A stretch of DNA of 64,000 nt from Sediminihabitans luteus (GTDB taxonomy: Bacteria; Actinomycetota; Actinomycetes; Actinomycetales; Cellulomonadaceae): NCBI RefSeq assembly GCF_002797595.1, contig NZ_PGFE01000005.1, positions 1 to 64,000 of the forward strand. The letters run 5' to 3'. The position numbers and the translations under genes are program-made. A model generated the notes under the pieces. That model saw only the letters and a list, made by a program, of their open reading frames with translations, did not search any database and was not told the DNA's origin. Of this stretch, positions 1 through 64,000 are shown piece by piece (within the stretch, counting starts at the first letter, position 1; the number at the start of each line of letters is the position of its first letter).

Positions 1-74
1 AGCAGGACCTCGCCGGCACCCCGGCCACCCCCAACCCCGAAGGACTTCCCACCGCACTCGAGGAGATCCGATGA
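1..74 (+). CDS. trxB: Thioredoxin reductase, C-terminal end only
   Basis: Only the last 23 codons of an upstream gene are present, in the third reading frame, ending Glu-Glu-Ile-Arg-stop. The stop overlaps the start of trxA in an ATGA junction (71-74), so the two are translationally coupled. In actinobacteria the gene directly before the origin-proximal trxA is normally the FAD/NADPH thioredoxin reductase trxB. The identity rests on that synteny, because the visible residues carry no diagnostic motif. Confidence 0.6.
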
Positions 75-409
75 CCGACACCACCACCGCGACCGTCGCC
101 GTCACCGACGACACCTTCAAGGAGATCGTCGCCGACTCCGAGATCCCCGTGCTCGTCGACTTCTGGGCCACCTGGTGCGGACCGTGCCGCCAGGTCGCGC
201 CCATCCTCGAGGAGCTCGCCGGCGAGTACGCCGGGAAGGTCACGATCGCGAAGCTCGACACCGACGCGAACCCTGCGACGACCGCCGCCTACGGCATCGT
301 CTCCATCCCGACGCTCAACATCTACGTCAAGGGTGAGCTCGTGAAGTCGATCGTCGGCGGTCGACCCAAGCGCGTGCTCGCGAACGAGATCGACGAAGTG
401 CTCGCCTGA
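71..409 (+). CDS. trxA: Thioredoxin
   Basis: Cytosolic dithiol-disulfide oxidoreductase that reduces protein disulfides and is recycled by thioredoxin reductase. The 112-residue length is typical. The active site WCGPC lies at residues 35-39, followed by the conserved Asp and the cis-proline segment SIPTL. It overlaps the preceding trxB end by 4 bases and is followed by a perfect hairpin that also serves the convergent parB. Codon use matches its neighbours. The assignment is secure. Confidence 0.97.
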
Positions 410-425
410 GGGGCAGTCCTTCCAC

Positions 426-472
426 GAGAAAGGGGCGCCTGACAGCCAGTGGCTGTCAGGCGCCCCTTTCTC
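426..472. terminator. Bidirectional hairpin terminator between trxA and parB
   Basis: A perfect 22-bp inverted repeat (426-447 pairs with 451-472) with a 3-base AGT loop. An A-rich start and T-rich end flank a GC core, so it resembles an intrinsic terminator on both strands. It lies 17 bases after the trxA stop and 40 bases beyond the parB stop, and so can end both convergent transcripts. Confidence 0.9.
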
Positions 473-511
473 ATGCCCCGCGGTTCTCCACGGCGTCACT
501 CGGGCCGGGTG

Positions 512-2185
512 TCAGGCGCTCTCGGCGCCCGGTGCACGCAGAAGTCCCGGGTCCTCCGGAGCCATCTTGTCGAGGATTCGGTTGAGGTCCTCGACCGACG
601 CGAACTCGACCGTCAGCCGGCCCTTGTTCTTGCCCAGGTTGACGGTGACACGCGTGTCAAAACGGTCGGAAAGCCGCGTCGAGAGCTCGTCGATGGCCGC
701 GATCCGCTGACCCGCCCGAGGGGCACGCTGCTGACGCTTCTCCTCGAGGCCGCCCATCGAGACGATCTCCTCGGTCGCGCGAACCGAGAGCCCCTCGGCG
801 ACGATGCGCTGGGCGAGCCGCTCGATCGCTGCGCCGTCGCTCAGGCCGAGCAGCGCACGCGCATGGCCGGCCGAGAGGACCCCGGCGGCCACGCGACGCT
901 GGACCAACGGGGGCAGACGGAGAAGTCGCAGGGTGTTCGAGATCTGCGGGCGACTCCGTGAGATGCGGCTCGCGAGCTCCTCGTGAGTGCAGCCGAAGTC
1001 ATCGAGCAGCTGCCGATAGGCCGCGGCTTCCTCGAGGGGGTTCAGCGCGCTGCGGTGCAAGTTCTCGAGCAGCGCATCGCGAAGCATGTCCGAGTCGTCG
1101 GTATCGCGAATGATCGCAGGGATCTGCTGGAGCCCCGCGGCCTGGGTGGCGCGCCAGCGCCGCTCCCCCATGATGAGTTCGAACGTGCCAGGTGCCTCGG
1201 GGTCGCGCCGCACGACGACGGGCTGCAGAACACCGATCTCCCGGATCGAACCGATGAGTTCGTCGAGCTCGGTCTCGTCGAAGACCGTGCGCGGCTGTCG
1301 CGAGTTCGGGTGGATCGAGAGAACAGGGAGCTCGGCGAAGGATGCGCCGGGCACAGGCACGAGCTCGGGACCGTCCGCAGCTGTTTCACGTGAAACCGGC
1401 TCGACATCCTCCGTCGACGGTGTTCGTGCATCAGACTCGTGGGCCATCGACCCCACCGGGGTGGTCTCTCCATCCGTGGACGAGGCCGACGATGTTCCAT
1501 CCCCGTCCTGCTCGACCGTCGAGGACGGCACCGTGGACTCTGGCGCCGTGGACGCTGGCGCCGTGGTGGACGGGCCTGTCGTGCCGAATGTCGTCGTGCC
1601 GGATGTCGTCGCGTCTGATGTCATCGAGTCGGAGGCCGTCGTCGTGCTCTCCAGGTTCTTATCTGCCCCCGCAGCGTCCTCGACCGGCTGGATGGCCGTC
1701 TCACCGCCGCTGGGAGAACTGCGGTCCCCTGCGCTAGAGGTAGTCGCTTCGTCATCATGGGCGGAGCCGTGACCTGCAGCGTCACCGGCGACATCGCCGG
1801 GGGCCTCGGTGCCACCGTCATTCGTGGCAGCACTCGTGCCATCGACGGCACTGCTGCCCGCAGTGCTACTCCCTGCCGCGCCACTACCTTCCGCGCTACT
1901 ACCTTCCGCACCGTTCTCCGTAGTGCCACTGCCGCCCGAGACACCGCCTTCCGCGCCCGAGCTCGACTCGGCCGTGTCATCAGCCTCGATGATCTCCTCG
2001 TCAGCCTCGCGGACGAGCGTCGCGACGGGGCTCGTGCCGTCGTCGGCACGGGCAGCATCATCCTGGGCAGGGGCGTCCGCCGGAGGCGCCGAGGGGAAGA
2101 AGACGTCCACCGGCCTGTCTCGATCGCCACTGGTCGGGATCAAGGCACCGAGCCCACGGCCCAACCCACGCCGACGTTCGCTCAT
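512..2185 (-). CDS. parB: Chromosome partitioning protein ParB with long disordered N-terminal insert
   Basis: CTP-dependent DNA clamp that loads at parS and spreads to form the partition complex at the origin. The N-terminus has the family signature [14 protein letters not shown]. The conserved part from about residue 285 onward includes HPNSRQPR, the GERR box and a helix-turn-helix around [20 protein letters not shown]. At 557 residues it is far longer than the usual 300-400. The excess is a Ser/Thr/Asp/Glu/Gly-rich stretch (about residues 25-275) with short tandem units such as GSSTAGS and TTSGTT. Its start overlaps the parA stop by 4 bases (2182-2185). A parS site lies inside the gene. 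Confidence 0.95.
1382..1397. promoter_or_regulatory. parS: parS site 1 (inside parB)
   Basis: Sequence TGTTTCACGTGAAACC matches the bacterial consensus TGTTTCACGTGAAACA at 15 of 16 positions. It lies in the ParB coding region, as is common in other genomes. Confidence 0.92.
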
Positions 2186-3306
2186 CGAGCATCCTCCTCA
2201 TGTGTACGCACCGGCGCATCGACGCGCGCTGCGAAGTGGTCGTGTCGCTCTGGTGCTGCACTTTGGCGGGTGGCGCCTCGCTCCGAGACCTCGCGTGCGG
2301 CCTCGAGGTATGCCAGTGCCCCGGTTGATCCTGGGTCGTACGTCATGACGGTCTGCCCGTGGCTCGGTGCTTCAGAGATCCGCACTGATCGAGGCACGGT
2401 CGTCCGCAACGTCTGGTCAGGGAAGTGGGTCCGCACCTCGTGGGCGACCTGCTGGGCGAGGTTGGTGCGGCCGTCGTACATCGTGAGCAAGATCGTCGAG
2501 ACGTGCAACGATGGATTGAGGTGTGCCTTGATCATCTCGATCGTCCGCAGCAACTGCGTGAGGCCCTCCAGCGCGTAGTACTCGCACTGAATCGGGATCA
2601 GCACTTCACGACCGACCACGAAAGCGTTGACGGTGAGGAGGCCGAGGCTCGGTGGGCAGTCGACGAGTACGTAGTCGAGTGGTTCCATCCCGTTCTGGAT
2701 GCGCCACTCGAGGTAATCGTCGAGCGCCCGGCGCAGGCGTGTTTCACGTGAAACGAGAGAGACCAGCTCTATCTCAGCGCCTGAGAGATCGATCGTGGCG
2801 GGAACGCACAACAGCCGAGGGATATCCGGACACTGCTGAACAACGGCACTGATCGGCTCCCCATCGACGAGAACCTCATAGACCGAGGGCGTCCCCGCGC
2901 GATGCTCGACACCGACCGCTGTACTTGCGTTGCCCTGGGGGTCGTTGTCGATGACGAGGACGTTGAGCCCTGCCTGCGCCAGCCCCGCGGCGAGGTTGAC
3001 CGTTGTCGTCGTCTTACCGACGCCACCCTTCTGGTTCGCGATCGTGATCACACGCGTCGTCGCAGGCTTGTCGAACTGCCGTCCGTGCAGCTCAATGCGT
3101 CGGCGAGCGTCCATCGCAAGCTGCGCCGCGAGCGGGGTCGAATCGTCGATCGTCGGGAGACTCGCCATCAGCGCCGCGCGACGATCGTCATCGTGCGAGC
3201 GGATGGTCGCCGGCGGGAGCGACACGTGGCCCTCCGATCGAGCTCCATCAGGCCGCTCTGCTGATCCCTCTGTCACCACGGTCTCCTCTGCATCTCTCGT
3301 CTGCAT
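2182..3306 (-). CDS. parA: Chromosome partitioning ATPase ParA
   Basis: Deviant-Walker ATPase that binds DNA non-specifically and moves the ParB-parS complex. The signature [10 protein letters not shown] is at about residues 93-102, followed by the DNDPQGN motif and the DCPPSLG segment. Length is 374 residues from the ATG at 3306, which has no clear ribosome binding site. A GTG at 3276 is preceded at good spacing by GAGGAG and may be the real start, giving 364 residues. Residues before about 80 are a variable extension. It forms an operon with parB (4-base overlap) and carries a parS site within the gene. Confidence 0.96.
2740..2755. promoter_or_regulatory. parS: parS site 2 (inside parA)
   Basis: Sequence TGTTTCACGTGAAACG matches the parS consensus at 15 of 16 positions. 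Confidence 0.92.
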
Positions 3307-3694
3307 CGTTGCACGTCAGCCCTCATATCGCGACACCTTCGCGCTCTCGCTCGGTCCCCCAGGTCCATGCACATGGTCCTCGCCCATGTCGTCCCAGACA
3401 GCGCGCAATGCTACTGACGCGAGTCTTGATCTCGAGTCCCCAGGACCCGGCGGTCGGCGCCTTACGGCGGGCGTTCGCCTGAAGCTCGACGTTCGACGCC
3501 CCACGCCCACACCCACGAGCCACACCCCCGACCCGCGACGACCGTCGAAGGACCACACACCGAACTCGACGAAGTCGGACATGCTGCGCCGCCGCCAGCA
3601 ACGAATGCCGGGAACCCTCATGACTCCCCTCGATCGCGCTACGTCGCTCGCGCACAGGAACGTCGCTCGACGGGCACTCTCGGGTCGGGCACCA
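3307..3694. other. Gene-free spacer between rsmG and parA
   Basis: A 388-base stretch upstream of parA. Open frames exist on both strands, but they overlap one another, are Arg/Ser-rich and resemble no family. It probably holds the parAB promoter. I could not identify a convincing -35/-10 pair, a hairpin or a small gene. Confidence 0.5.
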
Positions 3695-4366
3695 TCAGAC
3701 CGCCCGCTGGATCCGGACGACCGTCGTCGACTCCAGCCCGGGAGCAGTGACTGCCTCGATGATCTCCGGCTCTCCCATCGCGTACTTGCGCAGCACCTTT
3801 CGAGCACCAGGTACCTCACTCGCGACGTTGCGGCCCTTGAGGACCACCATCTCTCCCTGCTTGCTGAGGAGCGGCAGGGACATGCGAGCGAGCTTGTCGA
3901 GTGCCGCAACGGCTCGAGCCGTCACGATGTCGACCTCGAAGGCGTCGTGATACTCCTCTGCTCTGCCTCGAAGGATCTCGACGTTGTCGAGCCCGAGCTC
4001 GTCGACGACCTCCGCGAGCCATGTGCAGCGACGCTCCATCGGCTCGATGAGCTTGACTGTCAACGCCGGCCTCATCGCAGCGATCACGATCCCAGGAAGT
4101 CCCGCCCCAGATCCGATGTCGGCGAGTGTTCCCTGCGGACGGAGGTACGGGACCACGGCTGCAGAGTTCACGATGTGACGCTCCCACAGTCGCGGAAGCT
4201 CCCGTGGACCGATCAGTCCCCGCAACTCACCCTCGCGAACGAGCATCTCCGCGTAGCGGCTGACCTGGTCATATGCGCTGCCGAAGACCTCGCGAACCGC
4301 CGGGGACTGCGCGAGGTCGCGATCGACGCCGTCGGCATCTCCAGATACGCCGTGAGCTTCTGACAT
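3695..4366 (-). CDS. rsmG: 16S rRNA (guanine-527-N7)-methyltransferase
   Basis: SAM-dependent enzyme (GidB) that methylates G527 in the 530 loop of 16S rRNA. Loss of it gives low-level streptomycin resistance in other bacteria. The 223-residue protein shows the SAM-binding motif DIGSGAGLPGI near residues 84-94, the WERHI segment, and the conserved TARAVAAL and LKG elements. It begins with an ATG at 4366. It lies upstream of parA-parB on the same strand, as in most actinobacteria, but is separated from them by 388 bases. Confidence 0.96.
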   Translation of the reverse strand: MSEAHGVSGDADGVDRDLAQSPAVREVFGSAYDQVSRYAEMLVREGELRGLIGPRELPRLWERHIVNSAAVVPYLRPQGTLADIGSGAGLPGIVIAAMRPALTVKLIEPMERRCTWLAEVVDELGLDNVEILRGRAEEYHDAFEVDIVTARAVAALDKLARMSLPLLSKQGEMVVLKGRNVASEVPGARKVLRKYAMGEPEIIEAVTAPGLESTTVVRIQRAV

Positions 4367-4623
4367 TCGATTCGTACTCCATCACTCGGAACAGTTGCTC
4401 GGTGACGTCAGCCTACCTAGTGGCCGGCGTCGATCGTGCATGCCCGGCCGTAGGCATGGACACTCTCCGTGCGCGACTACGCACGACTTCCTACCACCGC
4501 GCCAGGCAGTCCCAGTCCTCAAGCCCAGGGCGCGACCCCTCTCGATCGGCACCCGCTGTCGGCGCTTGCTGACCCATCGACGAAGCGGTCGAGTGTCGCG
4601 ATCGGAGTGCCACGCGCAGTGGA

Positions 4624-4639
4624 TGTTCCACGTGAAACA
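4624..4639. promoter_or_regulatory. parS: parS site 3
   Basis: Sequence TGTTCCACGTGAAACA differs from the consensus only at position 5. It is the leftmost of five sites in the gene-free region. Confidence 0.9.
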
Positions 4640-4766
4640 GCCCCGCGTGGTCACGTCTGTGCCTGATTGCTCATGTACCGGCGCCGCACGAGATGCATTG
4701 CTGCCAAGCTCGGTCGATCTGTTGTGCACGACGAGAGTTCCACGCGCGCTCGACCTCGTTCGCTGT

Positions 4767-4782
4767 GGTTCCACGTGAAACG
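4767..4782. promoter_or_regulatory. parS: parS site 4 (degenerate)
   Basis: Sequence GGTTCCACGTGAAACG keeps the central CCACGTGAAAC core but differs from the consensus at positions 1, 5 and 16. Confidence 0.75.
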
Positions 4783-4803
4783 CTACGCCGAGCCTCCCGT
4801 GGC

Positions 4804-4819
4804 TGTTTCACGTGGAACC
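4804..4819. promoter_or_regulatory. parS: parS site 5
   Basis: Sequence TGTTTCACGTGGAACC differs from the consensus at two positions. Its centre lies only 37 bases from that of site 4. Confidence 0.85.
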
Positions 4820-5352
4820 TGGTCCGCACCCCCGCACCGCCCTCCGCGGCATGGCCTGACACGCACAGACGCGCATACCTCGCGAAGAACAGAGGGCGCC
4901 CCAGCGCCTACGACGGGAATGAATGCTGCTACACGAGCGGCCAGCCACGCACGCTGTGCTCCCGCGCGCGCTCGCGCGTCCGCGTATCCGCGCGTGCGCA
5001 TCATCACGGCATTCCCCGCTCTCGTACACCTCAGTGAACGCTCGAGGACTACCGGGATCCAGCACGAGACGTTGCCCACAGACACTGACCTCCACGGCAT
5101 ACGTGTCGGCCGCACGGATGCGGAGCCGGTCTCGGCGGGGCGCGCGGAGAGCGTCGGCATCGAAGCGCGAAGCCGTCAACGTGTGGCAGAGCCTCGACCC
5201 CGGGGACACAGTGGGCGCGCCGAACCGCAATGTGGCAAGGACCGGTGACATCCGCGACGTGCTCCCGATCTCAGGAGCCGCACGCCGGAGGGTCTGCAGT
5301 CCTGTGGCGGCGTGGGATCAGGGTCGACGACAGAAGCAACGTTCACCACTGC

Positions 5353-5368
5353 CGTTCCACGTGAAACA
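5353..5368. promoter_or_regulatory. parS: parS site 6
   Basis: Sequence CGTTCCACGTGAAACA differs from the consensus at positions 1 and 5. Confidence 0.85.
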
Positions 5369-6061
5369 TGTGCCCCGCCTCACGACACCACACGTGAACG
5401 TGCACCCACATCACGGAGGAACGAGCGCCTCGCATGGCACGACGTACATGCGGTGCCGTGCACCCAGGTCGGACTCTGCTTGACCACGGTTGGACGGCGC
5501 ACGCTGGTCGCGCGTCGGCGGCCAACCACTCGACTTCACGATCCAGCTGCGAGATGGAGTTGCAGGCCGACCGATGGCGCGCAAGCGGCCCATCGCCCCT
5601 GCAGCGCGAGGGACCGCCCGACCCGTCTCCACGAACGGGCAGCCACCCTCACCGACGGCAGGATGCGCATTCCCTGACGGAGTAGGCGCACCTTGGGCGG
5701 GTTCAGGGATGAACGAACCGCGAGCGGCTGACCCCGCCATCCTGCCGCGAAGACACGCTCTCGACGTTCGACAACAACCCGGCCCGTCATTGACGAGCAC
5801 AAATTGACGAGCACAATGGAAGGCGCTGCTACCCAGACCCCACCCCGACCGCTGCGTGAGGTCCGCTGCGTGGGATCCGTTGCGTGGGGCTTCACCGTCA
5901 ACGCACGAACGACAACGGTGACGTCGGCCGAGCTCCATCCCGGAGGACCGGCGGGCCTTGCGGCCAGACCGGTCGGACGGCCGAGCGCGGAGCTCGGAGT
6001 TGTTCGCACATCGATGGACGCGACCCGCTGCATCTGACGACTGCTGCACTGCACCAACGAG

Positions 6062-6097
6062 AACGGGGACCGCCGACACGTGTCGACAGTCCCCGTT
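6062..6097 (-). terminator. Hairpin terminator of the rpmH-rnpA-yidD-yidC-jag operon
   Basis: AACGGGGAC (6062-6070) pairs with GTCCCCGTT (6089-6097), with an inner palindrome CGACACGTGTCG at 6074-6085. It lies about 30 bases beyond the jag stop on the minus strand. There is no strong U-tract. Its right arm overlaps parS site 7. Confidence 0.65.
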
Positions 6098-6109
6098 TCA
6101 CGTGGAACA
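6094..6109. promoter_or_regulatory. parS: parS site 7
   Basis: Sequence CGTTTCACGTGGAACA differs from the consensus at two positions. It overlaps the right arm of the jag terminator by 4 bases, so ParB bound here sits at the operon end. Confidence 0.85.
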
Positions 6110-6126
6110 GAACGTGATGGGTCGAC

Positions 6127-6639
6127 TCAACTCTTCGGGCGAACGACCACGTAGCGCTGCGGGTCAGTGCCCACCGAGTCGCTCTGCAGGCCGGCGGCAG
6201 CCACCGCGTCGTGCACGACCTTGCGCTCGAACGCGTTCATGGGCTCGAGCGACACCTCGGCTCCCGAGCTGTTCGCGGTGCCGATCGCCTCCTCCGCCAG
6301 AGCCCCGAGCTCGACACGTCGGCGGGCCCGGAAGCCTGCGATGTCGAGCATCAGACGCGAGCGCTCCCCCGTCTTCGTCTGGACCGCGAGTCGCGTGAGC
6401 TCCTGCAGGGCGTCAAGCACGTCCCCGTCGTCACCGACGAGCACGTCGAGGGTTCCGTCGTCCGCGACGATCTCGACTGCGGCACGGTCGTGCTCGACGT
6501 CGATGTCGATGTCCCCGTCGAGGTCCGCGATGTCGAGAAGTTCCTCGAGGTAGTCGGCGGCGATCTCGCCCTCCTCCTCGAGCTGCTGCGTCAGGTTGCG
6601 TGGCTCATCGGCTGCGGGAGTCGTCTCGGTGCTCGCCAT
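6127..6639 (-). CDS. jag: KH/R3H RNA-binding protein (Jag/KhpB)
   Basis: Cytosolic RNA-binding protein of the SpoIIIJ-associated (Jag/KhpB) family, linked to cell division and elongation in Gram-positive bacteria. From the chosen ATG (6639, 170 residues) the order is an acidic N-terminal segment, a KH-type domain and a C-terminal R3H domain with the Arg-x3-His signature ERKVVH. An in-frame start 12 codons upstream (6675) is possible, but GAAGGG precedes the ATG at 6639 at proper spacing. It is the last gene of the operon, 53 bases after yidC, the usual partner. Confidence 0.92.
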   Translation of the reverse strand: MASTETTPAADEPRNLTQQLEEEGEIAADYLEELLDIADLDGDIDIDVEHDRAAVEIVADDGTLDVLVGDDGDVLDALQELTRLAVQTKTGERSRLMLDIAGFRARRRVELGALAEEAIGTANSSGAEVSLEPMNAFERKVVHDAVAAAGLQSDSVGTDPQRYVVVRPKS

Positions 6640-6692
6640 GTCGGTGCCCTTCAGTCGTGTCTCAGGTTCGTGCAACGTCGGTGGTGCGCGCG

Positions 6693-7913
6693 TCAGTCTG
6701 CTGCGCCAGGTCCCTTGGCCTTGGGCTGGGAATTCTTCCCTGCCGTCGATCCGGATCCCTTGCTCGAGCCGTTCGCGCCGCCCCCCGGCTTCGCGTTGCC
6801 CGCGGGCTTCGCCTTGGCCGAAGGCTTCGCAGTGCCCGCAGGCTCCGCGCTACCCGAGGCGTCCGCGGGCGATCCGCCCGAGGCGGCGCCGTCCGCAGCA
6901 GGAGTGCCGCTGGTCGAAGCGGTCTGCGACCCTCCCGAGGAACCGGCGGGCCGCTGCTGCCCGGCCGGCTTCTGCCGGTTCTTGCGCTTCGGCTGCTGAC
7001 GCTGCCCACGGGGCTGCTCGATGACCGCCGTCGTCCCGCCGGTGCCCTCGTCGAGGGTGATGCCCTTCGCGGCAGCCTTCTTGGCCTGACGGGCCTTGAG
7101 CGCCTTCTCAGCTTCGGAACCCGGCGCCGGCATCTTGCGGATCGTGTAGAACTGCTGCCCCATGGACCAGAGGTTCGTCGTGGTCCAGTAGACGAGAACA
7201 CCCACCGGGAAGTTGACGCCCGAGATCGCGAAGATCAGGGGGAACGCGTAGAGCATCATCTTCTGGGTCTGTGCGGCCGGGCCCTCGAGCGCCGCCTTCG
7301 GCATGTTCTTCATGGTCAGCTGGCGCTGAGTGAAGAACGTGGTCGCGACCATCGCGAGGATCAGACCGGCGATGACCAGCTTGACCTGGAGGTCGTCCGT
7401 CTGGAGGAACACGTCGGAGAGCTTCGCGCCGAAGATCGACGACTGCTCGATGTCGCTCGCGACGTCCTGGTTGATCGGACCGATCGTCTTGGCCGTGCCG
7501 TTCGCGATCCCCTCGAGGCCGTGGAGCACCCGGAACAGGGCGAAGAAGATCGGTGACTGCGCGAGGATCGGCAAGCACGAGGCGAACGGGTTCGTGCCGT
7601 GCTTGCGGTAGAGCTCCATGGTCTCGCGGCTCATGGCCTCACGGGACGCGGGATCCTTCTTGTTCTTGTACTTGTTCTGGATCGCCTTCATCTCGGGCTG
7701 GATCATCTGCATCCCGCGGGAGGCCTTGATCTGCTTGAAGAACAAAGGGATCAGGATGATGCGGATGATGATCACGAGGCCGACGATCGAGAGCACCCAG
7801 GCGAAGCTCGGGCCCTCTTGGAACCCGATGAACAGCAGCACCTGGTGGCACAGGTACATGATCCAGGCAACGACCCATTCGATCGGGAACAGGATCGTGG
7901 AGAAGAAATCCAT
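6693..7913 (-). CDS. yidC: Membrane protein insertase YidC/Oxa1
   Basis: Inserts and folds inner-membrane proteins, alone or with SecYEG. It is the short Gram-positive type, lacking the large periplasmic domain. The N-terminal hydrophobic segment comes first, then the core with RIILIPLFFKQIKASRGMQ (the conserved Arg in the hydrophilic groove), the PEMKAIQNKYKN loop, and later membrane segments including VLVYWTTTNLWSMGQQ. The last 140 residues or so are Lys/Ala/Gly/Pro-rich, cytoplasmic and likely ribosome-contacting. Length is 406 residues. Confidence 0.96.
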   Translation of the reverse strand: MDFFSTILFPIEWVVAWIMYLCHQVLLFIGFQEGPSFAWVLSIVGLVIIIRIILIPLFFKQIKASRGMQMIQPEMKAIQNKYKNKKDPASREAMSRETMELYRKHGTNPFASCLPILAQSPIFFALFRVLHGLEGIANGTAKTIGPINQDVASDIEQSSIFGAKLSDVFLQTDDLQVKLVIAGLILAMVATTFFTQRQLTMKNMPKAALEGPAAQTQKMMLYAFPLIFAISGVNFPVGVLVYWTTTNLWSMGQQFYTIRKMPAPGSEAEKALKARQAKKAAAKGITLDEGTGGTTAVIEQPRGQRQQPKRKNRQKPAGQQRPAGSSGGSQTASTSGTPAADGAASGGSPADASGSAEPAGTAKPSAKAKPAGNAKPGGGANGSSKGSGSTAGKNSQPKAKGPGAAD

Positions 7914-7981
7914 CGTGGTTTGAACTCCCTAGCCTTCTGTCAGGTGCTGGTCGACGACGGCGTCGCGATCAGAGATGTGGG

Positions 7982-8353
7982 TCAGCGCTCGTGCTGGTGG
8001 TGCGCGTGGTCGGGACGGGGCGCACGCTCAGGGACGTCGTCGACTCCCCCACGGCTCCACGGGTTGCAGCGCAGGAGCCGCCAGACGGCGAGCCGGGTGC
8101 CGCGCAGAGCCCCGTGACGCTCGAGAGCGATCACGGCGTACTGCGAGCACGAGGGGTAGTACTTGCACGAGGCGGGCATCCAGGGCGACACGACGAGCTG
8201 ATATCCCCGGACCAGGAGCACGAGCAGCGCGCGCGGGGCTCGCCCGAGGGCGGCGAGCGCACGCCGGGCAGGGCCTCGGCGGCGCACAGTCTCGTTCGGC
8301 TCCCCCGCGTCCACGTCAGGGTCGACGTGCCGGCTGCTCATGACGGTGGTCAC
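7982..8353 (-). CDS. yidD: Membrane protein insertion efficiency factor YidD
   Basis: Small membrane-associated protein that aids YidC-dependent insertion. The signature SPWMPASCKYYPSCSQYA includes the conserved Cys pair, followed by the RLLRCNPW motif. Start is the GTG at 8353, overlapping the rnpA stop in a GTGA junction. An ATG four codons later (8341) is an alternative. The His-rich tail HAHHQHER is a lineage detail. The family averages 70-120 residues, so 123 fits. Confidence 0.95.
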   Translation of the reverse strand: MTTVMSSRHVDPDVDAGEPNETVRRRGPARRALAALGRAPRALLVLLVRGYQLVVSPWMPASCKYYPSCSQYAVIALERHGALRGTRLAVWRLLRCNPWSRGGVDDVPERAPRPDHAHHQHER

Positions 8354-8751
8354 GGAACCGGGGCGGAGGCGTCGCCGGGGCGCCCCGTGCTCGACGCGGC
8401 GACGCGCGCCGACACTCGACCGACGGTCTTGTGGAGATCTCCCCGCAACGCGTCGTAGGGCGCGGCGGCAGCACCTGGCAGGGCGCGGACGACGACCGTG
8501 CTGCCGACAGGGATCGCGTCGAGCTCGACGGCGGCCGCGGCACGGAGCCGGCGCTTCACCTTGTTCCTGTGCACAGCGTTTCCCACGGACTTCGAGACGA
8601 CGAAGCCGATCTGGGGCACGCCAAAGCTCCCGGTCTCGTTCGAGGCCGGGAGCATGTGGACGACCACCGTGCTGCTACCGGCACGCACACCTCGTCGCAC
8701 CGTCATCTGGAAGTCAGAGGAGCGGCGAAGGCGATGTGCCGGAGGGAGCAC
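8350..8751 (-). CDS. rnpA: Ribonuclease P protein component
   Basis: Basic protein cofactor of the RNase P ribozyme, which matures tRNA 5' ends. The conserved VLPPAHRLRRSSDF start, the FVVSKSVGNAVHRN segment and the RNKVKRRLR motif are all present. The start is the GTG at 8751, just 2 bases after the rpmH stop. A longer open frame continues upstream through rpmH but is not coding. Length is 133 residues. Packed rpmH-rnpA order is nearly universal. Confidence 0.96.
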   Translation of the reverse strand: MLPPAHRLRRSSDFQMTVRRGVRAGSSTVVVHMLPASNETGSFGVPQIGFVVSKSVGNAVHRNKVKRRLRAAAAVELDAIPVGSTVVVRALPGAAAAPYDALRGDLHKTVGRVSARVAASSTGRPGDASAPVP

Positions 8752-8753
8752 TC

Positions 8754-8891
8754 TCAGGCAGAGAGCTCGGCGCGGCCCTTGCGGCGGCGCGCGGCGAGGA
8801 TGCTGCGGCCGGCGCGGGTGCGCATGCGCAGCCGGAAGCCGTGGGTCTTGGCACGACGGCGGTTGTTCGGCTGGAAAGTCCGCTTGCTCAC
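8754..8891 (-). CDS. rpmH: 50S ribosomal protein L34
   Basis: A 45-residue, highly basic ribosomal protein starting with GTG at 8891. The translation begins [19 protein letters not shown] and ends GRAELSA, the canonical L34 sequence. It is the first gene of the leftward operon and diverges from dnaA across a 351-base spacer. CTGGAACG-type sequence upstream gives a modest ribosome binding site. Confidence 0.98.
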
Positions 8892-9242
8892 GAGTGCTCC
8901 TGGAACGTCGGGGAGTCACACCGTCTTGTCCACGACGATGCAGTACTTCGGATGAATGGGCCCGTCCCAGGGTCCGCGTGTCGCTCGGGTGATCACCTGG
9001 TAGGGCGACCGATGATCGGTACGCGGGCGCGCGAAAGCGCCTAGAACGGCTGTATGACGTTACTCCGCGGCGGGCTCCGAAGTCAAACCCGGGTCGCACG
9101 GTCGCCCGGCCGAGCCCGTGCCGCCGGACGTCGGTCCGGCCCCCGGGAGCATCCTGCACAGGGTGTGGAAAACTTTGTGGACGAAGCTCCCCGTGCCAGA
9201 CTCCGAGAGCCTGGATCGCGCTCCCCCGACCGAAGGACGGCC
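8892..9242. other. rpmH-dnaA divergent spacer with DnaA boxes
   Basis: A 351-base divergent promoter region. It holds DnaA-box-like sequences: TTGTCCACG (8926-8934, one mismatch), TGTGGAAAA (9164-9172) and TGTGGACGA (9176-9184). The last two lie about 60-80 bases before the dnaA start and suggest autoregulation by DnaA. No small gene is evident. Confidence 0.7.
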
Positions 9243-10715
9243 GTGCCGCACGCTGACGAATCGATGGACGACGTCTGGAACCAGACGATGTCCACGCTCG
9301 AGTCCAACCCTGACATGACGCGGCGCCAGCTCGCGTTCATCAAGCTCGCGAAGCCGATGGGGATCCTGGACGGGACCGTCTTCCTCGCGGTGCCGCACGA
9401 GCAGACCCGCACCTACCTCGAGACGACGGTGCGCGAGGAGCTCCTGGGCGCGATCGCGTCGGTGCTGGGTCGCGAGGTGCGCTTCGCGATCACCGTCGAC
9501 CCGCAGCTGAGCGCGGAGCCCGCGGCCGGCCCCTCGCGCGACGCCGTGGCGGAGTCCCCGGCCTTCCCCGGCTTCCCCGAGCCCGAGGACGACGTGGAGC
9601 CGGGACGCCCGGCGATCGACCTGCCTGACGACGTCATGCCGCCCCGCCCCGTGGCGCCCGCGCCGCGCCGTCCCGCGGAGCCGTCACGCCTGAACCCGAA
9701 GTACGTGTTCGAGACCTTCGTCATCGGCGCGTCGAACCGGTTCGCCCACGCTGCCGCCGTCGCGGTCGCGGAGGCCCCTGCCAAGGCCTACAACCCCCTC
9801 TTCATCTACGGCGGCTCGGGGCTGGGCAAGACGCACCTGCTGCACGCGATCGGCCACTACGCCCACAACCTCTATCCCCACGTGCGCGTGCGGTACGTGA
9901 ACTCGGAGGAGTTCACGAACGACTTCATCAACTCGATCGGTGAGGGCAAGGCCGGCGCCTTCCAGCGGCGGTACCGCGACGTCGACGTCCTGCTGATCGA
10001 CGACATCCAGTTCCTGCAGGGCAAGGAGCAGACGATGGAGGAGTTCTTCCACACCTTCAACGCCCTGCACAACGCCAACAAGCAGGTCGTGATCACCTCG
10101 GACCTCCCGCCCAAGCAGCTCGCCGGGTTCGAGGACCGCCTCCGCTCGCGGTTCGAGTGGGGTCTCATCACGGACGTCCAGCCCCCGGACCTCGAGACCC
10201 GCATCGCGATCCTGCGCAAGAAGGCGTCGAACGAGAACCTCGCGGCCCCGGCCGACGTGCTCTCGTACATCGGCTCGAAGATCTCGTCGAACATCCGCGA
10301 GCTCGAGGGGGCGCTCATCCGGGTCACGGCCTTCGCGAACCTGAACCGGCAGCAGGTGGACCTCGCGCTCGCTGAGATCGTGCTCAAGGACCTCATTACC
10401 GACAACGACACGACCGAGATCACGCCTGCGGACGTGATCGCCCAGACGGCCGGCTACTTCGGCCTGACGATCGACGACCTGTGCGGCAGCTCGCGCTCGA
10501 GGGTCCTCGTGACCGCACGTCAGATCGCGATGTACCTGTGCCGCGAGCTGACGGACCTCTCCCTGCCCAAGATCGGCCAGCAGTTCGGCGGGCGTGACCA
10601 CACGACGGTCATGCACGCGAACCGCAAGATCGCCGACCAGATGGCCGAGCGCAGGTCGACCTACAACCAGGTCACCGAGCTCACGAGCAGGATCAAGCAG
10701 CAGCACAGGGGATGA
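9243..10715 (+). CDS. dnaA: Chromosomal replication initiator DnaA
   Basis: AAA+ ATPase that binds DnaA boxes and melts oriC. The GTG at 9243 is chosen because GAAGGAC precedes it at good spacing, giving 490 residues. The frame stays open upstream to 9054 without family similarity. Domain I is followed by a Pro-rich domain II. Walker [10 protein letters not shown] and Walker B LLIDDIQF follow, and the C-terminal box-binding helix-turn-helix has the signature [11 protein letters not shown]. DnaA boxes flank the gene on both sides. Confidence 0.98.
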
Positions 10716-11013
10716 CATCCCTGTGGATCGTGGTGGACGACCGACCTCGGACTGCAGCCCGTGCAGCCGGGCGTCGGTCGCACAGATGAAGGTGCTCGAT
10801 TTCTCCCTGGATAGATGAGTAGTCGTCGTCATAGGGGTTGTGGATTCTGTGGGAAACGTGTCTTTCTGCAGGTCAGAGGCACATTCTGGCTGTGGGTGGA
10901 CTGGGGGTCCAGGTGTGGAGAAGTCGCGCGTCCTGTGGGCGGCGACTTTTTCCCCACAGGCCGTCCACGGATGACCCCACCGCTGTCCACACCTTTCGGT
11001 ACGTCGTCCACAG

Positions 11014-11022
11014 TTATCCACA
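11014..11022 (+). promoter_or_regulatory. Perfect DnaA box in oriC
   Basis: TTATCCACA, an exact match to the high-affinity box, with the one-mismatch box TCGTCCACA directly to its left. Confidence 0.93.
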
Positions 11023-11073
11023 GCGCTGTGCACAGCTGTGAACATTCGTCCTACGCCCAGACCATCCACAGGG

Positions 11074-11082
11074 TGTGGACAA
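11074..11082 (-). promoter_or_regulatory. Perfect DnaA box in oriC (reverse strand)
   Basis: TGTGGACAA, the reverse complement of TTGTCCACA, the preferred actinobacterial box. Confidence 0.93.
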
Positions 11083-11290
11083 GTAGCGGTCATCCACATG
11101 GATCTCCACAGACTGTGTGCAGAGGTCGGATGACTGCCACGAGCGCGACCCCGGCACCTGTGTGTCGCGAGCCGCGTGCGGCCGGTTTCCGGGATACTCG
11201 TCCTCGCGTAGTGTTCAAGCACGACCCCCCACGAGACCCGCGGATCGACGGGTCCCCGGCGGTGCGTCGTGTCGACGAGAGGGAGCAGGA

Positions 11291-12421
11291 ATGAAGTTCC
11301 GGGTTGAGCGTGACGTCCTCGCCGATGCGGTGACGTGGACGGCACGCACCCTTCCGACCCGTCCCCCGGCACCGGTTCTCGCCGGCGTCCGGATCGAGGC
11401 GGACGCCGCCGGCACCCTGAGCCTCTCGAGCTTCGACTACGAGGTCTCGGCCCGGTCGGAGATCCCCGCGGAGGTGCGCGAGCCCGGCACGGTCCTGGTC
11501 TCGGGTCGCCTTCTCGCGGAGATCTCGCGATCGCTCCCCGCCAAGCCCGTCGACGTCGTGGTCGAGGGCAACAAGGTCGTCGTGACCTGCGGCGCGAGCC
11601 GCTTCACGCTCCTGACGATGCCCGTCGAGGACTACCCGGCGCTGCCCACGATGCCCGAGCTCACCGGCACGGTCAGCGGCGACGAGCTCACGAGCGCCGT
11701 CGCGCAGGTGAGCGTCGCGGCGAGCCGTGACGACACGTTGCCCCTGCTCACGGGCGTGCGCATGGAGATCCAGGGTGAGCGCATCACCCTCCTGGCGACC
11801 GACCGGTACCGTCTCGCCCTGCGCGAGCTCGTGTGGAATCCGACGGTCCCGTCGTACGAGGCCGTCGCGCTGGTGCGGGCCCGCACCCTGACCGACGTCG
11901 CGAAGTCGCTCGGCTCCTCGGGCAAGGTCAACGTCGCGCTGAGCGCCGACGGCGGGGTCAACCTCATCGGCTTCGAGGCGGGTGGCCGGCACACGACGTC
12001 GCAGCTCGTCGACGGCGACTATCCCCCGGTCCGTCGCCTCTTCCCGGACGAGACGCCGATCCACGCCGTCGTCCCGACCGCTGCGCTCATGGACGCCGCG
12101 AAGCGCGTGGCCCTCGTGGCCGAGCGGAACACGCCGATCCGGCTCTCGTTCAGCGACGGGCAGGTCGTGCTCGACGCCGGCCAGGGCGACGACGCGCAGG
12201 CGTCCGAGGCGCTCGAGGCGGTGCTCGTGGGCGAGGAGATCTCGGTCGCGTTCAACCCGCAGTTCCTGCTCGACGGCCTGGGCGCCCTCGGCACGGACTT
12301 CGTGCGCATGGGCTTCACGCACCCCAACAAGCCGGTCGAGTTCACGGGCCAGGAGTCGCTCGACGGCGAGTCGTCGAGCTCCTACCGCTACCTGCTCGTC
12401 CCCATCCGCTTCTCGAGCTGA
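11291..12421 (+). CDS. dnaN: DNA polymerase III beta subunit (sliding clamp)
   Basis: Homodimeric ring that tethers the replicative polymerase. The start is the ATG at 11291 (MKFRVERDVL), preceded by GAGGGAGCAGGA. The longer open frame upstream lies in oriC. The 376-residue length matches the three-domain clamp. The first-domain segment RTLPTRPPAPVLAGV and the C-terminal YRYLLVPIR, which shapes the protein-binding cleft, are recognisable. Confidence 0.98.
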   Translation: MKFRVERDVLADAVTWTARTLPTRPPAPVLAGVRIEADAAGTLSLSSFDYEVSARSEIPAEVREPGTVLVSGRLLAEISRSLPAKPVDVVVEGNKVVVTCGASRFTLLTMPVEDYPALPTMPELTGTVSGDELTSAVAQVSVAASRDDTLPLLTGVRMEIQGERITLLATDRYRLALRELVWNPTVPSYEAVALVRARTLTDVAKSLGSSGKVNVALSADGGVNLIGFEAGGRHTTSQLVDGDYPPVRRLFPDETPIHAVVPTAALMDAAKRVALVAERNTPIRLSFSDGQVVLDAGQGDDAQASEALEAVLVGEEISVAFNPQFLLDGLGALGTDFVRMGFTHPNKPVEFTGQESLDGESSSSYRYLLVPIRFSS

Positions 12422-12475
12422 TCGAGGACGTACAACAGCACCATCTCCCGTCGTACAACTCCAGGAGGGGCAGTC

Positions 12476-13369
12476 ATGCACATCGGTCTGGTGGGTCTCG
12501 GCAAGATGGGTGCCAACATGCGCACGCGGCTGCGCGCGGCGGGCATCGAGGTCACGGGGTACGACAGGGATCCGGCGGTGTCGGACGTCGCGTCGCTGGC
12601 CGACATGGTCGCCGCACTCCCGGCGGGGTCGAGAATCGTGTGGGTCATGGTGCCCGCGGGAGCGATCACGCACGGCGTCGTCGAGGAGCTCGCGGGCCTG
12701 CTGGTCGCCGGTGACGTCGTGATCGACGGCGGCAACTCGCACTTCGCGGACGACGCGGCGCACGCCGAGCTGCTCGCCGGGCACGGCGTCGGGTACCTCG
12801 ACGCCGGTGTCTCGGGCGGCGTGTGGGGCCTCGAGAACGGGTACGGCCTCATGGTCGGCGGCGACGCCGCGACCGTCGAGGCCGCGATGCCGGTGTTCGA
12901 CGCGCTCCGCCCGCCGGGGCCCCGCGAGGAGGGCTTCGTGCACGCCGGCGCCGTCGGTGCCGGTCACTACGCCAAGATGGTGCACAACGGCATCGAGTAC
13001 GGACTCATGCAGGCCTACGCCGAGGGCTACGAGCTGCTCGCGGCCAAGGACGTCGTCACCGACGTCACCGGCACCATGAAGGCCTGGACGCGCGGCACCG
13101 TGGTGCGGTCCTGGCTCCTGGAGCTCCTGGTGCGCGCCCTCGAGGACGACCCCGAGCTCGCGGAGATCAGCGACTGGGTCGAGGACTCGGGCGAGGGACG
13201 GTGGACCGTCGACGAGGCGATCGAGTCGGCGGTGCCCGTGCCGGTCATCTCGGCGGCGTTGTTCGCACGCTTCGCGTCACGACAGGGCGCCTCGCCGGCG
13301 ATGAAGGCCGTCGCCGCGCTCCGCCAGCAGTTCGGCGGCCACGCGACGAAGCCCGCGGACGGTGCCTGA
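12476..13369 (+). CDS. gnd: 6-phosphogluconate dehydrogenase, decarboxylating (short form)
   Basis: Oxidises 6-phosphogluconate to ribulose 5-phosphate and CO2 in the pentose phosphate pathway. The N-terminal Rossmann motif [12 protein letters not shown] is followed by the substrate loops DGGNSHF and [12 protein letters not shown] and the catalytic-helix segment [14 protein letters not shown]. At 297 residues it is the short, often NAD-linked GndA/YqeC-like class rather than the 470-residue form. The ribosome binding site AGGAGGGG is strong. Its place between dnaN and recF is conserved in actinobacteria. Confidence 0.94.
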
Positions 13370-13548
13370 GCCCGCGACCTCGGTCCACGCGAGGGCGCGC
13401 CGCCCGCATCCCCACCCCGTGTCGGCGCGCCGAACCACCCGCCCGGCACGATGCACCCGATCGCACTGCAACCGATCGCACTGCATCGCCTCGCAGACCC
13501 ACCGCTCCACCGCCCCATCGCCCCGCACGACAGTTCGGTAGTCCCCTG

Positions 13549-14760
13549 ATGTACATCTCTCACCTCTCGCTCGTCGACTTCCGGTCCTACCCGGTGGTCG
13601 ACGTCGAGCTCGACCCCGGCGTCAACGCGTTCGTGGGCCAGAACGGCCAGGGCAAGACCAACCTCGTCGAGGCGGTCGGGTACCTCGCGACGCTCGGGTC
13701 GCACCGCGTCTCGGGCGACGCGGCGCTCGTGCGCGCGGGGGCCTCTCGGGCGGTCGTGCGCGCCCGTGTCGTGCGCGGGGACCGCGCGCAGACCGTCGAG
13801 CTCGAGGTGTCGCCGGGCAAGGCGAACCGCGCGCGCATCAACCGTGGTGCCGCGGTCCGGGCTCGCGACGTGCTGGGCATCGTGCGCACGGTCCTGTTCG
13901 CCCCCGAGGACCTCGCGCTCGTCAAGGGAGATCCCGACGGCCGGCGGCGCCTCCTCGACGACCTCGCGGTGCTGCTCCTCCCCCGGTCCGCGGCTCTCCT
14001 GAGCGACTACGACCGCGTGCTGCGGCAGCGCAACGCGCTGCTCAAGAGCGCGGGCGCGGCGACGCGCGGACGCCGCCGGCCGTCGTCCGAGGGTGACGCC
14101 GCACCCGACCTGCGCACCCTCGACGTGTGGGACGCCCGTCTCGCCGAGCTCGGGGGGCGGGTGCTCGCCCTGCGTGCCGAGCTCGTCGCGGCGCTGCAGC
14201 CGTACGTCGCGACCGCGTACGAGGAGGTCAGCGGCGGGCAGGGGCGTGCCGAGATCGCCTACCGCTCCTCGGTCGAGGGTGCGGAGCAGGACCAGGCCGC
14301 TCCCCCGTCGTCCGCGGCCGAGCTCGAGGCCAGGATGCTCGAGGCGCTGACGCAGGTGCGGCCCAAGGAGGTCGAGCGGGGCGTGAGCCTCGTCGGGCCG
14401 CACCGGGACGACCTCGTGCTGACCCTCGGTGGCCTGCCCGCGAAGGGGTACGCGAGCCACGGCGAGTCCTGGTCGTTCGCGCTCGCGCTGCGCATCGCGT
14501 CGTTCCGCGTCATGACGCAGGGCGTCCCCGACGACCTCGTGCTGCTCGCCGGGGCCTCGGACTGGGGCCCGGGTGGCGAGCCGATCCTGGTGCTCGACGA
14601 CGTGTTCGCCGAGCTCGACGCGGCCCGCAGGGACCGTCTGGCCACGCTCGTCGAGGACGCCGGGCAGGTGCTCATCACGGCCGCGGTGGCCGAGGACGTC
14701 CCTCCCTCGCTCGGCGGCGTCACGTTCCGGGTGCAGCAGGGCTCGGTGACCCGTGAGTGA
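13549..14760 (+). CDS. recF: DNA replication and repair protein RecF
   Basis: SMC-like ATPase that loads RecA at gaps and aids fork restart. The ATG at 13549 begins [14 protein letters not shown]. The frame stays open far upstream, but only this start gives the family N-terminus. Walker [14 protein letters not shown], the signature region [12 protein letters not shown] and Walker [13 protein letters not shown] are all present in 403 residues. The stop overlaps the next gene by 8 bases. Confidence 0.96.
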
Positions 14761-15358
14761 GGCGGACGGCGGAGAGCTCGTCGACCCGACGCCCCCGGAC
14801 GTCCCCGGGGTCGAGGAGATCCTGCCGGTGCTCGACGACGACCGGCCGTTGCACGAGCGCATCTCGCTGACGCCGCCCGAGGCCGTCGCCCGGGCCGCCC
14901 TCGACCGTGCGCGGGCCGCGGCCCGGGCACGCGGCCTGCGACCGGGGACGATCCGGACGAGCCCGCTCGGCGAGCCGCACGTCGAGCGCAAGGGGCCGGA
15001 CGCGCGGGACCCCCAGCTCCTCGGGAACCTCGTGGGCCACCTGCTCGCCGCGCGAGGCTGGACGCCCGACGTGACCGTGGGTGGTGTGATCGGGCGGTGG
15101 CGCGAGGTCGTCGGCGACCAGGTGGCCGACCACTGCACGCCCGAGTCGTTCGAGGACAAGGTGCTCGTGGTGCGCGCCGACTCGACGGCATGGGCCACGC
15201 AGGTCAAGATCCTGGTCCCGCGGCTCCTCTCGCGGCTCGCGCAGGAGGTCGGTGACGGCGTGGTCGAGGACGTCACGATCCTCGGTCCTGCGGGCCCGTC
15301 GTTCCGCCGTGGTCCGCGCACGGTTCGCGGCCCCGGACCTCGTGACACCTGGGGCTGA
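14753..15358 (+). CDS. DUF721 (DciA-like) protein
   Basis: The 201-residue protein has a variable acidic N-terminus and a C-terminal DUF721 domain (from about residue 85) with [18 protein letters not shown] and a SAWATQ-like element ([11 protein letters not shown]). DciA proteins with this domain act as loaders or partners of the replicative helicase DnaB in bacteria lacking DnaC. Such a role is therefore likely but inferred. GTG start, overlapping recF by 8 bases, so translation is coupled. Confidence 0.88.
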
Positions 15359-15566
15359 CCGGACCCCCGGGGGCGGGCCACGCAAACCGTCCCCAAGCCT
15401 GTGGAGAACTCTTGTGGATGACGCGCCGGATCCGCAGGATCTGCGCGGTTCCGGGTACCATGGGTAGATCAATCCGCCCCCGGTGGACCACGTGCCCCAG
15501 GACCGCCCAGCGGTGACGGTGCGCGGTGCTCCGAGGTCGGGCCGAGATCCGTGCCGGACCACCTGA

Positions 15567-17696
<2,130 letters not shown>

Positions 17697-17828
17697 GCGG
17701 GAGACCCGCGGGGCGCGCGAGCGGCCGGGCGGGCGAGGGGCGGCCGACGCCGCTCGACGGAGATGTACAGATCACGACGTGCACGATGTGCATGCAGGCG
17801 ACGTACGGATGACAGGACGAGGTAGACG

Positions 17829-20435
<2,607 letters not shown>

Positions 20436-20439
20436 GACG

Positions 20440-21318
20440 ATGACGAGCAACGACCACACGACGACGGGCGCTGCGACCCGGCCCGCGGGGCCGGGCGTGC
20501 CGCCCCCGCCGCCCCCGGCGGCAGGTGCGGGCTCCGGTGCGCAGAACGGCACCGCGAACGGTTCGACCGGTGCTGCGAGCACCAGCCCGTCGAGCAACGG
20601 CCAGTCCGGCAACGGCCAGGCGAGCAACGGCCAGGCGAGCACCGGCACGGCCGGTTCCGGCGTCCGCAACAGCGCGGCCCGCGCGGCCGCGGCAGCCGTC
20701 GCGGCGGCGAAGTCCGCGGCGCAGCGCGTCGCGACCGTCTCGGTGACGTCGGAGGACGAGCTCGACGAGCGCACCGTCAAGCGCGTGCCGGGCAGCGGCG
20801 CGGCGAGCACGAACCCCACGCCGTCCGAGGGGGCGTCGAGCACGGCCGGGGCTCAGCGTCCCACGCAGAGCGTCCCGCCCCGCCCGAGCACGGCCCGTAC
20901 GGCGTCGGCGACCGCGGCCCCGACGGCGGCGCAGCCCCGCCCGGCGGCCGACGCCGGCGTGCGCCGCGTGCGGCTCGTCGTCTCGCGCGTGGACCCGTGG
21001 TCGGTCATGAAGCTGTCGTTCATCCTGGCGTTCGCCGTCGGCATCATGACGGTCGTCGCGATCGCGATGTTCTGGGGCGTGCTCAACGGCCTGGGCGTGT
21101 TCACGCAGATCAACTCGCTGATCATCGGGATCGTCGGCGAGGAGACCAAGGTCGACGTGCTGCAGTTCGTCGCGTTCGACCGGGTGCTCTCGCTCGGTGC
21201 GCTCATCGCGATCGTGAACCTCGTGCTCATGACCGCGATCGCGACGATCCTCGCGTTCATCTACAACATCGTCGCCGCGGTGGTCGGTGGGATCCACCTC
21301 ACACTGACCGACGAGTGA
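20440..21318 (+). CDS. DUF3566 membrane protein with low-complexity N-terminus
   Basis: Two-part protein of 292 residues. About 165 N-terminal residues are Pro/Ala/Gly/Ser/Asn-rich and presumably disordered, with short repeats such as SNGQSGNGQASNGQ. The rest is a DUF3566 domain with two membrane helices (about residues 190-215 and 250-285) beginning VRRVRLVVSRVDPWSVMKLSF. The family sits downstream of gyrA in most actinobacteria. Its function is unknown. It lies 4 bases after gyrA and so is very likely co-transcribed. Confidence 0.93.
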   Translation: MTSNDHTTTGAATRPAGPGVPPPPPPAAGAGSGAQNGTANGSTGAASTSPSSNGQSGNGQASNGQASTGTAGSGVRNSAARAAAAAVAAAKSAAQRVATVSVTSEDELDERTVKRVPGSGAASTNPTPSEGASSTAGAQRPTQSVPPRPSTARTASATAAPTAAQPRPAADAGVRRVRLVVSRVDPWSVMKLSFILAFAVGIMTVVAIAMFWGVLNGLGVFTQINSLIIGIVGEETKVDVLQFVAFDRVLSLGALIAIVNLVLMTAIATILAFIYNIVAAVVGGIHLTLTDE

Positions 21319-21378
21319 TCGGTTTGGGTTCCACGCGAGGGGTCGTGTAACGTCTACCCTCGCGTGGAAACGCGAGAA

Positions 21379-21452
21379 GGGCCTATAGCTCAGACGGTTA
21401 GAGCGCTTCCCTGATAAGGAAGAGGTCAGAGGTTCAAGTCCTCTTAGGCCCA
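21379..21452 (+). tRNA. ileT: tRNA-Ile (GAT)
   Basis: Full cloverleaf of 74 bases. Acceptor GGGCCTA pairs with TAGGCCC plus discriminator A. The anticodon loop CTGATAA carries GAT and the T-arm GGTTCAAGTCC is present. No CCA is encoded. Confidence 0.98.
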
Positions 21453-21480
21453 CTGCCAGACACCCGATGGAGGGGAAACC

Positions 21481-21600
21481 ATGAAGAAGTTCCTGCTGCT
21501 CGCACTTGCCGCCGGCGCTGGGTTCCTCCTCTGGCGCAAGTACTCCGAGTCGTCGGACGAACGCGACCTCTGGGCAGAGGTGACCGACACCTTCGAGTGA
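21481..21600 (+). CDS. DLW-39 family microprotein
   Basis: A 39-codon gene encoding MKKFLLLALAAGAGFLLWRK followed by a short acidic tail containing Asp-Leu-Trp. Length and motif match the actinobacterial DLW-39 family, which is named for exactly these traits. One hydrophobic helix (about residues 3-18) suggests a membrane microprotein with the tail on one side. It sits between tRNA-Ile and tRNA-Ala. The ribosome binding site is GATGGAGGGGAAACC. The function is unknown. Confidence 0.93.
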   Translation: MKKFLLLALAAGAGFLLWRKYSESSDERDLWAEVTDTFE

Positions 21601-21613
21601 TCGGCGATCACGC

Positions 21614-21686
21614 GGGGCCATGGCGCAATTGGTAGCGCACCTGCTTTGCAAGCAGGGGGTTGGGGGTTCGAGTCCCCCTGGCTCCA
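21614..21686 (+). tRNA. alaT: tRNA-Ala (TGC)
   Basis: 73-base cloverleaf. Acceptor GGGGCCA pairs with TGGCTCC plus discriminator A. The anticodon stem is CTGCT/AGCAG with loop TTTGCAA carrying TGC. No CCA is encoded. Confidence 0.98.
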
Positions 21687-21699
21687 CCCCACATCACGC

Positions 21700-21728
21700 A
21701 AGAGCCCGGCCGTCTCGGCCGGGCTCTT
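21700..21728. terminator. Hairpin terminator after tRNA-Ala
   Basis: AAGAGCCCGGCCG (21700-21712) pairs perfectly with CGGCCGGGCTCTT (21716-21728) around a TCT loop. It ends the tRNA transcript and may also serve cueP, which converges from the right. Confidence 0.88.
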
Positions 21729-21801
21729 CGTCGTTCAACGGCAGGCCGTCCGGGCGGGCGGCACGGCAGCCCCCAGGCAGCCCGAGTCGCGGGCCAAGAC
21801 C

Positions 21802-22437
21802 TCAGGTCAGCTGCAACGTCGTCAGGCACGTGTCGGCGTCGTCCGAGGTCGTGACCTGCGTCGACGCGGCGCGTCCGTCGACCTGCACCCGCACGGTGAG
21901 CTCGCGGTCGCGGGGGAGCCACAGGCCCACGAACCCGTTGTCGGCGGCGGTGCGGGTGTCGTCGACGAGGGTTTTGCCGGTCGCGTCGTCCACCACCGTG
22001 AGTGCGACCTCCGCCCCACCGAGCTCGCCGCGGCAGGTGGTCAGCGAGTGCTGCGCGCACGGGTGCGTGGCGGAGACGTAGGGCGCGAGCGAGAGGTAGA
22101 ACGCGTCGTCGGGCAGGGGGAGCGTCGCGGTGCCGGCGGGGGAGTCGAGGACGACCTCGCGCGGGCGCACGGACGCCGTGAGGTCCGCGGGCCGCTCGGC
22201 GAGCGGGGTCGCCTCGAGCGCGTCGACGACCTGGACGGCCTCGAGCCCGTCGAGCCCGTAGGGCGCGAGTACCGCGTCGGCGGACGTCGCGGAGCCCACA
22301 GCCCCGGCGGCGCCGGCGTCGGACGTCGCCGCGGGGGAGCGGCCGTCGGCGCGATCGTCGGCGGAGCAGCCAGCGAGGGCGAGCGTGGCGAGGGTCAGGA
22401 CGCCCGCGAGGGCGGTGCGGGTGCGGGTGTGCGGCAT
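21802..22437 (-). CDS. cueP: CueP-family copper-binding lipoprotein
   Basis: Secreted lipoprotein of 211 residues. Its signal peptide ends in the lipobox LALAGC (acylated Cys24). The body matches the CueP family: YGLDGLEAVQVVDALEATPL, then FYLSLAPYVSATHPCAQHSL, TTCRGEL and a C-terminal DTCLTTLQL, giving three conserved Cys for metal binding. In Salmonella CueP is the periplasmic copper store. The ATG at 22437 follows GGAGGAACC. The frame continues upstream but without family similarity. No copper regulator is adjacent. Confidence 0.88.
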   Translation of the reverse strand: MPHTRTRTALAGVLTLATLALAGCSADDRADGRSPAATSDAGAAGAVGSATSADAVLAPYGLDGLEAVQVVDALEATPLAERPADLTASVRPREVVLDSPAGTATLPLPDDAFYLSLAPYVSATHPCAQHSLTTCRGELGGAEVALTVVDDATGKTLVDDTRTAADNGFVGLWLPRDRELTVRVQVDGRAASTQVTTSDDADTCLTTLQLT

Positions 22438-22577
22438 GGTTCCTCCGTGGTCGGTGGCGGACGCCGCACGGTACCCCACGGGGGTATGGCTTCCCTGGGA
22501 GGTCGCTGACGGGCCACGAGGCGAACGCACCACGACACCGATGCATCGGACCCGGCGCAGGACCTCCGGACGCACGA

Positions 22578-22611
22578 GACCCCCGGACGGTGCGTGCACC
22601 GTCCGGGGGTC
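22578..22611 (-). terminator. Hairpin terminator for the Ala/Lys-rich membrane protein gene
   Basis: GACCCCCGGACGGTGC (22578-22593) and GCACCGTCCGGGGGTC (22596-22611) form a perfect 16-bp stem. It starts 10 bases past the stop of the gene on the minus strand and isolates it from cueP. Confidence 0.88.
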
Positions 22612-22620
22612 CAGGTCAGG

Positions 22621-23616
22621 TCAGGGGCGCGTGCCGGGCGTGTCGCCCGTCGCGTCGTCGACCGCGTCGGCAGCCGACTCTGCGGCGTCCGAGGTCGCGT
22701 CCGCGGCGTCCTGCGCACCGTCCGCGACGGCGTCCGCGGCGTCCTGCGCCGTGTCGGACGTCGCGCCGGCGGCCTTGCGGGTCGTCGACCGTGCGCGCGA
22801 GGTGGCCTTCTTCGCGGCGTCCTTGGTGGCCTGCGTGGCCTCCTCGACGACCTCGCTGACCTTCTCGCCCGCCTCCTTGCCCTTGGCGACGGCGGCACCC
22901 GCGGCCTCGCCGACGGCCTCGGCCGCCGAGCCGGCAGCGTGCTTGGCGTCCGCCACGACGTCGTCGAAGCGCGGGGAGTCGGTCGGCTCGGCCCACGGGT
23001 CGCTCGTCGGCTGGGCGCGGCGCCACAGCACGAACGCCGTCCCGGCAGCGCCGAGCCCCACGACGGTCCACAGGACCTTGTGGGACTTCTTGTCCGCCTT
23101 GGCGGCGGCCTTCTCGGCCTGCTTCGCGGCCTTGTGCGCCGACTTCTCGGTCGCCGCGAGAGCCTTGCGCGCCTTGCGCGAGAGCTTCTCGACGGTGTCC
23201 TCGGTCGATGCGGCGAGGTTCTGCGACCCCGCGGTCGCGGCGTCGGCGGCCTTGGCGGCCGCGATGTTGACGGCGGCGACGACCTTCGGGATGTAGTCGC
23301 TCACGATCTTGTCGTGCGCGGTGTCGATCGCGGGGGACGCCTTGGCGGCCGCCGCCTCGACGCGCGGCGCCGCGGCCTGCACGCCGTCCTGCCAGGCCTT
23401 CTCGACGCGGGGCTTGGCCCACTCGCCGAACTGTCCCGCCCGCTCCTTCGCCTGCCCGGCGAGCTGCGTCGCGGTGGGGCCGACCTTCTCGCCGGCCTCC
23501 TGGAGCGTGGCGGCCAGCGCGGCGGCCTGCTCCTTGATCTTCTCGGTGTCCACGAGCTTGCTCGCGTCGAGGTTCTCGACCGCCTCGCTGGTGGACCGCT
23601 TGACCCCGTCGAACAT
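22621..23616 (-). CDS. Ala/Lys-rich single-pass protein, apolipoprotein-like
   Basis: 331 residues from the ATG at 23616 (MFDGVKRSTSEAVEN). The sequence is almost entirely amphipathic and helix-forming, rich in Ala, Lys, Glu and Asp, with heptad-like spacing. One hydrophobic segment near residue 190 (VLWTVVGLGAAGTAFVLWRR) would span or anchor in the membrane. The C-terminal 100 residues are degenerate Ala/Asp repeats (DAADAVADGAQDAADA). No catalytic motif is visible. Such actinobacterial proteins are often labelled apolipoprotein A1/E-like by composition. The function is unknown. Confidence 0.85.
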   Translation of the reverse strand: MFDGVKRSTSEAVENLDASKLVDTEKIKEQAAALAATLQEAGEKVGPTATQLAGQAKERAGQFGEWAKPRVEKAWQDGVQAAAPRVEAAAAKASPAIDTAHDKIVSDYIPKVVAAVNIAAAKAADAATAGSQNLAASTEDTVEKLSRKARKALAATEKSAHKAAKQAEKAAAKADKKSHKVLWTVVGLGAAGTAFVLWRRAQPTSDPWAEPTDSPRFDDVVADAKHAAGSAAEAVGEAAGAAVAKGKEAGEKVSEVVEEATQATKDAAKKATSRARSTTRKAAGATSDTAQDAADAVADGAQDAADATSDAAESAADAVDDATGDTPGTRP

Positions 23617-23789
23617 GTGGTTCCCCGATCGTCGTCCGGTGACTTCTGCGTCCACTCTGCCACCGGGCCCATCGGCTCGCACGCGGCCGGGGTGCGGACT
23701 GCGTCACGCCCCTGTGGAGAACCTGCGCACATGCCGCCGCGGCGTCCACAGCCCCTCGCGGCGGCGGGGCGTCGTGCGAGAATGGCGCC

Positions 23790-24329
23790 ATGTTCGCAAC
23801 CCTGCACACGACGGCCGGTGACATCCGGATCGAGCTCTTCCCGAACCACGCACCGAAGACGGTCCAGAACTTCACGGGCCTGGCGACGGGCGCGAAGGAG
23901 TGGACCGACCCCCGTTCGGGCGACAAGCGCAACGACCCGTTCTACGACGGCCTGATCTTCCACCGCGTGATCGACGACTTCATGATCCAGGGCGGCTGCC
24001 CCCTGGGCACGGGCACCGGCGGCCCGGGCTACACGTTCAACGACGAGATCCACCCGGAGCTCGCGTTCGACCGCAAGTACCTGCTCGCCATGGCCAACGC
24101 GGGCTCGCGCCGCAACCCGGTCACGGGTGAGGTCGAGGGCACCAACGGCTCGCAGTTCTTCATCTCGACCACGCCCACCCCGTGGCTCACGGGCAAGCAC
24201 ACGATCTTCGGCGAGGTCGCGGACGACGCGTCGCGCGCGGTCGTCGACGCGATCGGCACCACGAAGACGCGTCCGGGCGACCGCCCGGTCGAGGACATCA
24301 CGATCACCTCGGTCACGATCGAGGACTGA
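23790..24329 (+). CDS. ppiA: Cyclophilin-type peptidyl-prolyl isomerase
   Basis: Cytosolic cis-trans prolyl isomerase of 179 residues without a signal peptide. The cyclophilin core is clear: FHRVIDDFMIQGG with the catalytic Arg, TNGSQFFI with the conserved Gln and Phe, and TIFGEV near the end. An insertion of about 10 residues (WTDPRSGDKRNDP) between strands is typical of actinobacterial PpiA. Its stop lies just before the rhomboid gene, so both are probably one transcript. Confidence 0.96.
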   Translation: MFATLHTTAGDIRIELFPNHAPKTVQNFTGLATGAKEWTDPRSGDKRNDPFYDGLIFHRVIDDFMIQGGCPLGTGTGGPGYTFNDEIHPELAFDRKYLLAMANAGSRRNPVTGEVEGTNGSQFFISTTPTPWLTGKHTIFGEVADDASRAVVDAIGTTKTRPGDRPVEDITITSVTIED

Positions 24330-24331
24330 CC

Positions 24332-25249
24332 ATCAGCCAGCCGCCGTGGGGAGCGCAGGCAGGGTCCGGCGCGTCGCCCGAGATCCCCGTCTGCCCGCGA
24401 CACCCTGACCGCCCGTCGTACGTCCGCTGCCAGCGGTGCGGACGTCCGGCGTGCCCGGAGTGCCAGCGCCCCGCGGCGGTCGGCGTGCAGTGCGTCGACT
24501 GCGTCGCGCAGTCCGCACGCGCCATGCCGACGGTCCGCACGGTGTTCGGCGGCACGGTCCGCGAGGGCCGTCCCGTCGTCACGCTCACGATCATCGGCAT
24601 CTGTGCCGCGGTGTACGTGCTCGAGCTCGTGCTCGGGACGGCGTTCATGCAGGAGTTCTGGTTCAGCCCCGCGTCGGGTCAGGACGAGCCGTGGCGGTTC
24701 GTCACGGCGGCGTTCCTGCACTCCACGAGCCCGCTGCACATCCTGTTCAACATGTACGCCCTGTGGATCGTGGGCCCGCCGCTCGAGCAGGCGCTCGGGC
24801 GCGCACGCTACGTCGCGCTCTACCTGCTGGCCGCGGTCGGCGGGCAGGTCGCTGTGCTGCTCGCGGCCGAGCCGGGCATCGGTCAGGCCTGGTGGCAGAC
24901 GACGTGGACCGGTGCGGTCGTCGGCGCCTCGGGGGCGATCTTCGGGCTCTTCGGCGCGATCTTCTTCGTGATGAAGCGCCTCGGGCGCAACGCGAACCAG
25001 ATCCTCGTGCTGCTCGCGATCAACCTCGCGCTGCCGTTCTTCGTGGGCGGTCTCGCGTGGCAGGCGCACGTCGGCGGCCTCGTGGTGGGCCTCGTGCTCG
25101 GCGCGGTGTTCGCCTACGCGCCCCGGGAGCGGCGAGCGTTGTGGGGCGTGCTCGGGCCCGTGCTCGTCGGGGTCGTGCTCGTGCTGCTCACGGTGTGGAA
25201 GTACAGCACCGTCGTGGTGCCGACGCTGCAGCTCCCGTTCGGCGGGTGA
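24332..25249 (+). CDS. Rhomboid-family intramembrane serine protease with zinc-ribbon N-terminus
   Basis: About 305 residues. Residues 18-55 form a zinc-binding element with paired Cys (CPRH, CQRCG, CPEC, CVDCV). Six or seven membrane helices follow. The rhomboid motifs are HILFNMYALW, the active Ser in VGASGAIFG and the catalytic His in WQAHVGGLVVG. No ATG, GTG or TTG is available between the previous stop and the Cys motif. The best start is an ATC at 24332, six bases after GAGGA (24321-24325). A CTG at 24326 abuts that motif and is less plausible. Confidence 0.9.
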   Translation: MSQPPWGAQAGSGASPEIPVCPRHPDRPSYVRCQRCGRPACPECQRPAAVGVQCVDCVAQSARAMPTVRTVFGGTVREGRPVVTLTIIGICAAVYVLELVLGTAFMQEFWFSPASGQDEPWRFVTAAFLHSTSPLHILFNMYALWIVGPPLEQALGRARYVALYLLAAVGGQVAVLLAAEPGIGQAWWQTTWTGAVVGASGAIFGLFGAIFFVMKRLGRNANQILVLLAINLALPFFVGGLAWQAHVGGLVVGLVLGAVFAYAPRERRALWGVLGPVLVGVVLVLLTVWKYSTVVVPTLQLPFGG

Positions 25250-25293
25250 CGCGCCGCGTCGTGAACGACGCCCGTGGAACTACACCGCTGTAG

Positions 25294-25314
25294 TTATCCA
25301 CAGGGTCGTCCACA
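25294..25314 (+). promoter_or_regulatory. Pair of DnaA boxes upstream of the crgA end
   Basis: A perfect TTATCCACA (25294-25302) and a one-mismatch TCGTCCACA (25306-25314) lie in the spacer between the convergent rhomboid and crgA genes, 14 kb from oriC. CGTGGACA follows at about 25327. Confidence 0.7.
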
Positions 25315-25357
25315 TGGGGACAACTTCGTGGACATCCACGGCGCCGTCCCGCAGCGG

Positions 25358-25615
25358 CTACTTCCAGCGGGTCGTGAGACCGAAGCCGGCGATGATCAGC
25401 GCGAAGCCGACCGCGAGGTTCCAGTTGCGCAGCGCAGGGATCGGCAGGTCGGCGCGGCCGCTCGTGAGGTAGAAGAGCACGATCCACGCGAGACCCACGA
25501 CGAGGAGTCCGAGCATCGTCGGGGCGAGCCACCGCGGGTTGACGCTGTCGGCCTTGTAGGTGGCGGGCTCGCTCGCGGGCGAGTTCTTCTTCTTGCGACG
25601 CTTCGACACGGGCAC
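25358..25615 (-). CDS. crgA: Cell division protein CrgA
   Basis: Small septal membrane protein that interacts with FtsZ, FtsI and FtsQ and influences divisome assembly in mycobacteria and streptomycetes. The 85 residues start MPVSKRRKKKN and contain two membrane helices (about residues 32-50 and 66-82) with the NPRWLAPTM and NWNLAVGFALI motifs of the family. Its place opposite the DUF881/sortase/pabA cluster is conserved. Confidence 0.95.
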   Translation of the reverse strand: MPVSKRRKKKNSPASEPATYKADSVNPRWLAPTMLGLLVVGLAWIVLFYLTSGRADLPIPALRNWNLAVGFALIIAGFGLTTRWK

Positions 25616-25697
25616 GAGCGATGCTCCTGGAGGACGGCCGGCCGGAGTCCGGCGGCGATGGAGGACACGAGGCGGGCGGTGCTACGGGTGGGACGGG

Positions 25698-25743
25698 ACG
25701 AACGGTGACGCAACGAACGGTGACGCAACGAAACGGTGACGCA
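25698..25743. repeat. Three tandem 15-16 bp repeats in the crgA-DUF881 spacer
   Basis: Copies ACGAACGGTGACGCA (25698-25712, 25713-25727) and ACGAAACGGTGACGCA (25728-25743). They are head-to-tail in the divergent promoter region between crgA and the DUF881 gene. The regular spacing of about 1.5 helical turns suggests either a regulator array or a simple tandem duplication. Confidence 0.85.
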
Positions 25744-25895
25744 CAGGGTGGAAAACCGGTGAAGCCGGTGAACCACGTCCCGCAGGACGCCGCACGTCAA
25801 CTAGCGTAGTGGGCGTACCGCACGGGTCCGTGCACGGTACACCAGGCGGCGGGGAACTCCCGACCCGGCGAGACCGACAGGGAACGAGGCGAGCG

Positions 25896-26654
25896 GTGAG
25901 CCACTCCGCAGGACCAGCGTCGCCCGTCCGTGAGCGGACGGCGCCCCGGCGCCGCAGCGTGCGCGTCCTGACGGTCGCGCTCGTTCTGGCCCTCGCCGGC
26001 GCGATCTTCGGCGTGAGCGCGCGCACCGCACGCGGGGACGAGGGCCGCACGCCCGACGACCTCGCGCAGCTCGTCGCGAACGAGTCCGACCGCGTGACGG
26101 ACCTGCAGGAGCAGTCCGACGCCCTGCAGGCCGAGATCGACGCGCTGTCGGTCGAGAACGAGACCCCGGTCGAGGGCAGCCCGGGCGAGGCCGAGATCAC
26201 CGCGAACCGCATCGCCGCGGGCACGACGGCGCTCACCGGGCCGGGCCTGCGGGTCGCGCTCGACGACGCCCCTCCGGGGAACTACCCCGAGCAGTTCCGT
26301 CCCGACGACCTCGTGGTGCACCAGCAGGACCTGCAGGCCGTCGTCAACGGCCTGTGGGCCGGGGGAGCCGAGGCGATGACGCTCCAGAGTCAGCGGGTCG
26401 ACCCCACGACGGCCTTCCGCTGCGTCGGCAACGTCCTCGTGCTCAAGGGACGCGTGTACTCGCCGCCGTTCGTGGTCGAGGCGATCGGGGACCAGGACGC
26501 GATGCGCTCCGCGCTCGACCGCGCGCCCGACGTCCAGGCGTACATGAGCTACGTCGACGCGGTCTCGCTCGGGTGGCGGCTCGACGAGGTCGCCAAGATC
26601 GAGGTGCCGCGCAGCGACCAGGTCACCCTCACGTACGCGCAGGTGCAGGGATGA
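25896..26654 (+). CDS. DUF881 membrane-anchored protein
   Basis: 252 residues from the GTG at 25896, which follows GAGGCGAGC. An N-terminal signal anchor (RVLTVALVLALAGAIFGV) is followed by a coiled-coil-like segment, then the DUF881 fold with GPGLRVALDDAP, VHQQDLQAVVNGLWAGGAEA and ALTLN-like QSQRVDP elements. Most of it lies outside the cell. The family co-occurs with division and envelope genes; its role is unknown. Its stop overlaps the sortase start (ATGA). Confidence 0.92.
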   Translation: MSHSAGPASPVRERTAPRRRSVRVLTVALVLALAGAIFGVSARTARGDEGRTPDDLAQLVANESDRVTDLQEQSDALQAEIDALSVENETPVEGSPGEAEITANRIAAGTTALTGPGLRVALDDAPPGNYPEQFRPDDLVVHQQDLQAVVNGLWAGGAEAMTLQSQRVDPTTAFRCVGNVLVLKGRVYSPPFVVEAIGDQDAMRSALDRAPDVQAYMSYVDAVSLGWRLDEVAKIEVPRSDQVTLTYAQVQG

Positions 26655-27424
26655 GCGCGCCGGCCGCCGTCCGGCACGCGCGACCCGTGCGCGGGCCGGG
26701 TGTCGTCAGCCACGTCGTCGGCGGGATCGGCGAGCTGCTCATCACGCTGGGGCTGCTGCTGGGGCTCTTCGTCGTCTGGCAGCTGTGGTGGACCGACGTC
26801 CAGGGCGACAAGTTCCAGGCTGAGGTCATCGAGCAGCTCGACTGGGCCCCGCCGCCCGTCGTCGACACGGCCCCGGTCGAGCGCACCGACGACCCGCCCG
26901 TCATGGAGGAGCCCGCGGTCGGCGACGTGTTCGCGCAGTTCTACGTGCCGCGGTTCGGGGCCGACTACGTCAAGCCCGCGGCGGAGGGCGTCGACAAGGC
27001 GACGATCCTCGACACGATCGGGATCGGCCACTACCCGGGCACCGCGATGCCCGGCGACCTCGGGAACTTCTCCGTCGCGGCGCACCGCACCACGTACGGC
27101 AAGCCGTTCAACAAGATCGCGGACCTCCAGGAGGGCGACCCGATCGTCGTGCGCACCGAGGACACCTGGTACGTCTACAGGGTCACCGAGCACCTGATCG
27201 TCTACCCCGACCAGGTCGACGTCATCGCGCCGATCCCCGGGACCAAGGCCGGCGACCCCGTCGTCGAGCCCACGCAGCGGCTGCTCACCATGACGAGCTG
27301 CCACCCCATGTTCTCGGCCGCGCAGCGGTACATCGTGCACGCCGAGTTCGCCTACTGGTTCCCGGTGAGCGAGGGCGTGCCCCAGGAGCTGACCGAGGCC
27401 GGCATCTCGCCGGCCGAGTGGTGA
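26651..27424 (+). CDS. srtE: Class E sortase
   Basis: Membrane-anchored cysteine transpeptidase that cleaves LAXTG-type sorting signals and attaches proteins to peptidoglycan. 257 residues: a signal anchor at about 27-48, then a beta-barrel with catalytic His145 (VAAHRTT), Cys217 (TMTSCHP) and Arg226. The start overlaps the DUF881 stop by 4 bases. Class E enzymes are the housekeeping type in high-GC Gram-positives. No sortase substrate is obvious in this window. Confidence 0.94.
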   Translation: MSAPAAVRHARPVRGPGVVSHVVGGIGELLITLGLLLGLFVVWQLWWTDVQGDKFQAEVIEQLDWAPPPVVDTAPVERTDDPPVMEEPAVGDVFAQFYVPRFGADYVKPAAEGVDKATILDTIGIGHYPGTAMPGDLGNFSVAAHRTTYGKPFNKIADLQEGDPIVVRTEDTWYVYRVTEHLIVYPDQVDVIAPIPGTKAGDPVVEPTQRLLTMTSCHPMFSAAQRYIVHAEFAYWFPVSEGVPQELTEAGISPAEW

Positions 27425-27435
27425 GGAGGAGCGAC

Positions 27436-27594
27436 GTGTACGGAGCCCTGTGGAACGCGATCCCCGGACCCTGGTGGGTGCGCCTGATCGTCATGCTCGC
27501 GCTCGCCGCCGCCGTGGTCGCCGTGTGCTTCGAGTGGGTCTTCCCGTGGCTCTCGGAGTACATGCCGCTCAACCAGCAGACCGTGGGGGAGTAG
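27436..27594 (+). CDS. Small single-pass membrane protein
   Basis: A 52-residue protein starting with GTG at 27436 just after GAGGAG. It begins VYGALWNAIPGPWWVRLIVM and has one helix through about residue 40, ending MPLNQQTVGE. It lies 11 bases after the sortase gene and 22 bases before the pabA start, so it is in the same transcript. Similar short proteins occur at this spot in other actinobacteria. No function is known. Confidence 0.85.
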   Translation: MYGALWNAIPGPWWVRLIVMLALAAAVVAVCFEWVFPWLSEYMPLNQQTVGE

Positions 27595-27616
27595 ACGCGT
27601 GCGTGATACTGGACCC

Positions 27617-28267
27617 ATGACACGCATCCTCGTCGTCGACAACTACGACTCGTTCGTCTACACGATCGTCGGCTACCTCGACCAGCTCGGCGCCAGCACC
27701 GTCGTCGTGCGCAACGACGCCGTGCCCGAGCCCGACGAGGACGGCGTGTTCCACGACGAGGACGGCACCCCGTTCGACGGGGTGCTCGTCTCGCCAGGCC
27801 CCGGGACGCCCAAGGAGGCCGGCAGCAGCGAGGACGTGATCCGTGCGTGCGCGCGCTCGCGCACCCCGATGCTCGGCGTCTGCCTGGGGCACCAGGCCCT
27901 GGCCGAGGTCTACGGCGGCACGGTCACGCACGCGCCCGAGCTCATGCACGGCAAGACCAGCCTCGTCGAGCACGACGACACCGGCGTGCACGCCGGACTG
28001 CCGTCGCCGTTCACCGCGACGCGCTACCACTCGCTCGCCGTGATCCCCGAGACCGTGCCCGACGAGCTCGTCGTCACCTCACGCACCGCGTCCGGCGTCG
28101 TCATGGGGCTCCAGCACCGGGACCTTCCGCTGCACGGCGTGCAGTACCACCCCGAGTCCGTGCTGACCGAGGGTGGGCACCGCCTGCTCGCCAACTGGCT
28201 CGAGACCTGCGGGGCGGACGGCGCGGTCGCTCGCTCCGAGGGCATGGCACCGCTCGTCCGGGCCTGA
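27617..28267 (+). CDS. pabA: Glutamine amidotransferase, anthranilate/aminodeoxychorismate synthase component II
   Basis: Class I glutamine amidotransferase that supplies ammonia for p-aminobenzoate (folate) or anthranilate (tryptophan) synthesis. 216 residues from MTRILVVDNYDSFV. The catalytic triad is visible: Cys in GVCLGHQAL, and His and Glu in QYHPESVLTEGG. The oxyanion loop SPGPGTP is also present. A GTG six codons upstream is possible. No trpE/pabB partner lies nearby, so pabA and trpG cannot be told apart from sequence. Confidence 0.93.
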   Translation: MTRILVVDNYDSFVYTIVGYLDQLGASTVVVRNDAVPEPDEDGVFHDEDGTPFDGVLVSPGPGTPKEAGSSEDVIRACARSRTPMLGVCLGHQALAEVYGGTVTHAPELMHGKTSLVEHDDTGVHAGLPSPFTATRYHSLAVIPETVPDELVVTSRTASGVVMGLQHRDLPLHGVQYHPESVLTEGGHRLLANWLETCGADGAVARSEGMAPLVRA

Positions 28268-28304
28268 GCCAGCACGGCCGGCGGCTCTGCGCCGAACGCA
28301 GCAT

Positions 28305-28344
28305 CGACGAAGGGCGGACCCCCGCGGGGATCCGCCCTTCGTCG
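28305..28344. terminator. Bidirectional terminator between pabA and pknB
   Basis: CGACGAAGGGCGGA (28305-28318) pairs with TCCGCCCTTCGTCG (28331-28344), with a GC-rich inner loop. It sits between two convergent genes. Confidence 0.87.
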
Positions 28345-28436
28345 TCGATCACTTCTCGGCCGGCCGTGAATGGTCAGCCGGTCAGCCTGACGGCTTGGCC
28401 CCTCGGTCGGGCCGGTCGACCATCAGGTCGGGACGC

Positions 28437-30542
28437 TCAGCCCTGACCGCCTCCGTCGTCGCCGCCTCCGTCGCCGTTACCCCCACCGTCGCCCCCGCTG
28501 TTGCCCGGGTCCTCGGTGGGCTGAGCCGGGTCGGAGGTCTGCGGGCCCGGACCGGACGAGACGACGAAGTTGATCTTGGTGTCCGGTCCGATCTGCACGC
28601 TGGACCCTGCCGCGGGGTCGGTGCGGATCACGATGCCGGCCGCGTACTGGGTCGACTGCTCGGTCGAGCTCGACCCGGCGTTGAGGCTCTCCTGGGCGAG
28701 GGCCTCGGTCGCCTGCTCGACGGTCATCCCGGCGACGTTCGGCACCTGCGTGGTCTCGGCCGCAGGCTCCTTGGCGACCTTGAGGTCGACCGTGATCTCC
28801 TGCTCGACCTCGCCCGGGCTCGGGGACTGCTCGAACACCGTGCCTGCGGCGTACTGCGCGGTCTCGGTCTCGGTGAACGTCGCCCGCAGGCCGATGTCGG
28901 CGAGCGCGGCGTCGGCCTCGTCCTTCGACATGCCCGTGACGTCGGGCAGTGTGACCTTGCCGGTCGAGGTGACGAGGTTGATGGTCTCGCCGGCCTTGAC
29001 CGCGTCCCCGGCGGGCGGGTCGGTGCGGATGACGTCGTCCTTGCCGATGCTCTTGTGGTTCTCGGTGTCGACGGACCCGACCTTGAGGCCGGCATCCTCG
29101 AGCTTGGCCCGCGCGTCGTTCTGGGAGAGGCCGCTGACGTCGGGGACGGTGGTCGAGTCGGGGCCGGTCGAGAAGTACGCGGTGACCGTCTTGCCGTGCG
29201 CGAGCTCGGTCCCGCCGGCCGGGTCCTGCTCGAGGAACGTGCCCTCGGGCTCGTCGGAGGCCTTGTCGACCTGCTCGAACACGAAGTCGGCGTCCTCGAT
29301 CTGCTTCTTGGCGCTCTCCGGCGTCGCGTCCGCGGCGATCGTCGGGACGGGGAAGAGCTCGGGACTGTCGTCCTGTCCCATCATGAGGATGATCGTGACG
29401 ATCGCCGCGATCGCGACGACGCCGATCGCGATCAGCGTCCACATGAGGCCCTTGCGGCTCTTCTCCTCCTCGGGCTCCTCCTCGACCGCGACGGGCTGCG
29501 TGCCGGTCGCGCCGACGGCACTCTGCGTGGCGGTGCCCCAGGGGCTCGGCGGCGTCGCTGGCTGCATGACCTGCGTCGCGTCGCCCGCGGGCGGCATGTA
29601 CTGCGTCGCGGCGGCGGCACCGGCGAGGCCGGCCGCGCTCGCGGCCGCCGCGACCATCGCGATCGGCCCAGCGGAGATCGCCCCGCCGCGCGCGGCGGAC
29701 TCGAGGTCGGCACGGAACTCGCCCGCGCTGCTGTAACGGTCCGAGCGCTCCTTGGCGAGCGACTTGAGCGTGATGCGGTCGAGCACCTCGGGCACGTCGG
29801 GCGCGATGTCCGACGGCTTGAGCGGCGTCTCGCGCACGTGCTGGTAGGCGACCGCGACGGGGGAGTCGCCCTGGAACGGCGGACGGCCCGTGAGCATCTC
29901 GAACAGCAGGCAGCCGGTCGAGTAGAGGTCGCTGCGGGCGTCGACGGTCTCGCCGCGCGCCTGCTCGGGCGACAGGTACTGCGCGGTGCCGATCACCGCG
30001 TGGGTCTGCGTCATCGTGGCGGCCGAGTCGGCCATCGCGCGCGCGATGCCGAAGTCCATGACCTTGACCGCGCCGGTCGGCGTGATCATCACGTTGGCGG
30101 GCTTGATGTCGCGGTGCACGATCCCCGCGTGGTGCGAGTACTCGAGCGCGGCGAGCACGCCCGCGGTGATCTCGACGGCCTCCTCGATGGGAACGGAGTG
30201 GCCGTCGCGCACGATGTCGCGCACGGTGTGGCCCTCGACGTACTCCATGACGATGAACGGCACGTGCACCGAGGCGCCCTGCGCGTCGGTGTGGACGTCC
30301 TCGCCCGTGTCGTAGACCGCGACGATCGCGGGGTGGTTCAGCGCTGCGGCGGACTGCGCCTCGCGCCGGAACCGGGCGAGGAACGACGGGTCACGAGCGA
30401 GGTCGGAGCGCAGGATCTTGATCGCGACGGTGCGACCGAGCCGGGTGTCCCGGCCGATGTGAACCTCAGCCATCCCGCCGCGGCCGATGAGCTCACCGAC
30501 CTCGTAGCGGGCAGCAAGTACCCGAGGTGCGTTGTCCACCAC
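28437..30542 (-). CDS. pknB: Serine/threonine protein kinase PknB with four PASTA domains
   Basis: Transmembrane receptor kinase coupling muropeptide or lipid II sensing to growth and division. 701 residues. The cytoplasmic kinase (about 10-275) has IGRGGMAEVH, the HRDIKPANVM catalytic loop and DFGIARAM. One membrane helix lies near residues 364-387, and four extracellular PASTA repeats follow (starting around FPVPTIAAD, VPDVSGLSQ, LPDVTGMSK, VPNVAGMTV). It ends in a Gly/Asp tail. The GTG start abuts the pknA stop. It is the last gene of the fhaA-to-pknB operon. Confidence 0.97.
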   Translation of the reverse strand: MVDNAPRVLAARYEVGELIGRGGMAEVHIGRDTRLGRTVAIKILRSDLARDPSFLARFRREAQSAAALNHPAIVAVYDTGEDVHTDAQGASVHVPFIVMEYVEGHTVRDIVRDGHSVPIEEAVEITAGVLAALEYSHHAGIVHRDIKPANVMITPTGAVKVMDFGIARAMADSAATMTQTHAVIGTAQYLSPEQARGETVDARSDLYSTGCLLFEMLTGRPPFQGDSPVAVAYQHVRETPLKPSDIAPDVPEVLDRITLKSLAKERSDRYSSAGEFRADLESAARGGAISAGPIAMVAAAASAAGLAGAAAATQYMPPAGDATQVMQPATPPSPWGTATQSAVGATGTQPVAVEEEPEEEKSRKGLMWTLIAIGVVAIAAIVTIILMMGQDDSPELFPVPTIAADATPESAKKQIEDADFVFEQVDKASDEPEGTFLEQDPAGGTELAHGKTVTAYFSTGPDSTTVPDVSGLSQNDARAKLEDAGLKVGSVDTENHKSIGKDDVIRTDPPAGDAVKAGETINLVTSTGKVTLPDVTGMSKDEADAALADIGLRATFTETETAQYAAGTVFEQSPSPGEVEQEITVDLKVAKEPAAETTQVPNVAGMTVEQATEALAQESLNAGSSSTEQSTQYAAGIVIRTDPAAGSSVQIGPDTKINFVVSSGPGPQTSDPAQPTEDPGNSGGDGGGNGDGGGDDGGGQG

Positions 30543-32543
30543 TCACACGTCCTTCGGTGTCGTCAGTTCCGCGAGGGCGTCCGTACGCTCCGCGATAGGC
30601 AGCATCATCCCATCGACGGGCGCGATCCCGTCGACCCCGGGCAACGATCTGGTCACGATCCCGGACATCGCGGACGTGTCGCCCACGGGCGAGCAGCCCG
30701 CCAGGGCGATCACGAGCACGACGACCAGGAGGCCGAGCAGCGCCACGAGCGGCCACGAGATCCCGCGCGGCGACCCGCCGACGCGCAGTCCGGTCGTGGT
30801 CGACGTCCGGGTGCGCTCCTGCGCCGCGCGCTGGGCGGCGCGCGTGCGGGCGGGCGCGCCGGCGGCGTCGCTCGTCGGGTGCCCCGCGCGTCGCGGGTCG
30901 GACGTCGCGCGCCCACCAGCGACCTCGTCGCTCGACCGGCTGCCGGGCCGGAGCATGCCGTGCGGCGAGCGCACGGCCGGGGCGGAGTCCGAGATCGGTC
31001 CGCTCGAGCCTGCGGCGCGTGCCGCGGCCCGTGTCGACGGCGTGCCCGACCGCGTCCCGTCGGACGTCGCTCGGTGGCCCCGGTCGGCGTCGGACGTCGC
31101 GCGGTGGCCCGCCCGCGTCGCGCCGCGCGTCCCGGGGGCGTCGTTCCCAAGGGTTCCGTGCGTGCCGGCGACCCCGTGCTTGCCAGGAACACCGTGCTTG
31201 CCAGGAACATCGTGCGTGCCCGGAACATCGTGCGTGCCGGAGGTGTCGCCGTGCTGCCGGTCGGCGCCCGCCCTGCCCGCCGAGCGCGGGGGGAACGATC
31301 GCGGACGGTCGGCGGGGGCGTCGTCCGCCCCGGGCACCGCGGACGACGCGGCGGCTGCCGCGGGCGACGCGCCGGGACGTGCGCCGGCCGAGGTCTCGGT
31401 GGGGCGCTGCCACGGCGGGGCGGGCGGCGGGGGAACGGGGCCGGGCTCGGCGCCCGGGCGCGTCGAGGACGTGCCTGACCGGGACGCGGCCGACCGGGAC
31501 GACCCGGACTGCGGTGAACCGGACTGCGGTGATCCCGGCGCCGACCCGGACCGCGCTGCCGCGCGCGACGCGTCGTCCTCGCGGAGCTCGGCCGGGCGCG
31601 GGGTCGCGGGACGGACCGCGCCGGGTCGGGCGGCGTCCGCGGACGGACCGTCCTGGGGTGCGGCGGGACGCTCGTCGCGGCGGGACTTCGTGGTGCGCGC
31701 AGGCACGCCCCAGGGGTCGCGCGCGAGACGCACGGCGATCTCGTCGAGCTGCTGCGCGAGCGCGGCACCGGTACGCGGGCGGCGCTTCGGGTCCTTCGCG
31801 AGCATCTTCATGATCACGGTCGCGAGCTCGGGGTCGACCGTCGACGGCAGCGGCGGGACCTTCTCGTTGACGTGCGCGACCGCGATGTCGACGGGCGTCG
31901 CGCCCGTGAAGGGGCGGCGGCCCACGACCGACTCGTACGCGACGATCCCGAGCGCGTAGAGGTCGGACGCTCCCGTCGCCGCCTGCCCGATCGCCTGCTC
32001 GGGCGACAGGTACTGCGCGGTGCCCATGACCATGCCGGTCGCGGTCATCGGCACCTGGTTCGCGGCGAGCGAGACCCCGAAGTCGGTGATCTTCACCTCG
32101 CCCGACCGGTCGAGCAGGATGTTCCCGGGCTTGACGTCACGGTGCACGACGCCCGCGACGTGCGCGGCGTGCAGGCCGCGCGCGGTCTGCGCGAGGATCG
32201 GCAGCAGGCGCGGGAGCTTGATGATCGGTTCGCGCTCGAGGAGGTCGGCCATGGGTTCGCCCACGACGAGCTCCATGACGAGGAACCCCGAGCCCTGCTG
32301 CTCGCCGTAGTCGTACATCTGCGCGATGTTCGGGTGCGACAACGCGGCGCTGTTGCGGGCCTCGGTGCGCAGGCGCGCGAGGAAGTCCTCATTGCCCGCG
32401 TACTCGGCACGCAGCACCTTGATCGCGACCTCGCGGTGCAGCGCACCGTCGTTCGCGACCCACACCTCACCCATGCCGCCGATCGCGATGCGGCGCACGA
32501 GCGTGTACCGGCCCCCCAGTACGAGGCCCTTGGCCGGTGTCAC
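30543..32543 (-). CDS. pknA: Serine/threonine protein kinase PknA with long repeat-rich linker
   Basis: Kinase controlling cell shape and division. 666 residues from the GTG at 32543; it overlaps the pbpA stop by 4 bases. The kinase domain (about 11-275) has IAIGGMGEVW, HRDVKPGNILL and DFGVSLA. About 300 disordered residues follow, rich in Ala, Arg, Pro, Ser and Asp, including a tandem GTHDVP/GKHGVP repeat near 434-465. A membrane helix (about 590-612) and a short outside tail follow. The linker is much longer than usual. The frame stays open across pbpA, but that part is not coding. Confidence 0.95.
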   Translation of the reverse strand: MTPAKGLVLGGRYTLVRRIAIGGMGEVWVANDGALHREVAIKVLRAEYAGNEDFLARLRTEARNSAALSHPNIAQMYDYGEQQGSGFLVMELVVGEPMADLLEREPIIKLPRLLPILAQTARGLHAAHVAGVVHRDVKPGNILLDRSGEVKITDFGVSLAANQVPMTATGMVMGTAQYLSPEQAIGQAATGASDLYALGIVAYESVVGRRPFTGATPVDIAVAHVNEKVPPLPSTVDPELATVIMKMLAKDPKRRPRTGAALAQQLDEIAVRLARDPWGVPARTTKSRRDERPAAPQDGPSADAARPGAVRPATPRPAELREDDASRAAARSGSAPGSPQSGSPQSGSSRSAASRSGTSSTRPGAEPGPVPPPPAPPWQRPTETSAGARPGASPAAAAASSAVPGADDAPADRPRSFPPRSAGRAGADRQHGDTSGTHDVPGTHDVPGKHGVPGKHGVAGTHGTLGNDAPGTRGATRAGHRATSDADRGHRATSDGTRSGTPSTRAAARAAGSSGPISDSAPAVRSPHGMLRPGSRSSDEVAGGRATSDPRRAGHPTSDAAGAPARTRAAQRAAQERTRTSTTTGLRVGGSPRGISWPLVALLGLLVVVLVIALAGCSPVGDTSAMSGIVTRSLPGVDGIAPVDGMMLPIAERTDALAELTTPKDV

Positions 32544-34003
32544 CTGCCGAGCACCGCCTGCATGACGGCCTTGGCGATGGGCGCGGCGACCGCGCCGCCC
32601 GTGGCCTCGCTGCCGGCCGAGCCGCCGTGCTCGACGATCACGGCGACCGCGACCTGCGGGTCGTCGGCCGGCGCGAACGACGTGAACCAGGCGTGCGGCG
32701 CCTGCCCGGGCACGTTCTCGGCCGTGCCCGTCTTGCCCGCGACCTCGACGCCCTGGATCTGCGCCGACGTGCCCGAGCCGTCCTGGACCACGCCGATCAT
32801 CATCTGCGTGAGCTCGTCGGCGGTCTCGGCCGACACGGACCGGCGCAGCTCCTCGGGCTTGGCCTCCGAGACGACCTTGAGGTCGGGCGTGCGCACGGTC
32901 TGCACGAGGTAGGGGGCCATCTGCACGCCGTCGTTCGCGATGGCCGCGGAGACCATCGCCATCTGCAGCGGCGTCGCCTTGACCTCGCCCTGCCCGATCG
33001 ACGCGCGCGCGAGGTCGTTCGAGTCGAAGTCGTCCGCCGCGGGCGGGAACTGGCTCGGCGTGACCGTGAGCGGGATCGAGAGGTCCTGGTCGAACCCGAA
33101 CTTCTCGGCCTGCTCGCGCATCGTGTCGTCGCCGAGGTCGACGCCGAGCTGCGCGAACGCGGTGTTGCACGAGATCCGCAGGGCGTCCGCGAGCGACATC
33201 TCGCCCGTGGGCGAGCAGCGCTCGTTGCCGAAGTTCTTGAGCGTGTCGGTCGAGTTCGCGTACTGGTACTGGTCGGGAGCGGGGACCTCGGTGTCGGGCT
33301 CGTAGTCGCCCGACTCGAGGGCCGCTGCGGACGTCACGAGCTTGAACGTCGAGCCGGGCGGGTAGGTGTCGCCCGCGATCGCGCGGTTGAACATGCGCTT
33401 GTCGTCGGCGCTGACCGCGTCCTGGTACGCCTGGCCCGCCGCCCCGAGGTCGTGCGACGCGAGCGGGTTCGGGTCGAACGACGGCTTGCTCACGAGCGCG
33501 AGGATCTTGCCGGTCTTCGGCTCGATCGCGACGACCGCCCCGCGCTGGTCGCCCAGCGCGTCCCACGCGGCCTGCTGCACGTCCGCGTCGAGCGTGAGCT
33601 CGACCGACGAGCCCTGCGGCTGCTCGCCCGTGAACAGCGCCGTGAGGCGCGACTGCCACAGGTCGTCCGCGGTCCCGTTGAGGTACTCGTTCTCGGTGCG
33701 CTCGAGGCCCGTCGAGCCGTTCGGGATCGAGAAGAAGCCCGTGACGGGCGCCCAGAGCGGCCCGTTCGCGTACTCGCGCTGGAACCCGTAGGGGTCGTCG
33801 ACGGGGCTCGAGCTCGCGATGGGCGAGCCGTCGACGACGATCGGGCCGCGGTCGACCCCGAACTCGTCGTAGACCGAGCGCTTGTTGCGCGGGTCGGCGT
33901 TGAGGTCGTCGGCGCGGACGAACTGGATGTACGTCGTCGCGACCATGAGCGCGAGGAACATCGCGAGCACGAGGACCGCGACGCGGCGGATCGGGACGTT
34001 CAC
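32540..34003 (-). CDS. pbpA: Penicillin-binding protein 2 / PbpA transpeptidase
   Basis: Class B PBP that cross-links peptidoglycan, partner of the SEDS protein encoded just upstream. 487 residues: a signal anchor (about 6-27), a dimerisation region, then the transpeptidase with STFK (nucleophile near residue 217), SCN and KTGTAE motifs. It overlaps both neighbours by 4 bases. PbpA is a known substrate of PknB in mycobacteria, consistent with the operon. Confidence 0.96.
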   Translation of the reverse strand: MNVPIRRVAVLVLAMFLALMVATTYIQFVRADDLNADPRNKRSVYDEFGVDRGPIVVDGSPIASSSPVDDPYGFQREYANGPLWAPVTGFFSIPNGSTGLERTENEYLNGTADDLWQSRLTALFTGEQPQGSSVELTLDADVQQAAWDALGDQRGAVVAIEPKTGKILALVSKPSFDPNPLASHDLGAAGQAYQDAVSADDKRMFNRAIAGDTYPPGSTFKLVTSAAALESGDYEPDTEVPAPDQYQYANSTDTLKNFGNERCSPTGEMSLADALRISCNTAFAQLGVDLGDDTMREQAEKFGFDQDLSIPLTVTPSQFPPAADDFDSNDLARASIGQGEVKATPLQMAMVSAAIANDGVQMAPYLVQTVRTPDLKVVSEAKPEELRRSVSAETADELTQMMIGVVQDGSGTSAQIQGVEVAGKTGTAENVPGQAPHAWFTSFAPADDPQVAVAVIVEHGGSAGSEATGGAVAAPIAKAVMQAVLGR

Positions 34004-36006
34004 GCGTCGCTCCTTCCGGGGGGTCCGGCCGGGGGCCGGGGGTGGTCGTCGGTGCTGCTGGTGCCCGTGTCGTCGCCGCCGTCGGGGTTCGCTGTGTCGG
34101 ACGCCGGAGCCGGGCTCGCGTCGGTGGCAGGCCTCACGCTCGGGGTCGGCGTGCTCGGGGTCGGCGTGCTCGGGACGCTCGCGCTCGGGGTCGGTGCGCT
34201 CGGTGGCCGGGGCACGGGCGTGATCGACGGGACGGGCGTCGTCGAGGCCACGGGCTCGTCGGCGGCCGGGGCGGGGTCGGGCGCGCCGTCGAGCGTGCTC
34301 TCGGTGGGCTCGGCACCGTCGTGGTCGGCACTGTTGTGGTCAGCACTGTCGTGCCCGGCACTGTTGTGGTCGGCACTGTCGGGGTCGGCACCGTCGTGCC
34401 CGGCAAGGCCACCGGCCGTCGCGTGATCCACGGCGACGGCCCCGGTCGCGTCGTCGTCCCTGATCTCGTCGCTGCTGTTCTCGCTATCGCCGATCACGGG
34501 CACGAGCTCGGTGCCCTGCTCGTCGGCGCCTTCGGCGGCCTGCGCGCGGCGACCGCCGGGGCCGACGACGATCGGCGACGCCTTGCCCACGTCGGGCTCG
34601 CCCACGGCGTCGACGGTCTCGACGTGGTGCACGATGCCCCCGGCCGCGACCTGCCCGCGCACCGGCAGGGCGGAAGGCCGGCGGGCGGCGTCCGACACCC
34701 GCAGGAGGAGGGCCACGATGATCCAGTTGGCCAGCACGGACGACCCGCCCTGCGCGAGGAACGGCAGCGTCAGGCCGGTCAGGGGGATGAGGCGGGTGAT
34801 GCCGCCGACGACGACGAACACCTGGATCGCGATGGCGAACGCGAGACCGCCCGCGAGGAGCTTGCCGAACCCGTCGCGCACGCCGATCGCGGTGCGCAGG
34901 CCGCGCTCGACGAGCACGAGGTAGAGCGCGAGGATCGCGAGCAGGCCCGTGAGGCCGAGCTGCTCGCCGAGCGCGGTGTAGATGAAGTCGGAGTACGAGA
35001 ACGGCACGAGCTGCGGGTAGCCCGCGCCCCAGCCGGTGCCGAACAGGCCGCCGTTGGCGAGCGAGAACCAGCCCTGCGCGAGCTGGAACGAGCCGCCCGG
35101 GTCCTTGTCGTAGACGGTCTGGTCGAACGTGTGGAGCCAGCCCTCCATGCGCTGCTGGATGTGGCTCACGGTCAGGATCGCGAACGTCGCCCCGGCGGCG
35201 AGCAGGCCGAGGCCGATCACGATCCAGCTCACGCGTTCGGTCGCGATGTACAGGACCACGACGAACAGGCCGAAGAAGAGCAGGGACGTGCCGAAGTCGT
35301 TCTCGAACACCAGGATCGCGAGCGACGCGACCCACACGAGCATGATCGGCCCGAGGTCGCGCAGGCGCGGCAGCTGCAGGCCCAGCACCTTGGGGCCGGC
35401 GAGCGCGAGCGTGTCGCGGTTCGTCACGAGGTACCCGGCGAAGAAGATCGCGAACGCGATCTTCGCGATCTCGGCGGGCTGGAACGAGAAGCCCGCGACG
35501 TTGATCCAGATGCGCGCGCCGTAGACCTCGGTGCCGATCGGGGTCAGCGGCAGCATCACGAGCACGAGGCCGACGACCATCGCGGTGTACGTGAGCCCGC
35601 GCAGCGCGCGGTGGTCGCGCAGCCAGACGACGAGCACGACCGCGAGGATCACGGCCACGCCGCTCAGCGCGAGCTGGCCGGCCGCGAGGTCGGACTCGCC
35701 GCCCGCGGCGATCTTGGTCGCGTCGTAGCGGTAGATCGCCGCGAGGCCGATGCCGTTGAGCGCGACCGCGATCGGCAGGATCACCTGGTCGGCGTAGGGC
35801 GCGCGCCAGCGCAGCACGAGGTGCATGCCGAGGCCGAGCACGATGATGCCCGCGCTCTGCAGGTAGAAGTCGCCCGGCAGCGACCCGTCGACGCGCATGC
35901 TGACGGTCGCGTACGCGCCGATCCCGAGCGCGAACGCCAGCAGGAGCATGACGAGCTCGGCGCCGCGGCGCGGCGTCCTCGCGGTCGGCTCGATCGACAC
36001 CATCAC
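34000..36006 (-). CDS. rodA: SEDS-family glycosyltransferase RodA/FtsW with extended cytoplasmic tail
   Basis: Multi-pass enzyme that polymerises lipid II. The first 450 residues give about 10 or more membrane helices with SEDS motifs ARIWINVAGFSFQPAEIAKI, FENDFGTSLLFF, HTFDQTVYDKDPGGSFQ and GLTLPFLAQGGSS. The last 210 residues are hydrophilic and low-complexity, with SADHNSAGHD repeats and PTPSTPTPS runs. The family usually ends soon after the last helix. Start at 36006 (GTG, next codon ATG) overlaps the stp stop. Confidence 0.95.
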   Translation of the reverse strand: MMVSIEPTARTPRRGAELVMLLLAFALGIGAYATVSMRVDGSLPGDFYLQSAGIIVLGLGMHLVLRWRAPYADQVILPIAVALNGIGLAAIYRYDATKIAAGGESDLAAGQLALSGVAVILAVVLVVWLRDHRALRGLTYTAMVVGLVLVMLPLTPIGTEVYGARIWINVAGFSFQPAEIAKIAFAIFFAGYLVTNRDTLALAGPKVLGLQLPRLRDLGPIMLVWVASLAILVFENDFGTSLLFFGLFVVVLYIATERVSWIVIGLGLLAAGATFAILTVSHIQQRMEGWLHTFDQTVYDKDPGGSFQLAQGWFSLANGGLFGTGWGAGYPQLVPFSYSDFIYTALGEQLGLTGLLAILALYLVLVERGLRTAIGVRDGFGKLLAGGLAFAIAIQVFVVVGGITRLIPLTGLTLPFLAQGGSSVLANWIIVALLLRVSDAARRPSALPVRGQVAAGGIVHHVETVDAVGEPDVGKASPIVVGPGGRRAQAAEGADEQGTELVPVIGDSENSSDEIRDDDATGAVAVDHATAGGLAGHDGADPDSADHNSAGHDSADHNSADHDGAEPTESTLDGAPDPAPAADEPVASTTPVPSITPVPRPPSAPTPSASVPSTPTPSTPTPSVRPATDASPAPASDTANPDGGDDTGTSSTDDHPRPPAGPPGRSDA

Positions 36007-37283
36007 GGGCTCGCGGTGGGCTCGGCGGTGGGTGCCGCTGTCGTGGGCGCGTCCGTGGGCTCGTCGGTGGGTTCCGCGGTCGACGGCGTCAGGACGGCCT
36101 CGTCCGAGATCTCGCTCGCGCGCGAGACGGCATCCTCACGGCTCGACGCCGGGATCGTCTCCTCGAGGCGGTTCTGGTAGAGCTCGGGCAGCGACGCGAC
36201 CAGGGTGCCCGTGGTCTCGACGGGCGACGAGAGCGAGATCGGGCCGAGGTCGGTCGGGACGCCCTGGTAGACCGCGACCTCGCCGTCGGCGATGCCCACG
36301 AAGTACTGCGTCTGCGTCCACGCGTACCCGGCCCAGCCCGCGATGCCGAGGCCCACGAGCAGCAGCGTCGAGCCGATGACCGGCACCCACGGGCGCCGGG
36401 GGTCGTCGCGCACGTCGGCGTCGTCCTCGGGCAGCTCGGGGAGGTCGACGTCCTCGGGGTGCTCGGGCGCGGGGGGCAGCAGCTCGGCCGACGCGGCCGA
36501 GCCCACCACCTGGGGGGCGGACGCCGGAGCCGCGGCCGCGGCGTCGTCGAGCGCGTCGAGGTCGACGACCTCCGTCACGACGGCCGTGATGTTGTCGGTG
36601 CTGCCCGCGCGCAGGGCGAGCTGCACGAGGCGGTCGGCGCACGCGTCGACGTCCGCGACGCCCTCGAGCGTGGCCGTGAGCTCGTCGGGGCTCACGAACC
36701 CGGAGAGGCCGTCGGAGCACAGGAGCCAGCGGTCGCCCGGGCGGGCGTCGTGCAGCGACATGTCGGGCGTGAGGTCGACGTCGAAGTCGCCGAGCACACG
36801 CATCACGACGTTGCGCTGCGGGTGCGTCTCGGCCTCCTCGGGCGAGATGCGGCCAGTGTCGACGAGGTGCTGGACGAACGTGTGGTCGGTCGTGGCCTGC
36901 GTGAGCACGCCGTCGCGCAGCAGGTACGCGCGCGAGTCGCCCAGGTGCGCGAGCACGAGCTGCGGGCCCGCGAGCAGCAGCGCCGTGACGGTCGTGCCCA
37001 TGCCCGTGAGCTCGGGCGACACCTCGGTGCGGTGCACGAGGTCCTGCCGGGCGCCGTCGACCGCCTCCTCGAGCGCGCCGAGCGCGGCCTCGGCCGCGGG
37101 GCGGGGCTCGTCGAGACCCGTGAGCGCCGCGATCGTCAGGGCGGAGGCCACGTCACCCCCGGCGTGCCCGCCCATGCCGTCGGCGACGACCAGGAGGTTG
37201 TCCCCGGCGTAGCCCGAGTCCTGGTTGTTGGAGCGCACGAGCCCGACGTCGGACCGTGCGGCGTACCGCAACGCGATGTTCAC
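36003..37283 (-). CDS. stp: PP2C-family serine/threonine phosphatase
   Basis: Metal-dependent phosphatase reversing PknA/PknB phosphorylation. 426 residues from the GTG at 37283, preceded by AGGGGTAG. A TTG at 37307 would overlap fhaB and is less likely. The N-terminal 240 residues carry PPM motifs (SNNQDSGYAG, VADGMGGHAGG, HLGDSRAYLL, DGLSGFV). A linker, one membrane helix (about 345-365) and a Thr/Pro/Glu-rich outside tail follow. Confidence 0.95.
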   Translation of the reverse strand: MNIALRYAARSDVGLVRSNNQDSGYAGDNLLVVADGMGGHAGGDVASALTIAALTGLDEPRPAAEAALGALEEAVDGARQDLVHRTEVSPELTGMGTTVTALLLAGPQLVLAHLGDSRAYLLRDGVLTQATTDHTFVQHLVDTGRISPEEAETHPQRNVVMRVLGDFDVDLTPDMSLHDARPGDRWLLCSDGLSGFVSPDELTATLEGVADVDACADRLVQLALRAGSTDNITAVVTEVVDLDALDDAAAAAPASAPQVVGSAASAELLPPAPEHPEDVDLPELPEDDADVRDDPRRPWVPVIGSTLLLVGLGIAGWAGYAWTQTQYFVGIADGEVAVYQGVPTDLGPISLSSPVETTGTLVASLPELYQNRLEETIPASSREDAVSRASEISDEAVLTPSTAEPTDEPTDAPTTAAPTAEPTASP

Positions 37284-37290
37284 TTCGGTG

Positions 37291-37839
37291 CTACCCCTGG
37301 AGCTCAACGGTGCTCTGGCCGATCCGGACGGGCGTGCCCGGGCTGATCTGGACGACGCCGGAGATCCTCTTGTCGTGGATGTAGGTGCCGTTCGTGGAGC
37401 CGAGGTCCTCGACGTACCACTGGCCGCCCTGCGGGAAGACGCGGGCGTGCCGCGACGAGGAGTAGTCGTCCTCGAGCACGAGCGTGCACCCCGGGGCGCG
37501 GCCGATCAGGATGGCCTGCGACGTCAGGGGGATCGTGGTGCCGCGCAGCGCGCCCGTCGTCACGACGAGTCGCGTGGGGCCGGCGCTGCGGGCGGGGGTC
37601 GCAGGCGGGGCCGCCGGGGCGGCGGCGACACGCTGCGGGGGAGCGGCGGCCGCGCGCGGGGCCTGGCCCGCGCTGCGTCGTCCGGCAGGGGACGTCGCCG
37701 GGACCGGACGCTTGCGGGCGTCCTTGGTCGAGCGGGACCCGAACAGGTCGCGCCGGAGCACGCCCACGACGGAGAGCACGAACACCCACAGCAGCACGAG
37801 GTAGCCCAGCCGCAGCAGGGTGAACGTGAGCTCGCTCAT
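37291..37839 (-). CDS. fhaB: FHA-domain membrane protein FhaB (FipA)
   Basis: 182 residues: an N-terminal membrane helix (about 7-27), an Ala/Pro linker and a C-terminal FHA domain with IGRAPGCTLVLEDDYSSSRH and DLGSTNGTY, which bind phosphothreonine. In mycobacteria the orthologue FipA links PknA signalling to FtsZ and peptidoglycan synthesis. It lies 10 bases after fhaA. Confidence 0.95.
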   Translation of the reverse strand: MSELTFTLLRLGYLVLLWVFVLSVVGVLRRDLFGSRSTKDARKRPVPATSPAGRRSAGQAPRAAAAPPQRVAAAPAAPPATPARSAGPTRLVVTTGALRGTTIPLTSQAILIGRAPGCTLVLEDDYSSSRHARVFPQGGQWYVEDLGSTNGTYIHDKRISGVVQISPGTPVRIGQSTVELQG

Positions 37840-37849
37840 ACCGGCGGGA

Positions 37850-38563
37850 TCACCACTCCTCGTCTCCGTGGCGCTCGGGTGCGCCCGTCCAGAACATGAT
37901 GCGTGTACGACCGATGGTCAAGGTGTTGCCGTCCAGGAGCGTAGCGGCTGGAACCTGGTGCCCCTCGACGTACAGGCCGTTGGTCGAGCCGAGATCCGTC
38001 GCGACCACGCCGTCGGGCGTGACGCGGATCTCGAGGTGACGGCGCGAGACACCCGCGTCGTCGACCACGATGTCGGCCTCCGCACCACGGCCGATGACCG
38101 TGACCGGGCCCGTGAGCAGGTAGCGCTGGCCGTCGATGTCGACCAGCGGGTGGCGCGCGTTGGGCGAGGCCGTGGCCGGCGCCGTGGCGCCGCGCACGCT
38201 CGCCGAGCGCAGCTCGAAGCGACCCGGGTGCAGGTCGAGGTTCTCCTCGAAGCTCACGCTCACCGGGCCGACGAACGCGTAGTGCTGGCTCGCGGCGTAC
38301 TCGGTGACGTTCGTGGCGAGCTCGTCCGCGAGCGTCTCGGCGCCCCACCCCTCGATCTGGGTGAAGTCGTCGCCCGACAGCTCGATCGTGAACTCGTTCG
38401 GGGCGACGGTGCGGTCGCGGCCGACGACGGCGGCGCGGTCGTCGACCTCGCGGCGCAGGGCGCTCGCCAGCTCGACGGGCTTGACCTCGCTGCGGCCCAC
38501 GCGCGCGAACGTGTTGTTCACGACGCGCTCGACGCCCTTCTCGAAGCGGTCCAGGACTCCCAT
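37850..38563 (-). CDS. fhaA: FHA-domain protein FhaA with DUF3662
   Basis: 237 residues, first gene of the kinase operon. The N-terminal DUF3662 domain (MGVLDRFEKGVERVVNNTFAR) is joined through a linker that is short for the family to a C-terminal FHA domain with IGRGAEADIVVDDAGVSRRH and DLGSTNGLY. FhaA binds phosphorylated partners such as the MviN pseudokinase in mycobacteria. The ATG at 38563 follows a GGGAGGTG ribosome binding site. Confidence 0.95.
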   Translation of the reverse strand: MGVLDRFEKGVERVVNNTFARVGRSEVKPVELASALRREVDDRAAVVGRDRTVAPNEFTIELSGDDFTQIEGWGAETLADELATNVTEYAASQHYAFVGPVSVSFEENLDLHPGRFELRSASVRGATAPATASPNARHPLVDIDGQRYLLTGPVTVIGRGAEADIVVDDAGVSRRHLEIRVTPDGVVATDLGSTNGLYVEGHQVPAATLLDGNTLTIGRTRIMFWTGAPERHGDEEW

Positions 38564-38879
38564 GCCACCTCCCTCCGTTGCAGTGCTCGCGCCGTGCCCT
38601 CGGGCACGGCCTCGCGCCCGCGCAGCGCGCAGGCGATCCCCCCGATGGTAACGACCGGCAGGGACGCCAGCCCCCTGGGATGCGGCCCGAGATGTGGAAG
38701 TCCTGGGAGTATCCGGAACGGGTGTCGGATATCCACAGTTCCGTGATCGGGCCGTGACCCGCTCGTGATCCCTGGCGAGATGTCGGACGGCGGGTGGGCG
38801 GGGTCGCGTCCAGGGCTGTCCGGGGCCGGCCGAGGCGATGCGGGGACCACGCCCGCACCGTGATATCTTTCTACGGCGC
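38564..38879. other. Spacer between fhaA and tRNA-Leu
   Basis: 316 bases without a convincing gene. It should contain the promoter of the leftward fhaA operon and that of tRNA-Leu. A one-mismatch DnaA box ATATCCACA lies at 38729-38737. Confidence 0.5.
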
Positions 38880-38962
38880 GCGCGAGTGGCGGAATGGCAG
38901 ACGCGCTGGCTTCAGGTGCCAGTGTCCGAAAGGGCGTGGGGGTTCAAGTCCCCCCTCGCGCA
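38880..38962 (+). tRNA. leuT: tRNA-Leu (CAG)
   Basis: 83-base type II tRNA with a long variable arm. Acceptor GCGCGAG pairs with CTCGCGC plus A. The anticodon stem is CTGGC/GCCAG with loop TTCAGGT carrying CAG. No CCA is encoded. tRNA-Leu genes are frequent integration sites, and accessory DNA follows here. Confidence 0.97.
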
Positions 38963-38997
38963 CAGTGGGGCTGTTGTCGATAGGCAGCCGATGTATT

Positions 38998-39039
38998 GAC
39001 GAATCTCCCGTCCGGAGTCATCCGGGCGGGAGATTCGTC
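38998..39039 (+). terminator. Hairpin terminator after tRNA-Leu
   Basis: GACGAATCTCCCG (38998-39010) pairs with CGGGAGATTCGTC (39027-39039), with an inner CCGG/CCGG pairing. A TTTC run follows. Confidence 0.87.
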
Positions 39040-39197
39040 GTTTCAGGGGGTCCGATGGCGCCTTGGTCGGCGGATCGAGCGTCCTGAGGTCGCTCGGAGG
39101 GGCTCTGCTACCCGGTTTCGCGGGTGATGGGGCGGGTTGGGGCGCGCCGAAGCGTCGGGGCCCGCTGGGTAGTGACGTGGTCGAGCGACGTGATCGG

Positions 39198-39354
39198 TCA
39201 GGGGCCGCGAGTGCGGTAGATCCAGTCGGGGTCGTCCAGGTCAGGCTTCTCGTCGAGCGTGATCTGCCATGGGTCGGGCAGCTCACGCTCGAGGTACCAC
39301 TGGTGCAGGTGGCGCATGTTGTAGCCGGCGAACGAGTTGAGTCCCTGAAGTGGG
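39198..39354 (-). pseudogene. C-terminal fragment of an unidentified gene
   Basis: About 50 codons with strongly GC-biased third positions and a natural-looking protein end. The translation includes NSFAGYNMRHLHQWYLE, then PDPWQITLDEK, and ends DWIYRTRGP-stop. Upstream the frame runs straight into a terminator hairpin, so no full gene precedes it. I do not recognise the family. It could also be a 39-residue gene starting at the internal Met of NMRHLHQ, but no ribosome binding site is clear. Confidence 0.4.
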
Positions 39355-39367
39355 GCTCCCCGTTCCC

Positions 39368-39402
39368 GAAACCCCCGGCCGGTCGATCCGGTCGGGGGTT
39401 TC
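39368..39402. terminator. Hairpin terminator
   Basis: GAAACCCCCG (39368-39377) pairs with CGGGGGTTTC (39393-39402), extended inward by CCGG/CCGG. It abuts the gene fragment on the left. Which transcript it ends is unclear. Confidence 0.75.
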
Positions 39403-39680
39403 GCCATTCCGTGGGGTCGGTTCGTGTCTGGCGGCATCGCCGGGGATGCCAGACGGCGCGTGGCGCGGTTTCGCGCGGTCGTTCAGCCGCGAAGGTGCGT
39501 GGTTGCGGGCACCTGGCGTTGCCCGTGGGCGCGGCGATTCGGCCGAGATCGTCCTCTCCGTCGTTCAGGTCGTCCTCTTGTCCGAGGCGCGCTGCTCGGG
39601 CGGAGGGCCGCGTCGGTGACGTCGCCCACGGCGTGTCGAATGCTCGTGCAGGACCGCCTCCCGAGGAAGGAGGTGGCGAG

Positions 39681-39773
39681 ATGACGAAGTCATCGAAGTC
39701 GTCGGGTAAGCCCTCGAAGTCTGCACTCTCGAAGGCCGTCGAGGCACTCGGCAGCGTCTCGTCGAGCAAGTAG
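39681..39773 (+). CDS. 30-residue Ser/Lys-rich microprotein
   Basis: ATG at 39681 follows AGGAAGGAGGTGGCGAG, one of the strongest Shine-Dalgarno matches in the window. The product MTKSSKSSGKPSKSALSKAV continues EALGSVSSSK-stop: ten serines and seven lysines in 30 residues, no Cys, a possible short helix in the middle. The frame is also open upstream, but only this start has a ribosome binding site. No known family is recognised. It lies between gene scraps and the DUF2599 gene. Confidence 0.55.
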   Translation: MTKSSKSSGKPSKSALSKAVEALGSVSSSK

Positions 39774-39949
39774 GCAAAACCTAAGGCCGCCCGACGCTGG
39801 GTGAGGGCTGAACCGGTGCACGGGTGGCCTTGAGAGAGCCTCCAACAGGTCCGCACGAGACAGTGTTGCTTTCGTGCCCGTCTGCCGCTAATGTCAGCGA
39901 AATCCCGTGAGCAATTCGCAACGATGCATCGGGGCTAGGTCGTGCTCGC

Positions 39950-41008
39950 TTGGCGGGCACTCGAGGCTGGAGGGCAGCAGTCATTCTAAAGAGAAAGTTC
40001 GGCGCCATCGTAGGCGCCGCAGCAATTGGTCTTGGACTGGGCACAGCCCCACCAGCCATCGCTAGCGGGCAAGGCAGCGCCGCCATTGCAATCGATGCGA
40101 TCGGGGACATCGCTCCGGAGTCCCTCGATGCGGTCGCCACGAACGACGGCGTAGTCGTCTCTGATCCGAGCGGTATGGAGATTCCGAGCGGTATGGAGCC
40201 GGGTGAATTCGAGCGGTCTATGGTCGAGAACGCGCTGATCGACCCGACCGATCCGGACAGCGAAATCAAGGTGGATGTTCCCGACGACCCGGCCGACGGG
40301 ATCACCGTGGAGCAGGCCGGATTCGAGAGTTTCGTCATCGGTCTCCCGAACAGCGATCTCGCTGACGATGCGGAGTACGGTGATCTCGACATTGTGACCT
40401 ATGACAACAACGACGGGTCAACGACCGTACCCATCCTCAATCCGGATGGAACCGTGCAGATCACAACCGTGATCTCCGGACTCGACGCTCCGACACGGTA
40501 CACCTATCCGATCAACCTCCCGAAGGGCGGCGAGCTCGTCGACGCCGGCGATGGATACTTTGCCATCCTGCAAGCCGACGCGACTCCCCTAGCAATGATC
40601 GAACCTGCCTGGGCTCTCGATGCGGACGGAAACGACGTCAATACCCACTATGAGATCGAAGGGAATTCTCTAGTCCAGGTTGTGGAGCACGGAGCGGGGA
40701 CCGCGTATCCCGTCGTTGCTGACCCTGCAGTGGTGGGAAAGTACATCAAAAAATTCACTATTACAGAGAAGTCAAATGGCTTCACATTCGGCGTCTATCC
40801 GGTTAACGCCTGGAATGTTACGGTGAGTCCAGACGAGTACTATGCGGAGTACAAGCTGTACGTCAACTCCCACTATGAGGGGCAGAAATACTACGACCAA
40901 ATCAGGTGCCACTGGGACTTCGCACCCTTCAAGACCCCGTGGAACATCGATTCCTGGCGTCCGAACGTTGGGTACGCCAAGACCGTTCTGGCCAAGTGCA
41001 ACCCGTGA
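39950..41008 (+). CDS. Secreted DUF2599-domain protein
   Basis: Exported protein of about 341-352 residues. An N-terminal signal peptide (LKRKFGAIVGAAAIGLGLGT, cut near AIASG) is followed by an acidic middle and a C-terminal DUF2599-like domain with YYDQIRCHWDF, WNIDSWRPNVGYA and a terminal TVLAKCNP. The two Cys in this domain could pair. Start codons are problematic. A TTG at 39950 lacks a ribosome binding site, whereas an ATT at 39983 has GGAGGG (39969-39974) 8 bases upstream. GC is lower than in the neighbours. The stop overlaps the next gene. Confidence 0.8.
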   Translation: MAGTRGWRAAVILKRKFGAIVGAAAIGLGLGTAPPAIASGQGSAAIAIDAIGDIAPESLDAVATNDGVVVSDPSGMEIPSGMEPGEFERSMVENALIDPTDPDSEIKVDVPDDPADGITVEQAGFESFVIGLPNSDLADDAEYGDLDIVTYDNNDGSTTVPILNPDGTVQITTVISGLDAPTRYTYPINLPKGGELVDAGDGYFAILQADATPLAMIEPAWALDADGNDVNTHYEIEGNSLVQVVEHGAGTAYPVVADPAVVGKYIKKFTITEKSNGFTFGVYPVNAWNVTVSPDEYYAEYKLYVNSHYEGQKYYDQIRCHWDFAPFKTPWNIDSWRPNVGYAKTVLAKCNP

Positions 41009-41277
41009 CGAAGACGTCGAGAGCACGCCGACCGTGGAAGCTGCTCATGATCCTCGGCGGTTGCCTAATGGTCGCAGCGGCAGCTGCTGCGATAATCGAG
41101 GGGTACGCGTCAGACGCGCAGGAGCGCGTCGGTAGCTCGGTCCTCGACTTGACCCTCGCGGTCGTGTCCGTTCTCGTCACAATTGTTGGGGCAATTGGAT
41201 ACGCCCGGTCGAACAGGATCGAGCGCACCGCGTCCCAGGGCCACGAACACAACGGTGAACCAGGGTCTGACAGGTAG
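41005..41277 (+). CDS. Small two-helix membrane protein coupled to the DUF2599 gene
   Basis: 90 residues from the GTG at 41005, overlapping the previous stop in a GTGA junction. After a basic start (TKTSRARRPWK) come two helices (about 13-32 and 47-68), then a hydrophilic tail. No family is recognised. Tight coupling to a secreted protein suggests a functional pair, for example export, anchoring or immunity. Confidence 0.7.
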   Translation: MTKTSRARRPWKLLMILGGCLMVAAAAAAIIEGYASDAQERVGSSVLDLTLAVVSVLVTIVGAIGYARSNRIERTASQGHEHNGEPGSDR

Positions 41278-41330
41278 GTGATGGACCCTGGCGGACCGAG
41301 GTGCCCTTCTGGATGTACCCGTCAGGAGGT

Positions 41331-41500
41331 TTAGTGACAGTTCGGGCGGCGGGGGTAGGTGAGGTCCTCCCTCTTGTCAACCGGAATGGCACCAACCTCC
41401 TGGCAGGGTATGCCTAGCCGGTGCATCCGCCTGGCTGCCCTCACCTCGGCGTACGGGGTCCGGGACTTGCCGAAACCGCCCACAGTGAGAGGGCTTCGTT
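41331..41500 (-). pseudogene. Possible C-terminal remnant of an unidentified gene
   Basis: The minus-strand frame ending at 41331 reads SRTPYAEVRAARRMHRLGI, then PCQEVGAIPVDKREDL, and stops soon after. Residue choice looks protein-like, but there is no start, ribosome binding site or recognisable domain, and the frame merges rightward into a terminator and antisense sequence. It is a weak candidate for a relic of mobile DNA. Confidence 0.25.
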
Positions 41501-41520
41501 CCGAGGCTGTCAGCAAGTGA

Positions 41521-41558
41521 GAGAGGCCCCGACCGGGAACCCGGTCGGGGCCCCTCTC
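41521..41558. terminator. Hairpin terminator
   Basis: GAGAGGCCCCGACCGG and CCGGTCGGGGCCCCTCTC form a long stem with a 2-base bulge. The hairpin separates the DUF2599 region from the alkylsulfatase gene. Confidence 0.8.
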
Positions 41559-41707
41559 GTCGGCAAGGGCAGAGGAACTCCGAGTCCGCGGGGCAGGCCG
41601 GCCCTCGCGTCGTGGCACCGGTTGCAGTACCCGCGGTCGAGGGGGACCGTCAGCGAGGGAAGCGCGTCCGGCGCGCCCCGCAGTCCCCGCCCACCGAGGG
41701 AGAAGAC

Positions 41708-43615
41708 GTGCCGTACGCGCCGAAGGACGCCACCCCCACCACCGCCGCCACGAGCGAGCACGCACGCGTGCTCTACGCGCTCGACGACGTCGAGGACTTC
41801 GACACCGCCCGTCGAGGAAAGATCGCGGACATCCCCGCGGGCAAGGTCCTGCTCGACGACGGGAGCGTCGCGTACGACGAGTCGACGCTCGCGTTCCTGG
41901 ACGACGACGCCGCGCGCAGCCCCGACACGGTGAACCCGAGCCTGTGGCGCCAGTCGCAGGTCATCCACGAGCCCGGGCTGTACAAGGTCGTCGACCGCCT
42001 GTACCAGGTCCGGAACAACGACATCGGGAACCGCACGATCGTCGAGGGAGACGACGGACTGGTCGTCATCGACTGCACGACGGGCGTCGAGGTCGCGCAG
42101 CAAGGCCTGGCGCTGTTCCGTGAGCACGTCGCGGACAGGCCCGTCGTCGCGGTGATCTACACCCACACGCACATCGACCACTACGGCGGGGTCAAGGGAG
42201 TCGTCGACGAGGCCGACGTCGCCTCGGGGAAGGTCCCGATCATCGCGCCCGGGACGATCGCGTCGTTCGACAAGTTCGCGATCGGGGAGAACGTCGTCGC
42301 GGGCAACGCGATGAGCCGGCGCGCTGCCTACGCGTTCGGGAACCTCCTGGTCAACGACGCGCAGCAGATGATCACCTGCGGCATCGCATCCATCGGTGGG
42401 CACGGGATCACGGTCTCCTACATCTCACCGGCGGACCCGATCACCGAGACCGGACAGGTGCGCTCGATCGCCGGGCTGACGTTCGAGTTCCTCTACGCGC
42501 CCGACACCGAGGCGCCCGAGGAGATGCACATCTGGATCCCCGAGCTCAAGGCGCTCACGTGCGCCGAGAACGCGAATCAATCGCTGCACAACATCCAGAC
42601 GCTCCGCGGCGCACGCACGCGCGACGCCCGGAACTTCGCGCGGTACCTCGACGAGACGATCGTGCGCTGGGGTGACGAGGTCGAGGTGCACTTCGGCCCC
42701 ACACATGGCCGGTCTGGGGCAACGCGAAGGTCGTCGCCTTCCTGGAGTCCCAGCGCGACACCTACAAGTACATCCACGACCAGGCCCTGCGGCTCGCGAA
42801 CAAGGGATACACGCCCCTCGAGGCCGCAGCGGTCGTCGAGCTGCCCGAGGCGCTGCGCCGGCAGTGGTTCAACCGGGGCTACCACGGCACGCTGCACCAC
42901 AACGTGCGGGCGGTGTTCACCAGGGAGCTGGGCATGTGGGACGGCGACCCGGTGTCGCTGCACCCCCACACCCCGGTCGACACCGCGGCGCGTTACGTCG
43001 CAGCCTTCGGGCGCGACGCGATCCTCACCGAGGGGCGCCGCGCGTTCGACGAGGGCGACTACCGCTGGGCGACGCAGATCCTCCACCACCTCGTCTTCGC
43101 CGATCCGGACGACCGTGAGGCCAAGAACCTCCTGGCCGACGCCTACGAGCAGCTCGGATACCAGGCGGAGGGTCCGCAGTGGCGCGGCATCTACCTCACG
43201 TCGGCGCGCGAGCTGCGCGAGGGAGTGATCTCCGCGCGGTTCGCGAGCGGCAGCCCCGACACGATCGCGGGGATGCCGATCGACATCCTGCTCGACTACG
43301 CCGCCGTGCACGTGATCGGCGAGAAGGCCGCCGATGTCGACGTGCGGTTCGACGTGGAGTTCACCGACCGGGAGGAGATCTGGTCGGTCCGAGTCGCGAC
43401 CGGCGTGCTCAACGCCCGCTCCGGGGCGTCGACCACCGCTCCGCTCACGGTCCGTGCCCAAAGCGCTTGCCGCCGCCGTGGTCTTGCAGCCCGCGGCGGC
43501 GACACGGCTCGCGACGGCAGGGAAGGTGACGCTCGACGGAGACACCTCGGTGCTCGACGCCTACGCGGCGGTGCTCGACGAGTTCGACCCGAACTTCCCG
43601 ATCGTCACCCCGTAG
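41708..43615 (+). pseudogene. Linear alkylsulfatase (SdsA1/BDS1-like), two frameshifts
   Basis: Zinc-dependent hydrolase of linear alkyl sulfates such as SDS, metallo-beta-lactamase fold. GTG at 41708 after GAGGGAG. The metal motif THTHIDHYGG is near residues 152-161, and the C-terminal half has RGYHGTLHHNVRAV and a sterol-carrier-like end. The reading frame shifts near 42697-42700 (a CCCC run where CCCCC would restore HFGPHTWPVWGN) and shifts back near 43450-43458. A corrected protein would be about 635 residues. Either a recent pseudogene or two sequence errors. Confidence 0.85.
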
Positions 43616-43625
43616 CGGCCGGCGG

Positions 43626-43669
43626 GACGCCCTCGGGGGCCGGGCGACACCCGGTCCTCCGAGGGCGTC
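43626..43669. terminator. Bidirectional terminator between sulfatase and DUF1254 genes
   Basis: GACGCCCTCGG (43626-43636) pairs with CCGAGGGCGTC (43659-43669), with additional GC pairing inside. It sits between two convergent genes. Confidence 0.85.
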
Positions 43670-43675
43670 GCGCCG

Positions 43676-45024
43676 TCAGTCGAGGGCCACGACGTCGGGA
43701 AGGGTCCAGGACTTGTCGAAGAGCGCGCTCGTGGGCCCGTAGAAGCGGACGAGGATCTCCAGGCGGCGGTCGGGGTGGCTGGGGAGCCAGTTCGACGCAC
43801 CGCCCTCGGGCGGCGTGGGACCGACGTGGAGGTCGACCGACCCGTCGTCGTTCGTGCGGAGTCCCGGGGTGGTCGACGCGCGGCTCGCGTACGGGACCTC
43901 GCGCACGAGGGCGTGCGTCTCCCGGTCGTACGCGGTGGCCGACCAGTAGAGCTCGACCGGCGGGTCGGCCGGGACGGTCAGACGGTAGTGGCGGCTGCCC
44001 TCCAGCGGTCTGCCGTCCGCGTCGCGGATGCTAATCAGGTAGAACTGGCCGGCGCCCGTGTGCTTGATGCCCGAGAAGGCCCAGTAGTACGCGCCCCCGC
44101 GGGCGTCGACGGGTACGAGTCCGGGGCGTCGAACCCCGTGCTCGCCGCCTTGACGAGCTCCGGCGAGGCGGGGAGCGCCCACCCGGTGCCGGGGATGAAG
44201 GGCGTCGCGAAGAACGACACGTACTGTCCGTCGAGCCACTCCCGGGCCTCGCCCGCAGCGTCGGACAGCGCGGCGCGCGTCTCGTCGTCCGGCGCGAACG
44301 TGGTGCCCTTGGCGATGCCGAGCGAACGGAGCACGTCGATCATGACCCGGTCACGTTCGAGCCACGGCTGGTGCTGGACGAAGTCGGCGAGGACCTCGAA
44401 GAAGCTGACGTCGTAGGCGATCGTCGCGTCGAAGTCCGCGTCCGCCGCGTCGACGAACACCGTGTCGGCGGGCGCGCCGGCCTCCGACAGCGGGTAGACC
44501 GCCAGCTGCTTGCCGTAGGCGACGGCGGCCTCGACGTCGGAAGCCTCGCCGCTCGCGATGCTGGAGCGCAGCAACGCGTAGCCGACGTCGACCTCTGACC
44601 GGAGCGGGACGTAGCCCGGGGGCACGTCGCCTTCGAAGGCCGGGGGAAGGATCAGGTAGCGACCTCCGGCGCCCTGGTCGACGCCGGCCTTGCCGACGTC
44701 CTCCAACGGGACCTGCCACCCGTCCATCACCGACCCGATGATGGCCGCACCGTCGTCCGTGGCGGCCGGGATCTCCAGCACGACGGGTCCCTGGCTCACG
44801 TCGTAGAACGGCATGAAGTAGATCGCGTCCGGGTTCGGGGTCAGCGTCTGGTTGCGCCAGTCCAGCAGCCGCGACCAGTACACGACCTGGTTCGGCCCGC
44901 ACCCGAGGCGCTCGGCGGCGTCCCGCATCAGCGCGTAGTTCACGGCAGGGATGCCCCACGCCGCGGCGTCGACCCCGCGGCGCCGGACGGTCCTCGTGTG
45001 CCGCTCGTCGTTCGCGCTCGCCAT
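43676..45024 (-). pseudogene. DUF1254/DUF1214-domain protein, one frameshift
   Basis: ATG at 45024. The first 300 residues match the DUF1254 half (GIPAVNYALMRDAAERLG, NPDAIYFMPFYDVSQGPVV). The DUF1214 half follows in another frame (GAYYWAFSGIKH, YRLTVPADPPVELYWSAT, NWLPSHPDRRLEILVRFYGP). The break is near 44110: one extra G in the coding strand would restore DSYPVDARGGAYYW. The corrected length would be about 449 residues. No signal peptide is seen. The biochemical role of the family is not established. Its neighbour is also frameshifted. Confidence 0.82.
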
Positions 45025-45523
45025 CGTCCGACGCTTCGTCGTCGCCGTCGTGTGCTCGTCACGATAGGCGCGGGACGAAGGCCCGGCGCGGCGGGGCGTG
45101 GCCGGTGCGCGGGCCGGTCGTGCTCACGTGTCCGGGGCGGGCCTGGCGGACACGTGCGGACACCGCGCGCCCTCGAGTCGAGGCGCACTTCAAGGAGTCG
45201 TCGTGAAGGATCCGGACGGGCCTGATCGCGGACCTTCGATCAGGTGGATCCCAGCGGGACGACGTACGGGGCGCGGGAATGCGCGAGCTGTTGACCCACC
45301 CGAGTGACGGCTGCCCTTCACGCTGGTTGAGCGTGTCACGACGATTGGCGCCATCGACCGCGAGCAGTCCTCGCTCCGGGCGGGAGTGTGTTTCGCGTCC
45401 CGGGGCAAGGCTCGGACCGGCTGCAGCTCGTCAGTGTCGCCTGACGAGCGCGCGCGCGGCCGTGTGCGTGGTTGCCCTAGGGTTCGGCTCGCCGGACAGC
45501 CGAACCCACGTGGAGGACGTCGT
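45025..45523. other. Spacer with an inverted repeat upstream of the lipoprotein gene
   Basis: 499 bases without a convincing gene. CACGTGTCC (45125-45133) and GGACACGTG (45148-45156) form a 9-bp inverted repeat with a 14-base spacer. It lies about 110 bases upstream of the DUF1254 start and may be an operator for that gene or for something transcribed rightward. Confidence 0.5.
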
Positions 45524-46342
45524 ATGACCAGGTCAGTGCAGCTCGTCGTGAGAGCGGTGGTGCTCGCCGGCATCGCGCTGGGTGCGGCCGGGTGCAGCGC
45601 CGGGGCCGCGGACGTGCGGGCCGACGGTCCCGCTACGGCGACGGGCACGGCGACGGCCGGCGGAGGCACGCCGGTGTCGGCGGCGCCGGACGGGGGCTCC
45701 TCGCCCGAGAAGCGGGAGCCCGGGCAGGGGGAGGAGCTCGAGATCGTCGAGTCGGCTGCCTGGCCGGGCGAGATGGGCGACCTGGCCTATGCCGTCGTGG
45801 TCGAGAACCCCTCGGACGAGCTCGCCTACTTCTCGTCAGGCTTCGACATCTCGGTCATGGGCGTGGACAACCAACAGCTCGACGCGTCGACCACCTACGT
45901 CACCGTCGCCCCAGGAGCGCGTACCGCGATCATGGGAGGGTTCAGCGACATCTACGGCCGCGGCGCGACGTACCTGATGGTCGACACGCCCGAGGTCGCG
46001 ACGGTGGTGGAGCCTGGATCCGTCGGCTACTACGAGGTGCTGGACGCGGAGATCATGACCCGCGCCGACGGCCGCACCGGCATCTCCGGCTCGGTCGTCT
46101 CACACTTCGCCACGGATCAGGAGCACTTCGGGGTGGCCGCGGTGCTGCGCGACGCCGACGGGGAGATCGTCGACGCGGCCGGGGGATTCGTGCTCGCCGA
46201 ACCGGACGGGCCGGTCCTCGACACGTTCGCGCCCGGCACGACCGCTTCCTACTGGGTGGACCTCGACGTCGACGGGGCAGCAGACCTGGTGCCCGAGGTC
46301 TTCGTCGTGCCGGCCGGTACCGGGCAGGGACCGAACCAGTAG
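45524..46342 (+). CDS. Secreted lipoprotein of unknown function
   Basis: 272 residues from the ATG at 45524, preceded by GGAGGACGTCGT. The signal peptide ends in a lipobox GAAGC (acylated Cys24). A Thr/Ala/Gly-rich spacer of about 45 residues is followed by beta-rich sequence reminiscent of FxLYD-type domains (AYAVVVENPSDELAYFSSGF). A second similar half contains SVVSHFATDQEHFGVAAVL. No enzymatic motif is seen. Function unknown. Confidence 0.85.
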   Translation: MTRSVQLVVRAVVLAGIALGAAGCSAGAADVRADGPATATGTATAGGGTPVSAAPDGGSSPEKREPGQGEELEIVESAAWPGEMGDLAYAVVVENPSDELAYFSSGFDISVMGVDNQQLDASTTYVTVAPGARTAIMGGFSDIYGRGATYLMVDTPEVATVVEPGSVGYYEVLDAEIMTRADGRTGISGSVVSHFATDQEHFGVAAVLRDADGEIVDAAGGFVLAEPDGPVLDTFAPGTTASYWVDLDVDGAADLVPEVFVVPAGTGQGPNQ

Positions 46343-46469
46343 CAGGACCGCTTGAGCTTGGCGGCCAGCGGTCGGCGTTGGGTCGTGGTCAGCGACACCG
46401 GCGCGGTCAGGCCATGAGGCACCCGGGATTATCACGAGGTGCGCCTGAAAAGTCCATAGTCTCCTGGGG

Positions 46470-46515
46470 TTGTCACCCGGTAAGCGCTGTCCTACGATCG
46501 AGAAACCGGTTACTC
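46470..46515 (+). promoter_or_regulatory. Promoter with operator-like palindromes upstream of pectate lyase
   Basis: TTGTCA (46470-46475) and TACGAT (46493-46498) are spaced by exactly 17 bases. GGTAAGCGCTGTCC (46479-46492), with an AGCGCT centre, fills the spacer. GAGAAACCGGTTACTC (46500-46515), a near-perfect 16-bp palindrome with a central CG, covers the expected start site. Both fit the style of LacI-family operators. The leader to the ATG is about 275 bases. Confidence 0.65.
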
Positions 46516-46781
46516 GCCACGTATGGACTGTTTCGTCGAGTTCCTCCCCAGCGCCGGGGTGGGCTCGGCAGGCGAACCCGAGCGACGTCGTCCGAGGAGG
46601 TGCGACGCCCCACGGGAGGAATGGTCCCGACGCGAGGGGCCGGCGCGAGAGCTGGACGACCGCCCGCACCGACGCGGAGCGGCCGACGTCGGCCGTGCTC
46701 AGAGCCGACCGACGGACGGTACGTACCACCGCACTGCCCGGAACCGAAAGGTTCCTCTTCAACGACGAAGTGAGGCACACG

Positions 46782-49508
46782 ATGAGACGACCAGTCGCAC
46801 GACGACTGCTCGCAGCGAGCACCGCGATGTCCCTGGCGGCCGTGCTCGGCGTGACAGCACTGACCACGACCGCGCAGGCGGCGGTCACGGGCACCGCGAC
46901 CGGGTTCGCGACCCAGAACGGCGGCACCACGGGAGGTGCGGGCGGGCAGACCGTCCGCGCCACCACGGGCACGCAGATCCACGCGGCGCTGTGCAACCGC
47001 GCCAGCAGCGACACCCCGATCACGATCGAGGTCGAGGGAACGATCAACCACGGCAACACCGCGAAGGTGTCCGGCGACAGCTGCAACACCGCGGCCGGCG
47101 TGATCGAGCTCAAGCAGATCAGCAACGTCACGATCGTCGGCGTCGGCTCCGGCGCGACGTTCGACCAGCTCGGGATCCACATCCGGGACTCGCAGAACAT
47201 CATCATCCAGAACGTGACCGTCAAGAACGTCAAGAAGTCGGGCTCCCCGACGTCGAACGGCGGCGACGCGATCGGCATGGAGTCCGACGTCAGCAACGTC
47301 TGGGTCGACCACGTGACGCTCGAGGCGTCGGGCGGGGAGTCGGCGGGCTACGACGCCCTGTTCGACATGAAGGCCGGCACCAAGTACGTGACATTGTCCT
47401 ACAGCGTGCTGCGCAACTCGGGCCGCGGTGGCCTCGTCGGGTCGAGCGACAGCGACCTGCAGAACGGTCCGGTGACGTTCCACCACAACCGCTACGAGAA
47501 CATCGACTCGCGCACGCCGCTGCTGCGCGGCGCGACGGCCCACATCTACGACAACTACTACGTGAGCCTCAACGAGTCGGGCATCAACCCCCGGGCCGGC
47601 GGCAAGGCGAAGGTCGAGAACAACTACTTCAAGGACTCGAAGGACGTGCTCGGCACGTTCTACACCGACCTGCCGGGCTTCTGGCAGGTCTCGGGCAACG
47701 TGTTCGACAACGTGACCTGGTCGCCCTCCGAGGACGAGTTCAACCCGGCCGGTCCGAACCCCACGTCGACGACGTCGATCAGCATCCCGTACGCGTACAA
47801 GCTCGACGCGGCCAGCTGCGTCCCGGCGATCGTCACCGCGACCGCCGGTGCGGGCAAGGGCATGAAGGTCTCGGACGGCTCGTGCAGCCCGACGACGCCG
47901 ACGCCCACCCCGACGGCGTCGCCCACCGCGACCCCCACGGCGTCGCCCACCGCGACCCCGACGGCCACGCCCACGGCTCCGCCCGCGACCGGCGCGATCT
48001 ACGCCGCCCCGAACGGCAGCGCGAGCGCTGCCGGCACCCTCGCGGCACCGACCACGATCGCCGCGGCGATCGCCCGTGTCGCCCCGGGCGGGGAGATCTA
48101 CCTGCGCGGCGGCACGTACGCGCTGACCGACACGATCACCATCGAGCCGGGTAACGACGGCAAGGCCGGCGACCGCACGCTGCTCGCCGCCTACCCCGGC
48201 GAGAAGCCGGTGCTGGACTTCTCGGCGCAGGCCGAGGACCCGGCGAACCGCGGCCTGGCCATGGGCGGTGACTTCTGGCACGTCCGCGGGATCGTCGTCC
48301 AGCACTCGGGCGACAACGGGATCCTGGTCGGTGGCAGCGACAACGTCGTCGAGCGGGTCGTCACGCGGTTCAACCACGACACGGGCCTGCAGATCGCCCG
48401 CCTCGTCGCCGGCGCGCCGAAGGCCGACTGGCCGGCACGCAACCTCGTCGTGAGCAGCGAGTCGCACGACAACGCCGACTCGGACGGCGAGGACGCGGAC
48501 GGCTTTGCGGCCAAGCTCACCGTCGGTGAGGGCAACGTGTTCCGCGACGACGTGTCGCACAACAACATCGACGACGGCTGGGACCTGTACGCCAAGACCG
48601 AGACCGGCCCCATCGGCGTCGTGACCATCGAGAACTCGCTCGCGTACGAGAACGGCACGCTCACGGACGGCTCGCAGGCCGGCAGCGGCGACCGCAACGG
48701 CTTCAAGCTGGGCGGGTCCGGGATCAAGGTCGACCACGTGATCCGCAACTCGATCGCGTACGACAACGGCCACCACGGGTTCACGTACAACAGCAACCCG
48801 GGCTCGATCACGGTCGCGGGCAACGTGGGCATCGGCAACCTCGAGCGCAACTTCGCGTTCGACCAGGGCACCCACGTGTTCAGCGGGAACCTCTCGTGCG
48901 ACGGCGGCTCGAACGACAAGACCGTCGGCACCGACGCGGGTGGTAACCAGTTCTTCTCGGGGTCGGACGCCGCAGCCTGCGCCGCGTACGACGGCGCCCT
49001 CGCGTGGTCGTTCGGCTCGAACGGCGCGCTGAACGTCTCGTTCGGCGGCGAGCCCGTCGACCCGACGGACCCGACCGACCCGCCCGTCGACCCGACGGAC
49101 CCGCCGGTCGACCCGACCGACCCGCCCGTCGACCCCCAGCCGTCGGGCACGAACCTGAGCCTCGGCGCGGGGTCGGACGGCTCGAGCAAGGCGAGCGGCA
49201 CGAGCTACGGGGCCGTGCGTGACGGCGACCTCGCGACGTACTGGTCGCCCAACGGCTCCACGGGAACGATCTCGATCAAGTGGGGCACCGCGACGCGCGT
49301 CTCGTCGGTCGTCATCCGCGTGGCCTCGGGCGGCGGCTCGCTCGGGTCGTGGCGCCTGGTCGACAACGACACGGGCGCGGTGCTGAAGACCGGCAGCGGC
49401 GCGGGCACGGCGACGTTCCCCGCGACGTCGACCAGCAAGATCAACCTCGAGATCACGAGCGCGTCGGGCACGCCGCGCATCGCCGAGCTCGAGACCTACG
49501 GCGGCTGA
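46782..49508 (+). CDS. Secreted bimodular pectate lyase (PL1 + PL9) with C-terminal binding domain
   Basis: 908-residue exoenzyme degrading pectin by beta-elimination. Signal peptide 1-35 (ends TTAQA). The first catalytic module (about 36-360) is a PL1 parallel beta-helix with VWVDHVTLEASGG and the DSRTPLLRG catalytic region. A Thr/Pro repeat linker (368-400) leads to a second beta-helix of PL9 type (about 405-750) with GTYALTDTITI, HDNADSDGEDADGFA and NIDDGWDLYAK. A second linker of PVDPTDP repeats (756-786) joins a discoidin/carbohydrate-binding-like domain (NLSLGAGSDGSSKASGTSYG). The ATG at 46782 follows GTGAGG; the frame is open upstream without signal. Confidence 0.92.
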   Translation: MRRPVARRLLAASTAMSLAAVLGVTALTTTAQAAVTGTATGFATQNGGTTGGAGGQTVRATTGTQIHAALCNRASSDTPITIEVEGTINHGNTAKVSGDSCNTAAGVIELKQISNVTIVGVGSGATFDQLGIHIRDSQNIIIQNVTVKNVKKSGSPTSNGGDAIGMESDVSNVWVDHVTLEASGGESAGYDALFDMKAGTKYVTLSYSVLRNSGRGGLVGSSDSDLQNGPVTFHHNRYENIDSRTPLLRGATAHIYDNYYVSLNESGINPRAGGKAKVENNYFKDSKDVLGTFYTDLPGFWQVSGNVFDNVTWSPSEDEFNPAGPNPTSTTSISIPYAYKLDAASCVPAIVTATAGAGKGMKVSDGSCSPTTPTPTPTASPTATPTASPTATPTATPTAPPATGAIYAAPNGSASAAGTLAAPTTIAAAIARVAPGGEIYLRGGTYALTDTITIEPGNDGKAGDRTLLAAYPGEKPVLDFSAQAEDPANRGLAMGGDFWHVRGIVVQHSGDNGILVGGSDNVVERVVTRFNHDTGLQIARLVAGAPKADWPARNLVVSSESHDNADSDGEDADGFAAKLTVGEGNVFRDDVSHNNIDDGWDLYAKTETGPIGVVTIENSLAYENGTLTDGSQAGSGDRNGFKLGGSGIKVDHVIRNSIAYDNGHHGFTYNSNPGSITVAGNVGIGNLERNFAFDQGTHVFSGNLSCDGGSNDKTVGTDAGGNQFFSGSDAAACAAYDGALAWSFGSNGALNVSFGGEPVDPTDPTDPPVDPTDPPVDPTDPPVDPQPSGTNLSLGAGSDGSSKASGTSYGAVRDGDLATYWSPNGSTGTISIKWGTATRVSSVVIRVASGGGSLGSWRLVDNDTGAVLKTGSGAGTATFPATSTSKINLEITSASGTPRIAELETYGG

Positions 49509-49534
49509 CGCCGCACGTGTGACGTCGCCGCAGC

Positions 49535-49576
49535 GCACGAGCCCCCGGCCGGGAACTCCCGACCGGGGGCTCGTGC
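49535..49576 (+). terminator. Hairpin terminator after pectate lyase
   Basis: GCACGAGCCCCCGG (49535-49548) pairs with CCGGGGGCTCGTGC (49563-49576). Confidence 0.88.
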
Positions 49577-49681
49577 GTGCGACCGGTCAGGATCCGAGAA
49601 GCGTGCGCGGCTCGGGATTCCTAGCCTGGACGCAGCACCACGGCGGGAACGGCCCGCCGGCCGTGCACCGAGGAGGCGACG

Positions 49682-50110
49682 ATGGCAGGGGACGGGTTCA
49701 GCGCGGACGAGCGCGCGGCGATGAAGGAGCGTGCCGCCGAGCTGCGGGCCGAGGGCAAGAAGGGTGCGAAGAAGGCCGACGAGCTGCAGGCCCTGCTCGA
49801 CAAGGTCGCCGAGATGGAGCCCGACGACCGCCTGCTCGCCGAGCGCCTGCACGCCGTGGTCGCGCAGCACGCGCCGGGGCTCTCGGCCAAGACCTGGTAC
49901 GGCATGCCCGCGTACGCGACACCTGCAGGCAAGGTCGCGATCTTCTTCCAGCCGGCCGCGAAGTTCGGCTACCGGTACGCGACGATCGGGTTCCAGGAGG
50001 ACGCCCACCTCGACGACGGCGACCTGTGGCCGACGACGTACGCGGTGCTCGCGTGGACGCCCGAGGTCGAGCGGCGCGTGGTCGATCTCGTGGTGCGGGC
50101 CGTCTCCTGA
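49682..50110 (+). CDS. DUF1801 (YdhG-like) protein
   Basis: 142-residue cytosolic protein. The first 45 residues are a charged helix (ERAAMKERAAELRAEGKKGA). The rest is a DUF1801 domain with TWYGMPAYATPAGKVAIFFQ and DGDLWPTTYAV. A YdhG relative is described as a frataxin-like iron chaperone in Bacillus, but that role cannot be read from this sequence. It converges with the LacI gene, leaving 21 bases between them. Confidence 0.88.
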   Translation: MAGDGFSADERAAMKERAAELRAEGKKGAKKADELQALLDKVAEMEPDDRLLAERLHAVVAQHAPGLSAKTWYGMPAYATPAGKVAIFFQPAAKFGYRYATIGFQEDAHLDDGDLWPTTYAVLAWTPEVERRVVDLVVRAVS

Positions 50111-50131
50111 CGGCGTGGGGCGCGTGCCGGC

Positions 50132-51115
50132 TCAGGTCGACGCGCGCACCGTGAGCGTGGGCCGCAGCACCTCGTGCTGGTCGTCGGTGCGCCCCCCGAG
50201 CCGCTCGACGAGCAGCGCGACGGCGCGCGCCCCCATGCGTTCGCGCGGCTGGTTGACGCTCGTGAGCCGGGGTCGGGTGCGGCGCGCGAGGGCCGAGTCG
50301 TCGTACCCGACCACGGCGAGGTCGGCCGGGACGCGCAGCCCGCGGTCGAGCGCGTGGTCGATCACGTCGAACGCGGCGACGTCGTTGCGGGCGAACACGG
50401 CGTCGTAGCCGTCGTGGATCGCCTCGTCGAGGGCGTCCTGGAGCGCGGGGCCGCCGGGGGAGCGGTCGACGACGCGGACGACGTCGGCGAGCCCGTGCCG
50501 GGACATCGCGGCCTCGTAGCCCCGGCGTCGTGCCAGGGCCGCCGGGCGGCGTCCGCCCGTGACGTGCGCGACGCGGGTGCGGCCTGCGGCGACGAGGTGG
50601 TCGACCGCGAGGGCCGCGCCGAGCTCGTCGTCGTTGGTGACCGAGTCGATGCCCTGCACGGGGGCGTGGCTGCGGCCGACCATGACGAGGGGCGTGCGGC
50701 GTGCGGCGGCCGCGAGGTGCTCGTCCTCGAGCCACGAGCTGATGACCACGAGGCCGTCGACGTTGAGGCCCGTGAGCGTGTCGAGGTGCTGCGCGAGGCG
50801 CCCACGGTCGCGCGACCCGTGCACGAGCAGGACCGACAGGCCGTGCGCCTCGGCGGCCTCCTCGACGCCCGCGACGATCTCGGTGTGGTACGGGTTCTCG
50901 AGGCTCGAGATGACGACGCCGAGCAGGTGCGTGCGCCCCTGCACGAGGCCGCGCGCGAGCACGTTCGAGCGGTAGCCGAGCTCGTCGGCGATCACCTGGA
51001 TGCGCTCGCGCGTGCGCTCGCCGACGCCGGGGTCGCCGCGCAGGGCGAGCGACACGAGGGACTTGGAGACGCCGGCGCGGGCGGCGACGTCGCGCAGCGT
51101 GGGACGGGGGGTCAC
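50132..51115 (-). CDS. LacI-family transcriptional regulator
   Basis: 327 residues: an N-terminal helix-turn-helix (TLRDVAARAGVSKSLVSLAL), a hinge helix with ERIQVIADELGYRSNVLARGL, then a periplasmic-binding-like effector domain (LGVVISSLENPYHTEIVAGV, DGYDAVFARNDVAAFDVIDHAL). Effectors of this family are usually sugars or nucleosides. It is divergent from the HAD/ECF operon, with a perfect palindrome between them at 51147-51160, so it probably represses both itself and that operon. The pectate lyase promoter nearby is another possible target. Confidence 0.93.
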   Translation of the reverse strand: MTPRPTLRDVAARAGVSKSLVSLALRGDPGVGERTRERIQVIADELGYRSNVLARGLVQGRTHLLGVVISSLENPYHTEIVAGVEEAAEAHGLSVLLVHGSRDRGRLAQHLDTLTGLNVDGLVVISSWLEDEHLAAAARRTPLVMVGRSHAPVQGIDSVTNDDELGAALAVDHLVAAGRTRVAHVTGGRRPAALARRRGYEAAMSRHGLADVVRVVDRSPGGPALQDALDEAIHDGYDAVFARNDVAAFDVIDHALDRGLRVPADLAVVGYDDSALARRTRPRLTSVNQPRERMGARAVALLVERLGGRTDDQHEVLRPTLTVRAST

Positions 51116-51146
51116 GGCCCCATCCTGGCACGTCTGCGGGTCCGGA

Positions 51147-51160
51147 CTGGAACGTTCCAG
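51147..51160. promoter_or_regulatory. LacI-type operator between divergent genes
   Basis: CTGGAACGTTCCAG is a perfect 14-bp palindrome with the central CG typical of LacI-family operators. It lies 32 bases upstream of the regulator start and 77 bases upstream of the HAD gene. Confidence 0.8.
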
Positions 51161-51236
51161 ATCGTCGACCGCCGTTCATCCGCGCGTCGCCCGCCGGACC
51201 GTCGGGGGTCGCGGTCCGTCCCTAGCGTCGTCGTCC

Positions 51237-52943
51237 GTGACCACTGACCTGCCGACCCTGCCCCGCCCCGCGGACGTGCTGCCCCTCGGGCTGCGCACGC
51301 GACCCGACGCCCTGCTGCTCGACTTCGGCGGCGTCGTGTTCGAGACGACCAAGCGCCCCGAGGCGCTGCGGGGCGTCGCGGCCGAGCTCGCCGACGAGCT
51401 CGCCCGCGCGGGCCACGACGTCCCGGCCGACCGGCTGCACGACGTGCTCGCGGGCGGACTCCGGGCGCTCAAGGACTGGAAGAACGCGGCGAGCCGACGC
51501 CTCGAGCCCGCCGAGCTCGACCACCGCACGATCGTGCGCGAGTTCCTCTGCTCGCCGCTGCCCGCACCGCAGCGCGAGGTGCTCGCCGGCAGCGCCGGGA
51601 GCATCCTGCAGCGCCTGACCGCCGAGCTCTCGGAGCACGTCGTGCGGCCCGGGATCCTCGAGCTCCTGCGCACCGCCCAGGAGCTCGGCGTGCGCCTCGG
51701 CATCGTCTCGAACGCGCACTCGGGCCGCGCGCACCGCGCCCTGCTCGACGCGCACGGCCTCGCCGACGCGTTCGGCGTGCAGGTCTACTCCGACGAGGTC
51801 GGGCTCCGCAAGCCGCACCCCGGGATCATCGACCTCGCGGCGCAGGCCCTCGGGACGACGTCCGCGCGCACCTGGTACGTCGGGGACACCCAGGACAGGG
51901 ACGTCGTCGCCGGACGACGTGCGGGCGTCAGCGCCGTCGTCCTGACCCGGCACCACCGGACCGACACGCCGCCCTACCCCGTCGACGAGCGCGCCGACGC
52001 GGTGCTCGACACCCCCGCAGGGCTCGTCGCGCTGCTGCGCGACGCCGTGCCCGCCGTCCGCGCTGTGCCCGCGGTGCCCGGCAAGCCCGCAGCGTCCGTT
52101 CCCGCAGCGGCACCGGCAGGGTCCGCGAGCGCGTCCCCGTGCCCCACCCCGCCCTCGGCGCTGCTGCTCGACCACGGGGGAGTGCTGGTGACGTCCGTCC
52201 CCGAGGACGCCGCCCGGCGGGCCTTCGCCGCGCACCTGGCCCACCGCCTCACCGTCGCCGGGTACCCGGTCGACGCCGACGCCGCGCTCGCCGCGGTCGA
52301 CGCGGGCCGCGCGCGCCACAAGGCGTGGAAGCTCGAGAACGAGGCCGCGCACGCGCCCGGGTGCGTGCCCGAGATCGACGCCACGACCTACTGGGTCGAC
52401 CTCGTCGGCCCCTCGCTCGTCGCGCTCGGGCCGGGCGTGCCCGCGTGGCTGCGCTCCGAGGCGCACGCGCTCATGGTCGAGCACGCGCGCAGCAAGAGCA
52501 CGCCCACGCTGCGCCCCGGGGTGCGCGCGCTGCTCGAGCACGCCCGCGCGCAGCGCGTGCCCGTCGCGATCGTGTCGAACACCGTGTGCGGCCGGGCCGT
52601 GCGCGAGGAGGTCGAGCGGTTCGGCCTCGGCCACCTCGTGGGCGTGCACGTCTACTCCGACGAGCTCGGCGTGCGCAAGCCCGACCCCGCCACGGCGCGC
52701 GCCGCGCTCGCGGCGCTCGGCGTCGACCCGGCGTCCGCGTGGTTCGTGGGCGACAAGCCCCACCGCGACGTCCTCGCCGCGCGCGGCGCCGGGGTCGGGA
52801 CCGTCGTCCTCGTCCGGGGCGGGTCGACGCCCGACGACGTGCTCGACGCCCTCGACCCGGCGCTCGCGCCCGACCACCTGGTCACGGAGGTCGACGAGCT
52901 GCTCGACCTCTGGGCCGCCACGACCCCGGCCCGCTCGCGGTGA
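51237..52943 (+). CDS. Tandem double-HAD hydrolase
   Basis: 568 residues from the GTG at 51237 containing two complete HAD modules. Module 1 (about 20-260): LLLDFGGVVF with nucleophile Asp, GIVSNAHSG, LRKPHPGI lysine, GDTQDRDV acid motif. Module 2 (about 305-560): LLLDHGGVLV, AIVSNTVCG, VRKPDPAT, GDKPHRDV. The modules are similar in layout, so an internal duplication is likely; an Ala/Pro linker joins them. The motif I form D-x-G-G is that of YihX-like sugar phosphatases. First gene of the ECF transporter operon. The substrate is unknown. Confidence 0.85.
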   Translation: MTTDLPTLPRPADVLPLGLRTRPDALLLDFGGVVFETTKRPEALRGVAAELADELARAGHDVPADRLHDVLAGGLRALKDWKNAASRRLEPAELDHRTIVREFLCSPLPAPQREVLAGSAGSILQRLTAELSEHVVRPGILELLRTAQELGVRLGIVSNAHSGRAHRALLDAHGLADAFGVQVYSDEVGLRKPHPGIIDLAAQALGTTSARTWYVGDTQDRDVVAGRRAGVSAVVLTRHHRTDTPPYPVDERADAVLDTPAGLVALLRDAVPAVRAVPAVPGKPAASVPAAAPAGSASASPCPTPPSALLLDHGGVLVTSVPEDAARRAFAAHLAHRLTVAGYPVDADAALAAVDAGRARHKAWKLENEAAHAPGCVPEIDATTYWVDLVGPSLVALGPGVPAWLRSEAHALMVEHARSKSTPTLRPGVRALLEHARAQRVPVAIVSNTVCGRAVREEVERFGLGHLVGVHVYSDELGVRKPDPATARAALAALGVDPASAWFVGDKPHRDVLAARGAGVGTVVLVRGGSTPDDVLDALDPALAPDHLVTEVDELLDLWAATTPARSR

Positions 52944-53001
52944 GCGGGACCGGCCGCACGACCGTCCGACACGACAGAGCGACACCACAGGAAGGCACAC
53001 C

Positions 53002-54012
53002 ATGAGCCGCTCGCCGATCCCGGCCGCGACCGGAACGACGCCCGACCCGACGACGTCCGGAACCACGACCACCGACCCGGCGCCCGGGACGCCGACCCCC
53101 GAGCCCCGACGCAGGATCCGCCTGCCGCACGACCCCGACGGCATCTCGAGCGCGCAGAAGCTCATGATCCTGGTGCTGTCGATGACGCTGTTCGGCGTCG
53201 CCGACATCGTGACCGAGCTCGTGCCGAGCATCGAGGTCGGCCCGCTCGAGCTCGAGGTCGCCTACTTCGCGTTCATCCCCGTCGTGCTCGCCGCGCTGTT
53301 CTGCCCCCTGTGGGTCGCGATCGGCGCACCGCTCGGCGAGATGGTGTTCTCCGACATGATGCTCGGCGACTTCTCGGGGCTCGGCGAGCTCGAGGGGTTC
53401 CTGCAGCTGTTCGTCGGCATCTACGTCGCGGGGTGCCTCGTCAAGGACCCGCGCCGGCCCGCCCAGCTCGTCGCCGCGGCGCTCGCGCTCGTGTCGATCG
53501 ACAAGGTCAGCTCGGGGCTGATCGACGTCGCCAAGGTCGTCGTCGGGATCGACCCCGAGACGCTCGAGGAGTCCGACGGCCTGCTCCGCGCCGTGATCGT
53601 CTCGGAGGGCCTCGAGCTCGTCATGGCGCTCGTCATCACGGGCGTGCTGTTCGGCGCGCTGCCCGCGATCTGGCTCGCGCCCCGCCTCTACGGCACCATC
53701 GAGCCGCTCATGGGCCTGCGCCCGCGCGACCCCCAGAACCCGCCGCGGCTCGTCGGGCCTCGCGGCGTGCCGTTCTGGGTCATGGCGCTGCTCGGGATCC
53801 TCGGCGCGGTCGCGCTCGGGATGCTCTCGCAGTGGGAGGAGTTCGTGGGGCGCGACGAGGGCGTCACGACCGTCGGCGCGTTCGAGCCCGACTTCGTCGA
53901 CCGGTACGGCGACGGGTTCCTGTGGGTCGCGCTCGCCGTGGGCGTCGCGGCGCTGCTCGCCGTCGTCGTCCTGATCGCCGTGGTGCGCGCCCGCCGCAAG
54001 GACGCCCGCTGA
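53002..54012 (+). CDS. Probable ECF transporter substrate-binding (S) component
   Basis: 336-residue membrane protein. A disordered Thr/Pro N-terminus (about 50 residues) is followed by six or more helices: MILVLSMTLFGVADIVTEL, VAYFAFIPVVLAALFCPLWV, LQLFVGIYVAGCLV and others, with a last helix near the end. A hydrophilic, possibly extracellular loop precedes it. Helix pattern and position next to EcfA and EcfT support an S component. It matches none of the vitamin-specific subfamilies that I can recognise. ATG follows GGAAGG; the stop overlaps the ATPase start by 1 base. Confidence 0.7.
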   Translation: MSRSPIPAATGTTPDPTTSGTTTTDPAPGTPTPEPRRRIRLPHDPDGISSAQKLMILVLSMTLFGVADIVTELVPSIEVGPLELEVAYFAFIPVVLAALFCPLWVAIGAPLGEMVFSDMMLGDFSGLGELEGFLQLFVGIYVAGCLVKDPRRPAQLVAAALALVSIDKVSSGLIDVAKVVVGIDPETLEESDGLLRAVIVSEGLELVMALVITGVLFGALPAIWLAPRLYGTIEPLMGLRPRDPQNPPRLVGPRGVPFWVMALLGILGAVALGMLSQWEEFVGRDEGVTTVGAFEPDFVDRYGDGFLWVALAVGVAALLAVVVLIAVVRARRKDAR

Positions 54013-55787
54013 TGGCCCCGCCGACCGCGGCCGTCGAGGTGCGCGGCCTGACCTTCCGCTACCCGGGCGCCGCGCACGACACGCTGCGCGGGGTCGACCT
54101 GCGGATCGAGGCGGGCGACTTCGTCGCCGTGGTCGGCGGGAACGGCTCGGGCAAGACGACGCTGTGCAAGGCGTTCAACGGGCTCGTGCCCCACTTCTGG
54201 AGCGGCGACCTCACCGGGACCGTGCTCGTCGACGGGCGCGACACGGCCGACCTCTCGGTCGCCGAGCTCTCGCACCACGTCGGGTACGTCTACCAGGACT
54301 TCGGCAACCAGCTCGTCCGCCCCACGGTGCGCGACGACGTCGCGTTCGCGCCCGTGAACTTCGGCCTCGCCGACTGGCGCGAGCGCACCGACGAGGCGCT
54401 CGAGGCGCTCGGCATCACGGCCATCGCCGACCGCTTCACGTGGCAGCTCTCGGGCGGCCAGCAGCACCTCACGGCGCTCGCGGGCGCGCTCGCGCTGCGC
54501 CCCTCGGTGCTCGTGGTCGACGAGCCCGTCGCCGAGGTCGACCCGGCCCGCGCCGCCGAGATCTACGAGCGGCTCGCCTGGCTCAACCGCACGCTCGGCA
54601 CCACGGTCGTCGTGATCGAGCACCACGCCGAGCTCGTCGCGCGCTACGCGCGCTCGGTCGTGCTCATGGCGGACGGCGCACCGGCCTGGCACCTGCCCGT
54701 GGCCGAGGCCCTCGCCCGCACCGACGACCTCGCCGCCGCGGACATCCCCGCGCCGCAGGTCACGGCCGTCGCACGGGCGTTCGCACCGACCGGCCCCGTG
54801 CCCCTGACGGTCCCGCAGACCGTGCGGTGGCTCGAGGAGCGCGAGGTCGGGCCGCGGGTGGCCGGCCGTCCGGGCGGGGAGGCGCCGGAGGTCGAGGTCG
54901 GGGCCGGGGCGCGCCCGGGCGGGGAGGTCGCGTCCGTGCCGGACGAGCCCCGCGTCGTCGCGCACCTCGAAGGGGTCGGCCACGGCTACCGGGCCGTCTC
55001 CGGACCGCGCACCGAGGTGCTCACGGGCATCGACCTCACGCTCCGCGAGGGCGAGCGGGTCGCCCTCGTGGGGAGCAACGGCGCGGGCAAGTCGACCCTG
55101 CTCACGCTGCTCGCGGGGCTCGCCGTGCCGCGGGCGGGCGTCGTGCGCGTCGACGGGACCGACACGCGCGACGTGAGCGCGGCCGAGCTCGCCGACACGG
55201 TCTGCTACCTGTGCCAGCGGCCCGAGGAGATGTTCCTCCAGGACTCGGTGCGCGCCGACGTCGCGATGCACCCCGCCGGACGACGCGTGGCCGGGACGAC
55301 CGAGCTCGTCGAGGAGGTGCTCGAGCGCATGCAGCTCGGTGACGTCGCGCACCGCGACGGGCGCCTGCTCTCGGGCGGGCAGCAGCGCCGCGCGACGCTC
55401 GCCGTGGGGCTCGCGATGCGCCCGCGCCTGCTGCTGCTCGACGAGCCCACGTCGTCGCTCGACCTGCGCAGCCGCGACGACGTGATCGCGATGCTCACGG
55501 CGCTCGCCGAGCACATCCGCTGCACGGTCGTCGCGACCCACGACATGCACCTCGTGGCCGAGTGGGCCGACCGCGTGATCGTGCTCGACGGCGGCCGGGT
55601 GCTCGCCGACGCGACGCCGGCCGAGCTGTTCGCCCGCCCGGACCTGCTCGAGCGGGCCCGGCTCGTGCCCCCGCAGGTCACGCAGCTCGGGCTCGCGCTC
55701 GGCCTCGACCCCGTGCCGCTCTGCGTCCCCGACCTCCTGCGCCGCCTGACCCCCCGCACCCCGACCACCGCAGGAGCCCCCGCATGA
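54012..55787 (+). CDS. ecfA: ECF transporter ATPase, two fused ATP-binding domains
   Basis: 591-residue energising subunit with EcfA1 and EcfA2 in one chain. Domain 1: Walker A GGNGSGKTT, Q-loop YVYQDFGNQLV, signature LSGGQQ, Walker B LVVDEPVAEVDP. Domain 2 (from about residue 320): Walker A GSNGAGKST, LSGGQQRR, LLLLDEPTSSLD, and the ATHD H-loop. A Gly/Glu-rich linker joins them. Fused EcfAA proteins are common in actinobacteria. It overlaps the S gene by 1 base and EcfT by 4 bases. Confidence 0.94.
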   Translation: MAPPTAAVEVRGLTFRYPGAAHDTLRGVDLRIEAGDFVAVVGGNGSGKTTLCKAFNGLVPHFWSGDLTGTVLVDGRDTADLSVAELSHHVGYVYQDFGNQLVRPTVRDDVAFAPVNFGLADWRERTDEALEALGITAIADRFTWQLSGGQQHLTALAGALALRPSVLVVDEPVAEVDPARAAEIYERLAWLNRTLGTTVVVIEHHAELVARYARSVVLMADGAPAWHLPVAEALARTDDLAAADIPAPQVTAVARAFAPTGPVPLTVPQTVRWLEEREVGPRVAGRPGGEAPEVEVGAGARPGGEVASVPDEPRVVAHLEGVGHGYRAVSGPRTEVLTGIDLTLREGERVALVGSNGAGKSTLLTLLAGLAVPRAGVVRVDGTDTRDVSAAELADTVCYLCQRPEEMFLQDSVRADVAMHPAGRRVAGTTELVEEVLERMQLGDVAHRDGRLLSGGQQRRATLAVGLAMRPRLLLLDEPTSSLDLRSRDDVIAMLTALAEHIRCTVVATHDMHLVAEWADRVIVLDGGRVLADATPAELFARPDLLERARLVPPQVTQLGLALGLDPVPLCVPDLLRRLTPRTPTTAGAPA

Positions 55788-56692
55788 CGGCGCAGCCGAC
55801 CCTCGCCCCGATCGACGCCCCGAGGCCCGCGCCGAAGCCCGCGCCGAGGAGCGCGCCGAAGGGCCGCCGCCGCGGCGACGGCGACGGACTCTCCGTCGAG
55901 TGGGTCAAGCTCGAGCTCATGCGGGTCGCGTACGCGACCCGCGGCGGGTTCCTCGCGCACCGTGACCCGCGCGCGGTGCTCGGCTGGTACGTCGTGTGCG
56001 GCGTCGCGCCCTGGCTCACCTACTCGACGACCGTGCTCGCCCTGCTGTTCGTGCTCGCCCTCGGCGCGGCGCTCGCGGCCCGGATCGGCCCGCTCCTGCT
56101 CGGGCTGTTCGCGCTCGGCCTCGCGGGCCAGGCGGTCTACGTGCTCGCGCTCGTGTGGTTCCTGGGCGGCGACCCCACGGCGATCGAGGGCATCGTCACG
56201 ATCCAGCTCAAGCTCGGCGCGGTCTCGCTCGTGAGCATGGCGGCGTTCGTCTCGCTCGACCCCGAGAAGCTCTCGGACGCGCTGCTCGCGCTGCGCGCAC
56301 CCGCGGTGCTGGGGTTCGGGGTGAGCTACGGCTACCGCATGGTGCCGCTGCTGATCGACGAGTTCCACACGATCATCGACGGGCACCGGCTCCGCGGGGC
56401 ACCCGCCCGCGGGCACGGCCTGCTCGGGTGGCGGACGGCGCGTCGCGTCGCGGTCATGACCGTCCAGGCCTTCTACCCCCTCATGCTCAACGCGGCCAAG
56501 CGCACGCGCACCACCGTCGAGGCGCTCGAGACGCGCGGGTTCACGTACGCCGCGCACGACGACGCGGGCCGGCGGATCCGACTCGCGCACCTGCGGATCG
56601 GGGTCGGGGACGTCGTCCTGCTCGTCGTCAGCGTCGCCGTCGTCGTGGCCGCGTTCGTGGTCGGGGCGGCGTACCCGGGCGTCCTGGGCTGA
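55784..56692 (+). CDS. ecfT: ECF transporter transmembrane component EcfT
   Basis: 302-residue membrane subunit linking the S protein to the ATPases. A Pro/Ala-rich leader is followed by helices from about residue 65 and the cytoplasmic coupling helices with the two Arg-Gly motifs (HRLRGA and ALETRGF) that insert into EcfA. It ends with a final helix. The start overlaps the ATPase stop in an ATGA junction. Its end is only 6 bases from the convergent CoA-transferase gene, with no terminator between. Confidence 0.92.
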   Translation: MTAQPTLAPIDAPRPAPKPAPRSAPKGRRRGDGDGLSVEWVKLELMRVAYATRGGFLAHRDPRAVLGWYVVCGVAPWLTYSTTVLALLFVLALGAALAARIGPLLLGLFALGLAGQAVYVLALVWFLGGDPTAIEGIVTIQLKLGAVSLVSMAAFVSLDPEKLSDALLALRAPAVLGFGVSYGYRMVPLLIDEFHTIIDGHRLRGAPARGHGLLGWRTARRVAVMTVQAFYPLMLNAAKRTRTTVEALETRGFTYAAHDDAGRRIRLAHLRIGVGDVVLLVVSVAVVVAAFVVGAAYPGVLG

Positions 56693-56698
56693 CGGGCG

Positions 56699-57331
56699 TC
56701 ACCCCGCGGTGACGGTCGCCCCGGTCGCGGCGCGGAGGTCGTCGAACGTGACCCCGGGGGCCAGCTCGCGGAGCACGAGCCCGTCGACCCGCACGTCGAG
56801 CACGCCGAGATCGGTGATCACGCGGTCGACGACACCCTGCCCGGTCAGGGGGAGGTCGCACCGTTCGACGAGCTTCGGTTCCCCGTCCCGTGCCACGTGG
56901 TCCATGAGGACGACGACACGGCGTGCGCCCGCCACGAGGTCCATCGCCCCGCCCATGCCCTTGACCATCTTCCCCGGGATCTGCCAGTTCGCCAGGTCGC
57001 CCCGGGCCGAGACCTGGAGCGCCCCGAGGACCGCGACGTCGACGTGCCCGCCGCGGATCATCGCGAAGGAGGCCGCCGAGTCGAAGCAGCTCGCCCCGGG
57101 AGCCGCCGTGATCGTCTGCTTCCCGGCGTTGACGAGGTCGGCGTCCTCGTCCCCCGGCTCGGGGTAGGGGCCGATCCCCAGGAGCCCGTTCTCGCTCTGC
57201 AAGGTCACGTGGACGCCCGGGAGCAGGTGGTTCGCGACGAGCGTCGGGATGCCGATGCCGAGGTTGACGTAGTCGCCGTCGCGCAGCTCGGTCGCGGCGA
57301 CGGCCGCCATCTGGTCTCGTGTCCAGGGCAT
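56699..57331 (-). CDS. 3-oxoacid CoA-transferase, subunit B
   Basis: Transfers CoA from succinyl-CoA to a 3-oxoacid, such as 3-oxoadipate or acetoacetate, or a related acid. 210 residues. The catalytic Glu47 lies in the SENG motif (46-49), with [13 protein letters not shown] before it and [15 protein letters not shown] after it. It pairs with subunit A just upstream (1-base gap). Last gene of the aromatic operon, so it likely activates the ring-cleavage product for thiolysis. Which acid is used (PcaJ-, ScoB- or AtoA-like) cannot be told. Confidence 0.92.
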
Positions 57332-57332
57332 G

Positions 57333-58079
57333 TCAGGAATCTCCGTTCCGCGGCGGCACCAGGCTCGGCCGCTCCCGCAGGGTCAGCTTCTCGATGGGGC
57401 GCGGCAGGTCCGTCGTGACGAGGCGCTTCACGTGGATCCCGGGCGTCATGACGTCGTCGGGGTCGAGGTACCCGTCGACGTCCGGGTCGAGCAGGTGCTC
57501 GACCTCGGCGACGGTGACGAAGGAGGCGGTCGCGACGAGCGGGTTGAAGTTGCGCGCGGTGAGGCGGTAGCGGAGGTTGCCGGCGGCGTCGCCCGTCGCC
57601 GCGTGCACGAGCGACAGGTCGGCACGGATCGCGCGCTCCAGCAGGAAGGTCCGGCCGTCGACGTCGATGGTCGGCTTGCCGTCGGCGACGGGCGTGCCCA
57701 CGCCGGTGGGCGTGCAGAACGCCGGGATCCCCGCGCCACCCGCCCGGAGCCGTTCGGCGAGCGTGCCCTGGGGGACGAGCTCGACCTCGAGGTCCCCGTC
57801 CAGGTATCGCCGGGCGAAGAGGCGGTTCTCCCCCACGTACGAGGCGACGACCTTGGCGACCTGGTCGTTCTCGAGCAGCAGGCCGAGGCCCTGGCCGTCG
57901 GTCCCCATGTTGTTCGACACCACGGTCAGACCGCGCACGCCCGTGTCCCGCAGCGCCTCGACGAGCGCGAAGGGCACGCCGCACAGGCCGAAGCCGCCGA
58001 CGGCCACCGTCATGCCGTCGTGCACGACTCCTCGCAGCGCCTCGGCCGCCGTGTCGCGCAGCCGTCCCGCCGCGCTCAT
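57333..58079 (-). CDS. 3-oxoacid CoA-transferase, subunit A
   Basis: 248 residues from the ATG at 58079. The glycine motif [12 protein letters not shown] (about 25-36) and [18 protein letters not shown] are typical of the alpha subunit. It overlaps the FAH-family gene by 4 bases and is followed directly by subunit B, giving a complete two-subunit enzyme. The frame remains open far upstream, but only this start yields the family N-terminus. Confidence 0.92.
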
Positions 58080-59095
58080 CGTCGGCTCCCGCCCGGCGTG
58101 CGGGGCTCGTCGACCGTCGCCCGGGCCCGGCGCCGGGCCGGAGGGACCACGGGGACGTCGGCGAGGGCCGGGCCGGCGACGACGCGGTTCTCGGTCGCCC
58201 CGATGCCCTCGACCGTGAGCCGCACGGTGCTCCCGGGGGTGAGCGGCGGCGGTTCGAGCGTGCCCGTGCGGCTCCAGATCTCGGCGAGGCAGCCGCCGTT
58301 GCCGCACGTGCCCGAGCCGAGCACGTCCCCGGGGCGCACCCAGGTGCCGCGCGACGCGTAGGCGATCATCTCCTCGAACGTCCAGGACGCGTTCGACAGC
58401 AGGTCGTGCCCGACGCGACGCCCGTCGACCTCGGCCGACAGCTCGAGCGCGAGGTGTCCGTCGGCGCCGCGGTGCTCCTCGAGCTCGTCCGCGGTCACGA
58501 GCCAGGGCCCGAGCGTCGTCGCGAAGTCCTTGCCCTTGGCGGGGCCCAGGTTGACCTGCATCTCGCGGGACTGGAGGTCGCGCGCCGACCAGTCGTTGAA
58601 GACCGTGTAGCCGAAGACGTGGTCGCGCGCCGCACGCGGGGAGAGGTTCGTCCCCGCCCCGGTCACCACCACGGCGACCTCGAGCTCGAAGTCGAGGCGC
58701 GACGACCCGGGCGGGACCGCGACGTCGTCGTGCGCACCGACGAGCGACGCCGGGTTCGTGAAGTAGAACGTCGGCGCCTCGTACCAGGCGTCGCCCACGC
58801 CGGCGTCGCCCACCATCGCCTCGACGTGCTCCTCGAACGCGACGAAGTCCCGGATCGAGCCGGGGAGCAGCGGCGGTGCGAGGCGGACGTCGGAGACGTC
58901 CGTGGCGGTGGACCATCGGCACGCCCAGTCCGCCGCCTCCCGGGCGGCGGCCAGCCCTGCGGCGGCGAGGCCGAGCACGGTCGTGCCGTCGCGCAGGTCG
59001 TGCAGCCGCTCCTGCCCGGGCGCGCCGACGACGACGGCGTCCCGGGCCTCGGCGTCGGTGCTCCCTGCGGCCGTGGTGTAGCGCGCGAACCTCAT
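58076..59095 (-). CDS. Fumarylacetoacetate hydrolase-family protein
   Basis: 339 residues. The FAH fold acts on beta-diketo or 2-oxo acids made after ring cleavage (hydrolase, hydratase or decarboxylase). Catalytic region: SIRDFVAFEEHVEAM, metal ligands in DFELEVAVVV (Glu137, Glu139), FGYTVFNDWSARDLQ with the third acidic ligand, LGPAKGKDF, and GSGTCGNGGCLAEI. It resembles fumarylacetoacetase-type members in having the FVAFEEH N-terminal part. It overlaps both neighbours by 4 bases. Confidence 0.92.
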   Translation of the reverse strand: MRFARYTTAAGSTDAEARDAVVVGAPGQERLHDLRDGTTVLGLAAAGLAAAREAADWACRWSTATDVSDVRLAPPLLPGSIRDFVAFEEHVEAMVGDAGVGDAWYEAPTFYFTNPASLVGAHDDVAVPPGSSRLDFELEVAVVVTGAGTNLSPRAARDHVFGYTVFNDWSARDLQSREMQVNLGPAKGKDFATTLGPWLVTADELEEHRGADGHLALELSAEVDGRRVGHDLLSNASWTFEEMIAYASRGTWVRPGDVLGSGTCGNGGCLAEIWSRTGTLEPPPLTPGSTVRLTVEGIGATENRVVAGPALADVPVVPPARRRARATVDEPRTPGGSRR

Positions 59096-60231
59096 GCCCG
59101 CTCCGTGACGATGGTCGAGACGCGGCGCATGAGCCCGGGCACGTCCGCCTCGGCCGGCGGCGTGCGGTCGAGCATCCACTCCGCGATCTGCACCGACGCC
59201 TCGACGACCGCGCGGGCGCGCGGGGCGCGTCGCGTCGCGTACCGGGTCAGCAGCTCGTCGTCCAGGACGTCCGCCGCGACGAGGAGCTCGGCGAGCACGG
59301 CCGCGTCCTCGAGCGCGAGCGCGGCCCCCTGGGCGATGGTCGGCGGGCACGAGTGGGCGGCGTCGCCCACGAGGACGACGTTGCCGCGGTGCCAGGGGCC
59401 GTCGACGACGTGGTGCTCGAACCGGGCGTAGTTGACGTGCGTGTCGTCCCCGAGGCTCTCGCGGATCTCGTCCCACGGGCCGTGGTACGAGCTCGCGAGG
59501 TCGCGGAACGTCGCGACCTGCTCGCTCCGGGCGAGCCCGGACCGGTCCTGCGCGTCCTCGACGAGGTAGGCGTACATCTCGTCGGGGCCGGTGGGGCAGT
59601 ACCCCGCGATGTAGCAGCGTCCTCCGTAGGTGAGGTCGGTGCGGACGACGTCGGCCGGGCGCGGGACGTAGGCGCGCCAGATGCCCATGCCGACGCTCCG
59701 GGGCTCGGTGTCGACGTCGATCGCGCGACGGGTCCACGAGTGGATGCCGTCCGCTCCGACCACGAGGTCGAACCGCCGGTCGGCCGCGCTCGAGAACGAC
59801 ACCACGACGCCGTCGGCGTCCTGCGTCAGGTGCGTCGGGCTCGTGTCGAAGGAGACCTTCGCGCCGACCGCGGTCGCCCTGTCGAGCAGGAGGCGGGCAA
59901 GGACGGGGCGGGGCACGCCGAGCGTGGCCGGCAGGTCGGGGCCGCCCGTGCGCACGTCGGGGATCTCGGCCACCACGGGTGCGTGCGGGCCCGGGGCGCG
60001 GATCCCGACCGAGTCGAAGGCGTACCCCGCCGCCTGGAGCGGTTCCCACACGCCGAGCTCGCGCAGCACGCGCAACGCGTTGCCCTGGAGCGTGATGCCG
60101 GACCCGGTCTCGGGGAACTCCGGGCGGGACTCGACGATCTCGACGTCGACACCTGCCTGGGCGAGCAGGATCGCGGTCGCGCAACCGGCAGCGCCGGCTC
60201 CGACGACGAGGACTGAACGGACTGCGGGCAT
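59092..60231 (-). CDS. FAD-dependent aromatic hydroxylase (class A monooxygenase)
   Basis: 379-residue flavoprotein that hydroxylates an aromatic ring using NAD(P)H and O2. Motifs: N-terminal GxGxxG (LVVGAGAAGCATA), the DG fingerprint (VVGADGIHSWTRRAI) and the GD motif (VLVGDAAHSCPP). It would give the catechol-like substrate for the ring-cleaving dioxygenase encoded in the same operon. The ATG at 60231 follows GGAGGTG. It is preceded by a 74-base gap after the cyclase-family gene, the largest gap in the operon. Confidence 0.92.
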   Translation of the reverse strand: MPAVRSVLVVGAGAAGCATAILLAQAGVDVEIVESRPEFPETGSGITLQGNALRVLRELGVWEPLQAAGYAFDSVGIRAPGPHAPVVAEIPDVRTGGPDLPATLGVPRPVLARLLLDRATAVGAKVSFDTSPTHLTQDADGVVVSFSSAADRRFDLVVGADGIHSWTRRAIDVDTEPRSVGMGIWRAYVPRPADVVRTDLTYGGRCYIAGYCPTGPDEMYAYLVEDAQDRSGLARSEQVATFRDLASSYHGPWDEIRESLGDDTHVNYARFEHHVVDGPWHRGNVVLVGDAAHSCPPTIAQGAALALEDAAVLAELLVAADVLDDELLTRYATRRAPRARAVVEASVQIAEWMLDRTPPAEADVPGLMRRVSTIVTERA

Positions 60232-60305
60232 CGTTGCCACACCTCCATGTCGGGCTGAAGAACGGACGGTCGATCTGTTGGTGGAACGGTCGGGCGGTCG
60301 GCGGG

Positions 60306-61301
60306 CTACTTCAGCGCGACCGGGTTGAGCGGCGCGCCGACGGCCCCCGTGACGGGCAGCGGTGCGGCGACGAGGAGGAACTCGTAGCGGCGGTCGGCGG
60401 CGCAGTCGGCCGCGAGCTCCTCGAGGTCCCACATCTCGCCGACGAACAGCCCCATGTTGGGGATGACCACCTGGTGCAGCGGCTGGAAGGCGACGTCGAA
60501 CTCGTTGGGACGCACCTCGAAGCCCCACGTGTCCGTCGCGACGGCCGCGACGTCGTGCTCGTGCAGCCAGTCGGCGGTCGTGAATGACAGACCGGGGGCG
60601 GGTCCGCCGGCGTACTCGCCCCACCCCTCCCGCAGGGTCCGCCCGTACTGGCCCGTCCGGACGACGAGGATGTCCCCGGGGCCGACCGACGACGTCGGGC
60701 CCTGGGCCTCGACGGTCGCGTCGAGGTGCTCGGGGGTGATCGCGAAGCCGTCGGGCAGCTCGCCACCCTGCCCGGCGACGTCGACCCCGAGGGCCCTGCC
60801 GACGTCCAGGAGCACGGCGCGACCCACGAGGTCGGCGGCGACGGTCTCGATCCCCGTGACGCCGTCACCTGCGGACGTCACGACCTGTCCGGCCGGCCGG
60901 CCGTTCCAGGCGCGCCCGTGGTCGAAGATGTGCCCGAGCCCGTCCCACTGGGTCGAGCACTGCAGCGGCATGGCGATCACGTCGTCCGCGCCGCCGAGGC
61001 CGTGCGGGAACCCCTGGATGCCGAGCTCGGCCTCGGTCCCCGTGTCGAGCATGGTGTGCACCGGGTTGGTGCGACGCCGCCAGCCGCGCTGCGGCCCGTC
61101 CATGTCGAACGGTTGCGCCAGCGAGAACGTGGCGCCGCGGCGCACGAGCGCGGCGGCACGTCGTCGGTGCTCGTCCGTGATCAGGTTGAGCGTCCCCTTG
61201 ACGTCGTCGGGGCCCCACCGGTCCCAGTTCGAGCAGCGGGCGGCGGCTGCGGCGATGGCGCCCTCCGGGTCCGACCGGTCGAGCGCGGCGGCCGCGCTCA
61301 C
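60306..61301 (-). CDS. Cyclase-family metal-dependent hydrolase
   Basis: 331 residues from the GTG at 61301, overlapping the preceding gene by 4 bases. The family includes kynurenine formamidase and isatin hydrolase. Sequence marks: WGPDDVKGTLNLI near the start and the STQWDGLGHIF segment, a variant of the usual HxGTHxD metal motif in which TQWD replaces THxD, followed by HGRAWNGRPAG. In the operon it may open an amide or lactone ring or act on a cleavage product. The reaction is not deducible. Confidence 0.85.
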   Translation of the reverse strand: MSAAAALDRSDPEGAIAAAAARCSNWDRWGPDDVKGTLNLITDEHRRRAAALVRRGATFSLAQPFDMDGPQRGWRRRTNPVHTMLDTGTEAELGIQGFPHGLGGADDVIAMPLQCSTQWDGLGHIFDHGRAWNGRPAGQVVTSAGDGVTGIETVAADLVGRAVLLDVGRALGVDVAGQGGELPDGFAITPEHLDATVEAQGPTSSVGPGDILVVRTGQYGRTLREGWGEYAGGPAPGLSFTTADWLHEHDVAAVATDTWGFEVRPNEFDVAFQPLHQVVIPNMGLFVGEMWDLEELAADCAADRRYEFLLVAAPLPVTGAVGAPLNPVALK

Positions 61302-62470
61302 GCGACCACCCCGCCGAGGCGTTCCGCGACCCAGTCCGCGATCAGGTCGGTCGCGACGGACCCGTTGTCGACGCTCGAGTGGGCCGACCCGCCGGTGCGC
61401 TCGGTGAAGACGACGAGCTCGCGGTCGGGCGACGCCGTGAGCTGGTCGTACGTGCGGTGGGCGTACTCGAGCGGGATCTGCCGGTCGTTCTCGCCGTGGG
61501 TCACGAGGAACGGCACCGTGATGCGGTCGAGGACGCCGTCGAGGTGGACGTGCTCGGCGATCTCGAAGAACTCCTCGACGTCGCCGGCGCCCCACACCCA
61601 CTGCACGTGCTCCCAGTAGTGCGGGACGGGTCGCTCGCCCTCGCGGGCTCGCCGTGCCTTCTGGACGGCGCGCCAGTCGTGGTTCGCGCCCCAGGCGACG
61701 CCCAGGGCGAAGCGCGGCTCGAACGCCACGGCTCGCGGGGCGAAGTAGCCACCGAGGGACACGCCGAGCAGCCCGACCCGTTCCGCGTCGACGTCCTCGC
61801 GGGCGGCCATGTGCTCGTAGACGACCGAGGCCCACCGTTCGGCGTCCGCGACCGCATGGAGGTCGTGGAGGCGCAACGCCTCGCCCGTGCCGGGCTGGTC
61901 GATGCACAGGCTCGACACCCCGCGGGCGGCGAGCTTCGCCCCCGGACCGGTGCGGTAGAGCATCTCCTTGGTGCTGTCGAGGCCGTTGACCTGGACGAGC
62001 AGGGGCGCGGGCCCGTCGTGGCGCGACCCGTCGGGATCGAGCGCTCGGGTCAGGATCCCGGACAGGTGCCCGCCCTCATAGGGGATCTCGACGCGCTCGG
62101 CGTTCTCCTCGGCGAGCGCCACGCCCTGCGCGAACGTCGCGAGGAACTTGGCGTACAGCGCGACGCGGGGTGCGTGCCCGGCCGCCTGCATGCGTTCCGC
62201 CGTGAGGAAGTAGGTCGCGGCACGACCGAGCTTCTCGCCGGCCGAGAGCCTCCGCCCGCGGGACTCGTCCTCGGCCGCGAGCTCGACGAGGGTGTCGCCC
62301 TGACGCTCCCACGCCTCCATGAGCGCCGGGGTCCCGGCGTCGTCACCCTGCGCGGCGGCGTCGAGGAGGGGCCGGCAGACGGCGTCCACCTCGCCGATGC
62401 GGGCACCCATCTCCATCGCGAGGTTCACGGACAGGTTCCACACGTAGTTGCCGGGGAAGTACGCGAACAC
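61298..62470 (-). CDS. Alpha/beta hydrolase, probable C-C bond or ester hydrolase
   Basis: 390 residues from the GTG at 62470, five bases after the dioxygenase stop. A helical N-terminal cap of about 130 residues precedes the hydrolase core. Catalytic triad by motif: Ser238 (GVSLGGY), Asp329 (GENDRQIP), His364 (GSAHSS). The long cap and layout resemble the 2,6-dihydroxypseudooxynicotine hydrolase/FrsA-like group, whose founding member cleaves an aryl-ketone C-C bond in nicotine degradation. Here it likely cleaves an acyl side chain or meta-cleavage product. Confidence 0.86.
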   Translation of the reverse strand: MFAYFPGNYVWNLSVNLAMEMGARIGEVDAVCRPLLDAAAQGDDAGTPALMEAWERQGDTLVELAAEDESRGRRLSAGEKLGRAATYFLTAERMQAAGHAPRVALYAKFLATFAQGVALAEENAERVEIPYEGGHLSGILTRALDPDGSRHDGPAPLLVQVNGLDSTKEMLYRTGPGAKLAARGVSSLCIDQPGTGEALRLHDLHAVADAERWASVVYEHMAAREDVDAERVGLLGVSLGGYFAPRAVAFEPRFALGVAWGANHDWRAVQKARRAREGERPVPHYWEHVQWVWGAGDVEEFFEIAEHVHLDGVLDRITVPFLVTHGENDRQIPLEYAHRTYDQLTASPDRELVVFTERTGGSAHSSVDNGSVATDLIADWVAERLGGVVA

Positions 62471-62475
62471 CGGGA

Positions 62476-63501
62476 TCAGCCCTGTCCGTGGCGCGCGTAG
62501 GGGTTCACCAGGGCGTCCTCCGTGCCGGGCAGGATCCCCTCCTCGGTCGCCGAGGGCTTGCCCGCGTCGGGCGGGAAGCACTCGGTCATGGACATGGGCA
62601 TGGCCGAGTTGCGGTAGATGCTGTTGGACCCGGTCGAGGGCTTCCAGGTGTTCGCCTGCCAGTCGGGCACGTAGTTGCGGTAGCCGCCGGTGTTGAGCTC
62701 GACGCGCATGCCGCCGGGCTCGCGGAAGTAGAGGAAGGACTGCTCGCCGATCCCGTGGATGGACGGGCCGTACTCGATCGCGGCGCCGTTCTCCATCAGG
62801 ACGTCGGCCGAGACGAGGAGCTCCTGCACCGAGTCGGTCCAGAACGCGATGTGGTTGACGCGTCCGCCGAGCGTCGACGAGTCGAGGACCACGCCGAGGT
62901 CGTGCGACTTCTCGTTCGTGGTGAGCACGCTGAACACGGTGACCTCGGCGTGGTCGAGCTCGGTGAACGCCATGACGCGGAACCCGAGGACCTCGCTGTA
63001 CCAGGCGGCGAACGCGCGGACGTCGGACGCCGCGATCGTGACGTGGTCGAGGAACCGCGGGGCGGCGGCGTGCGAGCTGCGACGCTCGGGGCGGTCGGGG
63101 AACACCGACGCGAGCTCGGCGGGGGCGGAGTGCCGGGGCAGGTCCCAGCAGAGCTCCATGGTGTGGCCGAACGGCCCGGTGAACTGGAACGACCGACCGT
63201 GGCCCTGGCGCTCGTCGTGCCAGACGCCCTCGACGCCCTTCGCCCGGACGCGGGTGGCGGCCTCGTCGAGCGCGTCCTCGCTCGCGGCGCGCCAGGCCAT
63301 GTTGACCAGGGCGGGCTGCTCGCCCGGGGACACGACGAGGCTGTACGGGTAGTAGTCGCCCCAGCAGCGCAGGTACGTCGTGCCGTCGTCGTCGCGCCCG
63401 ACGGGGCGCAGGCCGAACTGCTTCTCGAAGAACGCGGCGGTCGCGTCCACGTCGGGGGAGGCGATCTCCAGGTGGGAAAGGTGGGCCAGAAGGTTCGTCA
63501 T
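62476..63501 (-). CDS. Extradiol ring-cleavage dioxygenase (VOC family)
   Basis: 341-residue type I extradiol dioxygenase with two VOC domains. The C-terminal domain holds the Fe(II) ligands His153 (FLDHVTI), His217 (RVNHIAFW) and Glu268 (MRVELN), the 2-His-1-carboxylate triad. It would open a catechol-type ring next to the hydroxyls (meta cleavage). The ATG at 63501 follows AGAGGACAG. It is followed five bases later by the alpha/beta hydrolase, the natural partner for meta-cleavage products. Confidence 0.93.
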   Translation of the reverse strand: MTNLLAHLSHLEIASPDVDATAAFFEKQFGLRPVGRDDDGTTYLRCWGDYYPYSLVVSPGEQPALVNMAWRAASEDALDEAATRVRAKGVEGVWHDERQGHGRSFQFTGPFGHTMELCWDLPRHSAPAELASVFPDRPERRSSHAAAPRFLDHVTIAASDVRAFAAWYSEVLGFRVMAFTELDHAEVTVFSVLTTNEKSHDLGVVLDSSTLGGRVNHIAFWTDSVQELLVSADVLMENGAAIEYGPSIHGIGEQSFLYFREPGGMRVELNTGGYRNYVPDWQANTWKPSTGSNSIYRNSAMPMSMTECFPPDAGKPSATEEGILPGTEDALVNPYARHGQG

Positions 63502-63632
63502 TGAACTGTCCTCTCGGATCGGGTGCGTGCCCGCGCGACGCGTCCCGGAGGAGGTGCGCTGCGCCGCGCGGCCTGAGACCACTCTGGAACGCGGGCAAGC
63601 ATCAGGGAAGACGGAGTTGCCTATGCACCGGA

Positions 63633-64000
63633 TCAGTCCCGTGGATGACCGTCCGGCTGCTGCTGCACGGGCTCCCGCAGCGCGTCGGCGATCGACCTCA
63701 CCCCGCCGTGGGACGTCATGCCGCCGTCCACGGTGATCTCCGCGCCGTCGACGAACGACGCCCCGTCGCTCAGCAGGAACGTGACGAGCGCTGCGACCTC
63801 GTCCGCCGTGCCCGTCCGGCCGAGAGGGGTCTCGGCGATGTTCGCGTCCCGGAACGAGGCCGGTGCCGACGCCGTCATCGGCGTCTCGACGTACCCCGGG
63901 TGGATCGTGTTGACGCGGATCCCGGCCGGCCCGAGCTCGAGGCAGGCGACCTTCGCGAGACCGCGCAGCGCCCACTTGCTGGTCGTGTACGCCACGGGGA
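63633..64000 (-). CDS. Short-chain dehydrogenase/reductase, C-terminal part
   Basis: The gene runs off the right edge. The visible part has the catalytic YTTSKWAL (Tyr-x3-Lys), PAGIRVNTIHPGYVETPM, and the C-terminal EVAALVTFLLSDGASFVDGAEITVDGG motif of classical SDR enzymes. It ends 131 bases upstream of the dioxygenase start. It likely oxidises or reduces an alcohol or ketone side chain of the operon's substrate. Confidence 0.92.
   Translation of the reverse strand, partial: PVAYTTSKWALRGLAKVACLELGPAGIRVNTIHPGYVETPMTASAPASFRDANIAETPLGRTGTADEVAALVTFLLSDGASFVDGAEITVDGGMTSHGGVRSIADALREPVQQQPDGHPRD

Follow-up and report, generated by a model that had tools for sequence, protein, structure and literature searches.

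The locus lies in a 64,000-nucleotide stretch of DNA from Sediminihabitans luteus, which is referred to below as the window. An open reading frame (ORF) at positions 39681 to 39773 of the forward strand encodes MTKSSKSSGKPSKSALSKAVEALGSVSSSK and ends with TAG. Of the 30 residues, 11 are Ser, 6 are Lys, 1 is Glu, and none is Cys, in line with a preliminary description of the product as a basic, Cys-free peptide that is one-third Ser. The near-ideal ribosome binding site claimed in that description was also confirmed: AAGGAGGTG occurs a single time on the two strands of the 64-kb window, and AAGGAGGTG followed by 4 to 8 nucleotides and ATG was found once, compared to a mean of 0.01 in 100 dinucleotide shuffles (with a match in one shuffle). 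The features used in this analysis are as follows.

38880 to 38963, forward strand: tRNA-Leu(CAG), conserved in position in three of three congeners, similarity to which ends shortly beyond it
39640 to 39827, forward strand: extent of DNA homology to L036, an intact gene of Cellulosimicrobium (70% over 189 columns, 5e-24)
39664 to 39675, forward strand: ribosome binding site AGGAAGGAGGTG, 5 nt from the ATG
39681 to 39773, forward strand: 30-codon ORF from ATG to TAG, the N-terminal part of a gene for a small basic Ser/Lys-rich protein (homologues and alignments)
39771 to 39773, forward strand: TAG stop in the reading frame of the family, after the conserved ...SSSK (protein searches and DNA alignment)
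39774 to 39811, forward strand: probable remnant of the C-terminal third of the family, with ...TLGEG-TGA legible in a frame that differs from that of the ATG (alignments and frame check)

Frames of 25 to 35 codons are common in this GC-rich DNA, as would be expected if this were a chance frame preceded by a chance ribosome binding site. The probability of this explanation is negligible, since the ORF is homologous, at both the protein and the DNA level, to a conserved family that shares its start and since its binding site has no second copy in the window; on these grounds, a chance ORF was rejected.

The window and three congeners have in common an FHA-domain gene and the tRNA-Leu(CAG), and a comparison of 7.5 kb around and after the tRNA gene showed that DNA similarity to the congeners ends at ∼39049. 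A search of the three congener genomes with the protein of a relative (G032, see below) gave no match to the small gene at E values of ≤0.1. GC content, calculated over 500 bases at a time, ranges from 0.69 to 0.77 at 36000 to 38999 and from 0.55 to 0.64 at 39500 to 41499; the ORF itself has a GC content of 0.68 and sits at the margin of this dip rather than within it. The end of congener similarity and the GC dip agree with the earlier placement of the ORF in an accessory stretch after tRNA-Leu, and we read the stretch beyond tRNA-Leu as putatively acquired accessory DNA. None of the repeats sought in this stretch was judged to be an attachment site.

The same stretch contains other ORFs. On the reverse strand, 39198 to 39437 encodes 79 aa, has a weak partial relative past the tRNA-Leu of a congener (L073, 37.5% over 40 aa), and is possibly another remnant. 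In the GC-poor part, a 352-aa ORF (39950 to 41008, forward strand) seems, by eye, to begin like a signal peptide and matches DUF2599 (3.1e-10) at its C terminus; its end is overlapped by a 123-aa ORF (40906 to 41277) that, by eye, resembles a membrane protein. At 41612 to 44034 on the forward strand, a gene of the metallo-beta-lactamase fold (Pfam Lactamase_B) looks frameshifted, with overlapping frames at 41612 to 43228, 42904 to 44034, and 43334 to 43615.

An actinobacterial family of small basic proteins

A first search of 59 genomes, including that of the window, gave seven matches at E values of ≤1, namely, the window, a good partial match in G032 (67% over 24 residues), and five chance-like matches. 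With the G032 protein, 20 of 221 family genomes (own included) matched at E values of ≤0.1, in 22 places. By reading, 16 of these are intact, one is the window, one (L027) is chance-like, and four are altered or disrupted: the C terminus of L013 is changed, L029 has lost its N terminus, and both L025 and L026 appear disrupted. When named genomes were scanned, 24 loci were obtained, a set that overlaps with the first one; they are in Cellulomonas, Cellulosimicrobium, Actinotalea, Sanguibacter, Arthrobacter, Paeniglutamicibacter, Microbacterium, Nocardioides, Glycomyces, Leifsonia, and other genera. In an order-wide search, matches were obtained in 8 of 297 genomes, that of the window among them; in another of the eight (G635), the match is short and contains a TGA. 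A phylum-wide search, with a profile that contained the window's own row, matched 2 of 396 genomes, again including the window's own, and the other match (G406) reads closer to PHROG 5079. A tblastn search of plasmids and phages with the G032 protein gave nothing at E values of ≤10, a result for which the low-complexity filter is possibly responsible and which does not imply absence. MTKSSKSSGKPSKSALSKAVEALGSVSSSK had no match in Pfam, NCBIfam, or PADLOC, the G032 member matched no Pfam or NCBIfam model, and none of the family members examined had a Pfam or NCBIfam match above the curated cutoff. In the part of the literature that could be consulted by peptide fragments, PHROG number, and topic, no paper was evidently about this small-protein family.

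An in-frame ATG is present at 22 of the 24 named loci, and these 22 encode 36 to 44 aa; the exceptions are L040, which lacks any usual in-frame start, and L050, with a GTG start. Each of the 22 has a purine run upstream of the ATG, with GGAGG within 20 nt in 12 of them, and ends in (S/T)TLG(K/R)G, which is STLGKG in 20. The intact relatives are basic and rich in Ser, Lys, and Ala, and the consensus of the actinobacterial family that we assembled reads MxKPSKAALSKAGxTLASxSSSKxAKSKAGSTLGKG; the intact G-genome member L023 is five residues longer. Relatives with a conserved start and a purine-rich upstream site do exist, contrary to one half of the refutation stated in the preliminary description (no such homologues and no translation), whose small-gene claim is upheld for the start, which is genuine and shared by the homologues. 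The claim does not hold for 30 residues as a complete protein, given the length of the relatives and the stop and frame change in the window copy.

Uncorrected medians of pN and pS were 0.163 and 0.567 (435 pairs, 30 members), indicating that the protein is conserved, although the set was chosen by a pattern that fixes conserved residues and the pN is therefore somewhat low. The predicted small-protein family is thus conserved in sequence, and it is patchy in distribution. Two alignments were used below. A2 includes the window row and a GTG start written as M (L050) and omits L013, L025 to L027, L029, and L040; A5 contains 20 loci, some of whose rows start a few residues late, and excludes the window and, among the named loci, L037, L040, L043, L050, and L052. 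A hairpin directly 3' of the stop, with z scores of ≤−2.39, was found in 8 of 10 relatives that had been chosen by eye among the 24, consistent with a single-gene unit; the score was weak in L036 (−0.87), in L039 (−1.24), and on the 3' side of the window copy (−1.10 and −0.54). AlphaFold2, run on L042 with 20 aligned members, predicted one helix at residues 10 to 23 (mean pLDDT of 68, pTM of 0.30). Solved structures searched with A2 gave one weak match (2ymu, E value of 0.0082) with no stretch passing alone, and the same search with alignment A4 gave no match.

Reading frame of the window copy

The ORF at 39681 to 39773 is very likely the front two-thirds of a disrupted gene of this actinobacterial family and is probably a relic. 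The window copy resembles the KPSK...KAGSTLGKG family in its start, KPSK, ...SSSK, and, with some of the conserved residues changed, its helix region, and DNA homology runs across and beyond the gene; it differs in the TAG after SSSK and in a C-terminal remnant that is out of frame. It has the ATG, the purine-rich upstream site, and the M-x-K...KPSK N terminus of the family but lacks an in-frame C terminus of the type KSKAGSTLGKG-stop, so we class it as a disrupted homologue and not as a full member. A search with the protein of a single relative (G032) matched the window copy at 39705 to 39791 with one TAG inside (E value of 8.6e-4), and in the order-wide search, a profile without the window row likewise crossed one TAG (E value of 1.6e-7).

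Downstream of the TAG, ACG-CTG-GGT-GAG-GGC-TGA, which ends at 39811, is the counterpart of TLGKG-stop in the family, and its TGA (39809 to 39811) aligns with the stops of the relatives L036 and L017; the ATG lies in a different frame. The DNA alignment to the Cellulosimicrobium gene L036 contains a one-base length difference 3' of the TAG, in a GC-rich run, and the homology crosses both breaks and extends beyond the stop of L036. Decay is the simplest account of two lesions within one short gene. The copy would have been acquired together with the accessory segment beyond tRNA-Leu and would then have decayed.

Could the gene be intact in the organism, with the TAG and the one-base difference being sequencing or assembly errors? 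The sequence comes from one assembly, the length difference is located in a GC-rich run, and the gene at 41612 to 44034 likewise looks frameshifted. Nevertheless, two separate lesions of different types would be required, three long ORFs just upstream (36003 to 38563) are open, and the assembly is 98.65% complete with no contamination, all of which makes such errors highly improbable. Programmed readthrough of the TAG was rejected because the tail lies in another frame and because the other TAG within a full-length match (L078) is at codon 3. That copy (L078, 1501 to 1611) reads as intact save for this TAG and represents an independent inactivation.

A further explanation is that the 30-aa peptide still works, its N-terminal basic helix being active and its C-terminal third dispensable. 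The perfect ribosome binding site and the ATG are kept, the predicted helix is within the retained part, and none of the 9 residues of this part that do not vary among the 20 intact members of A5 has been lost, so the short peptide may well be made. It may once have been under selection, or may be so now. However, the retained part departs from the family at 2 of 7 nearly invariant residues (G17 to V and A21 to G), the missing C-terminal motif shows little or no variation among the intact members, no member listed as intact stops at this position, and the C-terminal remnant is still legible downstream. We thus consider a working short peptide improbable. The median pN of the window copy to its relatives over the retained part is 0.267, a high value but one that is equaled in two members and exceeded in one, and the 30-codon allele was found in one genome only. 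Any 30-aa product would be without the conserved C-terminal motif and probably functionless. Our verdict for the window locus is ordinary gene decay. The locus itself is of little weight beyond illustrating that a near-ideal binding site in front of an odd peptide can mark the front of a broken gene.

Neighbors and possible role of the intact gene

The neighboring ORFs of at least 60 aa at the 24 loci were clustered with a GC3 filter; the largest cluster comprises 3 loci and overlaps the small gene. ORF calling gave nothing near L037 and little near L040 and L051. Pfam and PADLOC scans covered 84 neighbors that are no shorter than 85 aa and no more than 2.2 kb away; they come from 22 of the 24 named loci, with L037 and L051 contributing none. 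The matches listed include YhcG, multiubiquitin/ThiF/DUF6791, a Schlafen-type helicase, an integrase, and a resolvase, with PADLOC E values down to 0. Controls were 84 of 100 proteins sampled at set positions from 20 stretches in 11 genomes. At E values of ≤1e-10, the neighbors matched 37 PADLOC families (25 of the 37 listed) versus 21 for the controls (best, 2.2e-64), counting families and not proteins; as the controls matched PADLOC models too, a role in defense is no more than a possibility. Judged solely from coordinates, a multiubiquitin pair (L038 and L049) and a YhcG nuclease pair (L039 and L041) adjoin the small gene, and either pair may represent one event. In L038 (6007 to 8108, from an actinobacterial metagenome-assembled genome) and L049 (5995 to 8108, from Nocardioides marmoriginsengisoli), the small gene is directly behind a run that includes the multiubiquitin gene.

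The family could act as a toxin within a toxin-antitoxin pair or as an antimicrobial peptide, as its proteins are small and cationic, its distribution is patchy, several copies are inactivated, and some copies lie beside defense-type genes. Against this, no partner gene recurs among the 24 loci in a clustering confined to protein-coding frames of at least 60 aa, and the proteins are hydrophilic by eye and without a family match; we regard a toxin or antimicrobial peptide as very unlikely. The toxin proposed in the preliminary description accordingly found no support in the neighbor clustering or in Pfam, NCBIfam, and PADLOC, nor did its signalling peptide, since a signal peptide for secretion is absent by eye.

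Composition, charge, and the lone predicted helix suggest an association with nucleic acid or the ribosome. Of the roles named in the preliminary description, that of a small DNA/RNA-binding protein may hold for the intact family. The intact protein would be short, cationic, and mostly unstructured, with one predicted helix, and might bind nucleic acid or a different polyanion (the ribosome, for example). The patchy distribution and the occurrence of several broken copies point to a dispensable cargo, and the intact gene might be carried on its own by mobile elements, prophages, and accessory islands. A small cationic protein that associates with nucleic acid and travels as mobile cargo would be our guess, a weakly supported one drawn from composition. 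As no Pfam or NCBIfam match exceeds the curated cutoff in the members examined, an intact relative merits a functional test.

Relation to PHROG 5079

All seven proteins compared with PHROG 5079 in this way, namely, L054 of the related actinobacterium G037 and six phage or plasmid proteins, matched it clearly, with E values of 1.2e-14 to 7.5e-26. The match of the actinobacterial family is weak (15 of 32 members of A2; best E value, 0.015), the window peptide matched none of the PHROG profiles at E values of ≤5, and PHROG 5079 had no match in the genome of the window at E values of ≤1. At the latter threshold, it matched 11 of 19 genomes of relatives, nearly all weakly, as well as 4 of 14 controls, and the match was clear in G037 only.

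A tblastn search with the L054 protein at E values of ≤1 returned 7 plasmid and 10 phage records (1e-3 to 0.8), with phiC2 and an Acinetobacter phage appearing twice each. Phage copies lie near repressor or antirepressor genes in Javan246, phiC2, and Javan290 and near an antirepressor in a fourth phage. On plasmids, a helicase, a restriction system, or a reverse transcriptase is found in the vicinity, but copies also adjoin unrelated genes, such as those for mercury resistance. A Halomonas plasmid carries an 83-aa ORF (L063, 4875 to 5126) in which the PHROG 5079 unit appears, by eye, twice in tandem.

A broader proposal is that the actinobacterial family and PHROG 5079 form a pan-bacterial superfamily of small cationic Ser/Lys/Ala proteins, each carried as a lone cargo gene in the immunity regions of prophages, on plasmids, and in defense islands (where the genes concerned are multiubiquitin/ThiF, YhcG, reverse transcriptase, and restriction-modification genes) and serving phage-host conflict, for example as a nucleic-acid-binding helper or inhibitor. 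This proposal has an outside chance of being correct; if it is, the window copy would be a discarded piece of such a module. Independently of any role in conflict, the locus leads to an uncharacterized small-protein family that is conserved at the protein level and appears to be distantly related to proteins of Streptococcus and Clostridioides phages.

The kinship was assessed by profile comparison (hhalign) of A2 with nine PHROG-type proteins, which aligned over 30 gapless columns with an E value of 2.4e-5, a probability of 75%, and a score of 26.58; none of 200 column shuffles reached this score (best, 19.15). Most of the aligned members of PHROG 5079 differ from the actinobacterial family in having RDGR in the middle, ALSQ or ALAQ, and a Lys-rich tail, whereas the order and spacing of ...KA..xL...SK..KS.AGS.L are alike by eye. 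On this likeness between sequences, we take the actinobacterial family and PHROG 5079 to be one putative, distant superfamily.
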